A stretch of DNA of 47,715 nucleotides from an uncultured Lachnospiraceae bacterium (GTDB taxonomy: Bacteria; Bacillota; Clostridia; Lachnospirales; Lachnospiraceae): the NCBI GenBank assembly GCA_946614165.1, contig CAMOGQ010000007.1, positions 1 through 47,715 on the forward strand, written 5' to 3'. Positions 1 through 47,715 of this stretch are shown piece after piece. The notes under the pieces are model-generated. The model did no database searches, had not been told where the DNA came from, and saw nothing but the letters and a program-made list of their open reading frames with translations. Every line of letters begins with the position of its first letter. Positions within the stretch are counted from its first letter, which is position 1. The position numbers were made by a program, and so were the translations under genes.

Positions 1-60
1 CCCGAAGAGGGGTGCCGCCTGTCATGGCGTTGTCCTCTCTACGGGTACCAGTTTATATAG
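1..60. other. Window edge, possible structured RNA or leader
   Basis: No gene is visible here. Read on the minus strand, positions 1-45 can fold into a long hairpin: CCCG and AGAG pair with CTCT and CGGG at the outside, and CGCC pairs with GGCG around an ATGACA loop. The element is cut by the window edge and lies beyond the maf terminator, so it probably belongs to another transcript. I do not recognise it as a known RNA family. Confidence 0.25.
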
Positions 61-61
61 C

Positions 62-90
62 AAAAAAGCTGCCCCTGAGGCAGCTTTTTT
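62..90 (-). terminator. Intrinsic terminator after maf
   Basis: AGCTGCC pairs with GGCAGCT around a five-base loop and is flanked by six A on one side and six T on the other, so it can work in both directions. It lies 17 bases past the maf stop codon and closes the five-gene minus-strand operon. Confidence 0.9.
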
Positions 91-107
91 GTTTCCCTGT
101 CTTCGGT

Positions 108-758
108 CTATTCGGCAGGCTTTCCGTTTAAAAGATTCAGTCTTTTGAGCTCATGGTAGAGACGGGCGATGGGCAGTCCCACCACGTTGTTGTAGTCGCC
201 GTTTATGCCGCTGATATAGACCCCGAAGGCCCCCTGGATCCCATACGCACCTGCTTTGTCGTAGGGCTCCGACGAATCGATATAGCTTCTGATCTCTTCT
301 TCGTCCATGGGCAGGACATGCACCTCGGTGCATTCGTGGAAGGTGTGCTCTGTCCTTACGGTTTCCGGACCTCTCCAGTCCAGGCAGATGACAGAAACGC
401 CGGTATAGACATGGTGGGTCCGGTCCTGCAGGGCATGGATCATGGCATAGGCGTGGGCCCAGTCCCTGGGCTTTCCAAGAATCTCATCGTCTATGGCCAC
501 CACCGTATCGGAGCCTATGATCACCAGGCGGTCCGCCTGAGCGGTCCCCGTCCTTTCCGGCAGCACGATGTCACCGTTTTCTATTCCGTCAGCGATCTCC
601 TCTGCCTTGGATCTGGCCAGAGCCCTGACGGTCTTTGCGGGATCCTCCGAAACGACCGCTTCTTCTCCCTCTGCGGGAATGATGTCAAAAGTAAGACCTG
701 CCTGTCCCAGAAGCTCTCTTCTTCTGGGGGATCTGGAGGCCAGTATGTATCGGATCAT
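108..758 (-). CDS. maf: Maf family nucleoside triphosphate pyrophosphatase
   Basis: Cytoplasmic house-cleaning enzyme family that hydrolyses non-canonical or modified NTPs to monophosphates; family members have also been linked to septum formation. Family motifs are clear: ASRSPRRRELL at residues 7-17, GSDTVV at 82-87 with the metal-binding Asp, DKAGAYGIQG at 167-176, and GDYNNVVGLPI at 187-197. At 216 residues it is slightly longer than most Maf proteins because of about 15 extra residues near 57-75. It is the last gene of the operon, 30 bp after the MoxR-like ATPase, and is followed at once by a strong terminator. The exact nucleotide preference (dTTP/UTP or m7GTP type) cannot be told from this reading. 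Confidence 0.93.
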   Translation of the reverse strand: MIRYILASRSPRRRELLGQAGLTFDIIPAEGEEAVVSEDPAKTVRALARSKAEEIADGIENGDIVLPERTGTAQADRLVIIGSDTVVAIDDEILGKPRDWAHAYAMIHALQDRTHHVYTGVSVICLDWRGPETVRTEHTFHECTEVHVLPMDEEEIRSYIDSSEPYDKAGAYGIQGAFGVYISGINGDYNNVVGLPIARLYHELKRLNLLNGKPAE

Positions 759-788
759 TGTTTCTTATCTCCCTTTCTCTTTTCTTTA

Positions 789-2297
789 TTACAGGTCCAG
801 AAGCTCCAGGACCTGGCTCTGCAGCTCTTCTCTCTGGTCTTTCAGAAGAAGGAGCCGGTTGTAACGGTAGTAGGCTTCGTTTCCGCACTCGCTGACGTAC
901 TTCAGGCTGTAATAGCCCCCTGCCAGCTCTGTCAGGAAGATGACCATCTCCTGGCCCTCTCCGTAGGTCTTTGCCAGATAGGAAAAGGCGTTGGTCAGGT
1001 GGTCTCCCGCCGCCGCGGCATGGGCCTTTCTGGCTCCTTCCCTTTCTGTGAACCACTTCTTTACCAGGCCGAAGTCATGGGACCTGTCTCCCTTCTGGTT
1101 CAGGATCAGATCTTTTTCCAGTTCTCCCAGAAGGCCAATGACGGTGCGCTCCACCTTTTCTTCCTCCCTGGAGATCATCTTTGCCCTGAGCTTCTTTTCC
1201 AGGTCCTTTTTAAGGGCCGCCCCCAGATCTTCTGCCAGAGCGGAGGCCGCCTTTCCTCCTTCCGCAAGGCCAGCCCGCAGGGCCAGGACCTGGCTGTAAA
1301 GGAGCTTCTGCACGTCCAGGCCGAAGGCATAGTCCCTGAATTCCCTGCCCAGGGAATCGATGAGAAGCCCCAGAAGAGAGAGCTTTTCGTCGAAGGGGGC
1401 GTTCTTCATGCCGGCTGCCCCTTCGGCCCTGCCCTCCAGGATGTCCGGCACCCTGTAGACGTTCCGGTACTTGTTGTAGAGATCGTAGTAGGCCGCGAAG
1501 TGGCGGGCGATCTCGGGATCCTGTATGTACTGCAGGACCAGGTTTTCCGTCACGGGGATCTCCATCTTTTCATAGACGGCGATGACCCGGGACAGGTCCT
1601 CCCAGCCTCTGGCAGTAACAAAATAGCGGTCGTCGATCTCGGTCCGGATGGAATAGAAATGGTCCCGGCGGATCTCCAGATAGGCCATGACGGATCCGTG
1701 GATCCCCATCCTGTAGGCGTAGTCCTTCCAGGCCTGGTAGTCCTCCTCGATGACGATCTTCTTCATGCGGTCCAGGGTCACGATATCGAAATCCCGCACC
1801 GACCGGTTGTACTGGGGCGGATTGCCCGCCGTGACGATCAGAAAGCCGTCCGGCACTTTGTGGGGGCCGAAGGTCTTGTACTGGAGGAACTGCAGCATGG
1901 TGGGGGCCAGGGTCTCGGAAACGCAGTTGATCTCATCCAGGAAAAGGATGCCCTCCTTTACCCCGGAGGCCTCGATCTGGTCATATACGGAGGCAATGAT
2001 CTCGGACATGGTATATTCCGTCACGGAATACTCCTGTCCCCCGTAGATCCTTTTGGAAATAAAGGGAAGGCCTATGGCCGACTGGCGGGTATGGTGGGTG
2101 ATGGTGTAGGAGACCAGGTTGATGCCGCATTCCCTGGCGACCTGCTCCATGATGGCCGTTTTGCCGATGCCGGGCGGGCCGATCATGAGGATGGGACGCT
2201 GACGCTCCACCGGGATCTCATAGGCGCCCGTCTCATCCTTTTTCAGATAGGCCTGCACGGTATTGATGATTTCCTGTCTGGCTTCCTGTATGTTCAT
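789..2297 (-). CDS. MoxR-type AAA+ ATPase
   Basis: A 502-residue AAA+ ATPase of MoxR type. Walker A GPPGIGKT is at residues 40-47, Walker B ILFLDEI at 117-123, sensor 1 TAGNP at 156-160, and a likely arginine finger in LDRMKK near 177. About 300 residues after the ATPase core are mostly helical and charged, longer than in ordinary MoxR proteins. MoxR ATPases typically act as chaperone-like remodelling machines with a VWA-domain partner (RavA-ViaA in E. coli), and the gene directly upstream here is such a VWA-like protein, 16 bp away. Its client is unknown. The adjacent D-Ala-D-Ala carboxypeptidase and LRR genes make an envelope or surface-protein role possible, which is inference. Confidence 0.88.
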   Translation of the reverse strand: MNIQEARQEIINTVQAYLKKDETGAYEIPVERQRPILMIGPPGIGKTAIMEQVARECGINLVSYTITHHTRQSAIGLPFISKRIYGGQEYSVTEYTMSEIIASVYDQIEASGVKEGILFLDEINCVSETLAPTMLQFLQYKTFGPHKVPDGFLIVTAGNPPQYNRSVRDFDIVTLDRMKKIVIEEDYQAWKDYAYRMGIHGSVMAYLEIRRDHFYSIRTEIDDRYFVTARGWEDLSRVIAVYEKMEIPVTENLVLQYIQDPEIARHFAAYYDLYNKYRNVYRVPDILEGRAEGAAGMKNAPFDEKLSLLGLLIDSLGREFRDYAFGLDVQKLLYSQVLALRAGLAEGGKAASALAEDLGAALKKDLEKKLRAKMISREEEKVERTVIGLLGELEKDLILNQKGDRSHDFGLVKKWFTEREGARKAHAAAAGDHLTNAFSYLAKTYGEGQEMVIFLTELAGGYYSLKYVSECGNEAYYRYNRLLLLKDQREELQSQVLELLDL

Positions 2298-2313
2298 CCG
2301 TTTCTCTCTTTCC

Positions 2314-3705
2314 TTAATGATCGCCCTTCAGGTAGAGCTTCAGGCACCAGTCCGGCACCTCTTTGTCGCTGTGCTCCTCCTCGGTCCAGAAGACAAAGGC
2401 CGTGTCATAGGGAGTGGGCTTTGTGGGATAGGTCCCGAAGCCGTCCGTAAAGTACATAAGGCCCCGGAGGTGCTTTAAGTCCCCCTTATTCTGCAGCCTC
2501 TCCACGTAGTCGAAGACCGGCCGGAAGTCCGTGCCGAAGCCTCCGCTGACCGTAAAGCCTCCGGCGTATTTTTTCATGTCCTCCAGGTCCGTGATGACCA
2601 CGTCCTTCTGGATCTGGTCGTCGCACTCGATGATGTGGACGTTGACCTTATGAAAAAAGCTCTCCTGGCTCTTCAGCACAGAGGCCGTCTCGTTCAGAAA
2701 CCTCTGGACCAGGACCGACTGGCAGGAGGCGGAAGTGTCGATGGCGATGACCAGGTCCTCCACCTTCCTGGATTCCCTGTATTCGTTCTCCTCGATCAGC
2801 GGCATGTTGCCGTAGACACTCATGCCATAGTTATAGAAGCCGTAGTCGAAGGAGTCGATATCGACGGCCGCTTCCTCCCGGACCACCGAGAACTTTCTCA
2901 GGAACTCGGTATAGGCCGTCCGCTTCCTGGCGGAAAAGACCAGGACCCTCTCCAGGGACCCCATTTCCTGTGACGCCTCCTTGCCGATCACGTCCAGCTC
3001 GGCCCGGACCCTGTCGGCGTTCTTTTTCCACTCGTCGTCCTTGGGAGGCCTGGTCTTTTTCAGGTGCCGGCCCTCCTGCTCCGATTCCTTTCCCTCTTTC
3101 TCATCGGGGTTTTGGGGATCTGTGGGCGGAGCTCCCGCTCTGTCCTTTTCCGGAGGGAGATCCTCCATCCTCTGCCAGAAGGAGTGGTCGTCCAGCTTAA
3201 ATTCCTGGGCCAGGGTGGATTCATAGTAATAGTCCCTCTTCCGCTCCAGGAAGTACTGATACAGCTTCTGGGCCGTCAGGACCCCCATCTCCCCCTCCAG
3301 GCGCTCGTAGAGGTCCGTCCTGAAATCGGAGATCACCCGGTTCAGAATGCGATACCGCATGGTATCGATGACGGATTCCACCGCCAGGTCGCAGCACAGA
3401 TCCCAGAGCTCACTGTCCTCGTGCTCCCCTGCGTCGAACATGTGGCGGAAGAGGCAGTGGAGGAGCATATGCAGGTAGGTCCTGTTGATCCTGGCCGGGT
3501 CCTCTATATAGAGCCGCAGCAGGTAGGCGGGGTTAAAGCGGATATAGGAAGCGTCCGTTCCCACCGAGGTGGTGGACAGATCCATCACATAGTCCAGGCT
3601 GCTTAATGGGACCGCCAGAAAGCGCATGGACAGATATAGTTCGGTTCGGCTGGCGGACAGGACTCTCTTTCCCGCCTCCTCCAGCTTCTGTCTGGTCTCA
3701 CTCAT
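2314..3705 (-). CDS. VWA-like metallopeptidase-fold protein (DUF2201 type)
   Basis: A 463-residue protein starting at the ATG at 3705, preceded by GGGAG at proper spacing; a longer frame reaching 3771 would overlap the upstream stop codon and is less likely. The N-terminal third holds LLHCLFRHMF, the helix typical of VWA-like predicted metallopeptidases. The middle is charged and disordered (EKEGKESEQEGRHLKK). The C-terminal third is a von Willebrand A-like domain with a MIDAS motif, IDTSAS, plus the GTD and FTDG elements. With the downstream MoxR ATPase it forms the classic MoxR-VWA pair; the VWA part is expected to bind metal and to present or recognise a client. No signal peptide is seen, so it is cytoplasmic. 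Confidence 0.85.
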   Translation of the reverse strand: MSETRQKLEEAGKRVLSASRTELYLSMRFLAVPLSSLDYVMDLSTTSVGTDASYIRFNPAYLLRLYIEDPARINRTYLHMLLHCLFRHMFDAGEHEDSELWDLCCDLAVESVIDTMRYRILNRVISDFRTDLYERLEGEMGVLTAQKLYQYFLERKRDYYYESTLAQEFKLDDHSFWQRMEDLPPEKDRAGAPPTDPQNPDEKEGKESEQEGRHLKKTRPPKDDEWKKNADRVRAELDVIGKEASQEMGSLERVLVFSARKRTAYTEFLRKFSVVREEAAVDIDSFDYGFYNYGMSVYGNMPLIEENEYRESRKVEDLVIAIDTSASCQSVLVQRFLNETASVLKSQESFFHKVNVHIIECDDQIQKDVVITDLEDMKKYAGGFTVSGGFGTDFRPVFDYVERLQNKGDLKHLRGLMYFTDGFGTYPTKPTPYDTAFVFWTEEEHSDKEVPDWCLKLYLKGDH

Positions 3706-3721
3706 CTTGCTTCTCCCGCTC

Positions 3722-4630
3722 TTACAGATCGTCAAGGGAAAAGATGTCAAGAGCATCCGCTGCTCCCGCATGAAGGCCGAAATAGCGGTTCTGGTATTCC
3801 ATCAGAAGGGCGCAGATCTCGGCCTGCTTTCCCTCCGATGCGATCCTGACGGCCTCGGGAAGCTCCTCTCTGGGGACCATCTTCCGATCCAGCAGAAAGC
3901 GGATCCTTTCGCCGTCCTTTCTTTCCAGCAGGAAGGGCAGGACCTGGCCCGCTGTCTGTGTCAGATACCTTTCATAGCCCTGGGCCGCCTGGTCCGGCAG
4001 TTGCACGGGATACATGAGCCGGTCCAGGGCTATGTCTATGGCCGCCTCATAGTTGTCGTAGATGACTCTGGAAAAGCACCTGTCATAGGTCCTGAAATCG
4101 ATGGACCTTCTCATGACGCATTCCCTGTAGGAAAAGCCGGCTCCGTTTAGGGAGTGGTGGATGGCTCTGGCCATGGTATCTTCCTTATAGGAATCGTAGT
4201 AGGGCGGGAAGGTCAGACGAAGATCGCCGTCCGGCAGGGCCAGAAGGAAGCGGAGCATCTTTTCGTTGTCCCCCAGCATGCTCTTTAAGATGGAATAGTT
4301 ATCCCTTTCGTGAAAGTCGATCCGGATCTCCTTCAGGCCCGTGCACTGGCGGATGGCCCCGTCGTAGTAATCCTCTATGCTGTCGGTGAGGGAAAGATAT
4401 TCCAGGGTCCTCAGGTTGTAGAAGCAGAAGCTTCCCAGGCTCCTTACCGAATCCGGCAGATGGATCTCCCTTAAATCCTTTCTTCCATCAAAAGCATGCC
4501 TTCCGATGCTGCGCACCGGAAGGCCCTGGATTTCCGAAGGGATCTTCAGAAAGGCGACCTGCCCCTCATAGCCAGTGATCTCTATATAGGGCACGTGTCT
4601 GTTTTCTTTCTTCTCAAAGGTCAGCGCCAT
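3722..4630 (-). CDS. BspA-like leucine-rich repeat protein with ankyrin-like C-terminus
   Basis: A 302-residue protein without signal peptide. Residues about 20-115 carry BspA/LRR_5-type repeats (for example AFDGRKDLREIHLPDSV and LEYLSLTDSI), a binding scaffold. The C-terminal half has helix-turn-helix units resembling ankyrin repeats (IRFLLDRKMV, AVRIASEGKQAEICALLMEY). It sits 12 bp after the carboxypeptidase stop and 16 bp before the VWA gene, in the same operon. Its likely role is protein-protein recognition, perhaps as adaptor or substrate for the MoxR-VWA pair; this is inference from position and fold only. Confidence 0.75.
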   Translation of the reverse strand: MALTFEKKENRHVPYIEITGYEGQVAFLKIPSEIQGLPVRSIGRHAFDGRKDLREIHLPDSVRSLGSFCFYNLRTLEYLSLTDSIEDYYDGAIRQCTGLKEIRIDFHERDNYSILKSMLGDNEKMLRFLLALPDGDLRLTFPPYYDSYKEDTMARAIHHSLNGAGFSYRECVMRRSIDFRTYDRCFSRVIYDNYEAAIDIALDRLMYPVQLPDQAAQGYERYLTQTAGQVLPFLLERKDGERIRFLLDRKMVPREELPEAVRIASEGKQAEICALLMEYQNRYFGLHAGAADALDIFSLDDL

Positions 4631-4642
4631 GGGTCCTCCGGC

Positions 4643-5968
4643 TCAACGTCTTGCAAGTCTTGCGATCAGGGAAATGACAAGTCCCAGGATCAGAACGGCC
4701 AGGACCACTGCCGCCTTGCCGTACCACTGGCCCAGGAACTCCCTGATCTGCTGCTGGATGTAGAGCTTTCTGGAAAAGCTCAGGGAATCTGCCGCCACCA
4801 GGTCCACACTGCCGTAGTCCTCTCCGTCGTAGATGACTCTGGCGCTGCCCAGCACGTCTCCCTTATTCACGGGGGCTGTCAGCTCCGTATCGGCGCTGAT
4901 CTCGAACTGGATCTTAGTGGGATCGATGCTGCCTTCCGCCCAGTCCTCCACAGCCTCCGCCGTTTTCAGATCCACCGAATCCCCGTCCTCGGACAGGGCC
5001 ACGGAGGCGCTGGTCAGGACATAGTTCTTCTGAACGATGGTCTGATAGTCAAAGTCATTGTAGGCGTGCTCCATCATGGCTATGGTCTTTTCAAAAGCCG
5101 TGTTCCTGGAATAGCCGTCTCTGTCGGCCCCCAGGATGATGGTCAGGAAATGTCTCTTTTCAAGGCCTGTCTTTTCTGCCGTTTCCGGGTCCTCCAGGTC
5201 TCTTTCCACCGCTGCCGCCAGGCAGTGGCCCGCTTTGCTGGTATAGCCGGTCTTGATGCCGACGGCGTACTCATAATAATTGCTGTTGGAAGAATAGAGC
5301 AGCTGGTTGGTGTTGTTGATCTCCCTGGCCGGGGAATAGCTGGTCTTGTCCATCTTGTAGACCTGGGTCCCCACGATTTCCTTAAAAAGGTCGTGCTGCA
5401 TGGCCTCCTGAGCAATTTTGGCCAGGTCTCTGGCGGTGGTATAGTGGTCGTCCATGTGAAGGCCGTTGGGAGTGGTGAAGTGGGTGCCGGTGCAGCCAAG
5501 GCGGGTGGCCCGCACGTTCATCATGTCGCAGAAAGCCCCCAGGTTGCCGCCCACGGCAAAGGCCAGCACATTGGCCGCGTCGTTGGCCGAGGGAAGAAGG
5601 GTGGCATAGAGCAGGTCCTTTACTTTGATCTTCTCTCCCGTATTGAGAAAGATGGTGACGGCATCCGGATCCGAAATGGCAGCCAGGGCTTCCCTGGGCA
5701 CGGTGATCTCCTGCTTCAGGTCCAGGTTCCCCTTTTCAATGGCTTCCACCGTCAGAAGGGCCGTCATGATCTTTGTCACGGACGCGGGATAGGCCTTTTC
5801 ATCCGCGTTCTTCTCATAAAGGGTCTTGCCCGTATCCAGATCGATCAGGATGGCTGCGTCCGCTTCCACGGAAAAGTCGCCCTCCGCCCGGACATCCATG
5901 GCGGCGCCGGGAAGCAGGGTCAGAACGATCAGAAGCATGCAGAAAAGGGCTGTTACTCTTTTTTTCAT
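4643..5968 (-). CDS. dacF: D-alanyl-D-alanine carboxypeptidase (PBP5/DacF family)
   Basis: Low-molecular-weight penicillin-binding protein that removes the terminal D-Ala of peptidoglycan pentapeptides outside the membrane. Start chosen at the ATG at 5968, with GGAGG eight bases upstream. Residues 1-28 are a signal peptide with probable cleavage after VRA. The active-site motifs are SVTK (63-66), SAN (127-129) and KTG (239-241). A beta-rich C-terminal domain is followed by a hydrophobic stretch near 417-436 and RLARR, anchoring the protein in the membrane. The 441-residue length fits the family. It is the first gene of the five-gene operon, with a promoter at 6025-6053. The gene symbol is the best guess among dacA/dacB/dacF paralogues. 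Confidence 0.92.
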   Translation of the reverse strand: MKKRVTALFCMLLIVLTLLPGAAMDVRAEGDFSVEADAAILIDLDTGKTLYEKNADEKAYPASVTKIMTALLTVEAIEKGNLDLKQEITVPREALAAISDPDAVTIFLNTGEKIKVKDLLYATLLPSANDAANVLAFAVGGNLGAFCDMMNVRATRLGCTGTHFTTPNGLHMDDHYTTARDLAKIAQEAMQHDLFKEIVGTQVYKMDKTSYSPAREINNTNQLLYSSNSNYYEYAVGIKTGYTSKAGHCLAAAVERDLEDPETAEKTGLEKRHFLTIILGADRDGYSRNTAFEKTIAMMEHAYNDFDYQTIVQKNYVLTSASVALSEDGDSVDLKTAEAVEDWAEGSIDPTKIQFEISADTELTAPVNKGDVLGSARVIYDGEDYGSVDLVAADSLSFSRKLYIQQQIREFLGQWYGKAAVVLAVLILGLVISLIARLARR

Positions 5969-6024
5969 TATAATCCTCCGTCTGACGGCCGGTCTGTTTC
6001 TCTCCATACCGGCCGAACAGCTTC

Positions 6025-6053
6025 ATTTTTGCACAGTAGACGGCCCCTGTCAA
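6025..6053 (-). promoter_or_regulatory. Promoter of the dacF-LRR-VWA-moxR-maf operon
   Basis: On the minus strand a perfect TTGACA (6048-6053) is followed after 17 bases by AAAAAT (6025-6030), preceded by TGC as in an extended -10. The start would fall about 50 bases before the dacF ATG. The -10 hexamer is only 4 of 6, so the call is moderate. Confidence 0.55.
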
Positions 6054-6186
6054 CTTTCCGCAGGGCCTGAAAGGCCGGGCGGAAAGGGGCGGGAGCCTTC
6101 ATTATTTCCTACGGATATATAATATGAAAGAGGCAGGCGCTTTTCCATTTCACTTTGTGTTAACGCAAAAAGCCTTCCGGGGCCTC

Positions 6187-6993
6187 CTACCTGTAAAGAA
6201 AGACCCTGACCATAAGGCGGTCCTTTTTGGTCCTTTTGACTTCTCCCTGGTAGAGGCACTTGCCGTATCCCCGAAGGGAGATCTTCTGGCCGGGCACAAG
6301 GCGGTGGTCCGGGTCTGTCACAAGGCGCCCGTCCACGGCCGCCTTCTCCCCCTGGATCAGCCTGGCCGCCGAGGTCCTGGAGAGCTTAAAGGCCATGGCC
6401 GCCACGGCGTCCAGCCTCTCAGAAGCCACGGAGCCGGTCCTATCTTCCAGGACCGGACGGATGTGGCACTGAGACAGGGGAACCTCCCGCACGGATACCA
6501 CGGTATGGCGGACCCGGGTCAGCTCCGAGATAATGAAGGGACCTATGTCCTTCATGACAAAGACATAGGCTCTGGAATCCTCCGTCAGGATGTCTCCCAC
6601 CTGCTCCCTTTCGATCCCCAGATGCATAAGGGCCCCCAGAAAGTCCCTGTGGGTCAGATCGTCCGCGAACTTATCCTGCAGAGGCCGGATCTCCAGGCAG
6701 GAGACCACCTGGGGGTCTTCCCTTTCTTCCTCCAGAAAGGCTTCCCTGTCCAGGTAGGAGGGAAGAAAGACGGCGCAGCAGCGCTCCGCCTCTTCATATC
6801 CTCCGTAGAGAAAGCAGGGCACACCCTCCAGAGCCCCTCTGCCGTCTCCGCCGGTCCCCAGGCTCTTTAAAAGCGTATCGAAGATCAGGGCCCCGCAGGG
6901 GTCCAGAAATGCGGAATGGGTCAGGTAATCGTTTCGGAGGGTCCTCCCCGCCAGGTCCCTGAGCCTTCCCTGTAAATAATCCTTATCGTCCAT
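6187..6993 (-). CDS. ylmH: YlmH-family S4-domain RNA-binding protein
   Basis: A 268-residue cytoplasmic protein. The N-terminal two thirds match the YlmH fold seen in Bacillota (AFLDPCGALI, LMHLGIEREQVGDI). The C-terminal S4 RNA-binding domain covers about residues 180-255 (LSRTSAARLIQGEKAAVDGRLV and GQKISLRGYGK). In Bacillota ylmH usually lies in the sepF/divIVA cell-division cluster, and recent work links family members to ribosome rescue. Here it stands alone, with no ylm/div genes on either side. The ribosome binding site (AAGGT) is modest. The product call is sure; the role is taken from the family. Confidence 0.88.
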   Translation of the reverse strand: MDDKDYLQGRLRDLAGRTLRNDYLTHSAFLDPCGALIFDTLLKSLGTGGDGRGALEGVPCFLYGGYEEAERCCAVFLPSYLDREAFLEEEREDPQVVSCLEIRPLQDKFADDLTHRDFLGALMHLGIEREQVGDILTEDSRAYVFVMKDIGPFIISELTRVRHTVVSVREVPLSQCHIRPVLEDRTGSVASERLDAVAAMAFKLSRTSAARLIQGEKAAVDGRLVTDPDHRLVPGQKISLRGYGKCLYQGEVKRTKKDRLMVRVFLYR

Positions 6994-7143
6994 GGCTATG
7001 ACCTTTAAGCACCGGAATGCTTCTTAAATATGTAAATCCTCTCATATCTTTCTTCATGGATACTACCACCTCGGGGCCCTCCGGGCAAGGCAGGGGAAGG
7101 GAAGATTTTCTCTCCTTATGTGGGCAAATCCCTCTCCTTCTGC

Positions 7144-7149
7144 TATACT
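7144..7149 (+). promoter_or_regulatory. Probable -10 of the sortase gene
   Basis: TATACT preceded by TGC (extended -10). No good -35 is visible. It lies about 110 bases before the srtB start in the divergent ylmH/srtB gap. Confidence 0.4.
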
Positions 7150-7259
7150 GAGTTACGTTCCCGGGGGATTGTCCCCGGAGAGGCCGTGGAAGATTTCCGG
7201 ATCGCATCTTCGGATTCTTCCGTAAATAATTCATTTATAAAGGACCGTTCTGTCAGCTT

Positions 7260-8033
7260 ATGAAAAAAGCCTTTTCCACCATCCTCTTTTTTATATTTCT
7301 CTCCGTCTTTCTCTACAGCGGATACCGCCTTTTCCTGATCTGCAGCGAATACCGGAAAGGAACGGCCGCCTATGAGGATACCGCCTCCCAGTACGTCTCC
7401 CTGGCCCCGCTTTCGCCTGAGGAGCCAGAGGAGCCTTCCCCCGGAGAGCCCCTGACATTGCCGGACCAGTGTCCCATCCAGGTGGATTTCACCGCCCTGC
7501 AGGCGGAAAACCCCGATATCAAAGGCTGGATCTACATGGCGGATTCCGTCATCAACTATCCCGTCCTCCAGGGAGAGACCAACGACACCTATCTGCGCCA
7601 TCTGCCGGACGGCCGCTATAATACGGCCGGCTGTATTTTCATAGACAGCGCATGCAGGGCCGATATGACGGACCTGACCACCATCCTCTACGGCCACAAC
7701 ATGCATAACGGTTCCATGTTCGCAGTACTGGAGTCCTATAAGAAGCAGACCTTCTACGACAGCCATCCCCTCATGTGGTACCTGACGCCGGAGGGCACTT
7801 ACCGCCTCAATATCCTGGCGGGCTTTATCGAATCCGCGGACCATCCCCTCTACGGCCTCTATGAGACAAAGGAAGAGCTGGACGCCTTTCTGGACTACGC
7901 CTTCCCGAAATCGGACTTCCGCAGCCGCTACGGGGAAAAGCACCCGGAAAAGATCTTCATCCTCTCCACCTGCGACTACGCCTACGAGGACGCCCGCTAC
8001 ATACTGATCGCGGAGCCCGTCCTCAAGAACTGA
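7260..8033 (+). CDS. srtB: Class B sortase
   Basis: Membrane-anchored transpeptidase that cleaves a sorting signal and joins the protein to the cell wall or builds a pilus. A single N-terminal membrane anchor covers residues 6-28, followed by a Pro/Glu-rich linker (about 48-68). The catalytic set is complete: His146 in YGHNMHN, Cys238 in LSTCDY and Arg246 in YEDARYILIA. Length (257) and the PVLQG and GCIFID segments are typical of class B. No sorting-signal substrate or iron-uptake gene is beside it, so it is an orphan sortase. The ribosome binding site is weak (AAAGGA, 15 bases upstream). A strong terminator follows at 8057-8096. Confidence 0.92.
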   Translation: MKKAFSTILFFIFLSVFLYSGYRLFLICSEYRKGTAAYEDTASQYVSLAPLSPEEPEEPSPGEPLTLPDQCPIQVDFTALQAENPDIKGWIYMADSVINYPVLQGETNDTYLRHLPDGRYNTAGCIFIDSACRADMTDLTTILYGHNMHNGSMFAVLESYKKQTFYDSHPLMWYLTPEGTYRLNILAGFIESADHPLYGLYETKEELDAFLDYAFPKSDFRSRYGEKHPEKIFILSTCDYAYEDARYILIAEPVLKN

Positions 8034-8056
8034 ATCATCATCCCTGAACTGCCAGA

Positions 8057-8096
8057 AAGGGCCCGGAAGATCCAATGGTCTCCGGGCCCTTCTATA
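8057..8096 (+). terminator. Intrinsic terminator after srtB
   Basis: AAGGGCCCGGA pairs with TCCGGGCCCTT, an 11-bp stem, followed by CTATATA. It lies 24 bases after the sortase stop. The U-tract is poor but the stem is strong. Confidence 0.7.
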
Positions 8097-8242
8097 TACA
8101 GCTGCCGTCTGTCAGCCTCTTCCTGATTCAGATGCCTGAATCCTCCGGCTTCTTAAAATATAAGGCAGCATTTTTCGGTATGAAATTATGATTGAATTTA
8201 TGATGCGCCTTTAAAAGGCCGCGTCTCTCCTTTTTGCCCTGA

Positions 8243-8470
8243 TCAGGCAGTCTTTGTATAGACAGCCAGAACGCTTTCATTTCCGTTCTCGATTCTGACC
8301 ATACCCATTTCAGTCAGTGCAGCATCTGCTCTTTTCATGGTACCAAACTGAGACTTGACGCCTGTTTCTTCGTTATGATCGAAAAGGACAGCCTCAACGT
8401 GACCCGCAATAGGCCTTACCTCTACGCGGGGGTTGGCTGTTCTTGCGATTTCTTCTCTAAGTGTATTCAT
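8243..8470 (-). CDS. Small hypothetical protein, 75 residues
   Basis: Start placed at the ATG at 8470, where GGAGGT lies eight bases upstream; the frame stays open 48 bases further but without a binding site. The protein (MNTLREEIARTANPRVEV...) is soluble, without membrane segment, signal peptide or Cys, and has a mixed alpha/beta pattern (VEVRPIAGHVEAVLF, SVLAVYTKT). I do not recognise the family. It stands alone between the sortase terminator and an unusual intergenic region (8471-8750). The excellent binding site and the early amphipathic helix argue that it is a real gene. Confidence 0.6.
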   Translation of the reverse strand: MNTLREEIARTANPRVEVRPIAGHVEAVLFDHNEETGVKSQFGTMKRADAALTEMGMVRIENGNESVLAVYTKTA

Positions 8471-8750
8471 AAGATTACCTCCAAACTTAGATCTCACAAC
8501 AACTTTAACAGCTCCCATATAGTTAAATCTGTAAGGTTCGGACCAGCATATACCTTTCTAAATATGCCGATGGTTCTCTGCCATTGTTGTATAGTAAGAA
8601 TTAACAATTTCTGTATTCTGTTTTTGTGCAACATGTTTTGTTCATCAGCTGATGATGTGCATTCTACAGGTTTTTACAGGAATTGCAAGCCATTTTGGAG
8701 GAATCAATGGACAAATCTTGCGGAAAATCCAATTTTAAAAAACAGCCGGA
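8471..8750. other. AT-rich intergenic region with a palindrome
   Basis: About 280 bases clearly richer in A+T than the neighbouring genes. It holds the perfect 14-bp palindrome TCATCAGCTGATGA (8642-8655) and, at 8707, a small plus-strand reading frame with a good binding site. It must hold the promoter of the minus-strand 75-residue gene. I could not settle a convincing -35/-10 pair. Confidence 0.4.
8642..8655. promoter_or_regulatory. Perfect 14-bp palindrome, possible operator
   Basis: TCATCAGCTGATGA reads the same on both strands. It lies 172 bases upstream of the 75-residue gene and 52 bases upstream of the small plus-strand frame at 8707. A dimeric repressor site is possible; nothing else supports it. 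Confidence 0.3.
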
Positions 8751-8823
8751 TCAGCTTCCCACCCGGTTCATATACTGGTCCCAGGAGACCGTAACGCGGT
8801 CAAAAGTGATAAGAAGTCCGTAG
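8707..8823 (+). CDS. Possible 38-residue small protein
   Basis: ATG at 8707 is preceded by TTTTGGAGGAATCA, a near-ideal binding site in intergenic DNA. The frame runs 38 codons to TAG. The first half (MDKSCGKSNFKKQPDQLP) is intergenic; the second half is antisense to the 3' end of the next gene. The peptide is basic with no membrane segment. A chance frame is quite possible, since half of it is forced by the opposite gene. Confidence 0.25.
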   Translation: MDKSCGKSNFKKQPDQLPTRFIYWSQETVTRSKVIRSP

Positions 8824-9248
8824 TTGTCCGTATCCAGAACGTCGTAAATGTCCTCGCCCGGGACTTCGAATTCCAGGGCATAGACCGTCTGTCCCTCTTC
8901 GAAATGGTCCTTTTCCACCTCATAGAGATAGGAATCCTTTAAAAGGACCCCCAGATCCGACATCTCCTCTCCCGTCAGCTCCCTGTCGGGCACCTCCTCG
9001 GCCAGCACATCGTCCGCCGTATAGCGCTTATAGCCTTCCTTTACGGCCTTCAGGATCCTGACGCCTTCAAAGGAAATAAGGGCCTCTCCGGCATAGCTGT
9101 CAAAGGGCTGGCGGTTCTGGCTGTTGCCCCTTCTTACGATCAGGGCCTCCGTCTCAAAGGAAAGGACGGATCCCTTCAGGGCCGCGGAAAGGACCCGGCA
9201 GTCCTGAAAATCAAAATATTTAAGTTCATTCACCGACTGGAAATTCAT
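8751..9248 (-). CDS. Hypothetical acidic protein, 165 residues
   Basis: Start placed at the ATG at 9248, where AGGAG lies six bases upstream; the GTG one codon earlier is less likely. The protein is acidic and beta-rich (GVRILKAVKEGYKRY, YGLLITFDRVTVSWDQYM) and has no signal or membrane segment. I do not recognise the family. Its start overlaps the end of the YihY gene by 23 bases, so the two are translated together. That coupling suggests a cytosolic partner or accessory of the membrane protein, but no function is shown. Confidence 0.7.
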   Translation of the reverse strand: MNFQSVNELKYFDFQDCRVLSAALKGSVLSFETEALIVRRGNSQNRQPFDSYAGEALISFEGVRILKAVKEGYKRYTADDVLAEEVPDRELTGEEMSDLGVLLKDSYLYEVEKDHFEEGQTVYALEFEVPGEDIYDVLDTDNYGLLITFDRVTVSWDQYMNRVGS

Positions 9249-10128
9249 CACTGTCTCCTGCTCTGTATTTTTTCATCTCAAAGAACTGAAGGCGGAGTTT
9301 TTCGTTGATCTCCGCTCCGATCATGAGGATATAGATGCTGAAGTAAAGCCAGAACATCATAAGGATGGGGGCTGTCAGGGATCCGTACATGGAAAATCCG
9401 TTGAAGCGGTTGATGTAGACCGACAGCAGGTTGGAAAAGACATACCAGCCCAGGCCGGAGAAAAAGCCTCCCGGCAGCTGCCAGAGAAAACGGATCTTCC
9501 GGTTGGGGAAGGCCTTGTACATAAGGGTAAAGATCAGGGTCATGGCCGTCACCAGAATTCCGAACTTGATGCCCGAGGAAGCCAGATAAAGGGGGATTCC
9601 CGGCGGCCTGTACCTGAGAAGAAGGCTGCGGAGGGTCTTCCAGAAAACGTTCATGCCCAGAAGGACCAGGAGGGCCACCGTGATCAGGGCCGTATAGAGA
9701 AGGGCCCAGAGCCGGATCACGAACCAGCCCCTGTGCTTTTCGGCGCTGCAGATATGGTCCAGTCCCGCGGTCAGGGAATGCATGGCCTTGGAAGCGGACC
9801 AGAAGGCCGCCAGGACGGTGATCCAGACCATCTGCACCTTGGTGGTGAAAAGTTCCTGCATGATCAGGTGGATGGGGTTCAGCAGGTAGTCGGGCGCCAC
9901 GGCGTCCACGGCCACCAGAAGGCTCTCCCTGCTGACAGGCAGGACCATCATCAGCTGCAGAAGCAGGATCATAAAGGGAAAAATGGACATGAGAAAGAAA
10001 AAGGCAGTCTGGGCCGCGTAGGTCCCCACCTGGTCCAGGGCGCACTGGTTGATGATATCGAACCCAAAGGCCCCGAAAAATCTTATTCCTTTCACGATGC
10101 TTCCGGTTTTACTCTTTTTCCGTTCCAT
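9226..10128 (-). CDS. YihY/BrkB family inner membrane protein
   Basis: A 300-residue membrane protein of the YihY (formerly ribonuclease BN/BrkB) family. It shows about six hydrophobic segments and the family landmarks AAQTAFFFLMSIFPFMILLL near 33-52, the WSASKAMHSL segment after TM2, and GSLTAPILMMFWLYFSIYI near the end. Despite the old name, the family is not an RNase and its function is unsettled. It precedes and overlaps the 165-residue gene. The tail after the last membrane segment is short and charged (MKKYRAGDSDEFPVGE). Confidence 0.88.
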   Translation of the reverse strand: MERKKSKTGSIVKGIRFFGAFGFDIINQCALDQVGTYAAQTAFFFLMSIFPFMILLLQLMMVLPVSRESLLVAVDAVAPDYLLNPIHLIMQELFTTKVQMVWITVLAAFWSASKAMHSLTAGLDHICSAEKHRGWFVIRLWALLYTALITVALLVLLGMNVFWKTLRSLLLRYRPPGIPLYLASSGIKFGILVTAMTLIFTLMYKAFPNRKIRFLWQLPGGFFSGLGWYVFSNLLSVYINRFNGFSMYGSLTAPILMMFWLYFSIYILMIGAEINEKLRLQFFEMKKYRAGDSDEFPVGE

Positions 10129-10203
10129 AGGAGACTTCCGCTTTCCCTGCAGACATCACAAAGACATGAACGCTTCCGTTCCCATTATAGCATTTTCAGG
10201 CCT

Positions 10204-11850
10204 TCAGTGGCTATATACGCAGGCGGCCACGCCGGAGTTGGGCCCCAGCTCCACAATGAGCTTTCCGTCCCGGATCTCCATGCTCTCACACCCTCTGGTG
10301 CTGCCTTCTGCCTGCATGGGGGCTGCGCCGCACTTTTCGGCCGCCCCGTTATAGGCATCCTCCGAGGCGCGGATGGCTTTTTCCACTTCCTTAAGGGAAG
10401 CTTCCATCTGGTCCTTCAGGGAAGGACCGTAAAGATCCGCTTCCTTTGCGGCGGCGGATGCGCCCTTTACGGCCTTTGTCAGGTCTGCCGCAGCTTCCTT
10501 TAATGCCTTCAGGCTCTCCTGCAGGGCCTTCTTTTCTTCCTTCATGCGAAGGGCCCTCTTTTCGGCGGCCGCGTTTTTATCTTCCTCCGTCTCCTCCTGA
10601 AGGGTCAGGAGATTGACGGCCTCTGTGGCACAGACGGGAAGGGGGATCTCCATCCTGACGCCCTGGTCGTCGTTATTCAGGGCGGTAATCACGGCCCTTC
10701 CGTTTAAGATCCTTGCGAAGGCATACTGTCTGGTGGTCAGGTGGAGCTCCTTATACTCGCCCCAGGTCACCTCAGGGAACTGCTTTTTGATCCTGCCCAG
10801 AGACCGGATCAGGGCGCAGAGAGGGGCGTCCTCGGAAAAGTCCGAAAGCTTCAGGGCAGGGCGCAGGTTCCAGTCGGAGCCTCTCTGCTTGTCCCCTGGG
10901 ATCCCGAATTCGGACCCGTAGTAAATGGAAGGAATACCGGGAACGGTATAGAGCAGCAGCATGACGTTGTAAAGATGAGCCTTGTTGCTGAGCTTGGACC
11001 AGATCCTGGAAACGTCATGGTTGTCCACGAAGGTATAGAGTCGGATCTTGTCTCCCACAATGCCGTTCAGCCGTCTGATGGAGTGGGCGATCTCGAAATA
11101 ATTATGGTCGTTGTGGCCGGAATAGAGGCCCTTGTGCAGCTCATAGTTAGTCACGGAGTGGAGCATGCCCTGGTTGGCCCAGCGGGAATAATCCCCGTGG
11201 ATCACTTCGCCCATGAGCCAGAATTCGCTCTTTATGCTGTCGCAGACGCCCCGCAGGTCTCTCATGAAGCCGAAATCCAAAACGTCGGCCGCGTCCAGAC
11301 GGATCCCGTCTATATCGAACTCGCTGACCCAGAAGCGGACCGTATCGAAGAGATACTCTCTGACCTCCCCGTTCCAGACGTTGAGCTTGACCAGCATGTT
11401 GTGGCCGCCCCAGTTGGCATAGGAGAAGCCGTCGTTATATTCGTTGTTTCCCCAGAAGTTCACGTCGCAGTACCAGTTTTTGTATCTGGAGTTTTCCCTG
11501 TACTGTTTCAGATCCTGGAAGGCCCAGAAGCCCCGTCCCGTATGGTTGAAGACGCCGTCCACGATGACCTTAAGCCCCATGTCGTGGCAGTTTTTTACAA
11601 AGTCCCTGAAATCCCCGTTGGTGCCAAGCCTTCTGTCCACCATGCGGTAGTCGTTCGTATCGTAGCCGTGGCTGCCGGATTCGAAAAGGGGACCTATATA
11701 AATGGCGGTACAGCCGATCCTGGCCGCATGAGCCGCCCATTCGTTCAGAACGTCGAAATGAGCCCCTCTTTCGCCCGTGTTCTCGTGGGGGCAGCCGCAG
11801 AGTCCCAGGGGATAAATATGATAAAAAACTGCATTGTCATACCAAGCCAT
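10204..11850 (-). CDS. GH13 alpha-amylase family enzyme with inserted helical segment
   Basis: Cytoplasmic glycoside hydrolase of the alpha-amylase family acting on alpha-glucans or maltodextrins. The (beta/alpha)8 barrel covers about residues 1-370, with nucleophile Asp186 (GIRLDAAD), acid/base Glu215 (GEVIHG) and transition-state Asp280 (VDNHD). A C-terminal beta domain starts near 372. It is interrupted at about 417-520 by roughly 100 residues rich in Ala, Lys and Glu (ALQESLKALKEAAADLTKAV), predicted to form a helical or coiled-coil arm, after which beta strands resume (KLIVELGPNSGVAACVY). No signal peptide. The ATG at 11850 has GAGGT nine bases upstream and a good promoter at 11919-11947. 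Substrate specificity cannot be told. Confidence 0.9.
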   Translation of the reverse strand: MAWYDNAVFYHIYPLGLCGCPHENTGERGAHFDVLNEWAAHAARIGCTAIYIGPLFESGSHGYDTNDYRMVDRRLGTNGDFRDFVKNCHDMGLKVIVDGVFNHTGRGFWAFQDLKQYRENSRYKNWYCDVNFWGNNEYNDGFSYANWGGHNMLVKLNVWNGEVREYLFDTVRFWVSEFDIDGIRLDAADVLDFGFMRDLRGVCDSIKSEFWLMGEVIHGDYSRWANQGMLHSVTNYELHKGLYSGHNDHNYFEIAHSIRRLNGIVGDKIRLYTFVDNHDVSRIWSKLSNKAHLYNVMLLLYTVPGIPSIYYGSEFGIPGDKQRGSDWNLRPALKLSDFSEDAPLCALIRSLGRIKKQFPEVTWGEYKELHLTTRQYAFARILNGRAVITALNNDDQGVRMEIPLPVCATEAVNLLTLQEETEEDKNAAAEKRALRMKEEKKALQESLKALKEAAADLTKAVKGASAAAKEADLYGPSLKDQMEASLKEVEKAIRASEDAYNGAAEKCGAAPMQAEGSTRGCESMEIRDGKLIVELGPNSGVAACVYSH

Positions 11851-11918
11851 TCTTATATTACCTCAAATTTTCTGAATATTTTGCCTTACGCAGGTATAGA
11901 TATGCAGGCACAAAGCCT

Positions 11919-11947
11919 ATTATAACCGCAAGAGGGCCTTTTGGCAA
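11919..11947 (-). promoter_or_regulatory. Promoter of the GH13 gene
   Basis: On the minus strand TTGCCA (11942-11947), a 17-base spacer, then a perfect TATAAT (11919-11924). It lies about 70 bases before the ATG at 11850. Confidence 0.75.
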
Positions 11948-11970
11948 ATGCTCCGGATCCGGAAAAAAGA

Positions 11971-12000
11971 AAGGAAAAAAGGCGTCCCCGCGGGGACGCC
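11971..12000 (-). terminator. Intrinsic terminator after larE
   Basis: GGCGTCCCCGCGGGGACGCC (11981-12000) is a perfect inverted repeat. On the minus strand it is followed by TTTTTTCC and more T. It ends the larCBE operon 10 bases past larE. Confidence 0.9.
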
Positions 12001-12009
12001 CTGATCCTT

Positions 12010-12873
12010 TCATGATTTATGTATGGCAGCTGCCCTTTCCTCCCCGGAAAGGGTCTCGTTCATGCTGCCGGTCCTGTAGCCCTGCAGGTCCAGTGTCACA
12101 TAGGAAAAGCCGATCTTTTTGAAGCCTTCCGTGATGATCTTCCTGGTCTTTTTCTCTGCCAGTCTTTCTATATCCTCCGGCAGAGCCTCGATCCTGGCCA
12201 TCCTTCCGTGGATCCTGACCCGCATCTGCTTAAGGCCAAGGCCAAGGAGCATCTCCTCCGCCCGCTCCACCATGCGGAGCCTTTCCCCGTCTATGGTCTC
12301 CCCGTAGACAAAGCGGGAAGCCAGGCAGGCATAGGAAGGCTTATCCCAGGTGGGAAGGCCCATTTCCCTGGACAGGAAGCGGATCTCCTTCTTTGTAAGG
12401 CCTGCTTCCCTTAAGGGACTCCGAATCTCCAGTTCCCGGATGGCCCGAAAGCCCGGCCTGTAGTCTCCGGCATCGTCCATGTTGGAGCCCTCGCAGATAA
12501 AGGCGGCCCCTTCCGAAAGAGCCATCTCCTTCATGCCCGAAAAAATGGCTTTTTTGCAGATATAGCAGCGGTCCGGAGGATTGGATCTGAATTCTTCCAT
12601 GTCAAGGACCCCGGTATCCACAAGGATCTGGCGGATCCCCTCCCCGGCACAGAAGTCCATGGCTTCTGCCGTTTCCCTTTCGGGAAAGAAGGGGGCTCTG
12701 GCGGTGACGGCAAAAGCCTTCTCTCCCAGAGCATCTGCTGCCGCTTTCAGCAGAAAGGCCGAATCCACGCCTCCCGAAAAGGCAACGGCGGCGGAACCCA
12801 TCTCTGCAAAGATTTCCTTAAGCCTTTCCAGCTTTTCATATGCGGTCCTTTTTTCTTCAGCGGAAATGTTCAT
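12010..12873 (-). CDS. larE: LarE, ATP-dependent sacrificial sulfur transferase
   Basis: Builds the nickel-pincer nucleotide (NPN) cofactor of lactate racemase. It adenylates the carboxylates of the LarB product and donates sulfur. The PP-loop SGGVDS is at residues 33-38. NPPDRCYICK is at 98-107, and WDKPSYACLASR contains Cys183, which matches by motif the sacrificial Cys176 of the Lactobacillus plantarum enzyme. The 287-residue length is normal. The ATG has GGAGG nine bases upstream. It is the third gene of larC-larB-larE, 21 bp after larB, and is followed by a strong terminator. No larA lies in the window. Confidence 0.93.
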   Translation of the reverse strand: MNISAEEKRTAYEKLERLKEIFAEMGSAAVAFSGGVDSAFLLKAAADALGEKAFAVTARAPFFPERETAEAMDFCAGEGIRQILVDTGVLDMEEFRSNPPDRCYICKKAIFSGMKEMALSEGAAFICEGSNMDDAGDYRPGFRAIRELEIRSPLREAGLTKKEIRFLSREMGLPTWDKPSYACLASRFVYGETIDGERLRMVERAEEMLLGLGLKQMRVRIHGRMARIEALPEDIERLAEKKTRKIITEGFKKIGFSYVTLDLQGYRTGSMNETLSGEERAAAIHKS

Positions 12874-12894
12874 CCCATCCCGCCTCCTTTTTCC

Positions 12895-13671
12895 TTAAAT
12901 GCGGCGGTGGTTGATCATCCCCGCCAGATAGCCTGCCCCGAAGCCGTTGTCGATGTTGACCACCGACACTCCGCTGGCACAGGAATTAAGCATGGACAAA
13001 AGCGCGGAAACACCTCCGAAGGAAGCCCCGTAGCCCACGCTGGTGGGGACCGCGATCACGGGGCAGTCCGCCATGCCGCCGATCACCGAAGCCAGGGCCC
13101 CTTCCATGCCGGCTATGGCCACAATGACCTCTGCGGTCATGATCTCCTCCCTATGGGCCAGGAGCCTGTGGAGGCCGGCAACGCCCACGTCGTAGAGACG
13201 GACCACCCTGCTGCCGTGGATCTCGGCGGTCAGGGCCGCTTCCTCCGCCACCGCTATATCGCTGGTCCCTCCGGTGGCCACCACCACTGTCCCGATCCCG
13301 TCGGGCTCGGGCATTTCTCCGATGATGCCGATCCGGGGAAGCTCCTCGTAGCGAAGGGGCAGCCTCTCCTTCAGATACTCCGCTCCCTCTCCGGAAAGCC
13401 TGGTGATCAGGATCCTTTTCTGGCCTCTCTCCATCATGGCCCGGGCGATCCCTTCGATCTGGGAAGGGGTCTTGCCGGCTCCGTAGATGACCTCCGCGGC
13501 CCCCTGGCGGATGGCCCGGTGGTGGTCCACCTTGGCGTAGCCCAGGTCCTCGAAGGGCTCCATCTTCAGCTTATGAAAGGCATCCTCCGCCCTGACCTCT
13601 CCCGCTGCCACTGCGTCCAGCAGGGCCTTCAATTCTTTCTGTTCCAATTTACTGACCTCTCTCAAGAGCAT
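12895..13671 (-). CDS. larB: LarB, nicotinic acid adenine dinucleotide carboxylase/hydrolase
   Basis: First enzyme of NPN cofactor synthesis; it carboxylates and hydrolyses NaAD to pyridinium-3,5-biscarboxylic acid mononucleotide. The C-terminal PurE-like half shows VVATGGTSDIAVAEEA, AGMEGALASVIGG and VPTSVGYGASFGG, all typical. The start is uncertain: the ATG at 13671 (with GGGAG upstream, overlapping larC by 23 bases) or the in-frame TTG at 13647 (with GAGAGG upstream); either gives about 250-258 residues, as expected. A longer frame to 13734 is unlikely because it would lie deep in larC. The overlap implies translational coupling to larC. Confidence 0.92.
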   Translation of the reverse strand: MLLREVSKLEQKELKALLDAVAAGEVRAEDAFHKLKMEPFEDLGYAKVDHHRAIRQGAAEVIYGAGKTPSQIEGIARAMMERGQKRILITRLSGEGAEYLKERLPLRYEELPRIGIIGEMPEPDGIGTVVVATGGTSDIAVAEEAALTAEIHGSRVVRLYDVGVAGLHRLLAHREEIMTAEVIVAIAGMEGALASVIGGMADCPVIAVPTSVGYGASFGGVSALLSMLNSCASGVSVVNIDNGFGAGYLAGMINHRRI

Positions 13672-14959
13672 CCCGGATCTCCCGGATGCTCTTTCCTTCT
13701 TTCCTGGCCACAGCCGCCACATCGTCATACTCATACTTGCGCTTTTCGGCGCCGTAGCCCCTGCTTACCTTGCAGCGTACGCTCCCGGAAGGGGTATCGA
13801 TGACTTCCTCCCGCCTGTCCAGTACATAGCGGTCCATCAGGCTCCTCCGGATCCCTATGGTGGTGGTATGGGCAAAGAGTGTCCTGACCAGGCCCTCTTC
13901 ATGATCTTCGTCCGTAATCAGGCTGATCATAATGCCGGGCCTTGATTTTTTCATGCCCACGTCTGTCGTAAAGACCTCTCTGGCCCCTGCCTCGTAGAGT
14001 CTCTCCATGGCAGCGCCCATCTCTTCTCCCGTCATGTCATCCACGTTGCAGGAAAGCATCACGATCCGGTCTTTCAGATTCTCTTTTTCTTCCTGCGTTT
14101 CTCCCAGAAGGGCGCGGACGGCGTTCAGTCTGGAAAACTCCTTCTTTCCCATGCCGTATCCGATCCGTCCCACCCGCATGACCGGCATGTCTCCGAAGCT
14201 TTCTGCGAAGTATCTGACCAGGGCAGCTCCCGTGGGGGTGCAGAGCTCCCCCTTCTCGGACCCGCCGTACCAGGGGATCCCCTCCAACAGCAGGGCCGTG
14301 GCGGGGGCGGGTACCGGCAGAATGCCGTGGGCGCAGCGGACATGGCCGCTGCCGGCATGGATGGGGGATGCGATGACCCGGTCCGGAGAAAGCCTCTCCA
14401 TCAGCATGCAGACGGCTGTGATATCCGCTACGGCGTCCAGGGCGCCCACTTCATGGAAATGGATCAGTTCCACACTCTCTCCGTGGACTCTGCTCTCGGC
14501 CCCGGCGATCAGGGCATAGACCGCCATCACGTCCTTTTTCACCTTTTCGGAGACCGAAAGGGAACCCACCAGCTTCTCCAGATCGTCCATGCCCGTATGG
14601 TGGTGGTCATGGCCGTGGTCATGATGATGGTGGTCATGGTCATGGTGGTCGTGGTCATGGTGGCCGTGGTCATGGTGGTCGTGGTCATGGTGGCCGTGGT
14701 CATGGTGGTCATGGTCATGGTGGTCGTGGTCATGGCCTCCGTCTCCTTCTTCCTCTCCCAGGACCTTTACATGCATATGGGAACCCGTGATCCCCATCTT
14801 TTTGATCTTTTCCCTGGTGATCACCGTTTCCGGAATACCGACGCCGGAGAGTTCTTCCAGAAAGGCCTCCTGGTCCTTGTCCTCCAGAAGCTCCAGCAGG
14901 GCCGCCGTCAGCATATCTCCGGCGGCTCCCATTCCCAAATCAAAATAGATTGTCTTCAA
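13649..14959 (-). CDS. larC: LarC, nickel insertion protein, fused form with His-rich tract
   Basis: CTP-dependent nickel insertase that completes the NPN cofactor. A TTG start at 14959 with GAGGG seven bases upstream is the only good start. The N-terminal domain begins IYFDLGMGAAGDMLTAALLE. Residues 76-121 are a tract of 29 His, 14 Asp and 3 Gly, presumably a nickel store. The body has FHEVGALDAVADI, GILPVPAPAT and CTPTGAALV, then CNVDDMTGEEMGAAMERLYE and the C-terminal LarC2 part to 436 residues. In L. plantarum LarC is made as LarC1/LarC2 through a programmed frameshift; here both parts are in one uninterrupted frame. It is the first gene of larC-larB-larE. Confidence 0.94.
   Translation of the reverse strand: MKTIYFDLGMGAAGDMLTAALLELLEDKDQEAFLEELSGVGIPETVITREKIKKMGITGSHMHVKVLGEEEGDGGHDHDHHDHDHHDHGHHDHDHHDHGHHDHDHHDHDHHHHDHGHDHHHTGMDDLEKLVGSLSVSEKVKKDVMAVYALIAGAESRVHGESVELIHFHEVGALDAVADITAVCMLMERLSPDRVIASPIHAGSGHVRCAHGILPVPAPATALLLEGIPWYGGSEKGELCTPTGAALVRYFAESFGDMPVMRVGRIGYGMGKKEFSRLNAVRALLGETQEEKENLKDRIVMLSCNVDDMTGEEMGAAMERLYEAGAREVFTTDVGMKKSRPGIMISLITDEDHEEGLVRTLFAHTTTIGIRRSLMDRYVLDRREEVIDTPSGSVRCKVSRGYGAEKRKYEYDDVAAVARKEGKSIREIRDALERGQ
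14597..14734 (-). repeat. In-frame repeats coding the LarC His/Asp tract
   Basis: The tract contains three near-identical 30-base units, each coding HDHDHHDHGH (the last ends DH), flanked by shorter HDH pieces. The DNA alternates CAT/CAC and GAC codons, making a low-complexity region prone to slippage. It is coding, not a CRISPR or satellite. Confidence 0.9.
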
Positions 14960-15278
14960 ATGACTGCCCTCTTTATCAAAAGATATGGAATACCGTAATA
15001 AAATTGTAACTGCTTTCAGATAATACTATCACATAAAAGCATCAAAGCAAACAGGACAAATCCCGACGAAAAATGCCTTTCCCCCAGGTAAAGACGAAGA
15101 TACGCGGGTCCGGGCAGGTCCCGGCATTAACACTTTCTGTCTGAACTATTGACAGCCTGTGCTATAATTCTTGCCTGTGAAGCGTCCGGTATGCTTTATG
15201 CGCTAGGAGGCAGGAAAATACGCCTGCAGGCGTCCCTGGTCCTTCCAATGATTTCGAAGAAAGAAAGTGAGATTATTT
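14960..15278. other. Divergent regulatory gap between larC and a membrane protein
   Basis: About 320 bases without a gene. Minus-strand larC signals: an A+T-rich stretch at 15001-15050 with TATTAT-like hexamers, no clean -35. Plus strand: TGC-TATAAT at 15163-15168, an extended -10. TTGACA at 15149 is only eight bases from it and is not its -35. ACGCCTGCAGGCGT (15220-15233) is a perfect palindrome within the untranslated leader of the plus-strand gene. Confidence 0.5.
15163..15168 (+). promoter_or_regulatory. Extended -10 promoter of the 125-residue membrane protein
   Basis: TATAAT preceded by TGTGC. The same TGC-TATAAT form recurs at several promoters in this window. Confidence 0.55.
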
Positions 15279-15656
15279 ATGAAAGAAAAAAAGACCTTTC
15301 TGCCGGCCATGGGAGTGATCCTTCTCCCGCCGGTCCTGCTGGTCCTTCTTGTGACGGATCTGACGCATCCTCTGCCCGAGGCCTTATTTGATTTCGCTCT
15401 GGCCGCGCTTTTTCTTTTATACGGCCTGTGTGCGGATCTGTATACCAAAGCCGGGGGTGGAAACCGTCATAAGGCACCCATGCAGGGTCTGAACGCAGTC
15501 TTCTATTTTCTCTGGATGGTGGTCCTGGCCCATATCGCCCTGGCCCGTCCCGGCCTGGGGCATCTGCCCCTGATCCTCCTTCTGTTCGTTCTGGCCCTGG
15601 TCCTCTTTTCCCTTTCCCTGCGGAAGGTCCTGCTGATCAGAGATGGCAGAAAGTAA
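15279..15656 (+). CDS. Small membrane protein, four predicted helices
   Basis: A 125-residue, very hydrophobic protein with about four membrane segments (near 9-27, 35-54, 71-89 and 96-114), a basic loop KAGGGNRHKAP between the second and third, and a basic C-terminus (RKVLLIRDGRK), suggesting the ends face the cytoplasm. The ATG at 15279 is preferred over the GTG at 15267; both have weak binding sites. I do not recognise the family. The leader of about 105 bases holds a palindrome at 15220-15233. Confidence 0.65.
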   Translation: MKEKKTFLPAMGVILLPPVLLVLLVTDLTHPLPEALFDFALAALFLLYGLCADLYTKAGGGNRHKAPMQGLNAVFYFLWMVVLAHIALARPGLGHLPLILLLFVLALVLFSLSLRKVLLIRDGRK

Positions 15657-15698
15657 TACAGGAAAAATCTCCCTGCCCAGGGAGCATAAGGAACATGA

Positions 15699-15746
15699 AA
15701 AGACCATTTCCCGGCACGGACCTAAGCCTGCCGGGGAATGGTCTTT
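15699..15746. terminator. Long hairpin between converging genes
   Basis: A 17-bp stem (AAAGACCATTTCCCGGC with GCCGGGGAATGGTCTTT) around a 14-base loop. It lies between the ends of the 125-residue gene (plus) and the 118-residue gene (minus). Both flanks have short T runs, so it may stop transcription in both directions. Confidence 0.6.
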
Positions 15747-15816
15747 CCTTTGCCATAACAGATCCGGTCCGGGCTCCGGGGCAGGCCTTTGCCGCTTTCT
15801 TCCCCCCGGCTTTCCC

Positions 15817-16173
15817 TTATGTCCCCTCTCCCAGGGCGTCAAAGCTGGGCCGGATGCCCAGACTCTCCGCGTAGCGGGTCAGGCGGTTGCAGGCGCTCAT
15901 GCCCCCATAGCGGGCCTGGATACCAGTAAGAGCGTCTCCCCGTTCTGCTCCCAGGGCCTCAAAGAGCTTTCTGGTGTTTTCCCGGTCGAAGGTATAGGCG
16001 TATTCATAGAGGTCAACGCCCAGAAAGGCCAGCATGGAAGGGCCCTGGTCCCTGCCTTTCAGGATCAGGCATCCGTTTCTGACCTCGGCGGTGATCAGAG
16101 TGGAAAAGTCGGAACTTTTGTCCTCGCATAATACGACCTTTCTGCCGTTATAGTCTTCTGTCTTCCATGCCAT
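15817..16173 (-). CDS. Hypothetical protein, 118 residues
   Basis: The start is set at the ATG at 16173 because AGGAG lies seven bases upstream; the ATG at 16179 is only one base from the same site. The soluble protein opens with a beta-like segment (MAWKTEDYNGRKVVLCEDKS) and has IQARYGGMSACNRLTRYAESLGI near the end. I do not recognise the family. A promoter-like TGC-TATAAT lies about 50 bases upstream on the minus strand (16217-16222). It is monocistronic, separated from the purine permease by a terminator at 16261-16304. Confidence 0.65.
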   Translation of the reverse strand: MAWKTEDYNGRKVVLCEDKSSDFSTLITAEVRNGCLILKGRDQGPSMLAFLGVDLYEYAYTFDRENTRKLFEALGAERGDALTGIQARYGGMSACNRLTRYAESLGIRPSFDALGEGT

Positions 16174-16216
16174 GAGCATTCTCCTTCCCTTTCCGGATTT
16201 TTCTTCCGGCCTTTCT

Positions 16217-16222
16217 GATTAT
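16217..16222 (-). promoter_or_regulatory. Extended -10 of the 118-residue gene
   Basis: Minus-strand TCTGC followed by TATAAT; no clear -35. Confidence 0.5.
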
Positions 16223-16260
16223 AGCAGAAGACCTCTGCACCCTCCATAGGCCGGGACCAT

Positions 16261-16304
16261 AAAAAACCGGAGAGGATGAGCGGATGTCCGCTCTTCCTCT
16301 CCGG
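16261..16304 (-). terminator. Intrinsic terminator after the purine permease
   Basis: CCGGAGAGGATGAGCGG pairs with its near-complement through CCGCTCTTCCTCTCCGG (17 bp, one mismatch). On the minus strand it is followed by TTTTTT. It lies about 50 bases past the permease stop. Confidence 0.9.
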
Positions 16305-16352
16305 AAGTCGTTTCTTTGGAATGTCCGGTCTCCCGGACAGATTCCTTTTTTC

Positions 16353-17744
16353 TTACAGAAGCACGTACTTGAGAACGAAGAGCACTGCCAGTACATACAT
16401 CAGAGGGCTGATATTCTTTTCCTTTGCCCTGCCGGTCACCAGGTTGATGATGACATAGGAGATAACGCCCATGCAGATGCCTTCAGAGATGGAATACATG
16501 AAGGGCATTGCGGTGATGCAGATGTAGCAGGGAAGCGCCTCTGTCATATCGCTGAAGTCGACTTTCAGGATGGAAGTCATCATCAGATAACCTACCGCGA
16601 TCAGGGCAGGAGCCGTTGCGAAGGACGGGATTGCCAGGAAGATCGGGGACAGGAAGAGAGACAGAGCAAAGAGGATGGCGGATACCACCGCGGTCAGACC
16701 TGTACGGCCGCCTGCGGCAACACCGGATGCGCTCTCAACGAAAGTGGTGGTGGTGGAAGTACCCAGCACGGCACCGAAGGAAGTACCGACAGCGTCTGCC
16801 AGCAGAGCGCCGCGGATCTTGGGAAGCTTGCCGTCCTTGTCAAGAAGGTCTGCCTTGGAAGCAACACCAATCAGGGTTCCCAGGGTATCGAACATGTCCA
16901 CGAAAAGGAATGCGAACATGACGACTACAAAGTTAAAGGAGAAAATGTTGCTGAAATCTACCTTGAACAGTGTGGGTGCAAGGGAAGGAATGGAAAGGCC
17001 GGCGGAGAAATCCGGAAGTACGGAGAACATGCCCAGCTCGGGATTGGGAACGTAAAGACCTGTCAGTTCGCAGATCACGCCCAGGCCCCATGTGATCAGG
17101 ATGCCCCAGAGGATGTCGCCTCTGACAGCCTTGACCATCAGGATGCCGGTAACGACAACGCCGATCAGAGCCAGGAGAACGGTGATGCCTTCGCTGCGGA
17201 AGGTGCCTGCTTCCAGAGAGCCGCTGAAAGAGTAGAGGGAAACCAGAGTGGCGCTGTCCACAACGATCTTGGCGTTCTGCAGACCGATGAAGGCGATGAA
17301 GAGGCCGATACCTGCGGAAACGGCGTGCTTGAGGTTCATGGGAATGGCATTGAAGATGGCTTCACGTACGTTTGTCAGGGACAGAACGATGAAGATCAGG
17401 CCTTCGATAAAGACGGCTGCCAGAGCTGTCTGCCAGGAATAGCCCATCTGAATGACAACTGTGTAGGCAAAGTAAGCATTGAGGCCCATGCCGGGTGCCA
17501 GAACGAAGGGATAGTTGGCTAAGGCTGCCATCAGAAGGGTGGCAAAGCAGGAAGCCAGAGCAGTAGCCGTGAAGACGGCGCCGCTGTCCATACCTGCTGC
17601 ACTTAAGATGCTGGGGTTGACCGCCAGGATGTAAGCCATGGTCATGAAAGTCGTGATACCGGCAATGACCTCAGTTCTGACGGTGGTGTTGTGGTCTGAC
17701 AGATGAAATACCTTTTCCAGGAATCCCTGTTCTTTAGACTGCAT
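16353..17744 (-). CDS. pbuG: NCS2-family purine permease (PbuG/guanine-hypoxanthine type)
   Basis: Proton-driven uptake of a nucleobase, most likely hypoxanthine or guanine, by the AzgA/PbuG branch of the NCS2 family. Start set at the ATG at 17744, with GAGGAGGAAA directly upstream; a longer frame to 17915 lacks a site. The 463 residues have about 13 membrane helices. Motifs include FMTMAYILAVNPSIL, ALASCFATLLMA, APGMGLNAYFAYTV, DMFDTLGTLIGV, and GTSTTTTFVESASGVAAGGRTGL, characteristic of the branch. The codon choice (many GCT, GGT, AAG) differs from neighbouring genes and suggests high expression. The promoter at 17831-17859 and two leader hairpins precede it. Substrate is from family knowledge. 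Confidence 0.92.
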   Translation of the reverse strand: MQSKEQGFLEKVFHLSDHNTTVRTEVIAGITTFMTMAYILAVNPSILSAAGMDSGAVFTATALASCFATLLMAALANYPFVLAPGMGLNAYFAYTVVIQMGYSWQTALAAVFIEGLIFIVLSLTNVREAIFNAIPMNLKHAVSAGIGLFIAFIGLQNAKIVVDSATLVSLYSFSGSLEAGTFRSEGITVLLALIGVVVTGILMVKAVRGDILWGILITWGLGVICELTGLYVPNPELGMFSVLPDFSAGLSIPSLAPTLFKVDFSNIFSFNFVVVMFAFLFVDMFDTLGTLIGVASKADLLDKDGKLPKIRGALLADAVGTSFGAVLGTSTTTTFVESASGVAAGGRTGLTAVVSAILFALSLFLSPIFLAIPSFATAPALIAVGYLMMTSILKVDFSDMTEALPCYICITAMPFMYSISEGICMGVISYVIINLVTGRAKEKNISPLMYVLAVLFVLKYVLL

Positions 17745-17770
17745 AAAACATTTCCTCCTCAATAGAAATA

Positions 17771-17786
17771 TGCGCCTTTCGGCGCA
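17771..17786 (-). promoter_or_regulatory. Leader hairpin 2 of the purine permease
   Basis: TGCGCC-GAAA-GGCGCA on the minus strand: a 6-bp stem with a stable GAAA tetraloop, 26 bases before the start codon and next to the ribosome binding site. Confidence 0.6.
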
Positions 17787-17800
17787 CGGGATATAAAATT

Positions 17801-17828
17801 GCGCGGAGCAGGGAAACCTACTCCGCGC
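17801..17828 (-). promoter_or_regulatory. Leader hairpin 1 or operator of the purine permease
   Basis: On the minus strand GCGCGGAGTAGG pairs with CCTGCTCCGCGC around TTTC: a 12-bp stem with one G-T pair. It begins right after the -10 hexamer, so it either forms the 5' end of the mRNA or serves as a DNA palindrome for a regulator. The sequence following it is AATTTTAT, a poor U-tract. It does not show the conserved loops of the purine riboswitch. Confidence 0.55.
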
Positions 17829-17830
17829 AT

Positions 17831-17859
17831 ATAATACTATTTCCTTATTCTTTCTGCAA
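17831..17859 (-). promoter_or_regulatory. Promoter of the purine permease
   Basis: Minus strand TTGCAG (17854-17859), 17-base spacer, TATTAT (17831-17836). Confidence 0.7.
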
Positions 17860-18042
17860 CTCCGATTTTGCACCAAAACCAGAGCATTCCGTGCTTTTTT
17901 CAAGGCAGTTTGCAAAAAAAAGCTTGATGAAATTTAATCTTGACCTGTTTTTTTTCCTTATTTTCCGGGCAGAACGTAAAATTTTCCGGCCCTTTGGCCT
18001 CCGGCGTTCACTGCCTTTTTACGGAAAACCGTTCCTTCGTCC

Positions 18043-18606
18043 TTATTTCATAAGGCCCGTGAGGATGCTCAGAAGGGCGGATCCGTCGGTCTCCTTTTTG
18101 GCGGCTCCCGCTCCCGACATCATGCCGGCAAGGCCGATCACATCCTTGATGTCCAGTCCGTCGCTCAGATCCACGGCGGGTTTTTTCTTCTTTTTGGCAC
18201 CGCTTAAGGCTGCCGCCCCCACGCCTGCCAGCAGAGCCGGTGCGATCTGGGCCAGCAGGGAAGAAGCCTGGGCGTTGGACATGTTGTTCTGGCTGGCCAG
18301 CTGGGAAATAACGCCGTTTGCGTTTCCTCCAAGGATATGGCCGATGATCTTTCCGCCGTCATCCTTGTCGGCGTCCATGATCTGGTCTTCGATGGAAAGG
18401 CTGGTCTGGTGCTGGTTGAGGGCTCCCAGAAGGGAATTTGCCCCGCCGGAGGAAGAGGCATTGCTGGTCATTGCCTGCAGCAGAATGGGAAGCGCTGCGG
18501 TCACGAGGCCGGATGCCTGCTTGGTGGTAACGCCGTTCTGCCCCGAAAGGCTCCCTACTGCGTTGTCTGTGGTCATTGCCTGGGTCATCATACTGAGTAA
18601 ATCCAT
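18043..18606 (-). CDS. DUF937 domain protein
   Basis: A 187-residue protein of the DUF937 family, small helical proteins of unknown function that are sometimes described as YidB-like. It is rich in Ala, Gly, Ser, Gln and Asn. Family-like parts are QNGVTTKQASGLVTAALPIL, DDGGKIIGHILGG and ISQLASQNNMSNAQASSLLAQIAPALL, a repeated helix-turn pattern. The middle AKKKKK motif and the Ala-rich tail (LAGMMSGAGAA) are notable. No signal peptide. GGGAG lies before the ATG. The gene is 86 bp after the PfkB kinase on the same strand. No function can be assigned. Confidence 0.8.
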   Translation of the reverse strand: MDLLSMMTQAMTTDNAVGSLSGQNGVTTKQASGLVTAALPILLQAMTSNASSSGGANSLLGALNQHQTSLSIEDQIMDADKDDGGKIIGHILGGNANGVISQLASQNNMSNAQASSLLAQIAPALLAGVGAAALSGAKKKKKPAVDLSDGLDIKDVIGLAGMMSGAGAAKKETDGSALLSILTGLMK

Positions 18607-18660
18607 AACTTCTCCCTTCTCTCCTTTTAACCGGAGATTCCTTTACTGCTTTTTATGTCA

Positions 18661-18688
18661 GCGGATCCGGACCTTTGTCCGGGTCCGC
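18661..18688. other. Hairpin between pfkB-like and DUF937 genes
   Basis: GCGGATCCGGAC pairs with GTCCGGGTCCGC around CTTT. On the minus strand no U-tract follows, so this is more likely an mRNA-stability or processing stem than a terminator. Confidence 0.45.
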
Positions 18689-18691
18689 GGA

Positions 18692-19654
18692 TCACCTGAA
18701 ATATGTTTCGTACAGGGCCCTTACCCTGTCTCTGGAATCCACCCCCGAGGTGGTCCCTACGGAACCGATACTTACGGCCGCGCAGGCCGTGCCCATGCGG
18801 CAGGCTTCCCTGCTGCTGCCTCCCTCCAGAAGGCCCGTGATAAAACCGGAAACAAAATTGTCGCCCGCTCCCGTGGTATCCACGGCTTTTACCGGAAGGG
18901 CCGGCTGGAAAAAGTTCCCTTCCTGCCCTCTGTAACAGCAGCCCCTGGGGCCAGCCTTGATGACTACGTTCTTTACCCCGGCGTCCAGAAATACCTGGGC
19001 CATTTCCTCAAAGTCCTTTTCCGTCTCCTGTCCCGTAAGGGTATGGCCGCTGTAATAGGCGGCCTCGGTCTCATTGGGAAAAATATAGTCCACAAGGGAA
19101 AGGACCGGGGCAAATTCCGAAAGGGCGATCTTTTTATATACGGGAATCTTTGTATCGGCGCAGAGAATGGCGCCGGCCTTCTTTGCGGCCTGTGCCAGTG
19201 AAAGCACCGCCTCCGGATCGTCCAGAGGGGCCCTGAAAAGGGAGGCCAGAGAGACCAGGCTGGGGGTCCCGATCAGAGCCGGGTCCACGCGGTATCCCCC
19301 CAGACCGATGGCCCTGGAATTGATGCTCCTTCTGGATCCGTCCTTTTCCACGATGATATCCGCGATCACCGTGGGAATGGAGGCTTCCCTGCGGATGCCC
19401 GACACATCGGCCCCGGCCTTTTCCAGGCTGGAGCGGATCACCTCTCCCGCCAGGTCCTCTCCCGTAATGCAGAGAGTCCTGACCTTCCATCCCAGGCGGG
19501 AAAGGACCACGGACTCGTTGAGGGCGTCCCCGCCCGCGTTCAGGGTAATGGTCTCTGCCCTGGCGGACTTTCTGCTTTCTCCGTTATAAGTGATCCCTAT
19601 GGTGATGCAGTCCACCACCGCCTGTCCGATACATACGATCTGTGCCTTTTGCAA
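18692..19654 (-). CDS. PfkB-family carbohydrate kinase
   Basis: ATP-dependent kinase of the ribokinase superfamily, 320 residues, cytoplasmic. The first PfkB signature is NAGGDALNESVVLSRLG at 39-55 and the second is DTTGAGDNFVSGF at 259-271, with catalytic Asp265. The segment FPNETEAAYYSG (192-203) is the usual substrate-side loop. The substrate (sugar or nucleoside) cannot be determined. It begins with TTG at 19654, with GGAG 11 bases upstream, 18 bp after the cupin gene, so both are probably in one transcript. A cupin next to a sugar kinase suggests a small carbohydrate pathway; this is inference. Confidence 0.87.
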   Translation of the reverse strand: MQKAQIVCIGQAVVDCITIGITYNGESRKSARAETITLNAGGDALNESVVLSRLGWKVRTLCITGEDLAGEVIRSSLEKAGADVSGIRREASIPTVIADIIVEKDGSRRSINSRAIGLGGYRVDPALIGTPSLVSLASLFRAPLDDPEAVLSLAQAAKKAGAILCADTKIPVYKKIALSEFAPVLSLVDYIFPNETEAAYYSGHTLTGQETEKDFEEMAQVFLDAGVKNVVIKAGPRGCCYRGQEGNFFQPALPVKAVDTTGAGDNFVSGFITGLLEGGSSREACRMGTACAAVSIGSVGTTSGVDSRDRVRALYETYFR

Positions 19655-19672
19655 ATCCTCTGCTGCTCCTTA

Positions 19673-20023
19673 TTACCTGTATACGATGACGGCTGTCAGT
19701 TCCACGATGTCTTCCGTCTTATTGGCGATCCCGTGGCCCTCTCCCGCAGGGCAGATGGTCACATCTCCTGCCGTCACGGTCCGGATCTGGCCGTTGTCGT
19801 TGTATTCCGCGGTCCCCTTCATGATATAGAAGAGCTCGGCGTCCGTTTCATGCACATGATAGCCGATGCTGCAGCCGGGGTTTAAGGTGATCTTGGCGAA
19901 GAGCCTGCCCTTGCCGTTGAGCTCCTCCGGCCCGTTTATATAGTTGGTGATGACGACGACGCCGTCTCCCCCTCTCATATGTTCTCTGTATTCGATCCTG
20001 CAGTCTCTGGCACCTCTGATCAT
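19673..20023 (-). CDS. Cupin-domain protein
   Basis: A small beta-barrel protein of 116 residues. Start at the ATG at 20023, where GGGAGG lies at good spacing. Cupin motif 1 is GYHVHETDAELFYIMKG with His56, His58 and Glu63 as metal ligands. Motif 2 is CPAGEGHGI with His97. Single-domain cupins of this size act as metal-dependent isomerases or binding proteins; no specific reaction is shown. It heads the transcript with the PfkB kinase and is divergent from the Fe-ADH/TetR-PaaK pair, sharing the control region 20024-20304. Confidence 0.85.
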   Translation of the reverse strand: MIRGARDCRIEYREHMRGGDGVVVITNYINGPEELNGKGRLFAKITLNPGCSIGYHVHETDAELFYIMKGTAEYNDNGQIRTVTAGDVTICPAGEGHGIANKTEDIVELTAVIVYR

Positions 20024-20213
20024 ATCTGTTTCCTCCCTATAGACGATCATCCTTTCATCCCAGGCAGGCCCTGCGCCCGCCTTTGTTCTATTTTACCATA
20101 AGACAGGGAAAGACACGCATTCTTTTTGTCGTATATTCCTATTTTGCCGGTGATTTTTACTGTCTTTTCCCGCCTGCCTGATATCAAATCTGATAATACT
20201 CATTTGTGGCAAA

Positions 20214-20236
20214 GTATCGTAAAGTGTATCTGTAAA
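20214..20236 (+). promoter_or_regulatory. Direct repeat upstream of the Fe-ADH, candidate operator
   Basis: GTATC-GTAAA (20214-20223) is repeated as GTATCTGTAAA (20226-20236), start to start 12 bases. The second copy covers the expected -35 position of the promoter at 20254-20259. A regulator bound here would control the ADH and its coupled gene. Confidence 0.4.
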
Positions 20237-20253
20237 AGAAGGGCGGGGCATGT

Positions 20254-20259
20254 TACAAT
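20254..20259 (+). promoter_or_regulatory. Extended -10 of the Fe-ADH operon
   Basis: TACAAT preceded by TGT; the -35 (TGTAAA at 20231) is weak. Transcription would start about 40 bases before the ATG. Confidence 0.5.
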
Positions 20260-20304
20260 AGAAATGATGCTTTACATTATTACCGTATCCGAAAGGAGTC
20301 TGTC

Positions 20305-21429
20305 ATGTTCAAGAATTCATCTGCTTTCTATATGCCCACCCGTGTCTTTGAGGAGAAGGACGCGGTAAAGAACCATGTCCGGGAGCTTTCCGCTCTGGGA
20401 AGCAGGGCCCTGATCGTGACCGGCCGCCATTCCGCCATGGCCAACGGTTCCTGTAAGGACGTGACGGATGCCCTTGACAGCGCCGGGATCAGCCACGTTC
20501 TGTTCAATGAAGTGGAGGAAAATCCCTCTACCTATACCATCATGAAGGCCAGAGACCTGGGCGTTTCCGAAAAGGTGGATTTCGTCATCGGCATCGGGGG
20601 CGGCTCTCCCATGGACGCGGCCAAGGCCATTGCCCTCATGATCCGCAAGGCAGACAAAGACATTTCCTATTTATATAAGCCCGACGGGGATTCACTGACC
20701 CTTCCCGTTGCCGCCGTTCCCACCACCTGCGGCACCGGCTCCGAAGTCACAGGGGTCTCCGTACTGACAGATCCCGACAGGCAGATCAAAAAATCCATTC
20801 CCCACAAGATCTTTCCGGATCTGGCCCTGGTGGACGGCAGATATCTGAAATATGCCTCCGGAAAGATCCTGGCCAACACAGCCTTCGACGCCCTGACCCA
20901 CCTGGTGGAATCTTATCTGAACTCCAAGGCAAACGATTACAGCCGCATGTGCGTGGACGCAGGCCTGAAGGCCTGGGCAAAAAGCCTTGACATCCTCAAA
21001 GGGGAAAGAGAGCCCGGAGACGGGGATTACTACAACATGATGCTCGCTTCCAGCCTGGCGGGCATGGCCATCGCCCATACGGGGACCACCCTGCCCCACG
21101 GCCTCTCCTACTCCATGACCTACTTCCTCCATGTGCCCCACGGCAAGGCGACGGCCTACTTTACGGCAGGCTACCTGAGCGAGGCCCCCGAAAAGGACAG
21201 GGACTACCTGCTGCAGACGGCAGGCTTTTCCTCCGTTCAGGATTTCCAGAAGGTATACCGGAAGGCCTGCGGGCCTCTTGACGCTGAGGAAGACAAAGTC
21301 AGGGAAGTCCTGAAGAAGGCAGTCCTGGAAACAGGCACCAATCCCGCCAAGCTCGCCCTGGCTCCCTTCCCGGTGGACATGGCCATGCTGGAGCGCATCG
21401 CTTATTTCGAACTGGATTCAGAGGAATAA
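20305..21429 (+). CDS. Iron-containing alcohol dehydrogenase
   Basis: NAD(P)-dependent, metal-dependent group III alcohol dehydrogenase, 374 residues, cytoplasmic. The nucleotide-binding GGGSPMDAAKA is at 98-108 and PTTCGTGSEVT at 139-149. The metal ligands fit Asp195 and His199 (DALTH), His265 (LPHGLS) and His279 (VPHGKA). The ATG has AAGGAG nine bases upstream. It is followed after one base by the TetR-PaaK fusion gene, so the two are translationally coupled. Substrate is not shown; neighbours suggest a fermentation alcohol or an aldehyde connected with the carboxylic acid that the fusion might bind. It is distinct from the second Fe-ADH at 43083. Confidence 0.93.
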   Translation: MFKNSSAFYMPTRVFEEKDAVKNHVRELSALGSRALIVTGRHSAMANGSCKDVTDALDSAGISHVLFNEVEENPSTYTIMKARDLGVSEKVDFVIGIGGGSPMDAAKAIALMIRKADKDISYLYKPDGDSLTLPVAAVPTTCGTGSEVTGVSVLTDPDRQIKKSIPHKIFPDLALVDGRYLKYASGKILANTAFDALTHLVESYLNSKANDYSRMCVDAGLKAWAKSLDILKGEREPGDGDYYNMMLASSLAGMAIAHTGTTLPHGLSYSMTYFLHVPHGKATAYFTAGYLSEAPEKDRDYLLQTAGFSSVQDFQKVYRKACGPLDAEEDKVREVLKKAVLETGTNPAKLALAPFPVDMAMLERIAYFELDSEE

Positions 21430-21430
21430 A

Positions 21431-23029
21431 ATGTACAGAACATCAAGCGACAGACGTTTCTATAAAATAAAGAAAGATATCCGGGCGGCCTTTGTAAGGC
21501 TGGTGCTGGAGAAGGACCACTTCACGGATATCAGCATTACGGAAGTATCGGACCTGGCGGACATCAACCGCAAAACCTTTTATCTCCACTACGACGGCCT
21601 GGACGATATCCTGACAGAGTATGCCGACGACCTGGCGGAAGACCTGATGCAGTATCTCTACAAGGCCAGCTCCTTCTCCGTTGAGAACATCTTCGAGTGG
21701 ATGGATCTGCACAGTGACGAGCATCCCTTTGTTCGCAAGCTCTCCACCCAGGACAAGCTTCTGGTCTTCGACGGAAAATGCCGCAACACCCTGTTCGACT
21801 ACTTCCAGTCCTGCATGTTCACGGGAAAGAACATGTCCCCCGTGGAGATCCGCACCGTATCCAGCTATCTGTCCGCCGGCCTGACGGACGTGATGAAACA
21901 GTGGACCCTCTACGGCCAGACAGGAGACAGGGAGACGGTCATCCGCCAGACACGGGAGATCATGGAAAAGGGCCTGACAGGCCTGGCAAAGAAGCCCGCC
22001 GTCGGCGTGCCCGACAGATCCTATGAGGCGGACGCCCGCATGGAACATTTCAATACCATGCAGAACTATCTGTCCCTGGCCCGGGATCCGGTAAGCCCCA
22101 AGAACGTGAAGCAGATCACCGAGGTCCAAAGCAAAAGGATCCGGGAGCTGATGGAGGCCGCCTGGAATATCCCCTTCTATCACGAGCGCTTCCTGCAAAG
22201 CGGCACCAGGCCCTCGGACTATAAAAAGGCCGACGACCTCTACCGCTTCCCCGTCCTGACCAAGGAGGAGCTGCGCAGCTGGACCCGGGCGGAGCTGGAA
22301 TCCTCCCCGGACAAGTTCAGAAGCTGGCATTCCTATGCCACGTCCGGCTCCACAGGGGATCCTCTGGAGCTCGTGTTCTCTCCCAACGAGAACGCCTGGC
22401 TGACCGCCAACTGGCTCCGGGTCCTGGCCATGCCCGGCTACAATCCCTTTACCGGCAAGACCATGTCCCGCACCCTCCTGCCCAGAGAAAATGCCAGGGA
22501 TCTGGACTCCCTGGTCCAGCGCTTCGGCATTCTCCGCCGCAGGTCCATGTCCGACACGGTGGACCCCAAAGCCCTGGCGGAAGAGATCAACCGCTACCGG
22601 CCCGACTATCTCTACAACTACATGGATATCCTCCTGGCCATAGCCCGCTACGCAAAAGAAACCGGGACCGCCATCTGGCATCCCCAGTACTTTGCCCCCA
22701 CAGGCTTCCAGGTGGACAGTGAAGCCAGAGAGCTTCTGACCGATGTCTTCGGAGGGGGCCTTGTAGACACCTACGGCCTCATAGAGACCGGCGCCTGCGT
22801 CATCAAGCTGCCGGGCAAGAAATATTATCAGATCAACTCCGATACCCACGTGGTCAATACCTATACCCCGGACCTGACCGGCCCTTCCCTTTCGGGACAG
22901 GCCGTCATCACGCCCCTTTTCAAAACAGAAATGCCCATCATCAACTATATATCCGGAGACGGGATGGAGTCCTACATCAAACAGGGCATCCGCTTTATCC
23001 GGACCATTGACAGCCGGGCATTCAGCTGA
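21431..23029 (+). CDS. TetR-type DNA-binding domain fused to a PaaK/CapK-like adenylation domain
   Basis: A 532-residue single frame with two modules. Residues 1-190 are TetR/AcrR-like: helix-turn-helix SITEVSDLADINRKTFYLHY (35-54), then a helical ligand/dimer domain to about 185. Residues 200-532 match the N-terminal core of PaaK/CapK-type adenylate-forming enzymes: IRELMEAAWNIPFYHERF (237-254), PVLTKEELRSW (274-284), the ATP loop ATSGSTGDP (303-311), TYGLIETG (447-454) and NYISGDG (505-511). The protein stops just after that motif, so the C-terminal lid domain, with the lysine used in catalysis, is missing. It may bind a carboxylate, ATP or acyl-AMP as a signal rather than make CoA thioesters. 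It overlaps nothing but starts one base after the ADH. A terminator follows. Function is inference. Confidence 0.85.
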   Translation: MYRTSSDRRFYKIKKDIRAAFVRLVLEKDHFTDISITEVSDLADINRKTFYLHYDGLDDILTEYADDLAEDLMQYLYKASSFSVENIFEWMDLHSDEHPFVRKLSTQDKLLVFDGKCRNTLFDYFQSCMFTGKNMSPVEIRTVSSYLSAGLTDVMKQWTLYGQTGDRETVIRQTREIMEKGLTGLAKKPAVGVPDRSYEADARMEHFNTMQNYLSLARDPVSPKNVKQITEVQSKRIRELMEAAWNIPFYHERFLQSGTRPSDYKKADDLYRFPVLTKEELRSWTRAELESSPDKFRSWHSYATSGSTGDPLELVFSPNENAWLTANWLRVLAMPGYNPFTGKTMSRTLLPRENARDLDSLVQRFGILRRRSMSDTVDPKALAEEINRYRPDYLYNYMDILLAIARYAKETGTAIWHPQYFAPTGFQVDSEARELLTDVFGGGLVDTYGLIETGACVIKLPGKKYYQINSDTHVVNTYTPDLTGPSLSGQAVITPLFKTEMPIINYISGDGMESYIKQGIRFIRTIDSRAFS

Positions 23030-23070
23030 AAAGGGCCCGGAATATAAAAACCGGACCCTTTGGAAATTTT
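23030..23070 (+). terminator. Intrinsic terminator after the TetR-PaaK fusion gene
   Basis: AAAGGGCCCGG pairs with CCGGACCCTTT (one mismatch) around a ten-base loop, followed by GGAAATTTTTT. It directly follows the stop codon and separates lctP from the ADH operon. Confidence 0.85.
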
Positions 23071-23084
23071 TTATTACTCAAATG

Positions 23085-23113
23085 TTGATTTATGCGTAAA
23101 TGTGTCTTATTAT
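23085..23113 (+). promoter_or_regulatory. Promoter of lctP
   Basis: TTGATT (23085-23090), 17-base spacer, TATTAT (23108-23113), about 38 bases before the ATG. Confidence 0.65.
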
Positions 23114-23150
23114 GTTCCTTGACGATTAAAAAAACTGCGGAGGAACTGAT

Positions 23151-24851
23151 ATGTACGCACTGATCGCATCCCTTCCCATACTTACGACCATTATCCTCAT
23201 GGTATTCTTCGGCTGGTCCGCCAAGAAAGCCCTGCCTCTGGCCTGGGCCATGGCCGCCGTCATCGGAATCACCATCTGGAAGATGCCGGTCCTGGAGATC
23301 GCCGCCAGGACCATTTCCGGCTTTATGGGCGCTTTCGAGACCATCTGCATCATCTTCGGAGCCATCCTTCTGATGAACGTCATGAAGAACTCCGGTGCCA
23401 TGGTCACCATCAATCACATCTTTTCGGACATTACCAGGGACGCCAGGATCCAGGCCGTGATCATCGGCTACCTCTTCGGCGGCTTCATCGAAGGCGTGGC
23501 GGGTTTCGGCACGCCGGCCGCTCTGGGCGCTCCCATCCTGATCAGCCTGGGCTTCCCGCCTCTGGCGGCAGCCAGCGTCTGCCTGGTCTATAACTCCACC
23601 CCTGTCTGTCCCGGTCCCGTGGGCGTTCCCACTCTGACCGCCTCCAGCGTGGTCAAATCCGCCGTGGTGGCTCTGGGCCAGGATCCCGACCGCTTTACCC
23701 GTCAGCTGACCGTCTATACCTGCGTTCCCCACATGATCGGCGGCGTGGCCGTCATCATCATGGGCGTGGCCGTCCTGTGCAAGGTCTTCGGCAAGAACAA
23801 GTCCTTTAAGGATGTCATTCCGGCCCTTCCCTTCTGCCTCTTTACCGGCGCTGTCCTGGGAACCATCTACATCGGCATGGCCTTCCTGGCCGGTCCCGAG
23901 CTGGTCTGCATGACCGCTTTCGGCGGTACCCTGGTCATCTCCATCATCGCAGCCAGAAAGGGCTTCCTGATGCCCAAGGAATGCTGGACCTTCGAAGGCG
24001 TGGAACAGTGGGGTGACGACGCCTGGCAGTCCACCGGCAAGGTCCGCGCAGCCAGGGAAAGGCACGTGAGGATCCGCTATACCCTCCTGCCCTACCTGAT
24101 CATCTGCATCATCCTCTTCCTGACCAGAGTGGACGCCTTCGGCATCAAGTCCATCCTGAACTCCGATCCCTTTATTCTCCATATCCATAACATCCTGGGC
24201 TTCGAGGATATTAACTGGGATTTCAAGTTCCTGTACAACCCGGGCATCGTGCCCTTCATGATCGTGGCCTTCTTCACCCTCTTTGAGCAGAAGGTATCCA
24301 GAAAGTATGCCAAGATCGCCGTCTGGGATTCCCTCAACATGATCTCCGGCGCTGCCTTCGCCCTGCTCTTCGGCGTGGCCATGGTCAACATCTACCGCTA
24401 TACCGCAAATGACGCCATCGGTGCGGCCATCGCCTCCACCTCCGGCGTCTCCGGCTCCTACGGAGGATCCAGCATGCTCTTTGCCATGGCCCAGGCCATC
24501 GGCGGCATCTTCTCCCACGTATATGTCTTCATCGCACCCTTCATCGGTGTCCTGGGCGCTTTCATGTCCGGTTCCTGCACGGTCTCCAACACTCTGTTCG
24601 CAGGTCTGCAGTTCGAGATCGCCACGGTCCTGGGCCTGCCCCAGCTGATCATCGTGGCCCTCCAGAACATGGGCGGTGCCATCGGAAACATGATCTGCAT
24701 CAACAACATTGTTGCCGTCGGCGCCACCACGGGCACCAACGGCAACGAAGGCCGGATCATCCGGACAAATATTATTCCCTGCCTGACCTATGCGGCCATC
24801 GTGGCTGTCTTAGGCGCGGTCATGATCAGCATGGGCCTCGGCCGGTTCTGA
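23151..24851 (+). CDS. lctP: L-lactate permease (LctP family)
   Basis: Lactate (and glycolate) proton symporter of the LctP/LldP family, 566 residues with about 13-14 membrane helices. Diagnostic parts are [21 protein letters not shown] near 104-124, [15 protein letters not shown] at 144-158, and near the end [20 protein letters not shown] and [28 protein letters not shown] lies seven bases before the ATG. It has its own promoter (23085-23113) and is monocistronic: its stop is directly followed by the stop of the converging polyphosphate kinase gene, and a terminator for it lies inside that gene (24883-24926). It imports lactate for oxidation or exports it during fermentation. Confidence 0.94.
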
Positions 24852-26333
24852 TCATCCCTTCTTATCCAAAGCTTCCTTAATGGCCCGGATCACGATTTCA
24901 AGCGCCTTGATCCGGGCATATTTTTTGTCTACCGATTCCAGCACGTACCAGGGAGCGAACTCGGTAGAAGTCTTTTCCAGCATCTCGTCCACGGCCTCTT
25001 CGTACTGGTCCCATTTCTCCCGGTTCCTCCAGTCCTCCTCCGTGATCTTCCACTGCTTCTCGGGGGTATTCTGCCGGTCCGTAAAGCGCTGCAGCTGAGT
25101 CTCCGAATCGATGTGGATCCAGAACTTGACGATCACGGCTCCCCAGTCGGACAGTTCCTTTTCAAATTCATTGATCTCGTTGTAGGCTCTCTGCCAGTCG
25201 TTCTCCGAGCAGAACCCCTCCAGGCGTTCCACCATGACCCTGCCGTACCAGGTCCTGTCATAGATGGCGATGTGGCCGGTCTTGGGCAGGCGGTTGTAGA
25301 AGCGCCAGAGATGGTGCCTGGCCTTCTCGTGGGGCTCGGGGGAAGCGATGGGATAGACCACGTAGCCTCTGGGGTCCAGGGCCCCGGCGATCCTCTTGAT
25401 ATTGCCGCCCTTGCCCGCGGCGTCCCAGCCCTCGTAGGCGATGATGACGGGAATCTTCTTGTTATAGAGGGCGTAGTGGAGGGCGTGGAGCTCCTCCTGC
25501 AGTTCCTTGAGCCTTACCTTGTACTCCTCCTCGGGAATCTCCTTGTCCAGAGGGATCTCCCTGAGCTTGGGCATGGGATTGAGGCGGAATACATTCTGAC
25601 GGATGGGCGCCGCCACGGAAGAATTGGACAGGGCCGTTTCGATGCCCTGATTTAAAAAGCGCAGGACCTGGAGCAGGGCCCATTTCTTATTGTCGGCGTC
25701 TATGATGTACCAGGGGGCGGAGCCTCTGTCCGTATCCTTGAGGTAACGGTCATAGACCTTCAGGCACTTCTTGTAGTGTTCGTTCTCCCACAGGTCTTCT
25801 TCGCTGACCCGCCAGGCCGTATTGGGGTCGGCGAGCAGAGCGTCCAGCCTTTCCTTCTGCTCGCTTTCACTGATGTGGAAGAAGAATTTCATGACCAGAT
25901 AGCCGTTGTCCACCAGCTGACGCTCTGTGATGTTGATGGATTTGACCCTCTTGTCATACTCCTTCTCGGTCAGCTTTCCGTCCAGGACCCCGTCGGTGAC
26001 CTCTTCCATCCAGCAGGTGTCAAAGAACTTGAATTTCCCCTTCTCAGGGATCTCTATAAAGTACCTGTAGAGGAAGGGTTTGCGCCTCTCCTCCTCGGTG
26101 GGCGGCTTGTCCATGGTGGCCACCTGGAAGAACCTGGGATCTATGTTCTTGATGATCTCCCCCAGGGCGCTTCCCTTGCCGGCAGAGCCCCAGCCTTCGA
26201 AGATGACCATGACAGGAAGCTTTGCCTCCTTGATCTTCATCTGGCAGGCCGCCAGTTTCTCCTTTTCCTCCTTCAGATACTGCTTCATCTCTTCCTTTTC
26301 TGGTTTTCTGGGTTTTTCAAAATCAGCCAGCAT
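24852..26333 (-). CDS. Two-domain polyphosphate kinase 2 (polyphosphate:AMP phosphotransferase type)
   Basis: PPK2 family enzyme of 493 residues made of two fused PPK2 domains (about 20-240 and 270-490), the architecture of class II enzymes that phosphorylate AMP with polyphosphate. The C-terminal domain has a full Walker A (EGWDAAGKGGN, 301-311) and Walker B YDRTWYGRV (358-366). The N-terminal domain has EGWGSAGKGS (46-55) but FDTCWMEEV (104-112) in place of FDRSWYNR, so it is probably inactive and structural. GGAGGGG precedes the ATG. It acts in the cytoplasm in energy or nucleotide balance. A palindromic promoter/terminator region precedes it (26397-26448); its 3' end carries the lctP terminator in antisense. 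Confidence 0.92.
   Translation of the reverse strand: MLADFEKPRKPEKEEMKQYLKEEKEKLAACQMKIKEAKLPVMVIFEGWGSAGKGSALGEIIKNIDPRFFQVATMDKPPTEEERRKPFLYRYFIEIPEKGKFKFFDTCWMEEVTDGVLDGKLTEKEYDKRVKSINITERQLVDNGYLVMKFFFHISESEQKERLDALLADPNTAWRVSEEDLWENEHYKKCLKVYDRYLKDTDRGSAPWYIIDADNKKWALLQVLRFLNQGIETALSNSSVAAPIRQNVFRLNPMPKLREIPLDKEIPEEEYKVRLKELQEELHALHYALYNKKIPVIIAYEGWDAAGKGGNIKRIAGALDPRGYVVYPIASPEPHEKARHHLWRFYNRLPKTGHIAIYDRTWYGRVMVERLEGFCSENDWQRAYNEINEFEKELSDWGAVIVKFWIHIDSETQLQRFTDRQNTPEKQWKITEEDWRNREKWDQYEEAVDEMLEKTSTEFAPWYVLESVDKKYARIKALEIVIRAIKEALDKKG
24883..24926 (+). terminator. lctP terminator embedded in the 3' end of the polyphosphate kinase gene
   Basis: On the plus strand GCCCGGATCA (24883-24892) pairs perfectly with TGATCCGGGC (24908-24917) around a 15-base loop, followed by ATATTTTTTG. 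It starts 31 bases after the lctP stop but lies in the coding sequence of the opposite gene. Confidence 0.8.
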
Positions 26334-26396
26334 GGCAGTCCCCTCCTTTTCATGACGCTCCGTTCCTTTCTCCCGCCTCTTCCCCCAAATAAAAAG

Positions 26397-26448
26397 CGGG
26401 AGTGATAAATCAGACAGTTTTTACTATAGTCTGATTATATCACTCCCG
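26397..26448 (-). terminator. Large inverted repeat: terminator of the SGNH/MBOAT operon, with an embedded -10
   Basis: CGGGAGTGATAAATCAGAC pairs with its complement (19 bp, one bulge) around a 13-base loop. On the minus strand it is followed by CTTTTTATTT, a proper terminator tail, ending the SGNH/MBOAT transcript. The same minus-strand arm contains TGA-TATAAT, an extended -10, so it may also hold the polyphosphate kinase promoter. Confidence 0.75.
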
Positions 26449-26533
26449 TATGTGTATTGTACTGTATTCTTTGCGGAATCACTGACCGTTTTCATGCACA
26501 TGCAGTGATTCGAAATCCCAAAGCCGGGCCGCC

Positions 26534-27985
26534 TCAGTAAATGGACTCATGGACGGTGACCGCCCCGTCCTCTGCAGAAAAGCCGACCCTGTCCACCACG
26601 GCCAGATGATTCAGATCGTAGACCACGAAGTTGATGTCTTTCCCGGAGGTCAACATCTCCTCTCCTCCGATCAGGATGGATTTTTCATCCCATTCCACCG
26701 TGATCTGATAGTTTTCCTTCTCGTCCCTGAATTTCCCCTTCTTCGCATCCTTTCTTTCCCCGGAAACTATGACCTCATAGCCGTCCGACAGATCATAGCC
26801 ATATTCCTCCAGGGCCTTCCGGACTTCTTCGGAAGCCTCTTTTATGACTGATTTATCTACGGCGGCCAGGACCACAAAGCGGTCCCTGTCCAGAAGGGGC
26901 AGGTAGGATTTCAGGTCTTCCACGTCTCTCAGCGCCGCATCCTCCAGGGACTCTTCGTAATACTGCCTGGTGACTTCATACTGCTGGTCCTCCACGGGGG
27001 TAAATCCGTATTCCTCCGTCAGGAGCTTTCCGATAAAGGCTGTCATCTTCTGGGCGCCCCAGATGTTGCAGTGGTTGTTGTCGTCGCAGTCCATGCCGAA
27101 GTCAAAGCCGCTCTTCTCATACATTTCCTTTCCGTTGAAATCGTATAAGGGCAGGCCTGTTTCCGCAGCAAAGTCCCTGAGGGCGTTGTAGGTGGGGGCA
27201 TAGGCAAAGTTATAGGGGGTCCTGACCAGGATCAGCTCTATCCCCTTATCCCTGCACAGATCGATCAGCTTGTGGATATAGGGGAGCTGGGGACCGTATA
27301 AGGGCTCGGTTTTGTCGCTCTCCCCGTCATAGTGGGCATCAAAGTACTGATGGCCCCTGCGGACGTACATGCCGGAATACCCTTTTGACTGTCCGGTGAT
27401 AAAGGTATCCGTATAGTGCACGTCCTCCGCTGTCAGTTCCTTCCACCGATTGTGGTAGCGGATGTTGGGCAGGAAAAAGCCTTCCAGGGGAAACTCGTCC
27501 GGCTCCAGGCGGTGCAGCTCCCAGATGGCTTCCAGCTTATTGGGGCCCCAGCGCATAAAGTCCATGGCCTTGCGGACAAAGGGCTCCTGGGCGTTGGTAT
27601 TGTTGTCGTTGAACCACTGAAAGAAGGTGCAGGTATCCAGGACCACCACTTTGGGAGACTGGGTCTGCAGGGCTTCCTTCAGCCAGTAGTAGGCTACGGT
27701 CATGGACTGCTGGCTGGAGCCCAGGTTGTAGCTGCGGATCCCGTACTCGTTGTATAGATACTGGGGGCTGAAGGCGCTGTAGCAGTGGCTGGAGCCCAGA
27801 AAGATGACGTCCACGGTATTCTCTTCCATGCTGTAGAAATCATGGTACATGGCCATGGGGGTCAGCTGCCTGGAGGTCTGCTTGGCGGTCAGGACCACGT
27901 TGACATAGGAAAGAAGCCCTCCCGTCAGGGCAAGGAAGAGAAGACAGCACAGTATTTTACGGACTGCATGCAGAAATTTTTTCAT
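26534..27985 (-). CDS. SGNH-hydrolase-like envelope protein, MBOAT partner
   Basis: A 483-residue protein with an N-terminal membrane anchor (residues 8-30) and an outside-facing SGNH-like domain. The block I motif is FLGSSHCYS (62-70) and the block V DxxH is D302-N-N-H305 (DDNNHCN). Such proteins, like DltD and AlgJ/AlgX, act with MBOAT acyltransferases to place or remove O-acyl groups. A C-terminal region of about 140 residues (about 345-483) is charged and unlike the SGNH part; I do not recognise it. The stop of the MBOAT gene overlaps its start by one base (TGATG), so the two are coupled. The acceptor polymer (teichoic acid, glycan) is unknown. Confidence 0.82.
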   Translation of the reverse strand: MKKFLHAVRKILCCLLFLALTGGLLSYVNVVLTAKQTSRQLTPMAMYHDFYSMEENTVDVIFLGSSHCYSAFSPQYLYNEYGIRSYNLGSSQQSMTVAYYWLKEALQTQSPKVVVLDTCTFFQWFNDNNTNAQEPFVRKAMDFMRWGPNKLEAIWELHRLEPDEFPLEGFFLPNIRYHNRWKELTAEDVHYTDTFITGQSKGYSGMYVRRGHQYFDAHYDGESDKTEPLYGPQLPYIHKLIDLCRDKGIELILVRTPYNFAYAPTYNALRDFAAETGLPLYDFNGKEMYEKSGFDFGMDCDDNNHCNIWGAQKMTAFIGKLLTEEYGFTPVEDQQYEVTRQYYEESLEDAALRDVEDLKSYLPLLDRDRFVVLAAVDKSVIKEASEEVRKALEEYGYDLSDGYEVIVSGERKDAKKGKFRDEKENYQITVEWDEKSILIGGEEMLTSGKDINFVVYDLNHLAVVDRVGFSAEDGAVTVHESIY

Positions 27986-29424
27986 CAGAATCCTCCGTAA
28001 ATAAAGTCCTGGGCGTTAAAGCCGAATCCATAGGTGCCGAAGATCCAGATGGTCAGGATGCAGGTCAGATAGATGGTCCAGCGGACCAGCAGGTGCTGGC
28101 TGATGATCCAGTCCCGGATGCAGATCTTCTTCTCCTGCAGGAAGGAAGCACAGGCCAGGACCGCCAGGGACACGGCCAGGGCGTTCCAGTCCTTGATGTC
28201 CAGGCCGCAGGCAAAGACAGCGTCGTTGACCATGTCCCCTCCGTTCCATCTGGTAAAAATGGAGGCGATCATGCCAAGGCCCGTTCTGAGGGAATCCGCC
28301 CGGAAGATGATCCAGGCCAGCATGACCCAGAAAAAGGTGCCGGCCCTGCGCAGGCAGACCCATGCCAGGCTGTCCTTTTCCATGCCCAGAAGGGCCAGGA
28401 AAGAATCCCGGATCCCTCTGGTCAGACCGCCGAAGATCTGATAAAAGGCGTGCAGAAGCCCCCAGAAGATGAACTGCAGGCCGGCTCCGTGCCAGATGCC
28501 CGAGACCAGGAAGGTCAGGACCAGGTTGATATATCTTCTGACCTTGCCCTTCCGGCTCCCTCCCAGGGGAATGTAGACATAATCCTTGAGCCAGGTGCTG
28601 AGGGAAATATGCCATCTGCGCCAGAAGTCCTGGATGGACAGGGCAAAATAGGGATGGTCGAAGTTCTCTCCCAGAGTAACGCCGAAGAGACCTGCCGCCC
28701 CTCTGGACAGGGTGGTGCAGGCCTGGAAGTCGGTATAAAGCTGGAGAGAGTAGAGAATACCCGCCAGCAGGATCAGAAAGCCGCTGTAAGCCTTATAGTC
28801 CGAAAAGACGGTATTCACATAGACCGCCGCCTTGTCCGCGATCATCATCTTGAGGAAAAAGCCCCACATGATCAGCAGGATGGACCGGAAGATCTTATCA
28901 AAGTCAAAGCGGTTCCCCCTGTAGAGGGACTGCTCCAGAACATCGTATCTGGGAATGGGGCCCTGGACGATCTGGGGGAAGAAGGTCACGAACAGAAGGA
29001 ATTTAAAAGGATTTTTCTGGCTTTGGATCTTTCCTCTGCCAACATCCGTCAGATAGGCGATCAGCTGCAGGGAATAGAAGGACAGACCCACCGGGATGAT
29101 CAGGGGAAGGCCCCCCTCCAGGATCCTGGTCAGGATCAGGGAATTGCACCAGGAGAGGAAAAGCGGTCCCGCACTGACAAGGATCCCCAGGGTCAGAAAG
29201 AGTTTTTTCCTTTCCCCCTCGGCCTTTTCGATCAGAATTCCGAAACAGTAGGCTGCCGCGGCGGCCAGCCCCACCACCAGGCACTGCTTTTTGCTGCAGA
29301 CCAGGTAAAGGAAAGCCAGGGAGCCGGCAAGCAGGACGCTCCAGCGGATCTTTCTGGGGAAAATATAATACAGGACCATCAGGCCCAGAAGCAGCAGGTA
29401 ATACCAGGGTGAAATATAATTCAT
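27985..29424 (-). CDS. MBOAT-family O-acyltransferase
   Basis: Membrane-bound O-acyltransferase of the DltB/AlgI type, 479 residues with about 11 helices, moving acyl groups (often acetyl) across the membrane to envelope polymers. Hallmarks are FFPQIVQGPIPRY (148-160), FWRRWHISLSTWLKDYVYIPLGGSRKG (267-293) and SGIWHGAG (308-315), with His312 as the conserved catalytic residue and His272 as second. AAGGAA lies before the ATG. It is the first gene of the pair with the SGNH-like protein. No dlt genes (dltA/dltC) are nearby, so D-alanylation is not supported; an acetylation system is more likely (inference). Confidence 0.92.
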   Translation of the reverse strand: MNYISPWYYLLLLGLMVLYYIFPRKIRWSVLLAGSLAFLYLVCSKKQCLVVGLAAAAAYCFGILIEKAEGERKKLFLTLGILVSAGPLFLSWCNSLILTRILEGGLPLIIPVGLSFYSLQLIAYLTDVGRGKIQSQKNPFKFLLFVTFFPQIVQGPIPRYDVLEQSLYRGNRFDFDKIFRSILLIMWGFFLKMMIADKAAVYVNTVFSDYKAYSGFLILLAGILYSLQLYTDFQACTTLSRGAAGLFGVTLGENFDHPYFALSIQDFWRRWHISLSTWLKDYVYIPLGGSRKGKVRRYINLVLTFLVSGIWHGAGLQFIFWGLLHAFYQIFGGLTRGIRDSFLALLGMEKDSLAWVCLRRAGTFFWVMLAWIIFRADSLRTGLGMIASIFTRWNGGDMVNDAVFACGLDIKDWNALAVSLAVLACASFLQEKKICIRDWIISQHLLVRWTIYLTCILTIWIFGTYGFGFNAQDFIYGGF

Positions 29425-29546
29425 AGACTATTCCTTTGAAACAGTTTTACTGATTGCGGCCAGGTCCGGGATGCCCGAACAGATTTATCATACCACGAAA
29501 GAGCCTTCCGCGGACAGAAAGGGAAGCGGAAGAAAAATAGTTCTCT

Positions 29547-30899
29547 CTACAAAGGGGCTTTCCCCCCGGACTCCCCCTTCAGTCTCCTCTCCAGCCGGAC
29601 CAGGAAGGGGGCTTCATAGACTGTCATGGCCACCCAGCCTGCCATGCAGGCCCAGGGAACGGAGGCAATGCCCAGAGAGGTCCTGGCCGTCAGGAAAAAG
29701 CAGACAGCCACCCGGGCTCCCATGTTGAGCAGGGTGGAGACCAGGGTGATCCTCAGATCCCCCACTCCCCTGAAATAGCCCTGGACACAGTTGGTCAGGG
29801 CGGGAAGGATATACATAAGGGCGATCAGACGCAGGTAAATGACCCCCAGCCCTATGACTTCTTCCTCCTCCGTAAAAAGCTGCATGGAAGGCCGGCAGAA
29901 GACAAAAAGCAGAAGGCCCGTGGCCAGGGCGTAGACAATGTCCAGGCCAAGTCCGATCCGGAAGGTGTCCCGGACCCGCTTCTTCTCTCCCGCGCCCATG
30001 TTCTGGGCCATGACATTGGTCATGGCATTGGAAATGTTCCTTTCGGGGATCAGGACAAAGGAGTCGATCCGGTTGGCCGCCGCAAAGGCCGCCGTGGCCA
30101 TATATCCCATGGAATTGACCATGCCCTGGACCGATACGATGCCCAGCTGGACAGCGGACTGCTGCAGGGCGGATACGGATCCGTAGCGCAGGGTCCTGGC
30201 CAGAAGGCTCCTGTCAAAGACCAGCCACTGCCTGCCCATATCCAGTACCGGGATATGGCGCTTTATGAAGATCCAGCAGAGCAGGCAGGACAGGCCTTCG
30301 GAAAAGACCGTACTGACCGCACAGCCCAGGGTCCCCAGATTCAGGACGATGACAAAGAAGAGGTCTCCTCCTATGTTGACCAGGGCACTGATGCCCAGAA
30401 AAATGAGGGGGGATCTGGAATCCCCCATGGCCCGCATGACCGCGGCAAAGAAGTTGTAAATGAAGTTGAAGATGAGGCCGCAGGCCACGATCCGCAGATA
30501 AAGAAGGCAGAGATCCATGATGAGGGGATCCACTCTGAGGAGCCCCAGCAGCCCTCTGGCAAACAGGATCACCAGGACGGAAACCGCCAGGGAAAAGACG
30601 CAGCCCGAGATCATGGCCGTGCTGACCTGCCTCTTCAGCTTATCCGTCTGACCGGCCCCGTACAGGTTGCCGATCAGGATCCCGGCCCCCATGGTCATGC
30701 CCTGCATGGCCATGATGATCAGGGTCATCAGGGGATTGCAGGTGCCCGCCGCGGCCAGGGCTCCCGCGCTGACAAAGCGGCCCAGAATGATGCTGTCCAC
30801 CGCGTTGTAGGTCAGCTGGAGGAAGTTGCCCAGTATAAGAGGTATGGTAAAGCCGATCAGCAGGGGCAGAAGGGGCCCCCTGGTCATATCGTGTGTCAT
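29547..30899 (-). CDS. MATE-family efflux transporter
   Basis: Cation-coupled multidrug/toxin exporter with 12 membrane helices, 450 residues from the ATG at 30899. That start has AAGGA eight bases upstream; the ATG at 30908 lies too close to the same site. Typical segments are GFTIPLILGNFLQLTYNAVDSIILGRFVS in helix 1-2, AMGDSRSPLIFLGISALVNIGGDLFFV in the middle, and FRGVGDLRITLVSTLLNM near the end. Two six-helix halves are visible. It is divergent from the GT4 gene and not in an operon. The substrate is unknown; many clostridial MATE proteins of this type are uncharacterised. Confidence 0.9.
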   Translation of the reverse strand: MTHDMTRGPLLPLLIGFTIPLILGNFLQLTYNAVDSIILGRFVSAGALAAAGTCNPLMTLIIMAMQGMTMGAGILIGNLYGAGQTDKLKRQVSTAMISGCVFSLAVSVLVILFARGLLGLLRVDPLIMDLCLLYLRIVACGLIFNFIYNFFAAVMRAMGDSRSPLIFLGISALVNIGGDLFFVIVLNLGTLGCAVSTVFSEGLSCLLCWIFIKRHIPVLDMGRQWLVFDRSLLARTLRYGSVSALQQSAVQLGIVSVQGMVNSMGYMATAAFAAANRIDSFVLIPERNISNAMTNVMAQNMGAGEKKRVRDTFRIGLGLDIVYALATGLLLFVFCRPSMQLFTEEEEVIGLGVIYLRLIALMYILPALTNCVQGYFRGVGDLRITLVSTLLNMGARVAVCFFLTARTSLGIASVPWACMAGWVAMTVYEAPFLVRLERRLKGESGGKAPL

Positions 30900-31036
30900 G
30901 AAAATCATCCTTTTTGGAAACGCATAAACTGCATGCCTTTATATTTTACTCAATCTTTCCTGTCTGAAAAGACCCTTTGTCCACTCTTTTTAAGGAAATT
31001 TGCCCCTGTGCCCGCTCCTCCCGCAGGCTTTTGCTA

Positions 31037-31042
31037 TATAAT
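31037..31042 (+). promoter_or_regulatory. Probable -10 of the GT4-GH13 operon
   Basis: TATAAT within TTTGCTATATAATAG; TGC precedes an overlapping TATATA, so an extended -10 may be used. No good -35. Confidence 0.45.
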
Positions 31043-31115
31043 AGGGAAGAAAACAGACAGGTCCGGGCGTTCCCCTGGGACTTCGGACCCTTAAACAGCA
31101 AGGAGATCCAGCAGC

Positions 31116-32702
31116 ATGAAAGTATGTCTTTTAAACGAATCCTTCCCTCCCGTCCTGGACGGGGTGGCAAATGTCGTGATCAACTACGCCAATTACCTGC
31201 AGAAGGATTTCGATGCCTCCGTCATCGTGGGTACGCCCCGCTATCCCGGTGCGGATTATAACAAATATGACTATCCCGTGGTCCCCTACAAGAGCTTTGC
31301 CACGGATTCCTTTGCCAACGGCTACCGGACGGGCAATCCCTTTGACGAAAAGGACGTGTCCCGTCTGGCGGACTTTGGTCCCGATATCATTCATTCCCAC
31401 TGCCCCGCCACGGCCAACATCATCGCAAGGCTCCTCAGGGACCGGGTGAACGCTCCCATTGTCTTTACCTACCATACCAAGTACGACATTGACCTGCGCC
31501 GGATCTTTAAGAGCCGGCATATGGCGGACACCTCCATCCAGGCCATGGTCAGCAACATCCAGTGCTGCGATGACGTATGGGTGGTCAGCCGGGGTGCCGG
31601 CGAGAGCCTCCGGGCCATCGGCTATGAGGGCGACTACCTGGTCATGAACAACGGCGTGGATTTCGAAAAGGGCCGGGTCAGCGAGGAAGAAGTGAAGGCA
31701 GCCACCCAGGGATATGATCTTCCGGAAGGCCTCCCCGTTTTCCTTTTCGTTGGCAGGATCATCACCTACAAGGGGATCCCCATGATCCTGGACGCTTTAA
31801 AGCTCCTCTCCGATGCCGGTCAGGATTTCCGCATGGTCTTTATCGGAAAGGGACCCGACATGGAAGCCATGCAGAAAAAAGCTTCCGAATACGGTTTCAT
31901 GGAAGACGGCGGCGTCCCCGGAAAGTGCATCTTCACCGGCCCCATCTACGACAGGAACGTCCTTCGGGCCTGGAATACCAGGGCAGACCTCTTTATCTTC
32001 CCTTCCACCTTCGATACCAACGGCCTGGTGGTCCGGGAAGCGGCCGCCTGCGGCCTTGCCAGTGTCCTGATCGAGGGCTCCTGCGCGGCGGAAGATGTGA
32101 CCGACGACAGGAACGGCTTCAAGATCCAGGAGAACGCCGATTCCCTGGCCGAATTCCTGAAAAAGGCCTGTGCCGACATGGACCATGTCCGCCAGGTGGG
32201 CCAGAATGCCATGGACGAGATCTACCTGTCCTGGAAGGACGCCGTGGCCGCGGCCTATGACCGCTACGGCTACGTGCTGGAACAGCACAGGGCCGGGGCC
32301 TATGAAGGACGCAGAAAAGATCTGACCGACCTGATGGTGGCCTTTACAGCCCGCAGCATGGAGGAACAGAACCGCACCCGCCATATCTGGCAGGAATTCT
32401 ACCAGGACGTCCGGCAGAACGTGGGCGGCATGATGGACAACGTGACAGAGACCACCACCAACTTCGGCGCTCTCCTGACCAGCATGTACGAGGAATGGGA
32501 ATACGGGGCAAAGAACGTCAGAGACTCCATTTCGGAGAATACGCAGAACTTCGGCGCCCTCCTGGGCAGCATCCATGACGAGATGGAAGCCGAAGCCAGG
32601 GAACGCAGAAACAAAGTAAAGCAGGACATTGAGAACGCTTCCAGCACCTTCCGGAAAGGCCTGGAGGACCTGATGGGGATTGAGGATGATGGACAGCAAT
32701 AA
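31116..32702 (+). CDS. GT4 glycosyltransferase with repeated helical C-terminal tail
   Basis: Glycosyltransferase of family 4 (GT-B fold), 528 residues, related to diacylglycerol glucosyltransferases and similar enzymes. The N-terminal Rossmann half has NESFPPVLDGVANVV (7-21) and FTYHTKYDI (117-125). The C-terminal half has FVGRIITYKG (211-220) and the donor-site segment FDTNGLVVREAAACG (299-313), where Asp300 stands in the place of the first Glu of the EX7E motif. Residues about 395-528 form an added helical tail. In it, NFGALLTSMYEEWE (449-462) is repeated as NFGALLGSIHDEME (478-491), and a weaker third unit follows. It has AAGGAG before the ATG. The stop overlaps the start of the GH13 gene by 17 bases. 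Confidence 0.9.
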   Translation: MKVCLLNESFPPVLDGVANVVINYANYLQKDFDASVIVGTPRYPGADYNKYDYPVVPYKSFATDSFANGYRTGNPFDEKDVSRLADFGPDIIHSHCPATANIIARLLRDRVNAPIVFTYHTKYDIDLRRIFKSRHMADTSIQAMVSNIQCCDDVWVVSRGAGESLRAIGYEGDYLVMNNGVDFEKGRVSEEEVKAATQGYDLPEGLPVFLFVGRIITYKGIPMILDALKLLSDAGQDFRMVFIGKGPDMEAMQKKASEYGFMEDGGVPGKCIFTGPIYDRNVLRAWNTRADLFIFPSTFDTNGLVVREAAACGLASVLIEGSCAAEDVTDDRNGFKIQENADSLAEFLKKACADMDHVRQVGQNAMDEIYLSWKDAVAAAYDRYGYVLEQHRAGAYEGRRKDLTDLMVAFTARSMEEQNRTRHIWQEFYQDVRQNVGGMMDNVTETTTNFGALLTSMYEEWEYGAKNVRDSISENTQNFGALLGSIHDEMEAEARERRNKVKQDIENASSTFRKGLEDLMGIEDDGQQ

Positions 32703-34350
32703 AGATTTCAGACGGATGTCCTTTTACCAGATCTGGATCCGGTCCTTTGCGGACGGCAACGGGGACGGGATCGGCGATCTCTACGGGGTCTATGACCGCC
32801 TTGACTACATAAAGTCCCTGGGAGTGGACGCCATATGGTTTTCTCCGGTCTATCCCTCTCCCAATGCGGACTACGGCTACGATATTTCCGATTACAGGAA
32901 CATCCATCCGGACTACGGGACTCTGGACCAGTTTAAAAAGGTCCTGGACAGGGCCCATGAACTGGGCCTCATCGTCCTTATGGACCTGGTGATCAACCAT
33001 ACCTCCGACGAGCACCCCTGGTTTAAGGAAAGCTGCAAAGGGAAGGACAATCCCTACAGCGACTACTACATCTGGCGGGATCCCCGCTTTAAGGGAGAGC
33101 AGATGCTGCCCCCCAACAACTGGTACAGCCAGTTCGAGGGCCTGGCCTGGGAATACTGTGAGACCAGAGGCCAGTACTATCTCCATGTCTTTGCCAGAAA
33201 GCAGCCCGACCTGAACATGGACAATCCCAAAGTCCGGGAGGAGGTCAAGGGCATCATGCGCTTCTGGCTGGATCTGGGGGTGGACGGCTTCAGGGAGGAT
33301 GTCATCACCTACATATCCAAGAATCCCGCCCTGCCCGACGGCAGCCCCTTCCTGCCCATGATCAACGGACTCCCCCACTACAAGGACGGTCCCAGGCTCA
33401 TGGAATACCTGCGGGAATTCCGGAAGGTGGCCAGGGAATACAACGCCGTCCAGATCGGAGAAGCCCCCTTTACGCCGGTAAAGACCGCCGCCACCTATAT
33501 CTCGGGTCCGGACCGGGTCCTGGACATGATGATCCAGTTCGACCATATGACGGCGGACTGCATCATGACGGAGTATGTCTGGCACCGCTTCATGCTGACA
33601 AAGCTGAAGCGGGCCTTTACCAGATGGCAGAATGCCATGAACGGCCGGGCCTGGAACTGCCTCTACCTGGAAAACCACGACCATCCCCGGGTCATCAGCC
33701 GCTACGGCAGCGAAAAGTTCTGGCGGGAATCCGGCACCTGTCTTGCCGCCTCCTATATCTTCCAGCAGGGATGCCCCTTTGTATACCAGGGCCAGGAGAT
33801 CGGCATGACCAACATCCGCCTGAGGTCCATCGATCAGTACAACGACGTCTCCACCATCAACGCCTATCACAGTTTCCGGAAACACCGGTCACAGGAAAAC
33901 CGCATGCGGTGGATCCACGTTTCCAGCAGGGACAGTGCCAGGACCCCGGTCCAGTGGACAGACGGAAAGTACGCCGGCTTTTCCACCGCAAAGCCCTGGT
34001 TCAGGGTCAATCCCAACTATAAGAGGATCAACGCGGCCGCCCAGGAAAAGGATCCGGACAGCATCCTGAACTTCTACCGCAGATGCCTGGCCCTCCGGAA
34101 GGAAAACGAGACCCTGATCTGGGGCAGTTACAGAGAGTACTTCCCCCACAGCCGCAGCCACTACGTCTACGAGCGCTCCTATCTGGGTGACCGCTATCTG
34201 ATCATCTGCTCCTTCTCTTCCAGAGACACAAAGGAGCATCTGCCCGGAGACTGGGCAAAGGCGGAAAAGGACCTGGTCCTTGGCAACTACCCCTTTTCCA
34301 CCTCCGGCACCCTCCATCCCTATGAGGCCAGGGTCTACCATATGCGGTAA
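32686..34350 (+). CDS. GH13 alpha-glucosidase (oligo-1,6-glucosidase/trehalose-6-phosphate hydrolase type)
   Basis: Cytoplasmic alpha-glucosidase of family GH13 subfamily 31-like type, about 554 residues. Barrel motifs are SFADGNGDGIGDLYGV, DLVINHTSDEHPWF, GVDGFREDV (nucleophile Asp), IGEAPF (acid/base Glu) and ENHDHPR (stabilising Asp). QGQEIGMTN also fits. The C-terminal domain is short and beta-rich. The start is placed at the ATG at 32686; an ATG three bases later or a TTG at 32680 are possible. It overlaps the GT4 gene, so a sugar transfer and a sugar release enzyme are made from one mRNA. Which alpha-linked substrate it cuts is not evident. The tRNA follows 56 bp later without a terminator. 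Confidence 0.92.
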   Translation: MMDSNKDFRRMSFYQIWIRSFADGNGDGIGDLYGVYDRLDYIKSLGVDAIWFSPVYPSPNADYGYDISDYRNIHPDYGTLDQFKKVLDRAHELGLIVLMDLVINHTSDEHPWFKESCKGKDNPYSDYYIWRDPRFKGEQMLPPNNWYSQFEGLAWEYCETRGQYYLHVFARKQPDLNMDNPKVREEVKGIMRFWLDLGVDGFREDVITYISKNPALPDGSPFLPMINGLPHYKDGPRLMEYLREFRKVAREYNAVQIGEAPFTPVKTAATYISGPDRVLDMMIQFDHMTADCIMTEYVWHRFMLTKLKRAFTRWQNAMNGRAWNCLYLENHDHPRVISRYGSEKFWRESGTCLAASYIFQQGCPFVYQGQEIGMTNIRLRSIDQYNDVSTINAYHSFRKHRSQENRMRWIHVSSRDSARTPVQWTDGKYAGFSTAKPWFRVNPNYKRINAAAQEKDPDSILNFYRRCLALRKENETLIWGSYREYFPHSRSHYVYERSYLGDRYLIICSFSSRDTKEHLPGDWAKAEKDLVLGNYPFSTSGTLHPYEARVYHMR

Positions 34351-34389
34351 GGCTGAAAAATAGTTCTTCCATTTCCCCGAAAACGTGTT

Positions 34390-34395
34390 ATAATA
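34390..34395 (+). promoter_or_regulatory. Promoter -10 of tRNA-Ala
   Basis: Perfect TATAAT, 11 bases before the tRNA. The -35 (TTCCAT at 34367, 17-base spacer) is weak. Confidence 0.6.
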
Positions 34396-34406
34396 GTCTG
34401 CGTTCG

Positions 34407-34478
34407 GGGATGTAGCTTAGCTGGGAAAGCGCTAGCTTCGCAAGTTAGAGACCGCGGGTTCGAATCCCGTCATCTCCA
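34407..34478 (+). tRNA. tRNA-Ala, anticodon CGC
   Basis: Folds as a cloverleaf: acceptor GGGGATG with CATCTCC, D-stem GCTT/AAGC, anticodon stem CTAGC/GTTAG with loop TTCGCAA, and T-arm GCGGG-TTCGAAT-CCCGT. The third acceptor pair is G-T (G3-U70), the alanine identity signal, and the anticodon CGC reads GCG. The CCA end is not encoded (CGA follows). The 5' boundary may be off by one base. A terminator hairpin follows at 34485-34520. It stands alone, with its own promoter. Confidence 0.92.
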
Positions 34479-34484
34479 CGATGG

Positions 34485-34520
34485 CAGCACGGTATTTCTT
34501 AAAAATGCCGTGCTGTTTTT
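34485..34520 (+). terminator. Intrinsic terminator after tRNA-Ala
   Basis: CAGCACGG (34485-34492) pairs with CCGTGCTG (34508-34515), extended inside by A/T pairs, followed by TTTTTG. Confidence 0.9.
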
Positions 34521-34579
34521 GTGTTACTCTCTTTATGATCGCAGACACTTCACAGCAGCATCACAGGAGTGAATCATTT

Positions 34580-35542
34580 ATGGAAAATCTCATCTTCAGC
34601 CTGAACGCCACCCTCCCAGTCTTTGTTCTGATGGTCCTGGGCTATTTCTTTTACCGGATCCGTCTGATCGACGACAGGGCCGCCGTCTGGACCAATCGGT
34701 TCGTATTTAAGGCAGCCCTGCCTGTTCTCCTTTTCAAGGACCTGGCCACCCAGGATTTTGCGGGTACATGGAACTCCTCCTTCGTCTTTTTCTGCTTTGC
34801 TGCTACGGCCCTCAGCATCGGGATCATTACTCTGATCTCTTTTCTGATCCTGAAGGACAGAGGAAAGCGCGGTGAATTCATCCAGGCTTCCTACCGCAGC
34901 AGCGCGGCCATCCTGGGCATCGCCTTTATCAGCAATATCTACGGTGATACCGCTTCCGGCATGGGCCCTCTCATGGTCATAGGCAGCGTTCCCCTTTACA
35001 ACATCTTTGCGGTCCTTGTTCTGACTCTCACCGCAGAAGAGTCCGCCCCGGAAAAATCCGGCACCGGAAATCTGATGAAAAAGACCCTCATCGGAATCAT
35101 TAAAAATCCTCTCCTGATCGGTGTCTTCGGAGGACTTGCCTGGTCTCTCCTTGGTCTCCCCATGAGCGGGGTCCCCGACAAAGTGACCGACAGCCTTGCT
35201 TCCCTGGCCACTCCCCTGGGCCTTATGTCCATGGGCGCTTCCTTCAGGCCGGAAAAGGCCATGGAAGACCTGGGGCCGGCGCTGGCAGCCGCCTTTATCA
35301 AGCTCTTCGGCCTGGCCGCCCTCTTCCTTCCCCTGGCCCTGCGCCTGGGCTTTGCCGGGGAGCAGATCGTGGCCATCCTGGTCATGCTGGGTTCAGCCAC
35401 CACCGTTTCCTGCTTTGTCATGGCTAAGAACATGGGGCACGAAGGCACCCTGACCAGCAGCGTGGTCATGATCACCACCTTCGGCTGCGCCTTCTCCCTG
35501 ACCTTCTGGCTCTTCCTGCTCAGATCCATGGGCATCATCTGA
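34580..35542 (+). CDS. AEC (auxin efflux carrier) family transporter
   Basis: A 320-residue membrane protein with about ten helices in two halves. The AEC family exports or imports organic acids such as malate or malonate in bacteria. Features are NATLPVFVLMVLGYFFYRI (near 8-26), RFVFKAALPVLLFKDLA (39-55), KNPLLIGVFGGLAWSLLGLP (176-195) and LATPLGLMSMGASF (209-222). Start at the ATG at 34580 with AGGAG ten bases upstream; the in-frame ATG at 34481 is unlikely because it would read through the tRNA terminator. A GC-rich hairpin at 35549-35573 follows, without a close U-tract. The substrate is unknown. Confidence 0.9.
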   Translation: MENLIFSLNATLPVFVLMVLGYFFYRIRLIDDRAAVWTNRFVFKAALPVLLFKDLATQDFAGTWNSSFVFFCFAATALSIGIITLISFLILKDRGKRGEFIQASYRSSAAILGIAFISNIYGDTASGMGPLMVIGSVPLYNIFAVLVLTLTAEESAPEKSGTGNLMKKTLIGIIKNPLLIGVFGGLAWSLLGLPMSGVPDKVTDSLASLATPLGLMSMGASFRPEKAMEDLGPALAAAFIKLFGLAALFLPLALRLGFAGEQIVAILVMLGSATTVSCFVMAKNMGHEGTLTSSVVMITTFGCAFSLTFWLFLLRSMGII

Positions 35543-35635
35543 GGGCCCTCTGCCCTGCCGGCCAGGGGGCAGATCCCGTATCCGCTTTTTTCTTCTTTTT
35601 TGACACTATTTTCTCCCCACTGTCTCCACCTGTGC

Positions 35636-35641
35636 TATAAT
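35636..35641 (+). promoter_or_regulatory. Extended -10 of the 124-residue membrane protein
   Basis: TATAAT preceded by TGTGC, the same extended form as at 15163. TTGACA at 35600 is 30 bases away and not its -35. Confidence 0.5.
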
Positions 35642-35676
35642 CTGTAGTCAGCAAAACCGAAAGGACGGCACCTGCC

Positions 35677-36051
35677 TTGATCACAAGACTTAAAAAAATA
35701 GATCCCCGTACCATGATGAGCCACCTGATCATCACCCTGGCCTATCCCATTGCCAAGGGCATTACCGCAGAGCATAACGGCCTGACCGTGTTTACGGATG
35801 CCATGACCATCATCGCCCTGATCCTGGTCATCGGCGGCATTATCTATTCCTTCATCCTGAAAGGCGATCTGGATATCTCCAGCTTTACTTTCAGAAGGGG
35901 CCTGCGGCATACAGATCCCGAAAAGCCTCTTGATTACAGAAATTACGAAAGGGACCGCAGGGAGGCGAGGAAAAATGCTTTTAACTACCCTCTCTTTCTC
36001 GGCATCGTCTACCTGATCGCAGCAGCCATCCTTGCTTATCTTGTGATCTGA
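35677..36051 (+). CDS. Small two-helix membrane protein (DUF3899-like)
   Basis: A 124-residue protein starting with TTG at 35677 (AAGGA 11 bases upstream); the first in-frame ATG, at 35713, has no binding site. One hydrophobic segment is at about 42-61 (AMTIIALILVIGGIIYSFIL), with a weaker one at 16-32, and a C-terminal one at 106-124 (LFLGIVYLIAAAILAYLVI). Between them lies a charged cytoplasmic stretch (RRGLRHTDPEKPLDYRNYERDRREARKN). It resembles small Bacillota membrane proteins of the DUF3899 kind, but I am not certain. A bidirectional terminator follows at 36087-36123. Confidence 0.65.
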   Translation: MITRLKKIDPRTMMSHLIITLAYPIAKGITAEHNGLTVFTDAMTIIALILVIGGIIYSFILKGDLDISSFTFRRGLRHTDPEKPLDYRNYERDRREARKNAFNYPLFLGIVYLIAAAILAYLVI

Positions 36052-36086
36052 CAGACACAGTGAAAAAGAAAATATCTGCGAATGTG

Positions 36087-36123
36087 AAAAAGCCTGATTC
36101 CGGGATCCGGAATCAGGCTTTTT
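36087..36123. terminator. Bidirectional terminator between the small membrane gene and oppF
   Basis: AAAAAGCCTGATTCCGG pairs with CCGGAATCAGGCTTTTT, with T/A runs at both ends. It serves the plus-strand small gene and the minus-strand opp operon. Confidence 0.9.
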
Positions 36124-36145
36124 GGCTTTTTCATTCAGGCTGCTG

Positions 36146-37114
36146 TCAGCCTTTCTCTTTTTCCATCTTGTCCATCTTTACGCAGTAGTCTTCGAATTCC
36201 TTCTCAGTACAGTGTACAAAGTGGCCGGGACGGACTTCTCTCATCTCACGGGGAGCACCGGACTGATCCAGCACGCTGGGATCGTATACCAGGTGTTTGC
36301 GGGTCTTCTCGATCAGAGGATCGGGCATGGGAACCGCGGAGAGCAGGGATGCAGTGTAGGGATGCAGAGGATACTTGAACAGAGTCTCGGACTCTGCGAT
36401 CTCTACGATCTCGCCCAGATGGATGACGGCGATCCTGTCCGAAATGAAACGGACGACGGAAAGGTCATGTGCGATGAAGAGATAGGTCAGGTTCTTTTCT
36501 TCCTTGAACTTGTTCATCAGGTTCAGGACCTGTGCACGGATGGATACGTCCAGAGCGGAAATGGGCTCGTCGGCCACGATGAACTTGGGCTCCATGATCA
36601 TGGCGCGGGCAATGCCGACACGCTGACGCTGGCCGCCGGAGAACTCGTGGGGATAACGGGACTTATGCTCGGGCAGAAGGCCTACGGACTGCAGAGCCTG
36701 GTCTACCTTGGCAACACGGTCGTTCTCATCCTTGTACAGGTGGAAGTTGTAAAGACCTTCGGATACACAGTACTCGATGGTGGCACGTTCATTCAGGGAA
36801 GCTGCGGGATCCTGGAAGATCATCTGGATGTTTCTGACCACGTTGCGGTCCTCTTCCTTGGAGATCTTACCGGAAATACGCTTGCCCTCGAACAGGATCT
36901 CACCGGCGCTGCAGGGGTTGATTCTCATGATAGCACGGCCCAGAGTGGTCTTGCCGGATCCGGACTCGCCTACCAGAGCAAAGGTCTCGCCCCTGTAAAT
37001 GTCAAAATTCGCATCTTTTACGGCGACAAATTTCTTTTTGCCGCCCGTATCGAAGGAAATGTCCACATGCTTAATGGACAGAACTACTTCTCTGTCATTG
37101 TTATTATTCGACAT
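36146..37114 (-). CDS. oppF: Oligopeptide ABC transporter ATP-binding protein (OppF)
   Basis: Second ATPase of the peptide importer, 322 residues, on the cytoplasmic face. Walker [10 protein letters not shown], signature [14 protein letters not shown], Walker [13 protein letters not shown] and switch FIAHDLSVV are all present. The C-terminal part ([16 protein letters not shown]) is the usual Opp/Dpp C-terminal domain, with Cys residues typical of an iron-sulfur-like motif only partly visible. It overlaps oppD by 11 bases and is the last gene of oppABCDF, before a bidirectional terminator. Codon use is like the rest of the operon and suggests high expression. Confidence 0.94.
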
Positions 37115-38177
37115 GGAACGCTCCTCCCTTATCTGTCATTTTCTTGATTTTCTCATGCAGATCCTGGATGACCTCCGGCTTTTCAAGCTTGGGGGCCCGG
37201 GGATCCAGAAGCCATGTCTTGGCATAGTGGGTATCGCTTACCTTAAAGAAAGGCGGTTCCTCCACAAAGTCGACCTTCAGAGCATGCTCGTTGCGGGGTG
37301 CAAAGGCATCTCCCTTGATCTTGTTGTAAAGTGAAGGCGGGGTACCTGTGATGTAATACAGGTCCTGACCCTTGACACCCAGCTGGGGCAGAGAGGAAAG
37401 CAGTGCCCAGGTATAGGGATGCTTGGGATCGAAGAAGATCTCATCCACGTTGCCGTACTCGATGATCTGTCCGCCGTACATAACGCCGACACGGTCCGCC
37501 ACGTTTGCCACAACGCCCAGGTCATGGGTGATGTAAAGAGTGGTGAAGCCCAGTTCCTTCTGCAGATCACGGATCAGCTGCAGGATCTGGGACTGGATGG
37601 TAACGTCCAGAGCCGTGGTGGGCTCGTCGCAGATCAGGATCTCGGGATGGCAGGCCAGAGCAATGGCGATAACGATACGCTGTCTCATACCGCCGGAATA
37701 CTGGAAAGGATACTCGTCGAAACGGTTGGCCGCGTTGTTGATGCCGACGCGCTCCATCATCTCGATGGCCTGTTTCTTGGCTTCTCCTCTGGAAACGCCC
37801 TGGTGCTTCTCAATAACTTCTGTGATCTGTGAGCCGATGGTACGGATGGGGTTCAGGGATGTCATGGGGTCCTGGAAGATCGTGGAGATCTTGGCGCCGC
37901 GGATGCCTTCCCAGTCCTTATCGGTTTTCAGCTTGGTCAGATCCTTGCCGTGGAACATGACGGAACCCTGGGAAATGCTGCCGTTGGATTCCAGCATGCC
38001 GGTAAAGGTCTTGGTAAAAACGGACTTGCCGGAACCGGACTCGCCTACGATGGCGAAGGTCTCGCCTTCGTACAGGTCCAGGGAAATGCCCCGGATGGCC
38101 GTAAGATACTTGTCGCGGACCCTGAATTTGACTTCAATGTCTTTCGCGGACAAAATAACATTTCTATTTTCTGCCAT
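37104..38177 (-). CDS. oppD: Oligopeptide ABC transporter ATP-binding protein (OppD)
   Basis: First ATPase of the importer, 357 residues. Walker [11 protein letters not shown], signature [16 protein letters not shown], Walker [13 protein letters not shown], switch [16 protein letters not shown]. The C-terminal Opp domain has [15 protein letters not shown] and the GTPPSLYN loop, followed by about 60 residues with [12 protein letters not shown]. It lies 11 bp after oppC with GGAGG before the ATG and overlaps oppF, consistent with equal production of the two ATPases that form a heterodimer. Confidence 0.94.
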
Positions 38178-38188
38178 TGTTTTTCCTC

Positions 38189-39115
38189 CTACATGTGCGT
38201 ACGCGGATCAGCCGCATCGGCGAGTTTCTGACCCACGATGTAGAGTGAGATCGAAATGACCGCCAGAACGCTGACAGGAATCCAGAACAGGTGCGGATAG
38301 CCGTTCATGTAAGAAGTATACATGGCAATGGACTGACCCAGGGAAGCGTTGGTGGTACCAAGGCCCAGACCCATGTAGGAAAGGAAAACCTCATAGGAAA
38401 TGAGCGAAGGGATCTCACGCGAAATATAGGTCATGATAACTGAAATCAGGTAAGGCAGAATGTTCTTTATGATCATGGTCCAGGTGCTGGTTCCCAGGCA
38501 CTTGGAAGCCATGTTGTACTCACGGTCACGGATGATCATGACCTGGGTGCGGATAAAGTATGCTACAAAGATCCATTCTGTACAGGTCATGGTGATGATC
38601 AGTGACCTCATGCCTGCTCCCAGAACGTAGGACAGGATCATGGCCAGCAGAAGGAAGGGAACGTTGGAGATAACGTTGTAAACTTCGATCATCCAGCGGT
38701 CCATGGACTTGGAGAAGCCCCAGAGAGCGCCTACGGGAATACCGATCAGCATGATGATGCCTGTGCAGACAAAGCTGATGATGATGGAGTTCCTGGCACC
38801 TGCCCAGACTGCGTCAAAGACTTCGTTGCCTACGTGGTCCGTACCGAAGATATGTCCGGCACAGGGCTTCACGAATTTCAGGCTGGCGTCGTTGATGTTG
38901 GGTGTGATGATGGGGCTGTATCCGGACAGCATGGGCTGAATCAGCGCAAATGCAATGATAAACAGCAGGAATACAGCAACAGCGACGGTGAACTTGTTCT
39001 TGAAGAAGGTTCTCCACACGGATTTCCAGTAGGAATAGCGGGGCGCCGCGATGTGTTCGGATTCCAGCTCGTCAAATTCTGCAAATTCAAAGAGATTGGT
39101 GTTTTCCTGATCCAT
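38189..39115 (-). CDS. oppC: Oligopeptide ABC transporter permease (OppC)
   Basis: Membrane subunit of 308 residues with six helices. A cytoplasmic N-terminal tail (MDQENTNLFEFAEFDELESE) precedes TM1 at about 39-60. The HIFGTDHVGNEVFDAVWAGARNSI segment and the EAA-like loop (ASKCLGTSTWTMIIKNILPYLI) contact OppD/OppF. Its start codon directly follows the oppB stop (TAAATG), which suggests coupling. Confidence 0.93.
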   Translation of the reverse strand: MDQENTNLFEFAEFDELESEHIAAPRYSYWKSVWRTFFKNKFTVAVAVFLLFIIAFALIQPMLSGYSPIITPNINDASLKFVKPCAGHIFGTDHVGNEVFDAVWAGARNSIIISFVCTGIIMLIGIPVGALWGFSKSMDRWMIEVYNVISNVPFLLLAMILSYVLGAGMRSLIITMTCTEWIFVAYFIRTQVMIIRDREYNMASKCLGTSTWTMIIKNILPYLISVIMTYISREIPSLISYEVFLSYMGLGLGTTNASLGQSIAMYTSYMNGYPHLFWIPVSVLAVISISLYIVGQKLADAADPRTHM

Positions 39116-40615
39116 TTATGACCTCCCTGCTTTCTCGCTGAGCGAAATCCGAGGATCGACCTTTGTCAGGACGATGTCTCCTGCCAGAACCGAAAGAACG
39201 GAAACGGTGGAGAACATGAAGGCAAGGGCTACGATCATGACGTTGTTGTACTGCTTGATGGCGTTGGGAAGCATCTTACCCATACCACCGACGGAATAGA
39301 TGGCCTCTGTAATGATGGCACCGGTGATGCAGCCGGCCAGAGAGGCGGGAATACCCTGTGCAATCGGGATGATTGCGTTCTTGAAAATGTGGCCTCTGAA
39401 GATCTCACCCTGGCTCAGGCCCTTTGCCTTGGCAAATTTTACATAGTCAGCACTCATCTGGTCGACGACGTAGCGACGTGTCCAGAGCATCAGGCTGGCG
39501 ATGGAGGGCAGTGCAAGAGAGATGACCGGCAGGACCCATGAACGCCAGTCTTCCGGACCGTATGTGGTAAATACGGAAGGAAGGCCGAACAGGCGGGTAC
39601 CGAAATAACGGAACAGATAGATATAAGCCAGGGAAGGAACCGCAATAATGAAGATAATGTAGACCATACCCAGCTTATCCGCCAGCCTGTCTTTATGTCT
39701 TGCCATCAGAAGACCGAAGGGAAGACCAAGGAAATAAGCCAGAAGCATGGCAATGATACCCATTCGGAAGGATGTTCCGATCATAGAGGGCTGAGAGCGG
39801 AACACTTCGTAGCTTGCATAATTATCAACGAACTTTCTGCTGTCCATTCTGTCCAGAACAGGCTTGTAGGAAAGGGTTCCGAAGTTGATGCCGGATTCGC
39901 CTTCCTGGCCTGTCTCATAGACCACATGGCGCTTGACTTCACTGCCCTGGGACTGGAACAGTACTCTCATGACATCCAGGCCCTGATAGGTGGGATAAGA
40001 GGTGCCGAAATTCAGTCTGAGGAAATTCTGGTGAATGAAAGGGAAATGGCTGTCCGTATAGAAAAGATACTTATAGGTCGTACCGCTGCCGATGACAGCA
40101 AGGCCGCCTGTAGGAGTCCTGCCGACTTTGATATAGCGGGCAAGATCCGGATTTGCCTCATCCTTTACCGACATGGGAGTATCGATCACGATCAGGTGGG
40201 CCAGCCAGCTGCCCATACGTTTGATGACCGGAATGTCCTTGTGTGCATAGTAGCGCCCGCTGCCAAGATACTTCTCAACAGTATACCCCTTGGAGGTATA
40301 AAGGTCGACGAAATCCTGGCTGTCTTTGGAATCAGGCTCTACAGCGGATGCCATTTCAGGCGAGCCTGCACCGTAAATTTCCTGACAGTAATCATTGATC
40401 CGCACGTAATCCAGATATCCCAGCTTTTCCCAGGTGGAATAGACATACTCGGTCTTATCGTCCGATTTACTGGCCAGCTTGCGGTAGGTACTGTCTTCAA
40501 AGAAAATATTCTCACGCGGAACCAGAGTAAAGATCATGGTAAACACGATGAGCATAATAATCATAACCGACAGAAGCGACCTCAGAAGCCGCTTCCAAAT
40601 ATAACCATTACTCAT
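39116..40615 (-). CDS. oppB: Oligopeptide ABC transporter permease (OppB), long form
   Basis: Membrane subunit of 499 residues, longer than the usual 300-330. TM1 is at about 9-31 (RSLLSVMIIMLIVFTMIFTL). It is followed by an outside domain of about 240 residues (near 35-275) with a mixed fold. The core helices then start near 280 (MGIIAMLLAYFLGLPFGLLMARHKD). The EAA loop is FAKAKGLSQGEIFRGHIFKNAI. Large inserts between TM1 and TM2 are known in clostridial OppB proteins and probably contact the binding protein. A hairpin between oppA and oppB (40642-40674) may lower oppB relative to oppA. Confidence 0.92.
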   Translation of the reverse strand: MSNGYIWKRLLRSLLSVMIIMLIVFTMIFTLVPRENIFFEDSTYRKLASKSDDKTEYVYSTWEKLGYLDYVRINDYCQEIYGAGSPEMASAVEPDSKDSQDFVDLYTSKGYTVEKYLGSGRYYAHKDIPVIKRMGSWLAHLIVIDTPMSVKDEANPDLARYIKVGRTPTGGLAVIGSGTTYKYLFYTDSHFPFIHQNFLRLNFGTSYPTYQGLDVMRVLFQSQGSEVKRHVVYETGQEGESGINFGTLSYKPVLDRMDSRKFVDNYASYEVFRSQPSMIGTSFRMGIIAMLLAYFLGLPFGLLMARHKDRLADKLGMVYIIFIIAVPSLAYIYLFRYFGTRLFGLPSVFTTYGPEDWRSWVLPVISLALPSIASLMLWTRRYVVDQMSADYVKFAKAKGLSQGEIFRGHIFKNAIIPIAQGIPASLAGCITGAIITEAIYSVGGMGKMLPNAIKQYNNVMIVALAFMFSTVSVLSVLAGDIVLTKVDPRISLSEKAGRS

Positions 40616-40641
40616 AAGGTCGACCCCTTACTTATAGAAAC

Positions 40642-40674
40642 GGGGAAGCCGGAAACTTTCGCCGCCGGCTCCCC
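40642..40674 (-). other. Stem between oppA and oppB
   Basis: GGGGAAGCCGG pairs with CCGGCTCCCC (one bulge) in the 101-base gap. On the minus strand it is followed by GTTTC, too weak for full termination. A stem here typically makes more binding protein than permease by partial termination or by protecting the oppA mRNA end. Confidence 0.6.
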
Positions 40675-40716
40675 CTGTTTAATTCTTCAATGCTTAGAGC
40701 TCAGGCATTCTGAATT

Positions 40717-42765
40717 TTAGTTGCCTGCAAGCCATGCTTCCTTGGCAGCCTCATAGTCAGCAGCGAGAACGGGCTCGTCCTGAAGCTGCATGTACTTGAA
40801 GTAAGGAACACGGTTGTAGGAAGCCTGTCCGTACATACCATAGGCAGCAGTGAAAGGAACGACCTTGCTGACGCCCAGTGTAGCACCGCTGGTGGAATAA
40901 GGACGAAGGATACCCTGTGTAAGAAGCATAGCTTCTGCCTCTGCAAAGAGCTCGATACGCTCATCGCCTACGGCCAGAACAGCCTTGTCAACAACTGCCT
41001 GGATGTCTTCCAGACCGAGAGTCTTCAGAACTTCCTTCTGCTCGTCGTCCTGACCCTGGCTCTCATAGTTGATGCCGGAGTAGTTCAGCATGTCGCCGTC
41101 ATGAATATCGAAGCAGTGGATGTAGGTAAGGGGATCGCCGTAGTCAGGGCCCCAGCCTGCGCCGAATACCAGGTCGATGGAGTTGGAAACACCGTCGGGC
41201 TGATTGTAGAATGCGGAATAGTAAACGGAGGAATCGCCTTCCAGGAACTGAAGGTCAACCTTTACATAGTCGCCGATAGCGTCTTCGATGGACTTCTGCA
41301 TAGCCAGCTGCATGTTCTTCTGGTTCTCGGAAGAAGCATATACAGGAACGTCAAGGTGTACAGGCCATTCGGAAACGGAATCGCCAAGTTCTTCCTTAGC
41401 CTTCTCTGCGAAGGTCTTTGCCAGTTCAGGATTGTACCATGCATCCTGGCCGTCGTTCAGGTCGATGCCGGCATATTCGGGAACGAGCTCTTCAACCTTC
41501 TTCTGTACGATGGAACCGTAGGTGCGGCCGTCGCTGGTGGATGTGAAGGTATAAGGAACCAGAGTGTTACGAAGGACGTCGTCTGCGCGCTCTTCGCCCA
41601 TGGAGATAGCTTCAACGGCATGTGCGGAATATGCAGCATAAACAGCACGGCGGAAGTTTGCGTTCAGGATGGCAGCCTTGGTGTCAGCCTTCTGAGCGTC
41701 TGTGGTCTTGGATGTTGTGGAAACGGAAGGATCGTTGTACAGTGCATAAGCGCGGCGGTCCCAGTTGAAGGCACCCCAGAAGGAGGTGGAGGTCGTCAGG
41801 CTCTTGTACTGGTTGTCAGGATACAGCTCGTTTGCCTTTGCAACAACATCGGGCAGAGAGGAGTTGATGGCGGTGGAGGTAACTTCGCCGTTAACAAACA
41901 TGTTGAAGTTCTGAGCGGGATCTTCACCGTTTGTATAGGTAACGACTACGTGCTTTACATAAACATGATCCGCATCATAGTAGTTGGGGTTGGCATCGAA
42001 ACGTACTTCCTGGGAAGGAACCAGGGAGGACAGGATGTAGCAGCCGTTGTAAAGGATGGAGTCGGGAGTAACAGCACCGAAATCGCTGCCCTTGGACTCC
42101 AGGAACTCTGCGTTGATGGGATACAGGATGGAGTAGGTTGTCATACCATCGAAGTATCCGCAGGGACCTGTCAGAGTGTAGGTCAGGGTATTGCCGTCAG
42201 CCTTGATACCGACGTCTTCCCATGTGCCTGTGCCTTCGGAATACTCACGAAGACCAACGATCAGGTCAGCGACCAGGCCCAGAGTCTCGGACTTGGAATC
42301 TGCTGCATGCTTCAGACCGGTAACGAAGTCTTCTGCAGTAACATAGTCATACTCTTCACCCTGGCTGGTGGACCATACGGCGTCGTCACGAATGGTGAAT
42401 GTCCATTCGGAAGCATCCTCGTTGGGAGCCCATTCGGTAGCCATGCCGGGAATCAGGTTGCCGTGGTTGTCCTGTGTCAGCAGACCTTCGATAAAGTTGC
42501 AGGTGTAGTCGCCGTTGGAGGACTTGTTGTTGTAAACATAGTCCAGAGTGGTGACGTCGAAGTTGTCGATCATGGAATAGGTATCGGGACCGTTATAATC
42601 CACGACCTCGGCCTCAGCAGCGCCTTCCTCAGCGGGAGCCTGTTCGCCTTCGGCAGCGGGCTTCTCAGCGGGAGTGGTGGAACCGCCTCCGCCGCAGCCT
42701 GCAAGCAGACCTGCGCACATCGTGGCAGCCATAAGAGCAGCCAGAAGTTTTCTTGATTTGATCAT
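40717..42765 (-). CDS. oppA: Oligopeptide ABC transporter substrate-binding lipoprotein (OppA)
   Basis: Lipid-anchored extracellular peptide-binding protein of SBP family 5, 682 residues. The signal peptide ends in the lipobox LLAGC, with Cys24 as the lipid anchor, followed by GGGGSTTPAEKPAAEGEQAPAEEG, an acidic/Ala/Pro linker. The mature part has the SBP_bac_5 pattern EGLLTQDNHGNLIPGMATEW and WTFTIRDDAVWS. It is longer than typical OppA (about 540), with extra loops. AAAGGAGG precedes the ATG and a strong promoter lies at 42857-42885. It heads the oppABCDF operon. Peptide preference cannot be told. Confidence 0.94.
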   Translation of the reverse strand: MIKSRKLLAALMAATMCAGLLAGCGGGGSTTPAEKPAAEGEQAPAEEGAAEAEVVDYNGPDTYSMIDNFDVTTLDYVYNNKSSNGDYTCNFIEGLLTQDNHGNLIPGMATEWAPNEDASEWTFTIRDDAVWSTSQGEEYDYVTAEDFVTGLKHAADSKSETLGLVADLIVGLREYSEGTGTWEDVGIKADGNTLTYTLTGPCGYFDGMTTYSILYPINAEFLESKGSDFGAVTPDSILYNGCYILSSLVPSQEVRFDANPNYYDADHVYVKHVVVTYTNGEDPAQNFNMFVNGEVTSTAINSSLPDVVAKANELYPDNQYKSLTTSTSFWGAFNWDRRAYALYNDPSVSTTSKTTDAQKADTKAAILNANFRRAVYAAYSAHAVEAISMGEERADDVLRNTLVPYTFTSTSDGRTYGSIVQKKVEELVPEYAGIDLNDGQDAWYNPELAKTFAEKAKEELGDSVSEWPVHLDVPVYASSENQKNMQLAMQKSIEDAIGDYVKVDLQFLEGDSSVYYSAFYNQPDGVSNSIDLVFGAGWGPDYGDPLTYIHCFDIHDGDMLNYSGINYESQGQDDEQKEVLKTLGLEDIQAVVDKAVLAVGDERIELFAEAEAMLLTQGILRPYSTSGATLGVSKVVPFTAAYGMYGQASYNRVPYFKYMQLQDEPVLAADYEAAKEAWLAGN

Positions 42766-42856
42766 TTTCAGTTTCCTCCTTTGTTTATTTTGTGTAACGC
42801 CTCATGGCGAAGACACCATATTCAGGGATTTTTATCCCCCAAAACAACTGCATTTA

Positions 42857-42885
42857 ATTTTATACATTAAAGCGTTGAATGTCAA
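42857..42885 (-). promoter_or_regulatory. Promoter of oppABCDF
   Basis: Minus strand perfect TTGACA (42880-42885), 17-base spacer, TAAAAT (42857-42862). Confidence 0.8.
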
Positions 42886-42972
42886 TTCCATTAGATATAA
42901 TTACTAAATGTTTTATGGACATACTTTTGCATTTGTTTACATTTACTCATTCCATATCAGGCAACCGGGGAC

Positions 42973-43003
42973 ACTTTATTTTACAAGAGAGGAACTTTAT
43001 TTT
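42973..43003 (+). promoter_or_regulatory. Direct repeat ACTTTATTTT, possible operator
   Basis: Two identical 10-base copies spaced 21 bases, just upstream of and overlapping the -35 area of the fucO-like gene. Confidence 0.35.
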
Positions 43004-43018
43004 GATTCCGCACTCTAA

Positions 43019-43024
43019 TATAAT
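43019..43024 (+). promoter_or_regulatory. Promoter -10 of the fucO-like gene
   Basis: Perfect TATAAT; the -35 (TTTATT at 42996) is weak. About 58 bases before the ATG. Confidence 0.6.
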
Positions 43025-43082
43025 ATGAATTGAAGTTAAGAAACTTCGTTTCACAATCTACCATCAGAAGGAGGTATTCAGT

Positions 43083-44228
43083 ATGGCAGTTAATCGTTTC
43101 GTCCTTAACGGCATTTCCTATCACGGCCACGGCGCCATCAAGGAGATTCCCGGTCTCATCAAGGCAAGAGGCTTCAAGAAGGCCTTCGTTGCATCCGATC
43201 CCGACCTTGTCAAGTTCGGTGTTACAGCCAATGTCACAAATCTTCTGGAAGAGAACGGCATTCCCTACACCCTCTATTCCGACATCAAGCCCAACCCCAC
43301 CATTGAGAACATCCAGCACGGCGTGGAAGCCTACAAGGAATCCGGCGCTGACATGATGATCACCATCGGCGGCGGCTCCTCCATGGACACCGGCAAGGGC
43401 ATCGGCATCATCATCAACAACCCTGAGTTCGCGGATGTCCGCTCTCTGGAAGGTGTTGCTCCCACCACCAAGAGGACTGTCTTCACCATCGCAGTTCCCA
43501 CCACCGGCGGCACAGGTGCAGAATCCACCATCAACTATGTCGTTACCGACGTCGAGAAGAAGAGAAAGTTCGTCTGCGTAGACCCTAACGATATCCCCGA
43601 CATCGCAGTCGTCGATCCCGATATGATGTCCTCCATGCCCAAGGGCCTGACCGCTTCCACAGGTATGGACGCTCTGACCCACGCCATCGAAGGCTATACC
43701 ACAGCCGCTGCATGGGAGCTTTCCGACGTTCTGAACCTGGAATCCATCCAGCTGATCGCAAAGAACCTCCGCAAGGCAGTTGCCAACGATCCCGACGGAC
43801 GTGAAGGAATGGCTCTGGCACAGTACGTTACCGCTATGGCATACTCCAACGTAGGCCTTGGCATCGCACATTCCATGGCACACACTCTGGGCGCTGTCTA
43901 TGACACCCCTCACGGCGTTGCCTGCGCTATGATGCTTCCCATCGTTATGGAATTCAACGCCGAATACACCGGCGACAAATTCAAGAAGATCGCAGAGGCA
44001 TTTGACGTCGACACCACCGGCATGTCTCAGGAAGAATACCGCAAGGCTGCCATCGACGCTGTCCGCCAGCTGTCCATCGATGTAGGCATCCCTACAAAAC
44101 TCGAAAAGCTGAAAGAAGAAGATCTGGACTTCCTGGCTTATTCCGCATCCGTCGATGCATGCGAGCCCGGCAACCCCAGAAGAGCTTCTCTGGATGACTT
44201 CAAGGATATGTTCCGCAAGCTGATGTAA
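43083..44228 (+). CDS. fucO: Iron-containing alcohol dehydrogenase, lactaldehyde reductase-like
   Basis: Group III alcohol dehydrogenase of 381 residues, closely resembling E. coli FucO (L-1,2-propanediol oxidoreductase): NNPEFADVRSLEG, TINYV-TD-EK-RKFVCVDP, DALTHAIEGY and SNVGLGIAHSMAH are nearly shared. It has GGGSSMDTGKG for NAD and His residues of DALTHAIEGY, GIAHSMAH and DTPHGVA for iron. It probably reduces lactaldehyde to 1,2-propanediol or a similar short alcohol. AGGAGG lies before the ATG. Its codon use (GCA, GCT, AAG) is like that of opp and suggests strong expression. A terminator follows at 44271. No fucose or rhamnose genes lie beside it, so the pathway is open. Confidence 0.9.
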   Translation: MAVNRFVLNGISYHGHGAIKEIPGLIKARGFKKAFVASDPDLVKFGVTANVTNLLEENGIPYTLYSDIKPNPTIENIQHGVEAYKESGADMMITIGGGSSMDTGKGIGIIINNPEFADVRSLEGVAPTTKRTVFTIAVPTTGGTGAESTINYVVTDVEKKRKFVCVDPNDIPDIAVVDPDMMSSMPKGLTASTGMDALTHAIEGYTTAAAWELSDVLNLESIQLIAKNLRKAVANDPDGREGMALAQYVTAMAYSNVGLGIAHSMAHTLGAVYDTPHGVACAMMLPIVMEFNAEYTGDKFKKIAEAFDVDTTGMSQEEYRKAAIDAVRQLSIDVGIPTKLEKLKEEDLDFLAYSASVDACEPGNPRRASLDDFKDMFRKLM

Positions 44229-44270
44229 TCTTAAGACCATCCTGAAGTAAAACAGTCTCAGAACAGACCG

Positions 44271-44312
44271 GCCCCCGGGTCCAAAAGGACCCGGGGGCTG
44301 TTTTCTTTTTTC
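44271..44312 (+). terminator. Intrinsic terminator after the fucO-like gene
   Basis: GCCCCCGGGTCC pairs with GGACCCGGGGGC around AAAA (12-bp stem), followed by TGTTTTCTTTTTT. Confidence 0.95.
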
Positions 44313-44360
44313 AGTATGAAGAATCCGTTGCTGATCCCTGATGATCAGCGCTTCCGGACA

Positions 44361-44879
44361 TCAGAGATATTTTACAGTCTCTTCCAGAGCTTTCTTGGCG
44401 GTGTGATTGGGCAGAGGACCTACGCCTTCCTTAGGATACCCCAGGGGCATCAGAAGGACCGGCGTCTCATTCTCGGGAAGCTCAAAGAGCTCCATGGCTT
44501 TGGCAGGCTCAAAGCGGTTGACCCAGCAGGAACCCACGCCCAGATCCGCCGCTTGCAGCATGATGTGGGTCGCTACGATGGCCACGTCCTCGGCGCCGGA
44601 ATCAAAAGCTTCCTCACCGGGATATACATAGACCTCCTGCTGGTTGTAGGTAAAGAGCAGGACCGTGGAAGCGCCGTAGGTGCAGATAGTCAGCTCCTGT
44701 GCCTTTTTCAGGGCTTCTTCGCTTTTCAGCACATAGATCCTCTGGGGCTGGTTGTTCTTGGCCGTCGGCGCCACATTTCCGGCTTCCAGGATCTGCGTAA
44801 GCTTATCCTCTTCTACCTTCCTTTCCGAAAAGCCTTTTACGGAATATCTTTCCCTGGCCAGTTCCATAAATGATTTCAT
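44361..44879 (-). CDS. Nitroreductase-family flavoprotein
   Basis: FMN-dependent NAD(P)H oxidoreductase of 172 residues. The N-terminal ERYSVKGFSERKVEEDKL (10-27) is the RxSxR-type FMN phosphate site (with variation), LEAGNVAPTAKNNQPQ (31-46) is typical, and LQAADLGVGSCWVN with FELPENETPVLLMPLGYP completes the family pattern. GGAGG lies five bases before the ATG. Physiological substrates of such enzymes (quinones, nitro compounds, flavins) are rarely known. It lies after idi in the minus-strand cluster, 64 bp apart. Confidence 0.88.
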   Translation of the reverse strand: MKSFMELARERYSVKGFSERKVEEDKLTQILEAGNVAPTAKNNQPQRIYVLKSEEALKKAQELTICTYGASTVLLFTYNQQEVYVYPGEEAFDSGAEDVAIVATHIMLQAADLGVGSCWVNRFEPAKAMELFELPENETPVLLMPLGYPKEGVGPLPNHTAKKALEETVKYL

Positions 44880-44943
44880 AGCATCCTCCCTTTCATATAT
44901 TGACGATCCGCCCTGTCCCTGCGGGTGGACAGACCTGTTTTCC

Positions 44944-45492
44944 CTATGCCTGAAGGCCCTTCGCTTCCTGCTTTTTCTTCCACCAGGCCGCCACCTTGGG
45001 GAAGGCGATCCTGAACCAGGCGCAGTACTTCTCCGGGCTGACCAGCAGATCCTCCATCAGCTCTTCCATGGGGACCCATCTGACTTCATGGATCTCGTCC
45101 GTGTTGACCTGAAGGGAGCCGTCGTAGTCTCCCACGAAGACATGGTCATATTCATATTCACTGAGGCCCTCATACTGCTGGAAATAGACGAAATCAAAAA
45201 TTTCCTCCGTATCCGTACAGATCCCCAGTTCTTCCTGAAGCCGCCGTTTTACGGCCGTACGGAGTTTTTCTCCGGCCCTTGGATGAGAACAGCAGGCATT
45301 GGCCCAGAGACCGCCGGAATGGTACTTGTCAAAGGCCCTTCTCTGGATCAGCATCCTGTCCTCATGCAGTATAAATACGGAAAAGGCCCTGTGCAGCCTG
45401 TTTTCCCTGTGGACCCGAAGCTTTGGCCCCGTTCCGATCTCCCTGTCGAACAGATCCACCAGGATCAGCTCATCTTCCTTTACATGGTTCAT
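44944..45492 (-). CDS. idi: Isopentenyl-diphosphate delta-isomerase, type I (NUDIX)
   Basis: Converts IPP to DMAPP for isoprenoid synthesis. The 182-residue length from the ATG at 45492 equals that of E. coli Idi; GGAG lies upstream. Key residues fit: Cys68 in NACCSHPRAGE, His28 and His34 as metal ligands, the NUDIX-like AVKRRLQEELG (80-90) and Glu112/Glu114 in EYEYDHVF. A longer frame to 45576 overlaps the HAD gene and is rejected. It is transcribed 31 bp after the HAD gene, likely in one message. Type I Idi beside a HAD phosphatase does not itself reveal which isoprenoid route the cell uses. Confidence 0.9.
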   Translation of the reverse strand: MNHVKEDELILVDLFDREIGTGPKLRVHRENRLHRAFSVFILHEDRMLIQRRAFDKYHSGGLWANACCSHPRAGEKLRTAVKRRLQEELGICTDTEEIFDFVYFQQYEGLSEYEYDHVFVGDYDGSLQVNTDEIHEVRWVPMEELMEDLLVSPEKYCAWFRIAFPKVAAWWKKKQEAKGLQA

Positions 45493-45523
45493 TCCTTCTC
45501 CCGGATGTTTCCCATCCTGCTTC

Positions 45524-46354
45524 CTATATAAGTCCAAAGTGTTCGAATGCCTTATGGAGGCCGTCCTTTTCCACATCGTCCGTCACATAGTCGGCTGCGG
45601 CCCTGGTCTCTTCTCCGGCATTTCCCATGGCAACGCCCCATCTGCAGAGCTTCAGCATGGGAATGTCGATCTTAGCGTCTCCTATGGCTATGGTATCCTC
45701 GATGGAGGCTCCAATGTGATCTAAAAGCACCTGCAGGGCATGGGCCTTGGTGATACCCTTTACGCCAAGGTCCCCGAACAGAGCCGTCTCTCCCGCTCCG
45801 CCCCAGGTATTATTCTCCAGATCCGGGAAACACTCCCTGGTATCCAGAAAATCCTGATAGGAATTCAGAAGGTAGCTGACCTTGTTCAGATCGTCCCTGT
45901 AAAGTTCTCCCCCGAAGATCATATCGGGAAATACATCCCTGACCGTAAGATCCGAAGACTCTCTTCCTTTTCTTCTGGAATACTCCCGGATGGCCGGGGC
46001 ACCTGCCGTTTCAAAGTTCTCGCTGGCAAAAAGTCCGTTGTTGCTCTCCAGGTAAAACTCCAGGCCTCTCTCATGCAGGTAGTCCACGATGCGTCTGCAC
46101 TGGTCCTTTGTGATCAGCTGGTGCAGGATGACCTGTCCATGGTCCTCCACATAGGAGCCGTTGCCCCCGATCATGCCGTCCAGCCCTATATCCCAGATAT
46201 TCTGATACACCTCCGCCCTGCTGCGGCCGGTGGTGATATAGACCCTGTGGCCGTTTTTTCTGGCCTTCCGGATGGCTGATACGGCCGATTCCGGAAGAAC
46301 ATTCTCATAATTGACCAGGGTTCCGTCCACATCAATAAATACGATGGATCCCAT
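45524..46354 (-). CDS. HAD-superfamily Cof-type phosphatase
   Basis: A 276-residue haloacid dehalogenase-type hydrolase of the Cof/YidA subfamily, which dephosphorylates sugar phosphates, FMN or similar small molecules. Motif I is FIDVDGTLV (6-14, with Asp8 and Asp10), motif II ITTGR, motif III Lys, and motif IV GDAKIDIPML. The usual GDxxND form has Ile in place of Asn. The C2 cap is the large middle segment. Start at the ATG at 46354 with AAGGAG nine bases upstream; a longer frame to 46456 runs through the preceding terminator. A promoter with TGC-TATAGT lies at 46394-46399. Confidence 0.88.
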   Translation of the reverse strand: MGSIVFIDVDGTLVNYENVLPESAVSAIRKARKNGHRVYITTGRSRAEVYQNIWDIGLDGMIGGNGSYVEDHGQVILHQLITKDQCRRIVDYLHERGLEFYLESNNGLFASENFETAGAPAIREYSRRKGRESSDLTVRDVFPDMIFGGELYRDDLNKVSYLLNSYQDFLDTRECFPDLENNTWGGAGETALFGDLGVKGITKAHALQVLLDHIGASIEDTIAIGDAKIDIPMLKLCRWGVAMGNAGEETRAAADYVTDDVEKDGLHKAFEHFGLI

Positions 46355-46393
46355 AAGCTGTCTCTCCTTCAGGTCAAATTGCTTCTGTCTATT

Positions 46394-46399
46394 ACTATA
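46394..46399 (-). promoter_or_regulatory. Extended -10 of the HAD-idi transcript
   Basis: Minus-strand TATAGT preceded by TGC, about 40 bases before the HAD start and just after the previous gene's terminator. Confidence 0.5.
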
Positions 46400-46415
46400 G
46401 CAGAAATCTCTCCTC

Positions 46416-46448
46416 TGCAAAAACAAATCGGCCGGATTTCTCCGGCCG
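46416..46448 (-). terminator. Intrinsic terminator after the 2-hydroxyacid dehydrogenase
   Basis: CGGCCGGA pairs with TCCGGCCG around GAAA, followed on the minus strand by ATTTGTTTTTG. It lies 40 bases past the dehydrogenase stop. Confidence 0.9.
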
Positions 46449-46488
46449 CTTCGCAAAAGTTAAAGGGATTTTATCATACCGGACCTCT

Positions 46489-47451
46489 TCAGTATCCGGC
46501 CCTTACGTCTGCCAGATGCAAAAGCCTCTTTCCCGCGCAGTAGCGGTCCAGATCTTCCAGAAACATCTGAATGATCCTGTCTACTGTAAAAGGAAGCATC
46601 ATGTTGCCGGCAACATGGGGCGTGATGATCAGGCTGCGGCAGGTCCAGAGCGGGCTCTCGGCAGGGACCGGTTCTTTTTCGAATACGTCAAGTCCGGCAT
46701 AGAGTCTTCCGGAAAGAAGTTCTTTTTCGAGGGCGGACTGATCGATGGAAGTGCCGCGTCCCACATTGATGATCACAGCGCCGTCAGGCAAAAGGGCCAT
46801 TTCTTCCTTTCCAAGTATTCCTTTCGTATCCGGCGTTCCCGGAAGGGACAGGATCAGCACATCGGTCCCGGGCAGAACGTCATTAAGTTCTTCCCTTCCT
46901 ATGATCCTGTCAAAAAGGCCGCCCGGATTGCCGCCTTTCCGGTTCATTCCGATCATAGATGCGGGCGAAAAACTCTTTAGCCGCAGTGCCGTTTCCTGTC
47001 CGATATCTCCCGTTCCCATCAGAGTGATCCGGCTGCCCCGTATGGACCGGATGGGCAGATCCCGGACCCAGCCTCTGCCTGCAATGATCTCCTCATACTC
47101 CTTCTTTCTTCGAAGGACCTCCAGAAGGACCATGATCACATGCTCCGCAATGGCTGTTCCGTAGGCCCCTGAAGAATTTGTCAGGACCGCCTGACCGCTC
47201 AGAAAAACATTCTTATTAAAAAACTGATTGATGCCGGCAAAGGGAGTGCACAGCCACTTGAGGGCCCCTCCCTCCAAAGCCAGGCTTCCATCATACCCGA
47301 AAACGATCTCCGCCTGGGGCAGCATCCCGGCAGCTTCCTCCGGCGTATTATAAAAGAGGGCTGTAAATCCCCGCTCCTCCGCGGCTTTCCGGATTCTTTC
47401 CAGGTCTGAGGGCTCAAATTCGGGAATCACGGTCAGCAGATATCTTTCCAT
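46489..47451 (-). CDS. D-isomer-specific 2-hydroxyacid dehydrogenase
   Basis: NAD(P)-dependent oxidoreductase of 320 residues. Start at the ATG at 47451 with AAGGAA ten bases upstream; a longer frame to 47607 has no site. The NAD fold has LMGTGDIGQETALRL, the segment VIINVGRGTSIDQSALEKELLSG carries the catalytic Arg, GLDVFEKEPVPAESPLW the catalytic Glu, and ITPHVAGNM the catalytic His. It is shorter in the N-terminal substrate domain than many D-lactate dehydrogenases and resembles the phosphonate/glyoxylate/hydroxypyruvate reductase type; the substrate cannot be named. It is monocistronic between two terminators. Confidence 0.9.
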   Translation of the reverse strand: MERYLLTVIPEFEPSDLERIRKAAEERGFTALFYNTPEEAAGMLPQAEIVFGYDGSLALEGGALKWLCTPFAGINQFFNKNVFLSGQAVLTNSSGAYGTAIAEHVIMVLLEVLRRKKEYEEIIAGRGWVRDLPIRSIRGSRITLMGTGDIGQETALRLKSFSPASMIGMNRKGGNPGGLFDRIIGREELNDVLPGTDVLILSLPGTPDTKGILGKEEMALLPDGAVIINVGRGTSIDQSALEKELLSGRLYAGLDVFEKEPVPAESPLWTCRSLIITPHVAGNMMLPFTVDRIIQMFLEDLDRYCAGKRLLHLADVRAGY

Positions 47452-47559
47452 AAATGACGTTTCCTTTCTCTGTATCTTGCTATAGCCCGGCATACCGTAA
47501 AAGCAGAAGTATGCCCATTCCCCGTTCGGAATATGGATTTGAAGACATGGTATCATGAA

Positions 47560-47572
47560 TCCAGAGTCTGGA
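47560..47572. promoter_or_regulatory. 13-bp palindrome upstream of the 2-hydroxyacid dehydrogenase
   Basis: TCCAGA-G-TCTGGA is a perfect inverted repeat about 110 bases before the start codon; a possible regulator site with no other support. Confidence 0.25.
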
Positions 47573-47622
47573 ATACAATACTTTCCGTTTTCCGCTGCCC
47601 CGTACATGCACTTTTATAAAAC

Positions 47623-47655
47623 AAAAAAAGCCACAGGCGGGATCCCGTCTATGAC
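47623..47655 (-). terminator. Intrinsic terminator of an upstream minus-strand transcript
   Basis: On the minus strand GTCATAGACGGG pairs with CCCGCCTGTGGC (one mismatch, some G-T pairs), followed by TTTTTTTG. It belongs to a gene beyond the window end. Confidence 0.75.
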
Positions 47656-47715
47656 TTCAGTGACCAAAAACAAACCGAATAAGAAAACAAACCGGATCTT
47701 TGGATCCTTCGGATC

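Follow-up and report, generated by a model that had tools for sequence, protein, structure and literature searches.

A conserved TetR fusion with a lid-less PaaK-like core as a candidate enzyme-derived regulator in Lachnospiraceae

In the present study, a single gene was found to join a TetR-like DNA-binding module to the N-terminal domain of a PaaK-like adenylate-forming (ANL) enzyme, and to end where the C-terminal lid of such enzymes should begin. The gene lies in a stretch of 47,715 nucleotides (hereafter the window) from the draft genome of an uncultured Lachnospiraceae bacterium (3.78 Mb in 288 contigs; G000). A first-pass annotation had claimed such a joined frame, and this was confirmed, as the frame is intact over all of its 532 residues (Table 1). 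The comparisons described below support the view that the gene encodes a conserved protein in which a TetR module is fused to a retired PaaK-like core, a variant of the enzyme-derived regulators, with a predicted regulon. Herein, we propose that the protein is rather probably a one-component regulator that arose from a duplicated ligase, in which the TetR module and a lid-less sensing core would control genes for the uptake and activation of an acid.

Table 1. Features of the fusion gene and its surroundings (positions in the window)
Feature	Position	Strand	Remark
Predicted operator TACTCATTTGTGG	20197..20209	+	95 bp 5' of the Fe-type alcohol dehydrogenase start codon
Fe-type alcohol dehydrogenase (ADH)	20305..21429	+	1 base 5' of the fusion gene
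TetR / lid-less PaaK-like core fusion gene, 532 aa	21431..23029	+	intact single frame
TetR-fold half, aa 1-185	21431..21985	+	
HTH, about aa 36-53, ending in DINRKTFYLHYD (aa 44-55)	within 21431..21985	+	
Linker, aa 186-206	21986..22048	+	length varies among species (alignment); model pLDDT <50 at aa 185-194
PaaK-like N-terminal (adenylation) domain without lid, aa 207-532	22049..23026	+	
P-loop ATSGSTGDP, aa 303-311	22337..22363	+	partly degenerate among fused members (TAGVTG in G047)
Codon 426, Phe at the A4 Glu position	22706..22708	+	
A5 motif TYGLIE, aa 447-452	22769..22786	+	Tyr-Gly-x-x-Glu retained
A7 motif NYISGDG, aa 505-511	22943..22963	+	retained
SRAFS-stop, frame end at the A8 hinge	23012..23029	+	no lid, no A10 Lys
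Predicted operator TACTCAAATGTTG	23075..23087	+	overlaps the permease -35 hexamer
Permease promoter-like site TTGATT-17-TATTAT	23085..23113	+	conserved in alignment
LctP-family (lactate-permease type) transporter, predicted target	23151..24851	+	Pfam Lactate_perm E 6.9e-88

The two halves were assigned by profile and structure comparison. The label "TetR-like" is based on a fold match, because the Pfam TetR_N score was insufficient: the window protein gave no TetR_N match at E 1 and hence did not reach the gathering score, and among the fused members E 0.01 was reached in two of six (best 0.0037). The DhaS-type TetR model TIGR02366 matched the window protein at E 6e-6 (26 bits, with the cut-off at 129) and the TetR half in all six members, in every case far below the model cut-off, and the core of the window protein matched the DVU_1553-type AMP ligase model (E 5.9e-17) and the PaaK model (E 3.4e-10), both also below their cut-offs. 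A profile of a 34-row alignment, which includes unfused TetRs and ligases so that the relatives of each half add to its score, matched PaaK1 at 6.8e-77 together with the TetR structures 3kkc, 4mk6 and 2iu5. In the predicted structure (pLDDT 84.7, pTM 0.62) a TetR fold extends to residue 184 and is complete, the ANL N-terminal domain begins at about residue 217, and the structural alignment with PaaK1 ends at residue 329 of the 425-residue PaaK1 chain, which is the lid boundary. In other words, the N-terminal half consists of a TetR-type HTH within an all-helical unit followed by a helical domain, and the core is the N-terminal domain of an ANL enzyme and carries the P-loop and the A5 and A7 motifs. 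The lack of a TetR fold, which had been named as a possible objection, does not apply, as the N-terminal half models as TetR.

Of the 62 genomes that represent the genus, six (G000, G019, G057, G043, G033 and G047) carry the fusion without internal stops. When contigs (84,980 species by the scan's own description) were scanned with two peptide patterns of the fused N-terminus, six loci were returned, with L049, from another collection, as the one new genome; the Lachnospiraceae-type genomes with the fusion are thus seven. The records of the six loci comprise five Lachnospiraceae assemblies and one labelled Ruminococcus, and three of the six carry RUG in the isolate name, which we take to stand for the rumen. 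Among 397 sampled genomes of the family and 391 of the class, considering the best candidates (at most three per genome) for nearly all rows, the fusion was found in the source genome only. The frames remain open at about 60-95% identity in the seven genomes, and every fused protein with a visible end (six of six, the G033 protein being cut by a contig end) stops within 6 residues of Arg529 and is without a lid. A sequencing error, or a stop between separate halves, had been named as grounds for rejecting the fusion; neither was found, and the joined frame is kept in all seven genomes. These comparisons confirm, at the level of sequence, that the fusion is not an artefact and that both the fusion and the truncation are conserved. 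A 590-residue frame in G037 (L078) was rejected as a further fusion because the DNA of its N-terminal stretch is shared with the frame of the upstream gene.

We predict that TACWCANNTGTKG, or close variants of it, is the binding site of the regulator. This strict pattern was read by eye from four promoters, namely the ADH-fusion and permease promoters of the window and the fusion and permease promoters of G043. Its matches in the window are limited to two, at 20197 and 23075, and none of 100 shuffles reached that number (mean 0.02); the whole draft genome holds three, two of them in the window. Across the six fusion genomes 18 matches were counted, against 3 for a reversed control pattern, and 10 of the 18 stand at the promoter of the regulator, of the permease or of a ligase (G000, two; G019, G057 and G047, one each; G043, three; G033, two). 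Seven of the remaining eight lie inside open frames of at least 190 residues, a weak filter for off-targets given that the ligase site of G047 falls in a 96-residue frame, and one is intergenic (G043 C17). This intergenic match (L190 3810-3822) was seen by eye about 270 bp 5' of a GlmS-like frame. A de novo motif test on the four regions was weak, with 6 of 100 shuffles as good for 12-mers, 39 for 10-mers and 83 for 8-mers. Departures from the strict pattern amount to one letter at the ADH-fusion promoter of G019, two at that of G057 and one at the permease promoter of G047 (TACCCATTTGTTG). In G043, G033 and G047 the fusion gene is solitary and has a site in its own promoter, that of G047 being off by three letters, and in L049 strict sites precede both the permease frame (by 65 bp) and the fusion frame. 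The sites were also scored with a bit-score matrix; since it was built on seven of them, their own scores are partly circular, and because its background was drawn in part from loci that hold true sites, the 99% level was left out of use. With 14.1 bits, the lowest best site of any fusion-genome promoter, as threshold, no site was found in any of the 36 unfused ligase loci scanned; over longer stretches, a 14.2-bit match in the unfused genome of L036, at 2081, is about 5.9 kb before the ligase.

The arrangement of the sites is consistent with paired binding. At the permease, AAATGT recurs after 18 bp (23080 and 23098), and the G043 fusion promoter has two sites 18 bp apart; the overlap with the -35 hexamer and the 18-bp repeat would therefore suit paired binding and repression at the permease. 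The scan of the region for promoter-like sites returned three, with 2.3 expected by chance, and none overlapping the site at 20197. The first-pass annotation had named the DNA between 20024 and 20304 for a binding test, and the predicted operator lies inside it. A cupin gene (19673-20050) is divergent from the ADH-fusion operon, and the site at 20197 might serve it too, being located in the shared cupin/ADH intergenic stretch. Downstream of the fusion gene, whose frame ends 121 bp before the permease start, an inverted repeat AAGGGCCCGG...CCGGACCCTT with a T-rich tail was noticed by eye at 23030-23075; it was not among the results of a terminator scan limited to short loops.

The predicted regulon includes a full-length relative of the core itself. 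Strict sites precede full-length PaaK-like ligase frames that are unlinked to the fusion in G043 (C3:23721, 163 bp) and G047 (C146:3993, 134 bp). The pattern had been fixed before these two matches were seen, and neither was used in making it; the chance that a match falls in the 300 bp before a given gene is about 1 in 2000 for G043 and 1 in 4000 for G047, by our own arithmetic with the few other matches placed randomly in 2.5 Mb. Moreover, a 46-column block with 26 invariant columns is common to the G043 ligase promoter and six permease promoters. In G000, G019 and G057, TACACGTTTGTGG, one letter off the strict pattern, is found 44, 45 and 56 bp, respectively, before an operon of an ATP-grasp protein and a PaaK-like ligase; the relaxed pattern that covers it is not enriched (30 matches against 25 for the control in G000), and its weight therefore lies in its place and its conservation in three species. 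Thus, a full-length ligase paralogue is a predicted target in five of the six fusion genomes, and the proposed sensor has a paralogue among the enzymes of the predicted regulon. The idea of the first-pass annotation that the sensor was recruited from a carboxylate-activating enzyme is supported by the predicted operators at 20197, at the permease promoter and before the full-length core paralogues.

Several observations concern the neighbours of these genes. In the source genome, the pair on C121 (L043 5234-7725) consists of an ATP-grasp protein with a LAL_C2 domain and the PaaK-like ligase (6430-7725), and similar ATP-grasp/ligase pairs were seen in L007, L041, L042, L054, L058, L059 and L061. 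The site-bearing ligase of G043 is divergent from a cluster that resembles 2-oxoacid:ferredoxin oxidoreductase by eye (L034 9222-9779). The permease promoters of unfused genomes (L155, L157, L158, L159, L160 and L161) have a common element, TTGTATTTGTGCA; the ATTTGTG element of such promoters was rejected as the same site, being a different sequence, and was not counted. A permease orthologue of at least 77% identity occurs in exactly the six fusion genomes of the 62 (next best 51%), and an ADH of at least 69% in the same six (next best 58%), a co-occurrence that may reflect descent alone because the fusion-bearing species may be one clade. The Fe-type ADH adjoins the fusion in three of the six fusion genomes searched, a count that leaves L049 aside, and where the ADH lies elsewhere no site was found at its promoter, whether in G043 and G047, which were scored, or in G033, which was read only. 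The ADH was therefore rejected as a fixed partner, and the suggestion that the sensed acid matches the alcohol or aldehyde of this enzyme was not borne out; the acid need not match it.

TetR proteins act as dimers. According to PMC8388817, PaaK N-domains dimerise because the P-loop would otherwise be isolated, and PMC4432964, on atrophied AMP-binding domains, supports this dimerisation. As both kinds of module form dimers with two-fold symmetry, the following mechanism is suggested. First, the N-terminal, possibly DhaS-like TetR module would dimerise and bind TACWCANNTGTKG or close variants. Second, a PaaK-like ligase (acid:CoA or acid:acceptor) would have supplied the sensor, namely its N-terminal domain, which has presumably lost catalysis and retains its fold and most of the pocket. 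Third, this sensor would bind the substrate of the paralogous ligase, or the adenylate or CoA product, and the ligand would shift the core dimer and so reset the spacing of the two HTHs. The signal is taken to be the substrate or product of the paralogue because the predicted regulon comprises the transporter and the full-length paralogue, and relief of repression by the ligand is the likelier mode because the site overlaps the -35 hexamer and the repeat falls in the spacer at the permease and G043 ligase promoters. The LctP-type transporter hints, weakly, that the ligand is a small carboxylate, perhaps a 2-hydroxy acid.

Some enzymes pair with their regulators, so that the amount of enzyme is sensed. 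A docking sensor of this kind, in which the core would pair with subunits of the full-length ligase and read the amount of (idle) enzyme, fits the conserved core, the paralogue as a predicted target and the need of PaaK N-domains for dimerisation (PMC8388817 and PMC4432964). We nevertheless regard it as unlikely, since the target paralogues of G000, G019, G057 and G047 are 43-45% identical to the fused core, which is distant for shared dimers, and the draft of G033 contains no such full-length paralogue at E 1e-40 or better.

In a tree of 45 of the 75 matching frames, fragments and near-copies being left out, the fused cores group together in a single clade (SH-aLRT 96), next to unfused relatives, which are mostly 430-510 residues long and keep the lid, with the NGK motif in 26 of 26 close ones. 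The motif comparison covered 7 fused, 26 close and 3 remote proteins. The A4 glutamate (position 426, which aligns with the Glu of the PaaK1 GAEPW stretch) is present in all 32 unfused PaaK-like proteins compared and is F, S, Y, G or A in all seven fused ones; the hinge glycine is lost, and the lid and A10 lysine are absent, in all six fused proteins with a visible end. As described in PMC8388817, the P-loop contacts of PaaK1 are Ser94, Thr96 and Thr97, the A7 aspartate and A8 arginine bind the ribose, the A10 lysine serves adenylation and the A5 tyrosine is described for 4-chlorobenzoate:CoA ligase. By alignment, with an inferred five-residue offset, the three contacts correspond to residues 305, 307 and 308 of the window protein, and in G047 two of the three side chains are changed, one Ser being replaced by Ala and the other by Val. 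The fused cores retain the Tyr-Gly-x-x-Glu of A5, the Asp of A7 and the Arg of A8. From these A4, hinge, A10 and P-loop losses, and from the retention of A5, A7 and A8, we infer that catalysis is very likely gone and that the ligand pocket is likely retained.

The number of changes in the fused clade is not unusual when close relatives alone set the standard. At 25 residues invariant in the 32 unfused proteins, the fused proteins (six of the seven, G033 being cut by the contig end) differ at five and keep 20 in all six; Glu426 and Gly528 are changed in six of six, Arg282 and Pro293 in two and Ser305 in one, and other clades show 0 to 3 differences in the same test. By the close-relative standard, 10 of 56 residues are changed in the fused clade, against 4 of 50, 12 of 58, 13 of 59 and 7 of 53 in other clades; the changes of the fused clade include P-loop positions 305, 307 and 311, A4 position 426 and hinge position 528. 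With 20 of the 25 universal PaaK residues kept, the fused core may still bind nucleotide or be active; the first-pass annotation had suggested that it binds an acid with ATP or holds an acyl-adenylate. In BirA, biotinoyl-AMP held in place is the signal, and a core with residual activity, working without a lid or with a lid supplied in trans, could similarly make an acyl-adenylate that is held as the signal. This reading is improbable in view of the loss of the A4 glutamate in all seven fused proteins and of the hinge glycine in the six visible ones, the absent A10 lysine and the two P-loop substitutions of G047. In G035, the unfused ligase (L047 5515-6890) is split over two overlapping frames, by a frameshift or an assembly error.

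The constraint on the domains also bears on where the ligand would be sensed. Between distant pairs of six fused genes (G033 being left out of the region rates), identity is 73-85% in the HTH, 67-71% in the core and 33-47% in the TetR helical domain; for the window protein against its distant relatives the values are 80-81%, 67-68% and 35-39%, respectively. In distant pairs of these six genomes, where dS is near saturation, dN/dS is 0.20-0.42 in the core, 0.50-0.90 in the helical domain and below 0.12 in the HTH for eight of the nine pairs in which it could be computed. Judged by sequence, the HTH and the core are constrained and the TetR helical domain less so, and only the HTH is more conserved than the enzyme core. 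This is the reverse of what is expected for a passenger. The TetR helical domain might act as the sensor, as in an ordinary TetR protein, with the core as a passive or stabilising passenger, and the TetR half is complete in the predicted structure; as a passenger should not outrank the sensor in constraint, we consider this just as improbable as residual activity. A decaying or mis-assembled gene, to which the lost lid and catalytic residues might point, is refuted by the open frames in seven genomes (one cut by the contig end), the conserved stop position in the other six and the purifying selection in the six compared, and can practically be dismissed.

The full history of the proposed regulator, in which a duplicated ligase became the sensor of its own regulator by shedding the lid and catalytic residues and being fused to a TetR module, the pocket being read through the two-fold dimer axis and the transporter and intact twin being controlled, has in our judgement about an even chance of being correct. 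Other regulators also stand beside this ligase family. In sister species (L019, L038, L040 and others), a TetR gene is divergent from a full-length PaaK-like ligase with a complete lid; these pairs resemble the fusion in combining a TetR with the same ligase family and differ in being unfused and in keeping the lid. At nine loci (L019, L020 and L079-L085), a conserved palindrome-like CCCCATGTGTGGA, close to the site of the fused regulator, lies between the divergent genes. An origin of the fusion from such a pair, of the Rosetta-stone kind, was rejected: a TetR tree constrained to group the fused and neighbouring TetRs costs 23.1 log units (AU p 0.0009), in a test that involves long branches. 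Because the fused and neighbouring TetRs are not sisters, TetR and ligase family may have met twice, and the presence of CCCCATGTGTGGA between the unfused pairs fits two such meetings. A third kind of regulator may be represented by a small HTH-looking protein 5' of the unfused ligase (L035 7581-7997, L036 7448-7945, L012 932-1351 and L017 2548-2898), with the stretch TKAEILKRVILSQYKSVRxFAVEMDIPYSTLVTALERG read by eye; the L036 copy gave no Pfam match.

If the proposal is true, the cell uses a retired enzyme to sense the substrate of the intact one, and a regulator can acquire its specificity in a single step, by taking over the pocket of the enzyme that it controls. The large ANL fold would then join the list of sensor domains, and a modular acid biosensor would become available. 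Moreover, the computed regulon of transporter, ligase and regulator links an unannotated group of Lachnospiraceae ligases to a transporter and a control site.

To our knowledge, no transcription sensor on the ANL fold is known, and no report of a TetR-PaaK fusion was found in titles and abstract openings of the open-licence PMC literature, among the matches listed. The fusion has the N-domain fold, P-loop, A5 and A7 in common with PaaK-type phenylacetate:CoA ligases (2y27 and 2y4n) and 2-hydroxyisobutyryl-CoA ligase (6hdw), but lacks their lid, A10 lysine and A4 glutamate and adds a TetR module. The structure 3hgv, which we take to be EhpF, is a lid-less ANL protein; unlike the fusion, EhpF is biosynthetic and has no DNA-binding module. 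In BirA and the MocR-type regulators, a sensor with an enzyme fold and a winged-helix DNA-binding module share one chain, and the fusion is similar in its one-chain design with an enzyme-fold sensor but differs in both the DNA-binding module and the enzyme fold. In the dihydroxyacetone operon of Lactococcus, the sensor DhaQ is a DhaK-like paralogue of the controlled enzyme and works with the TetR-type DhaS. By analogy, this system appears to be the closest working parallel: the fusion likewise combines a TetR half that may be of the DhaS kind (the profile that includes unfused TetRs matches the DhaS-type structures 4mk6 and 2iu5, the latter being DhaS) with a sensor paralogous to the enzyme under predicted control, whereas the DhaK-like sensor of DhaS-DhaQ is a separate protein and the ANL/PaaK core of the fusion is carried on the same chain.
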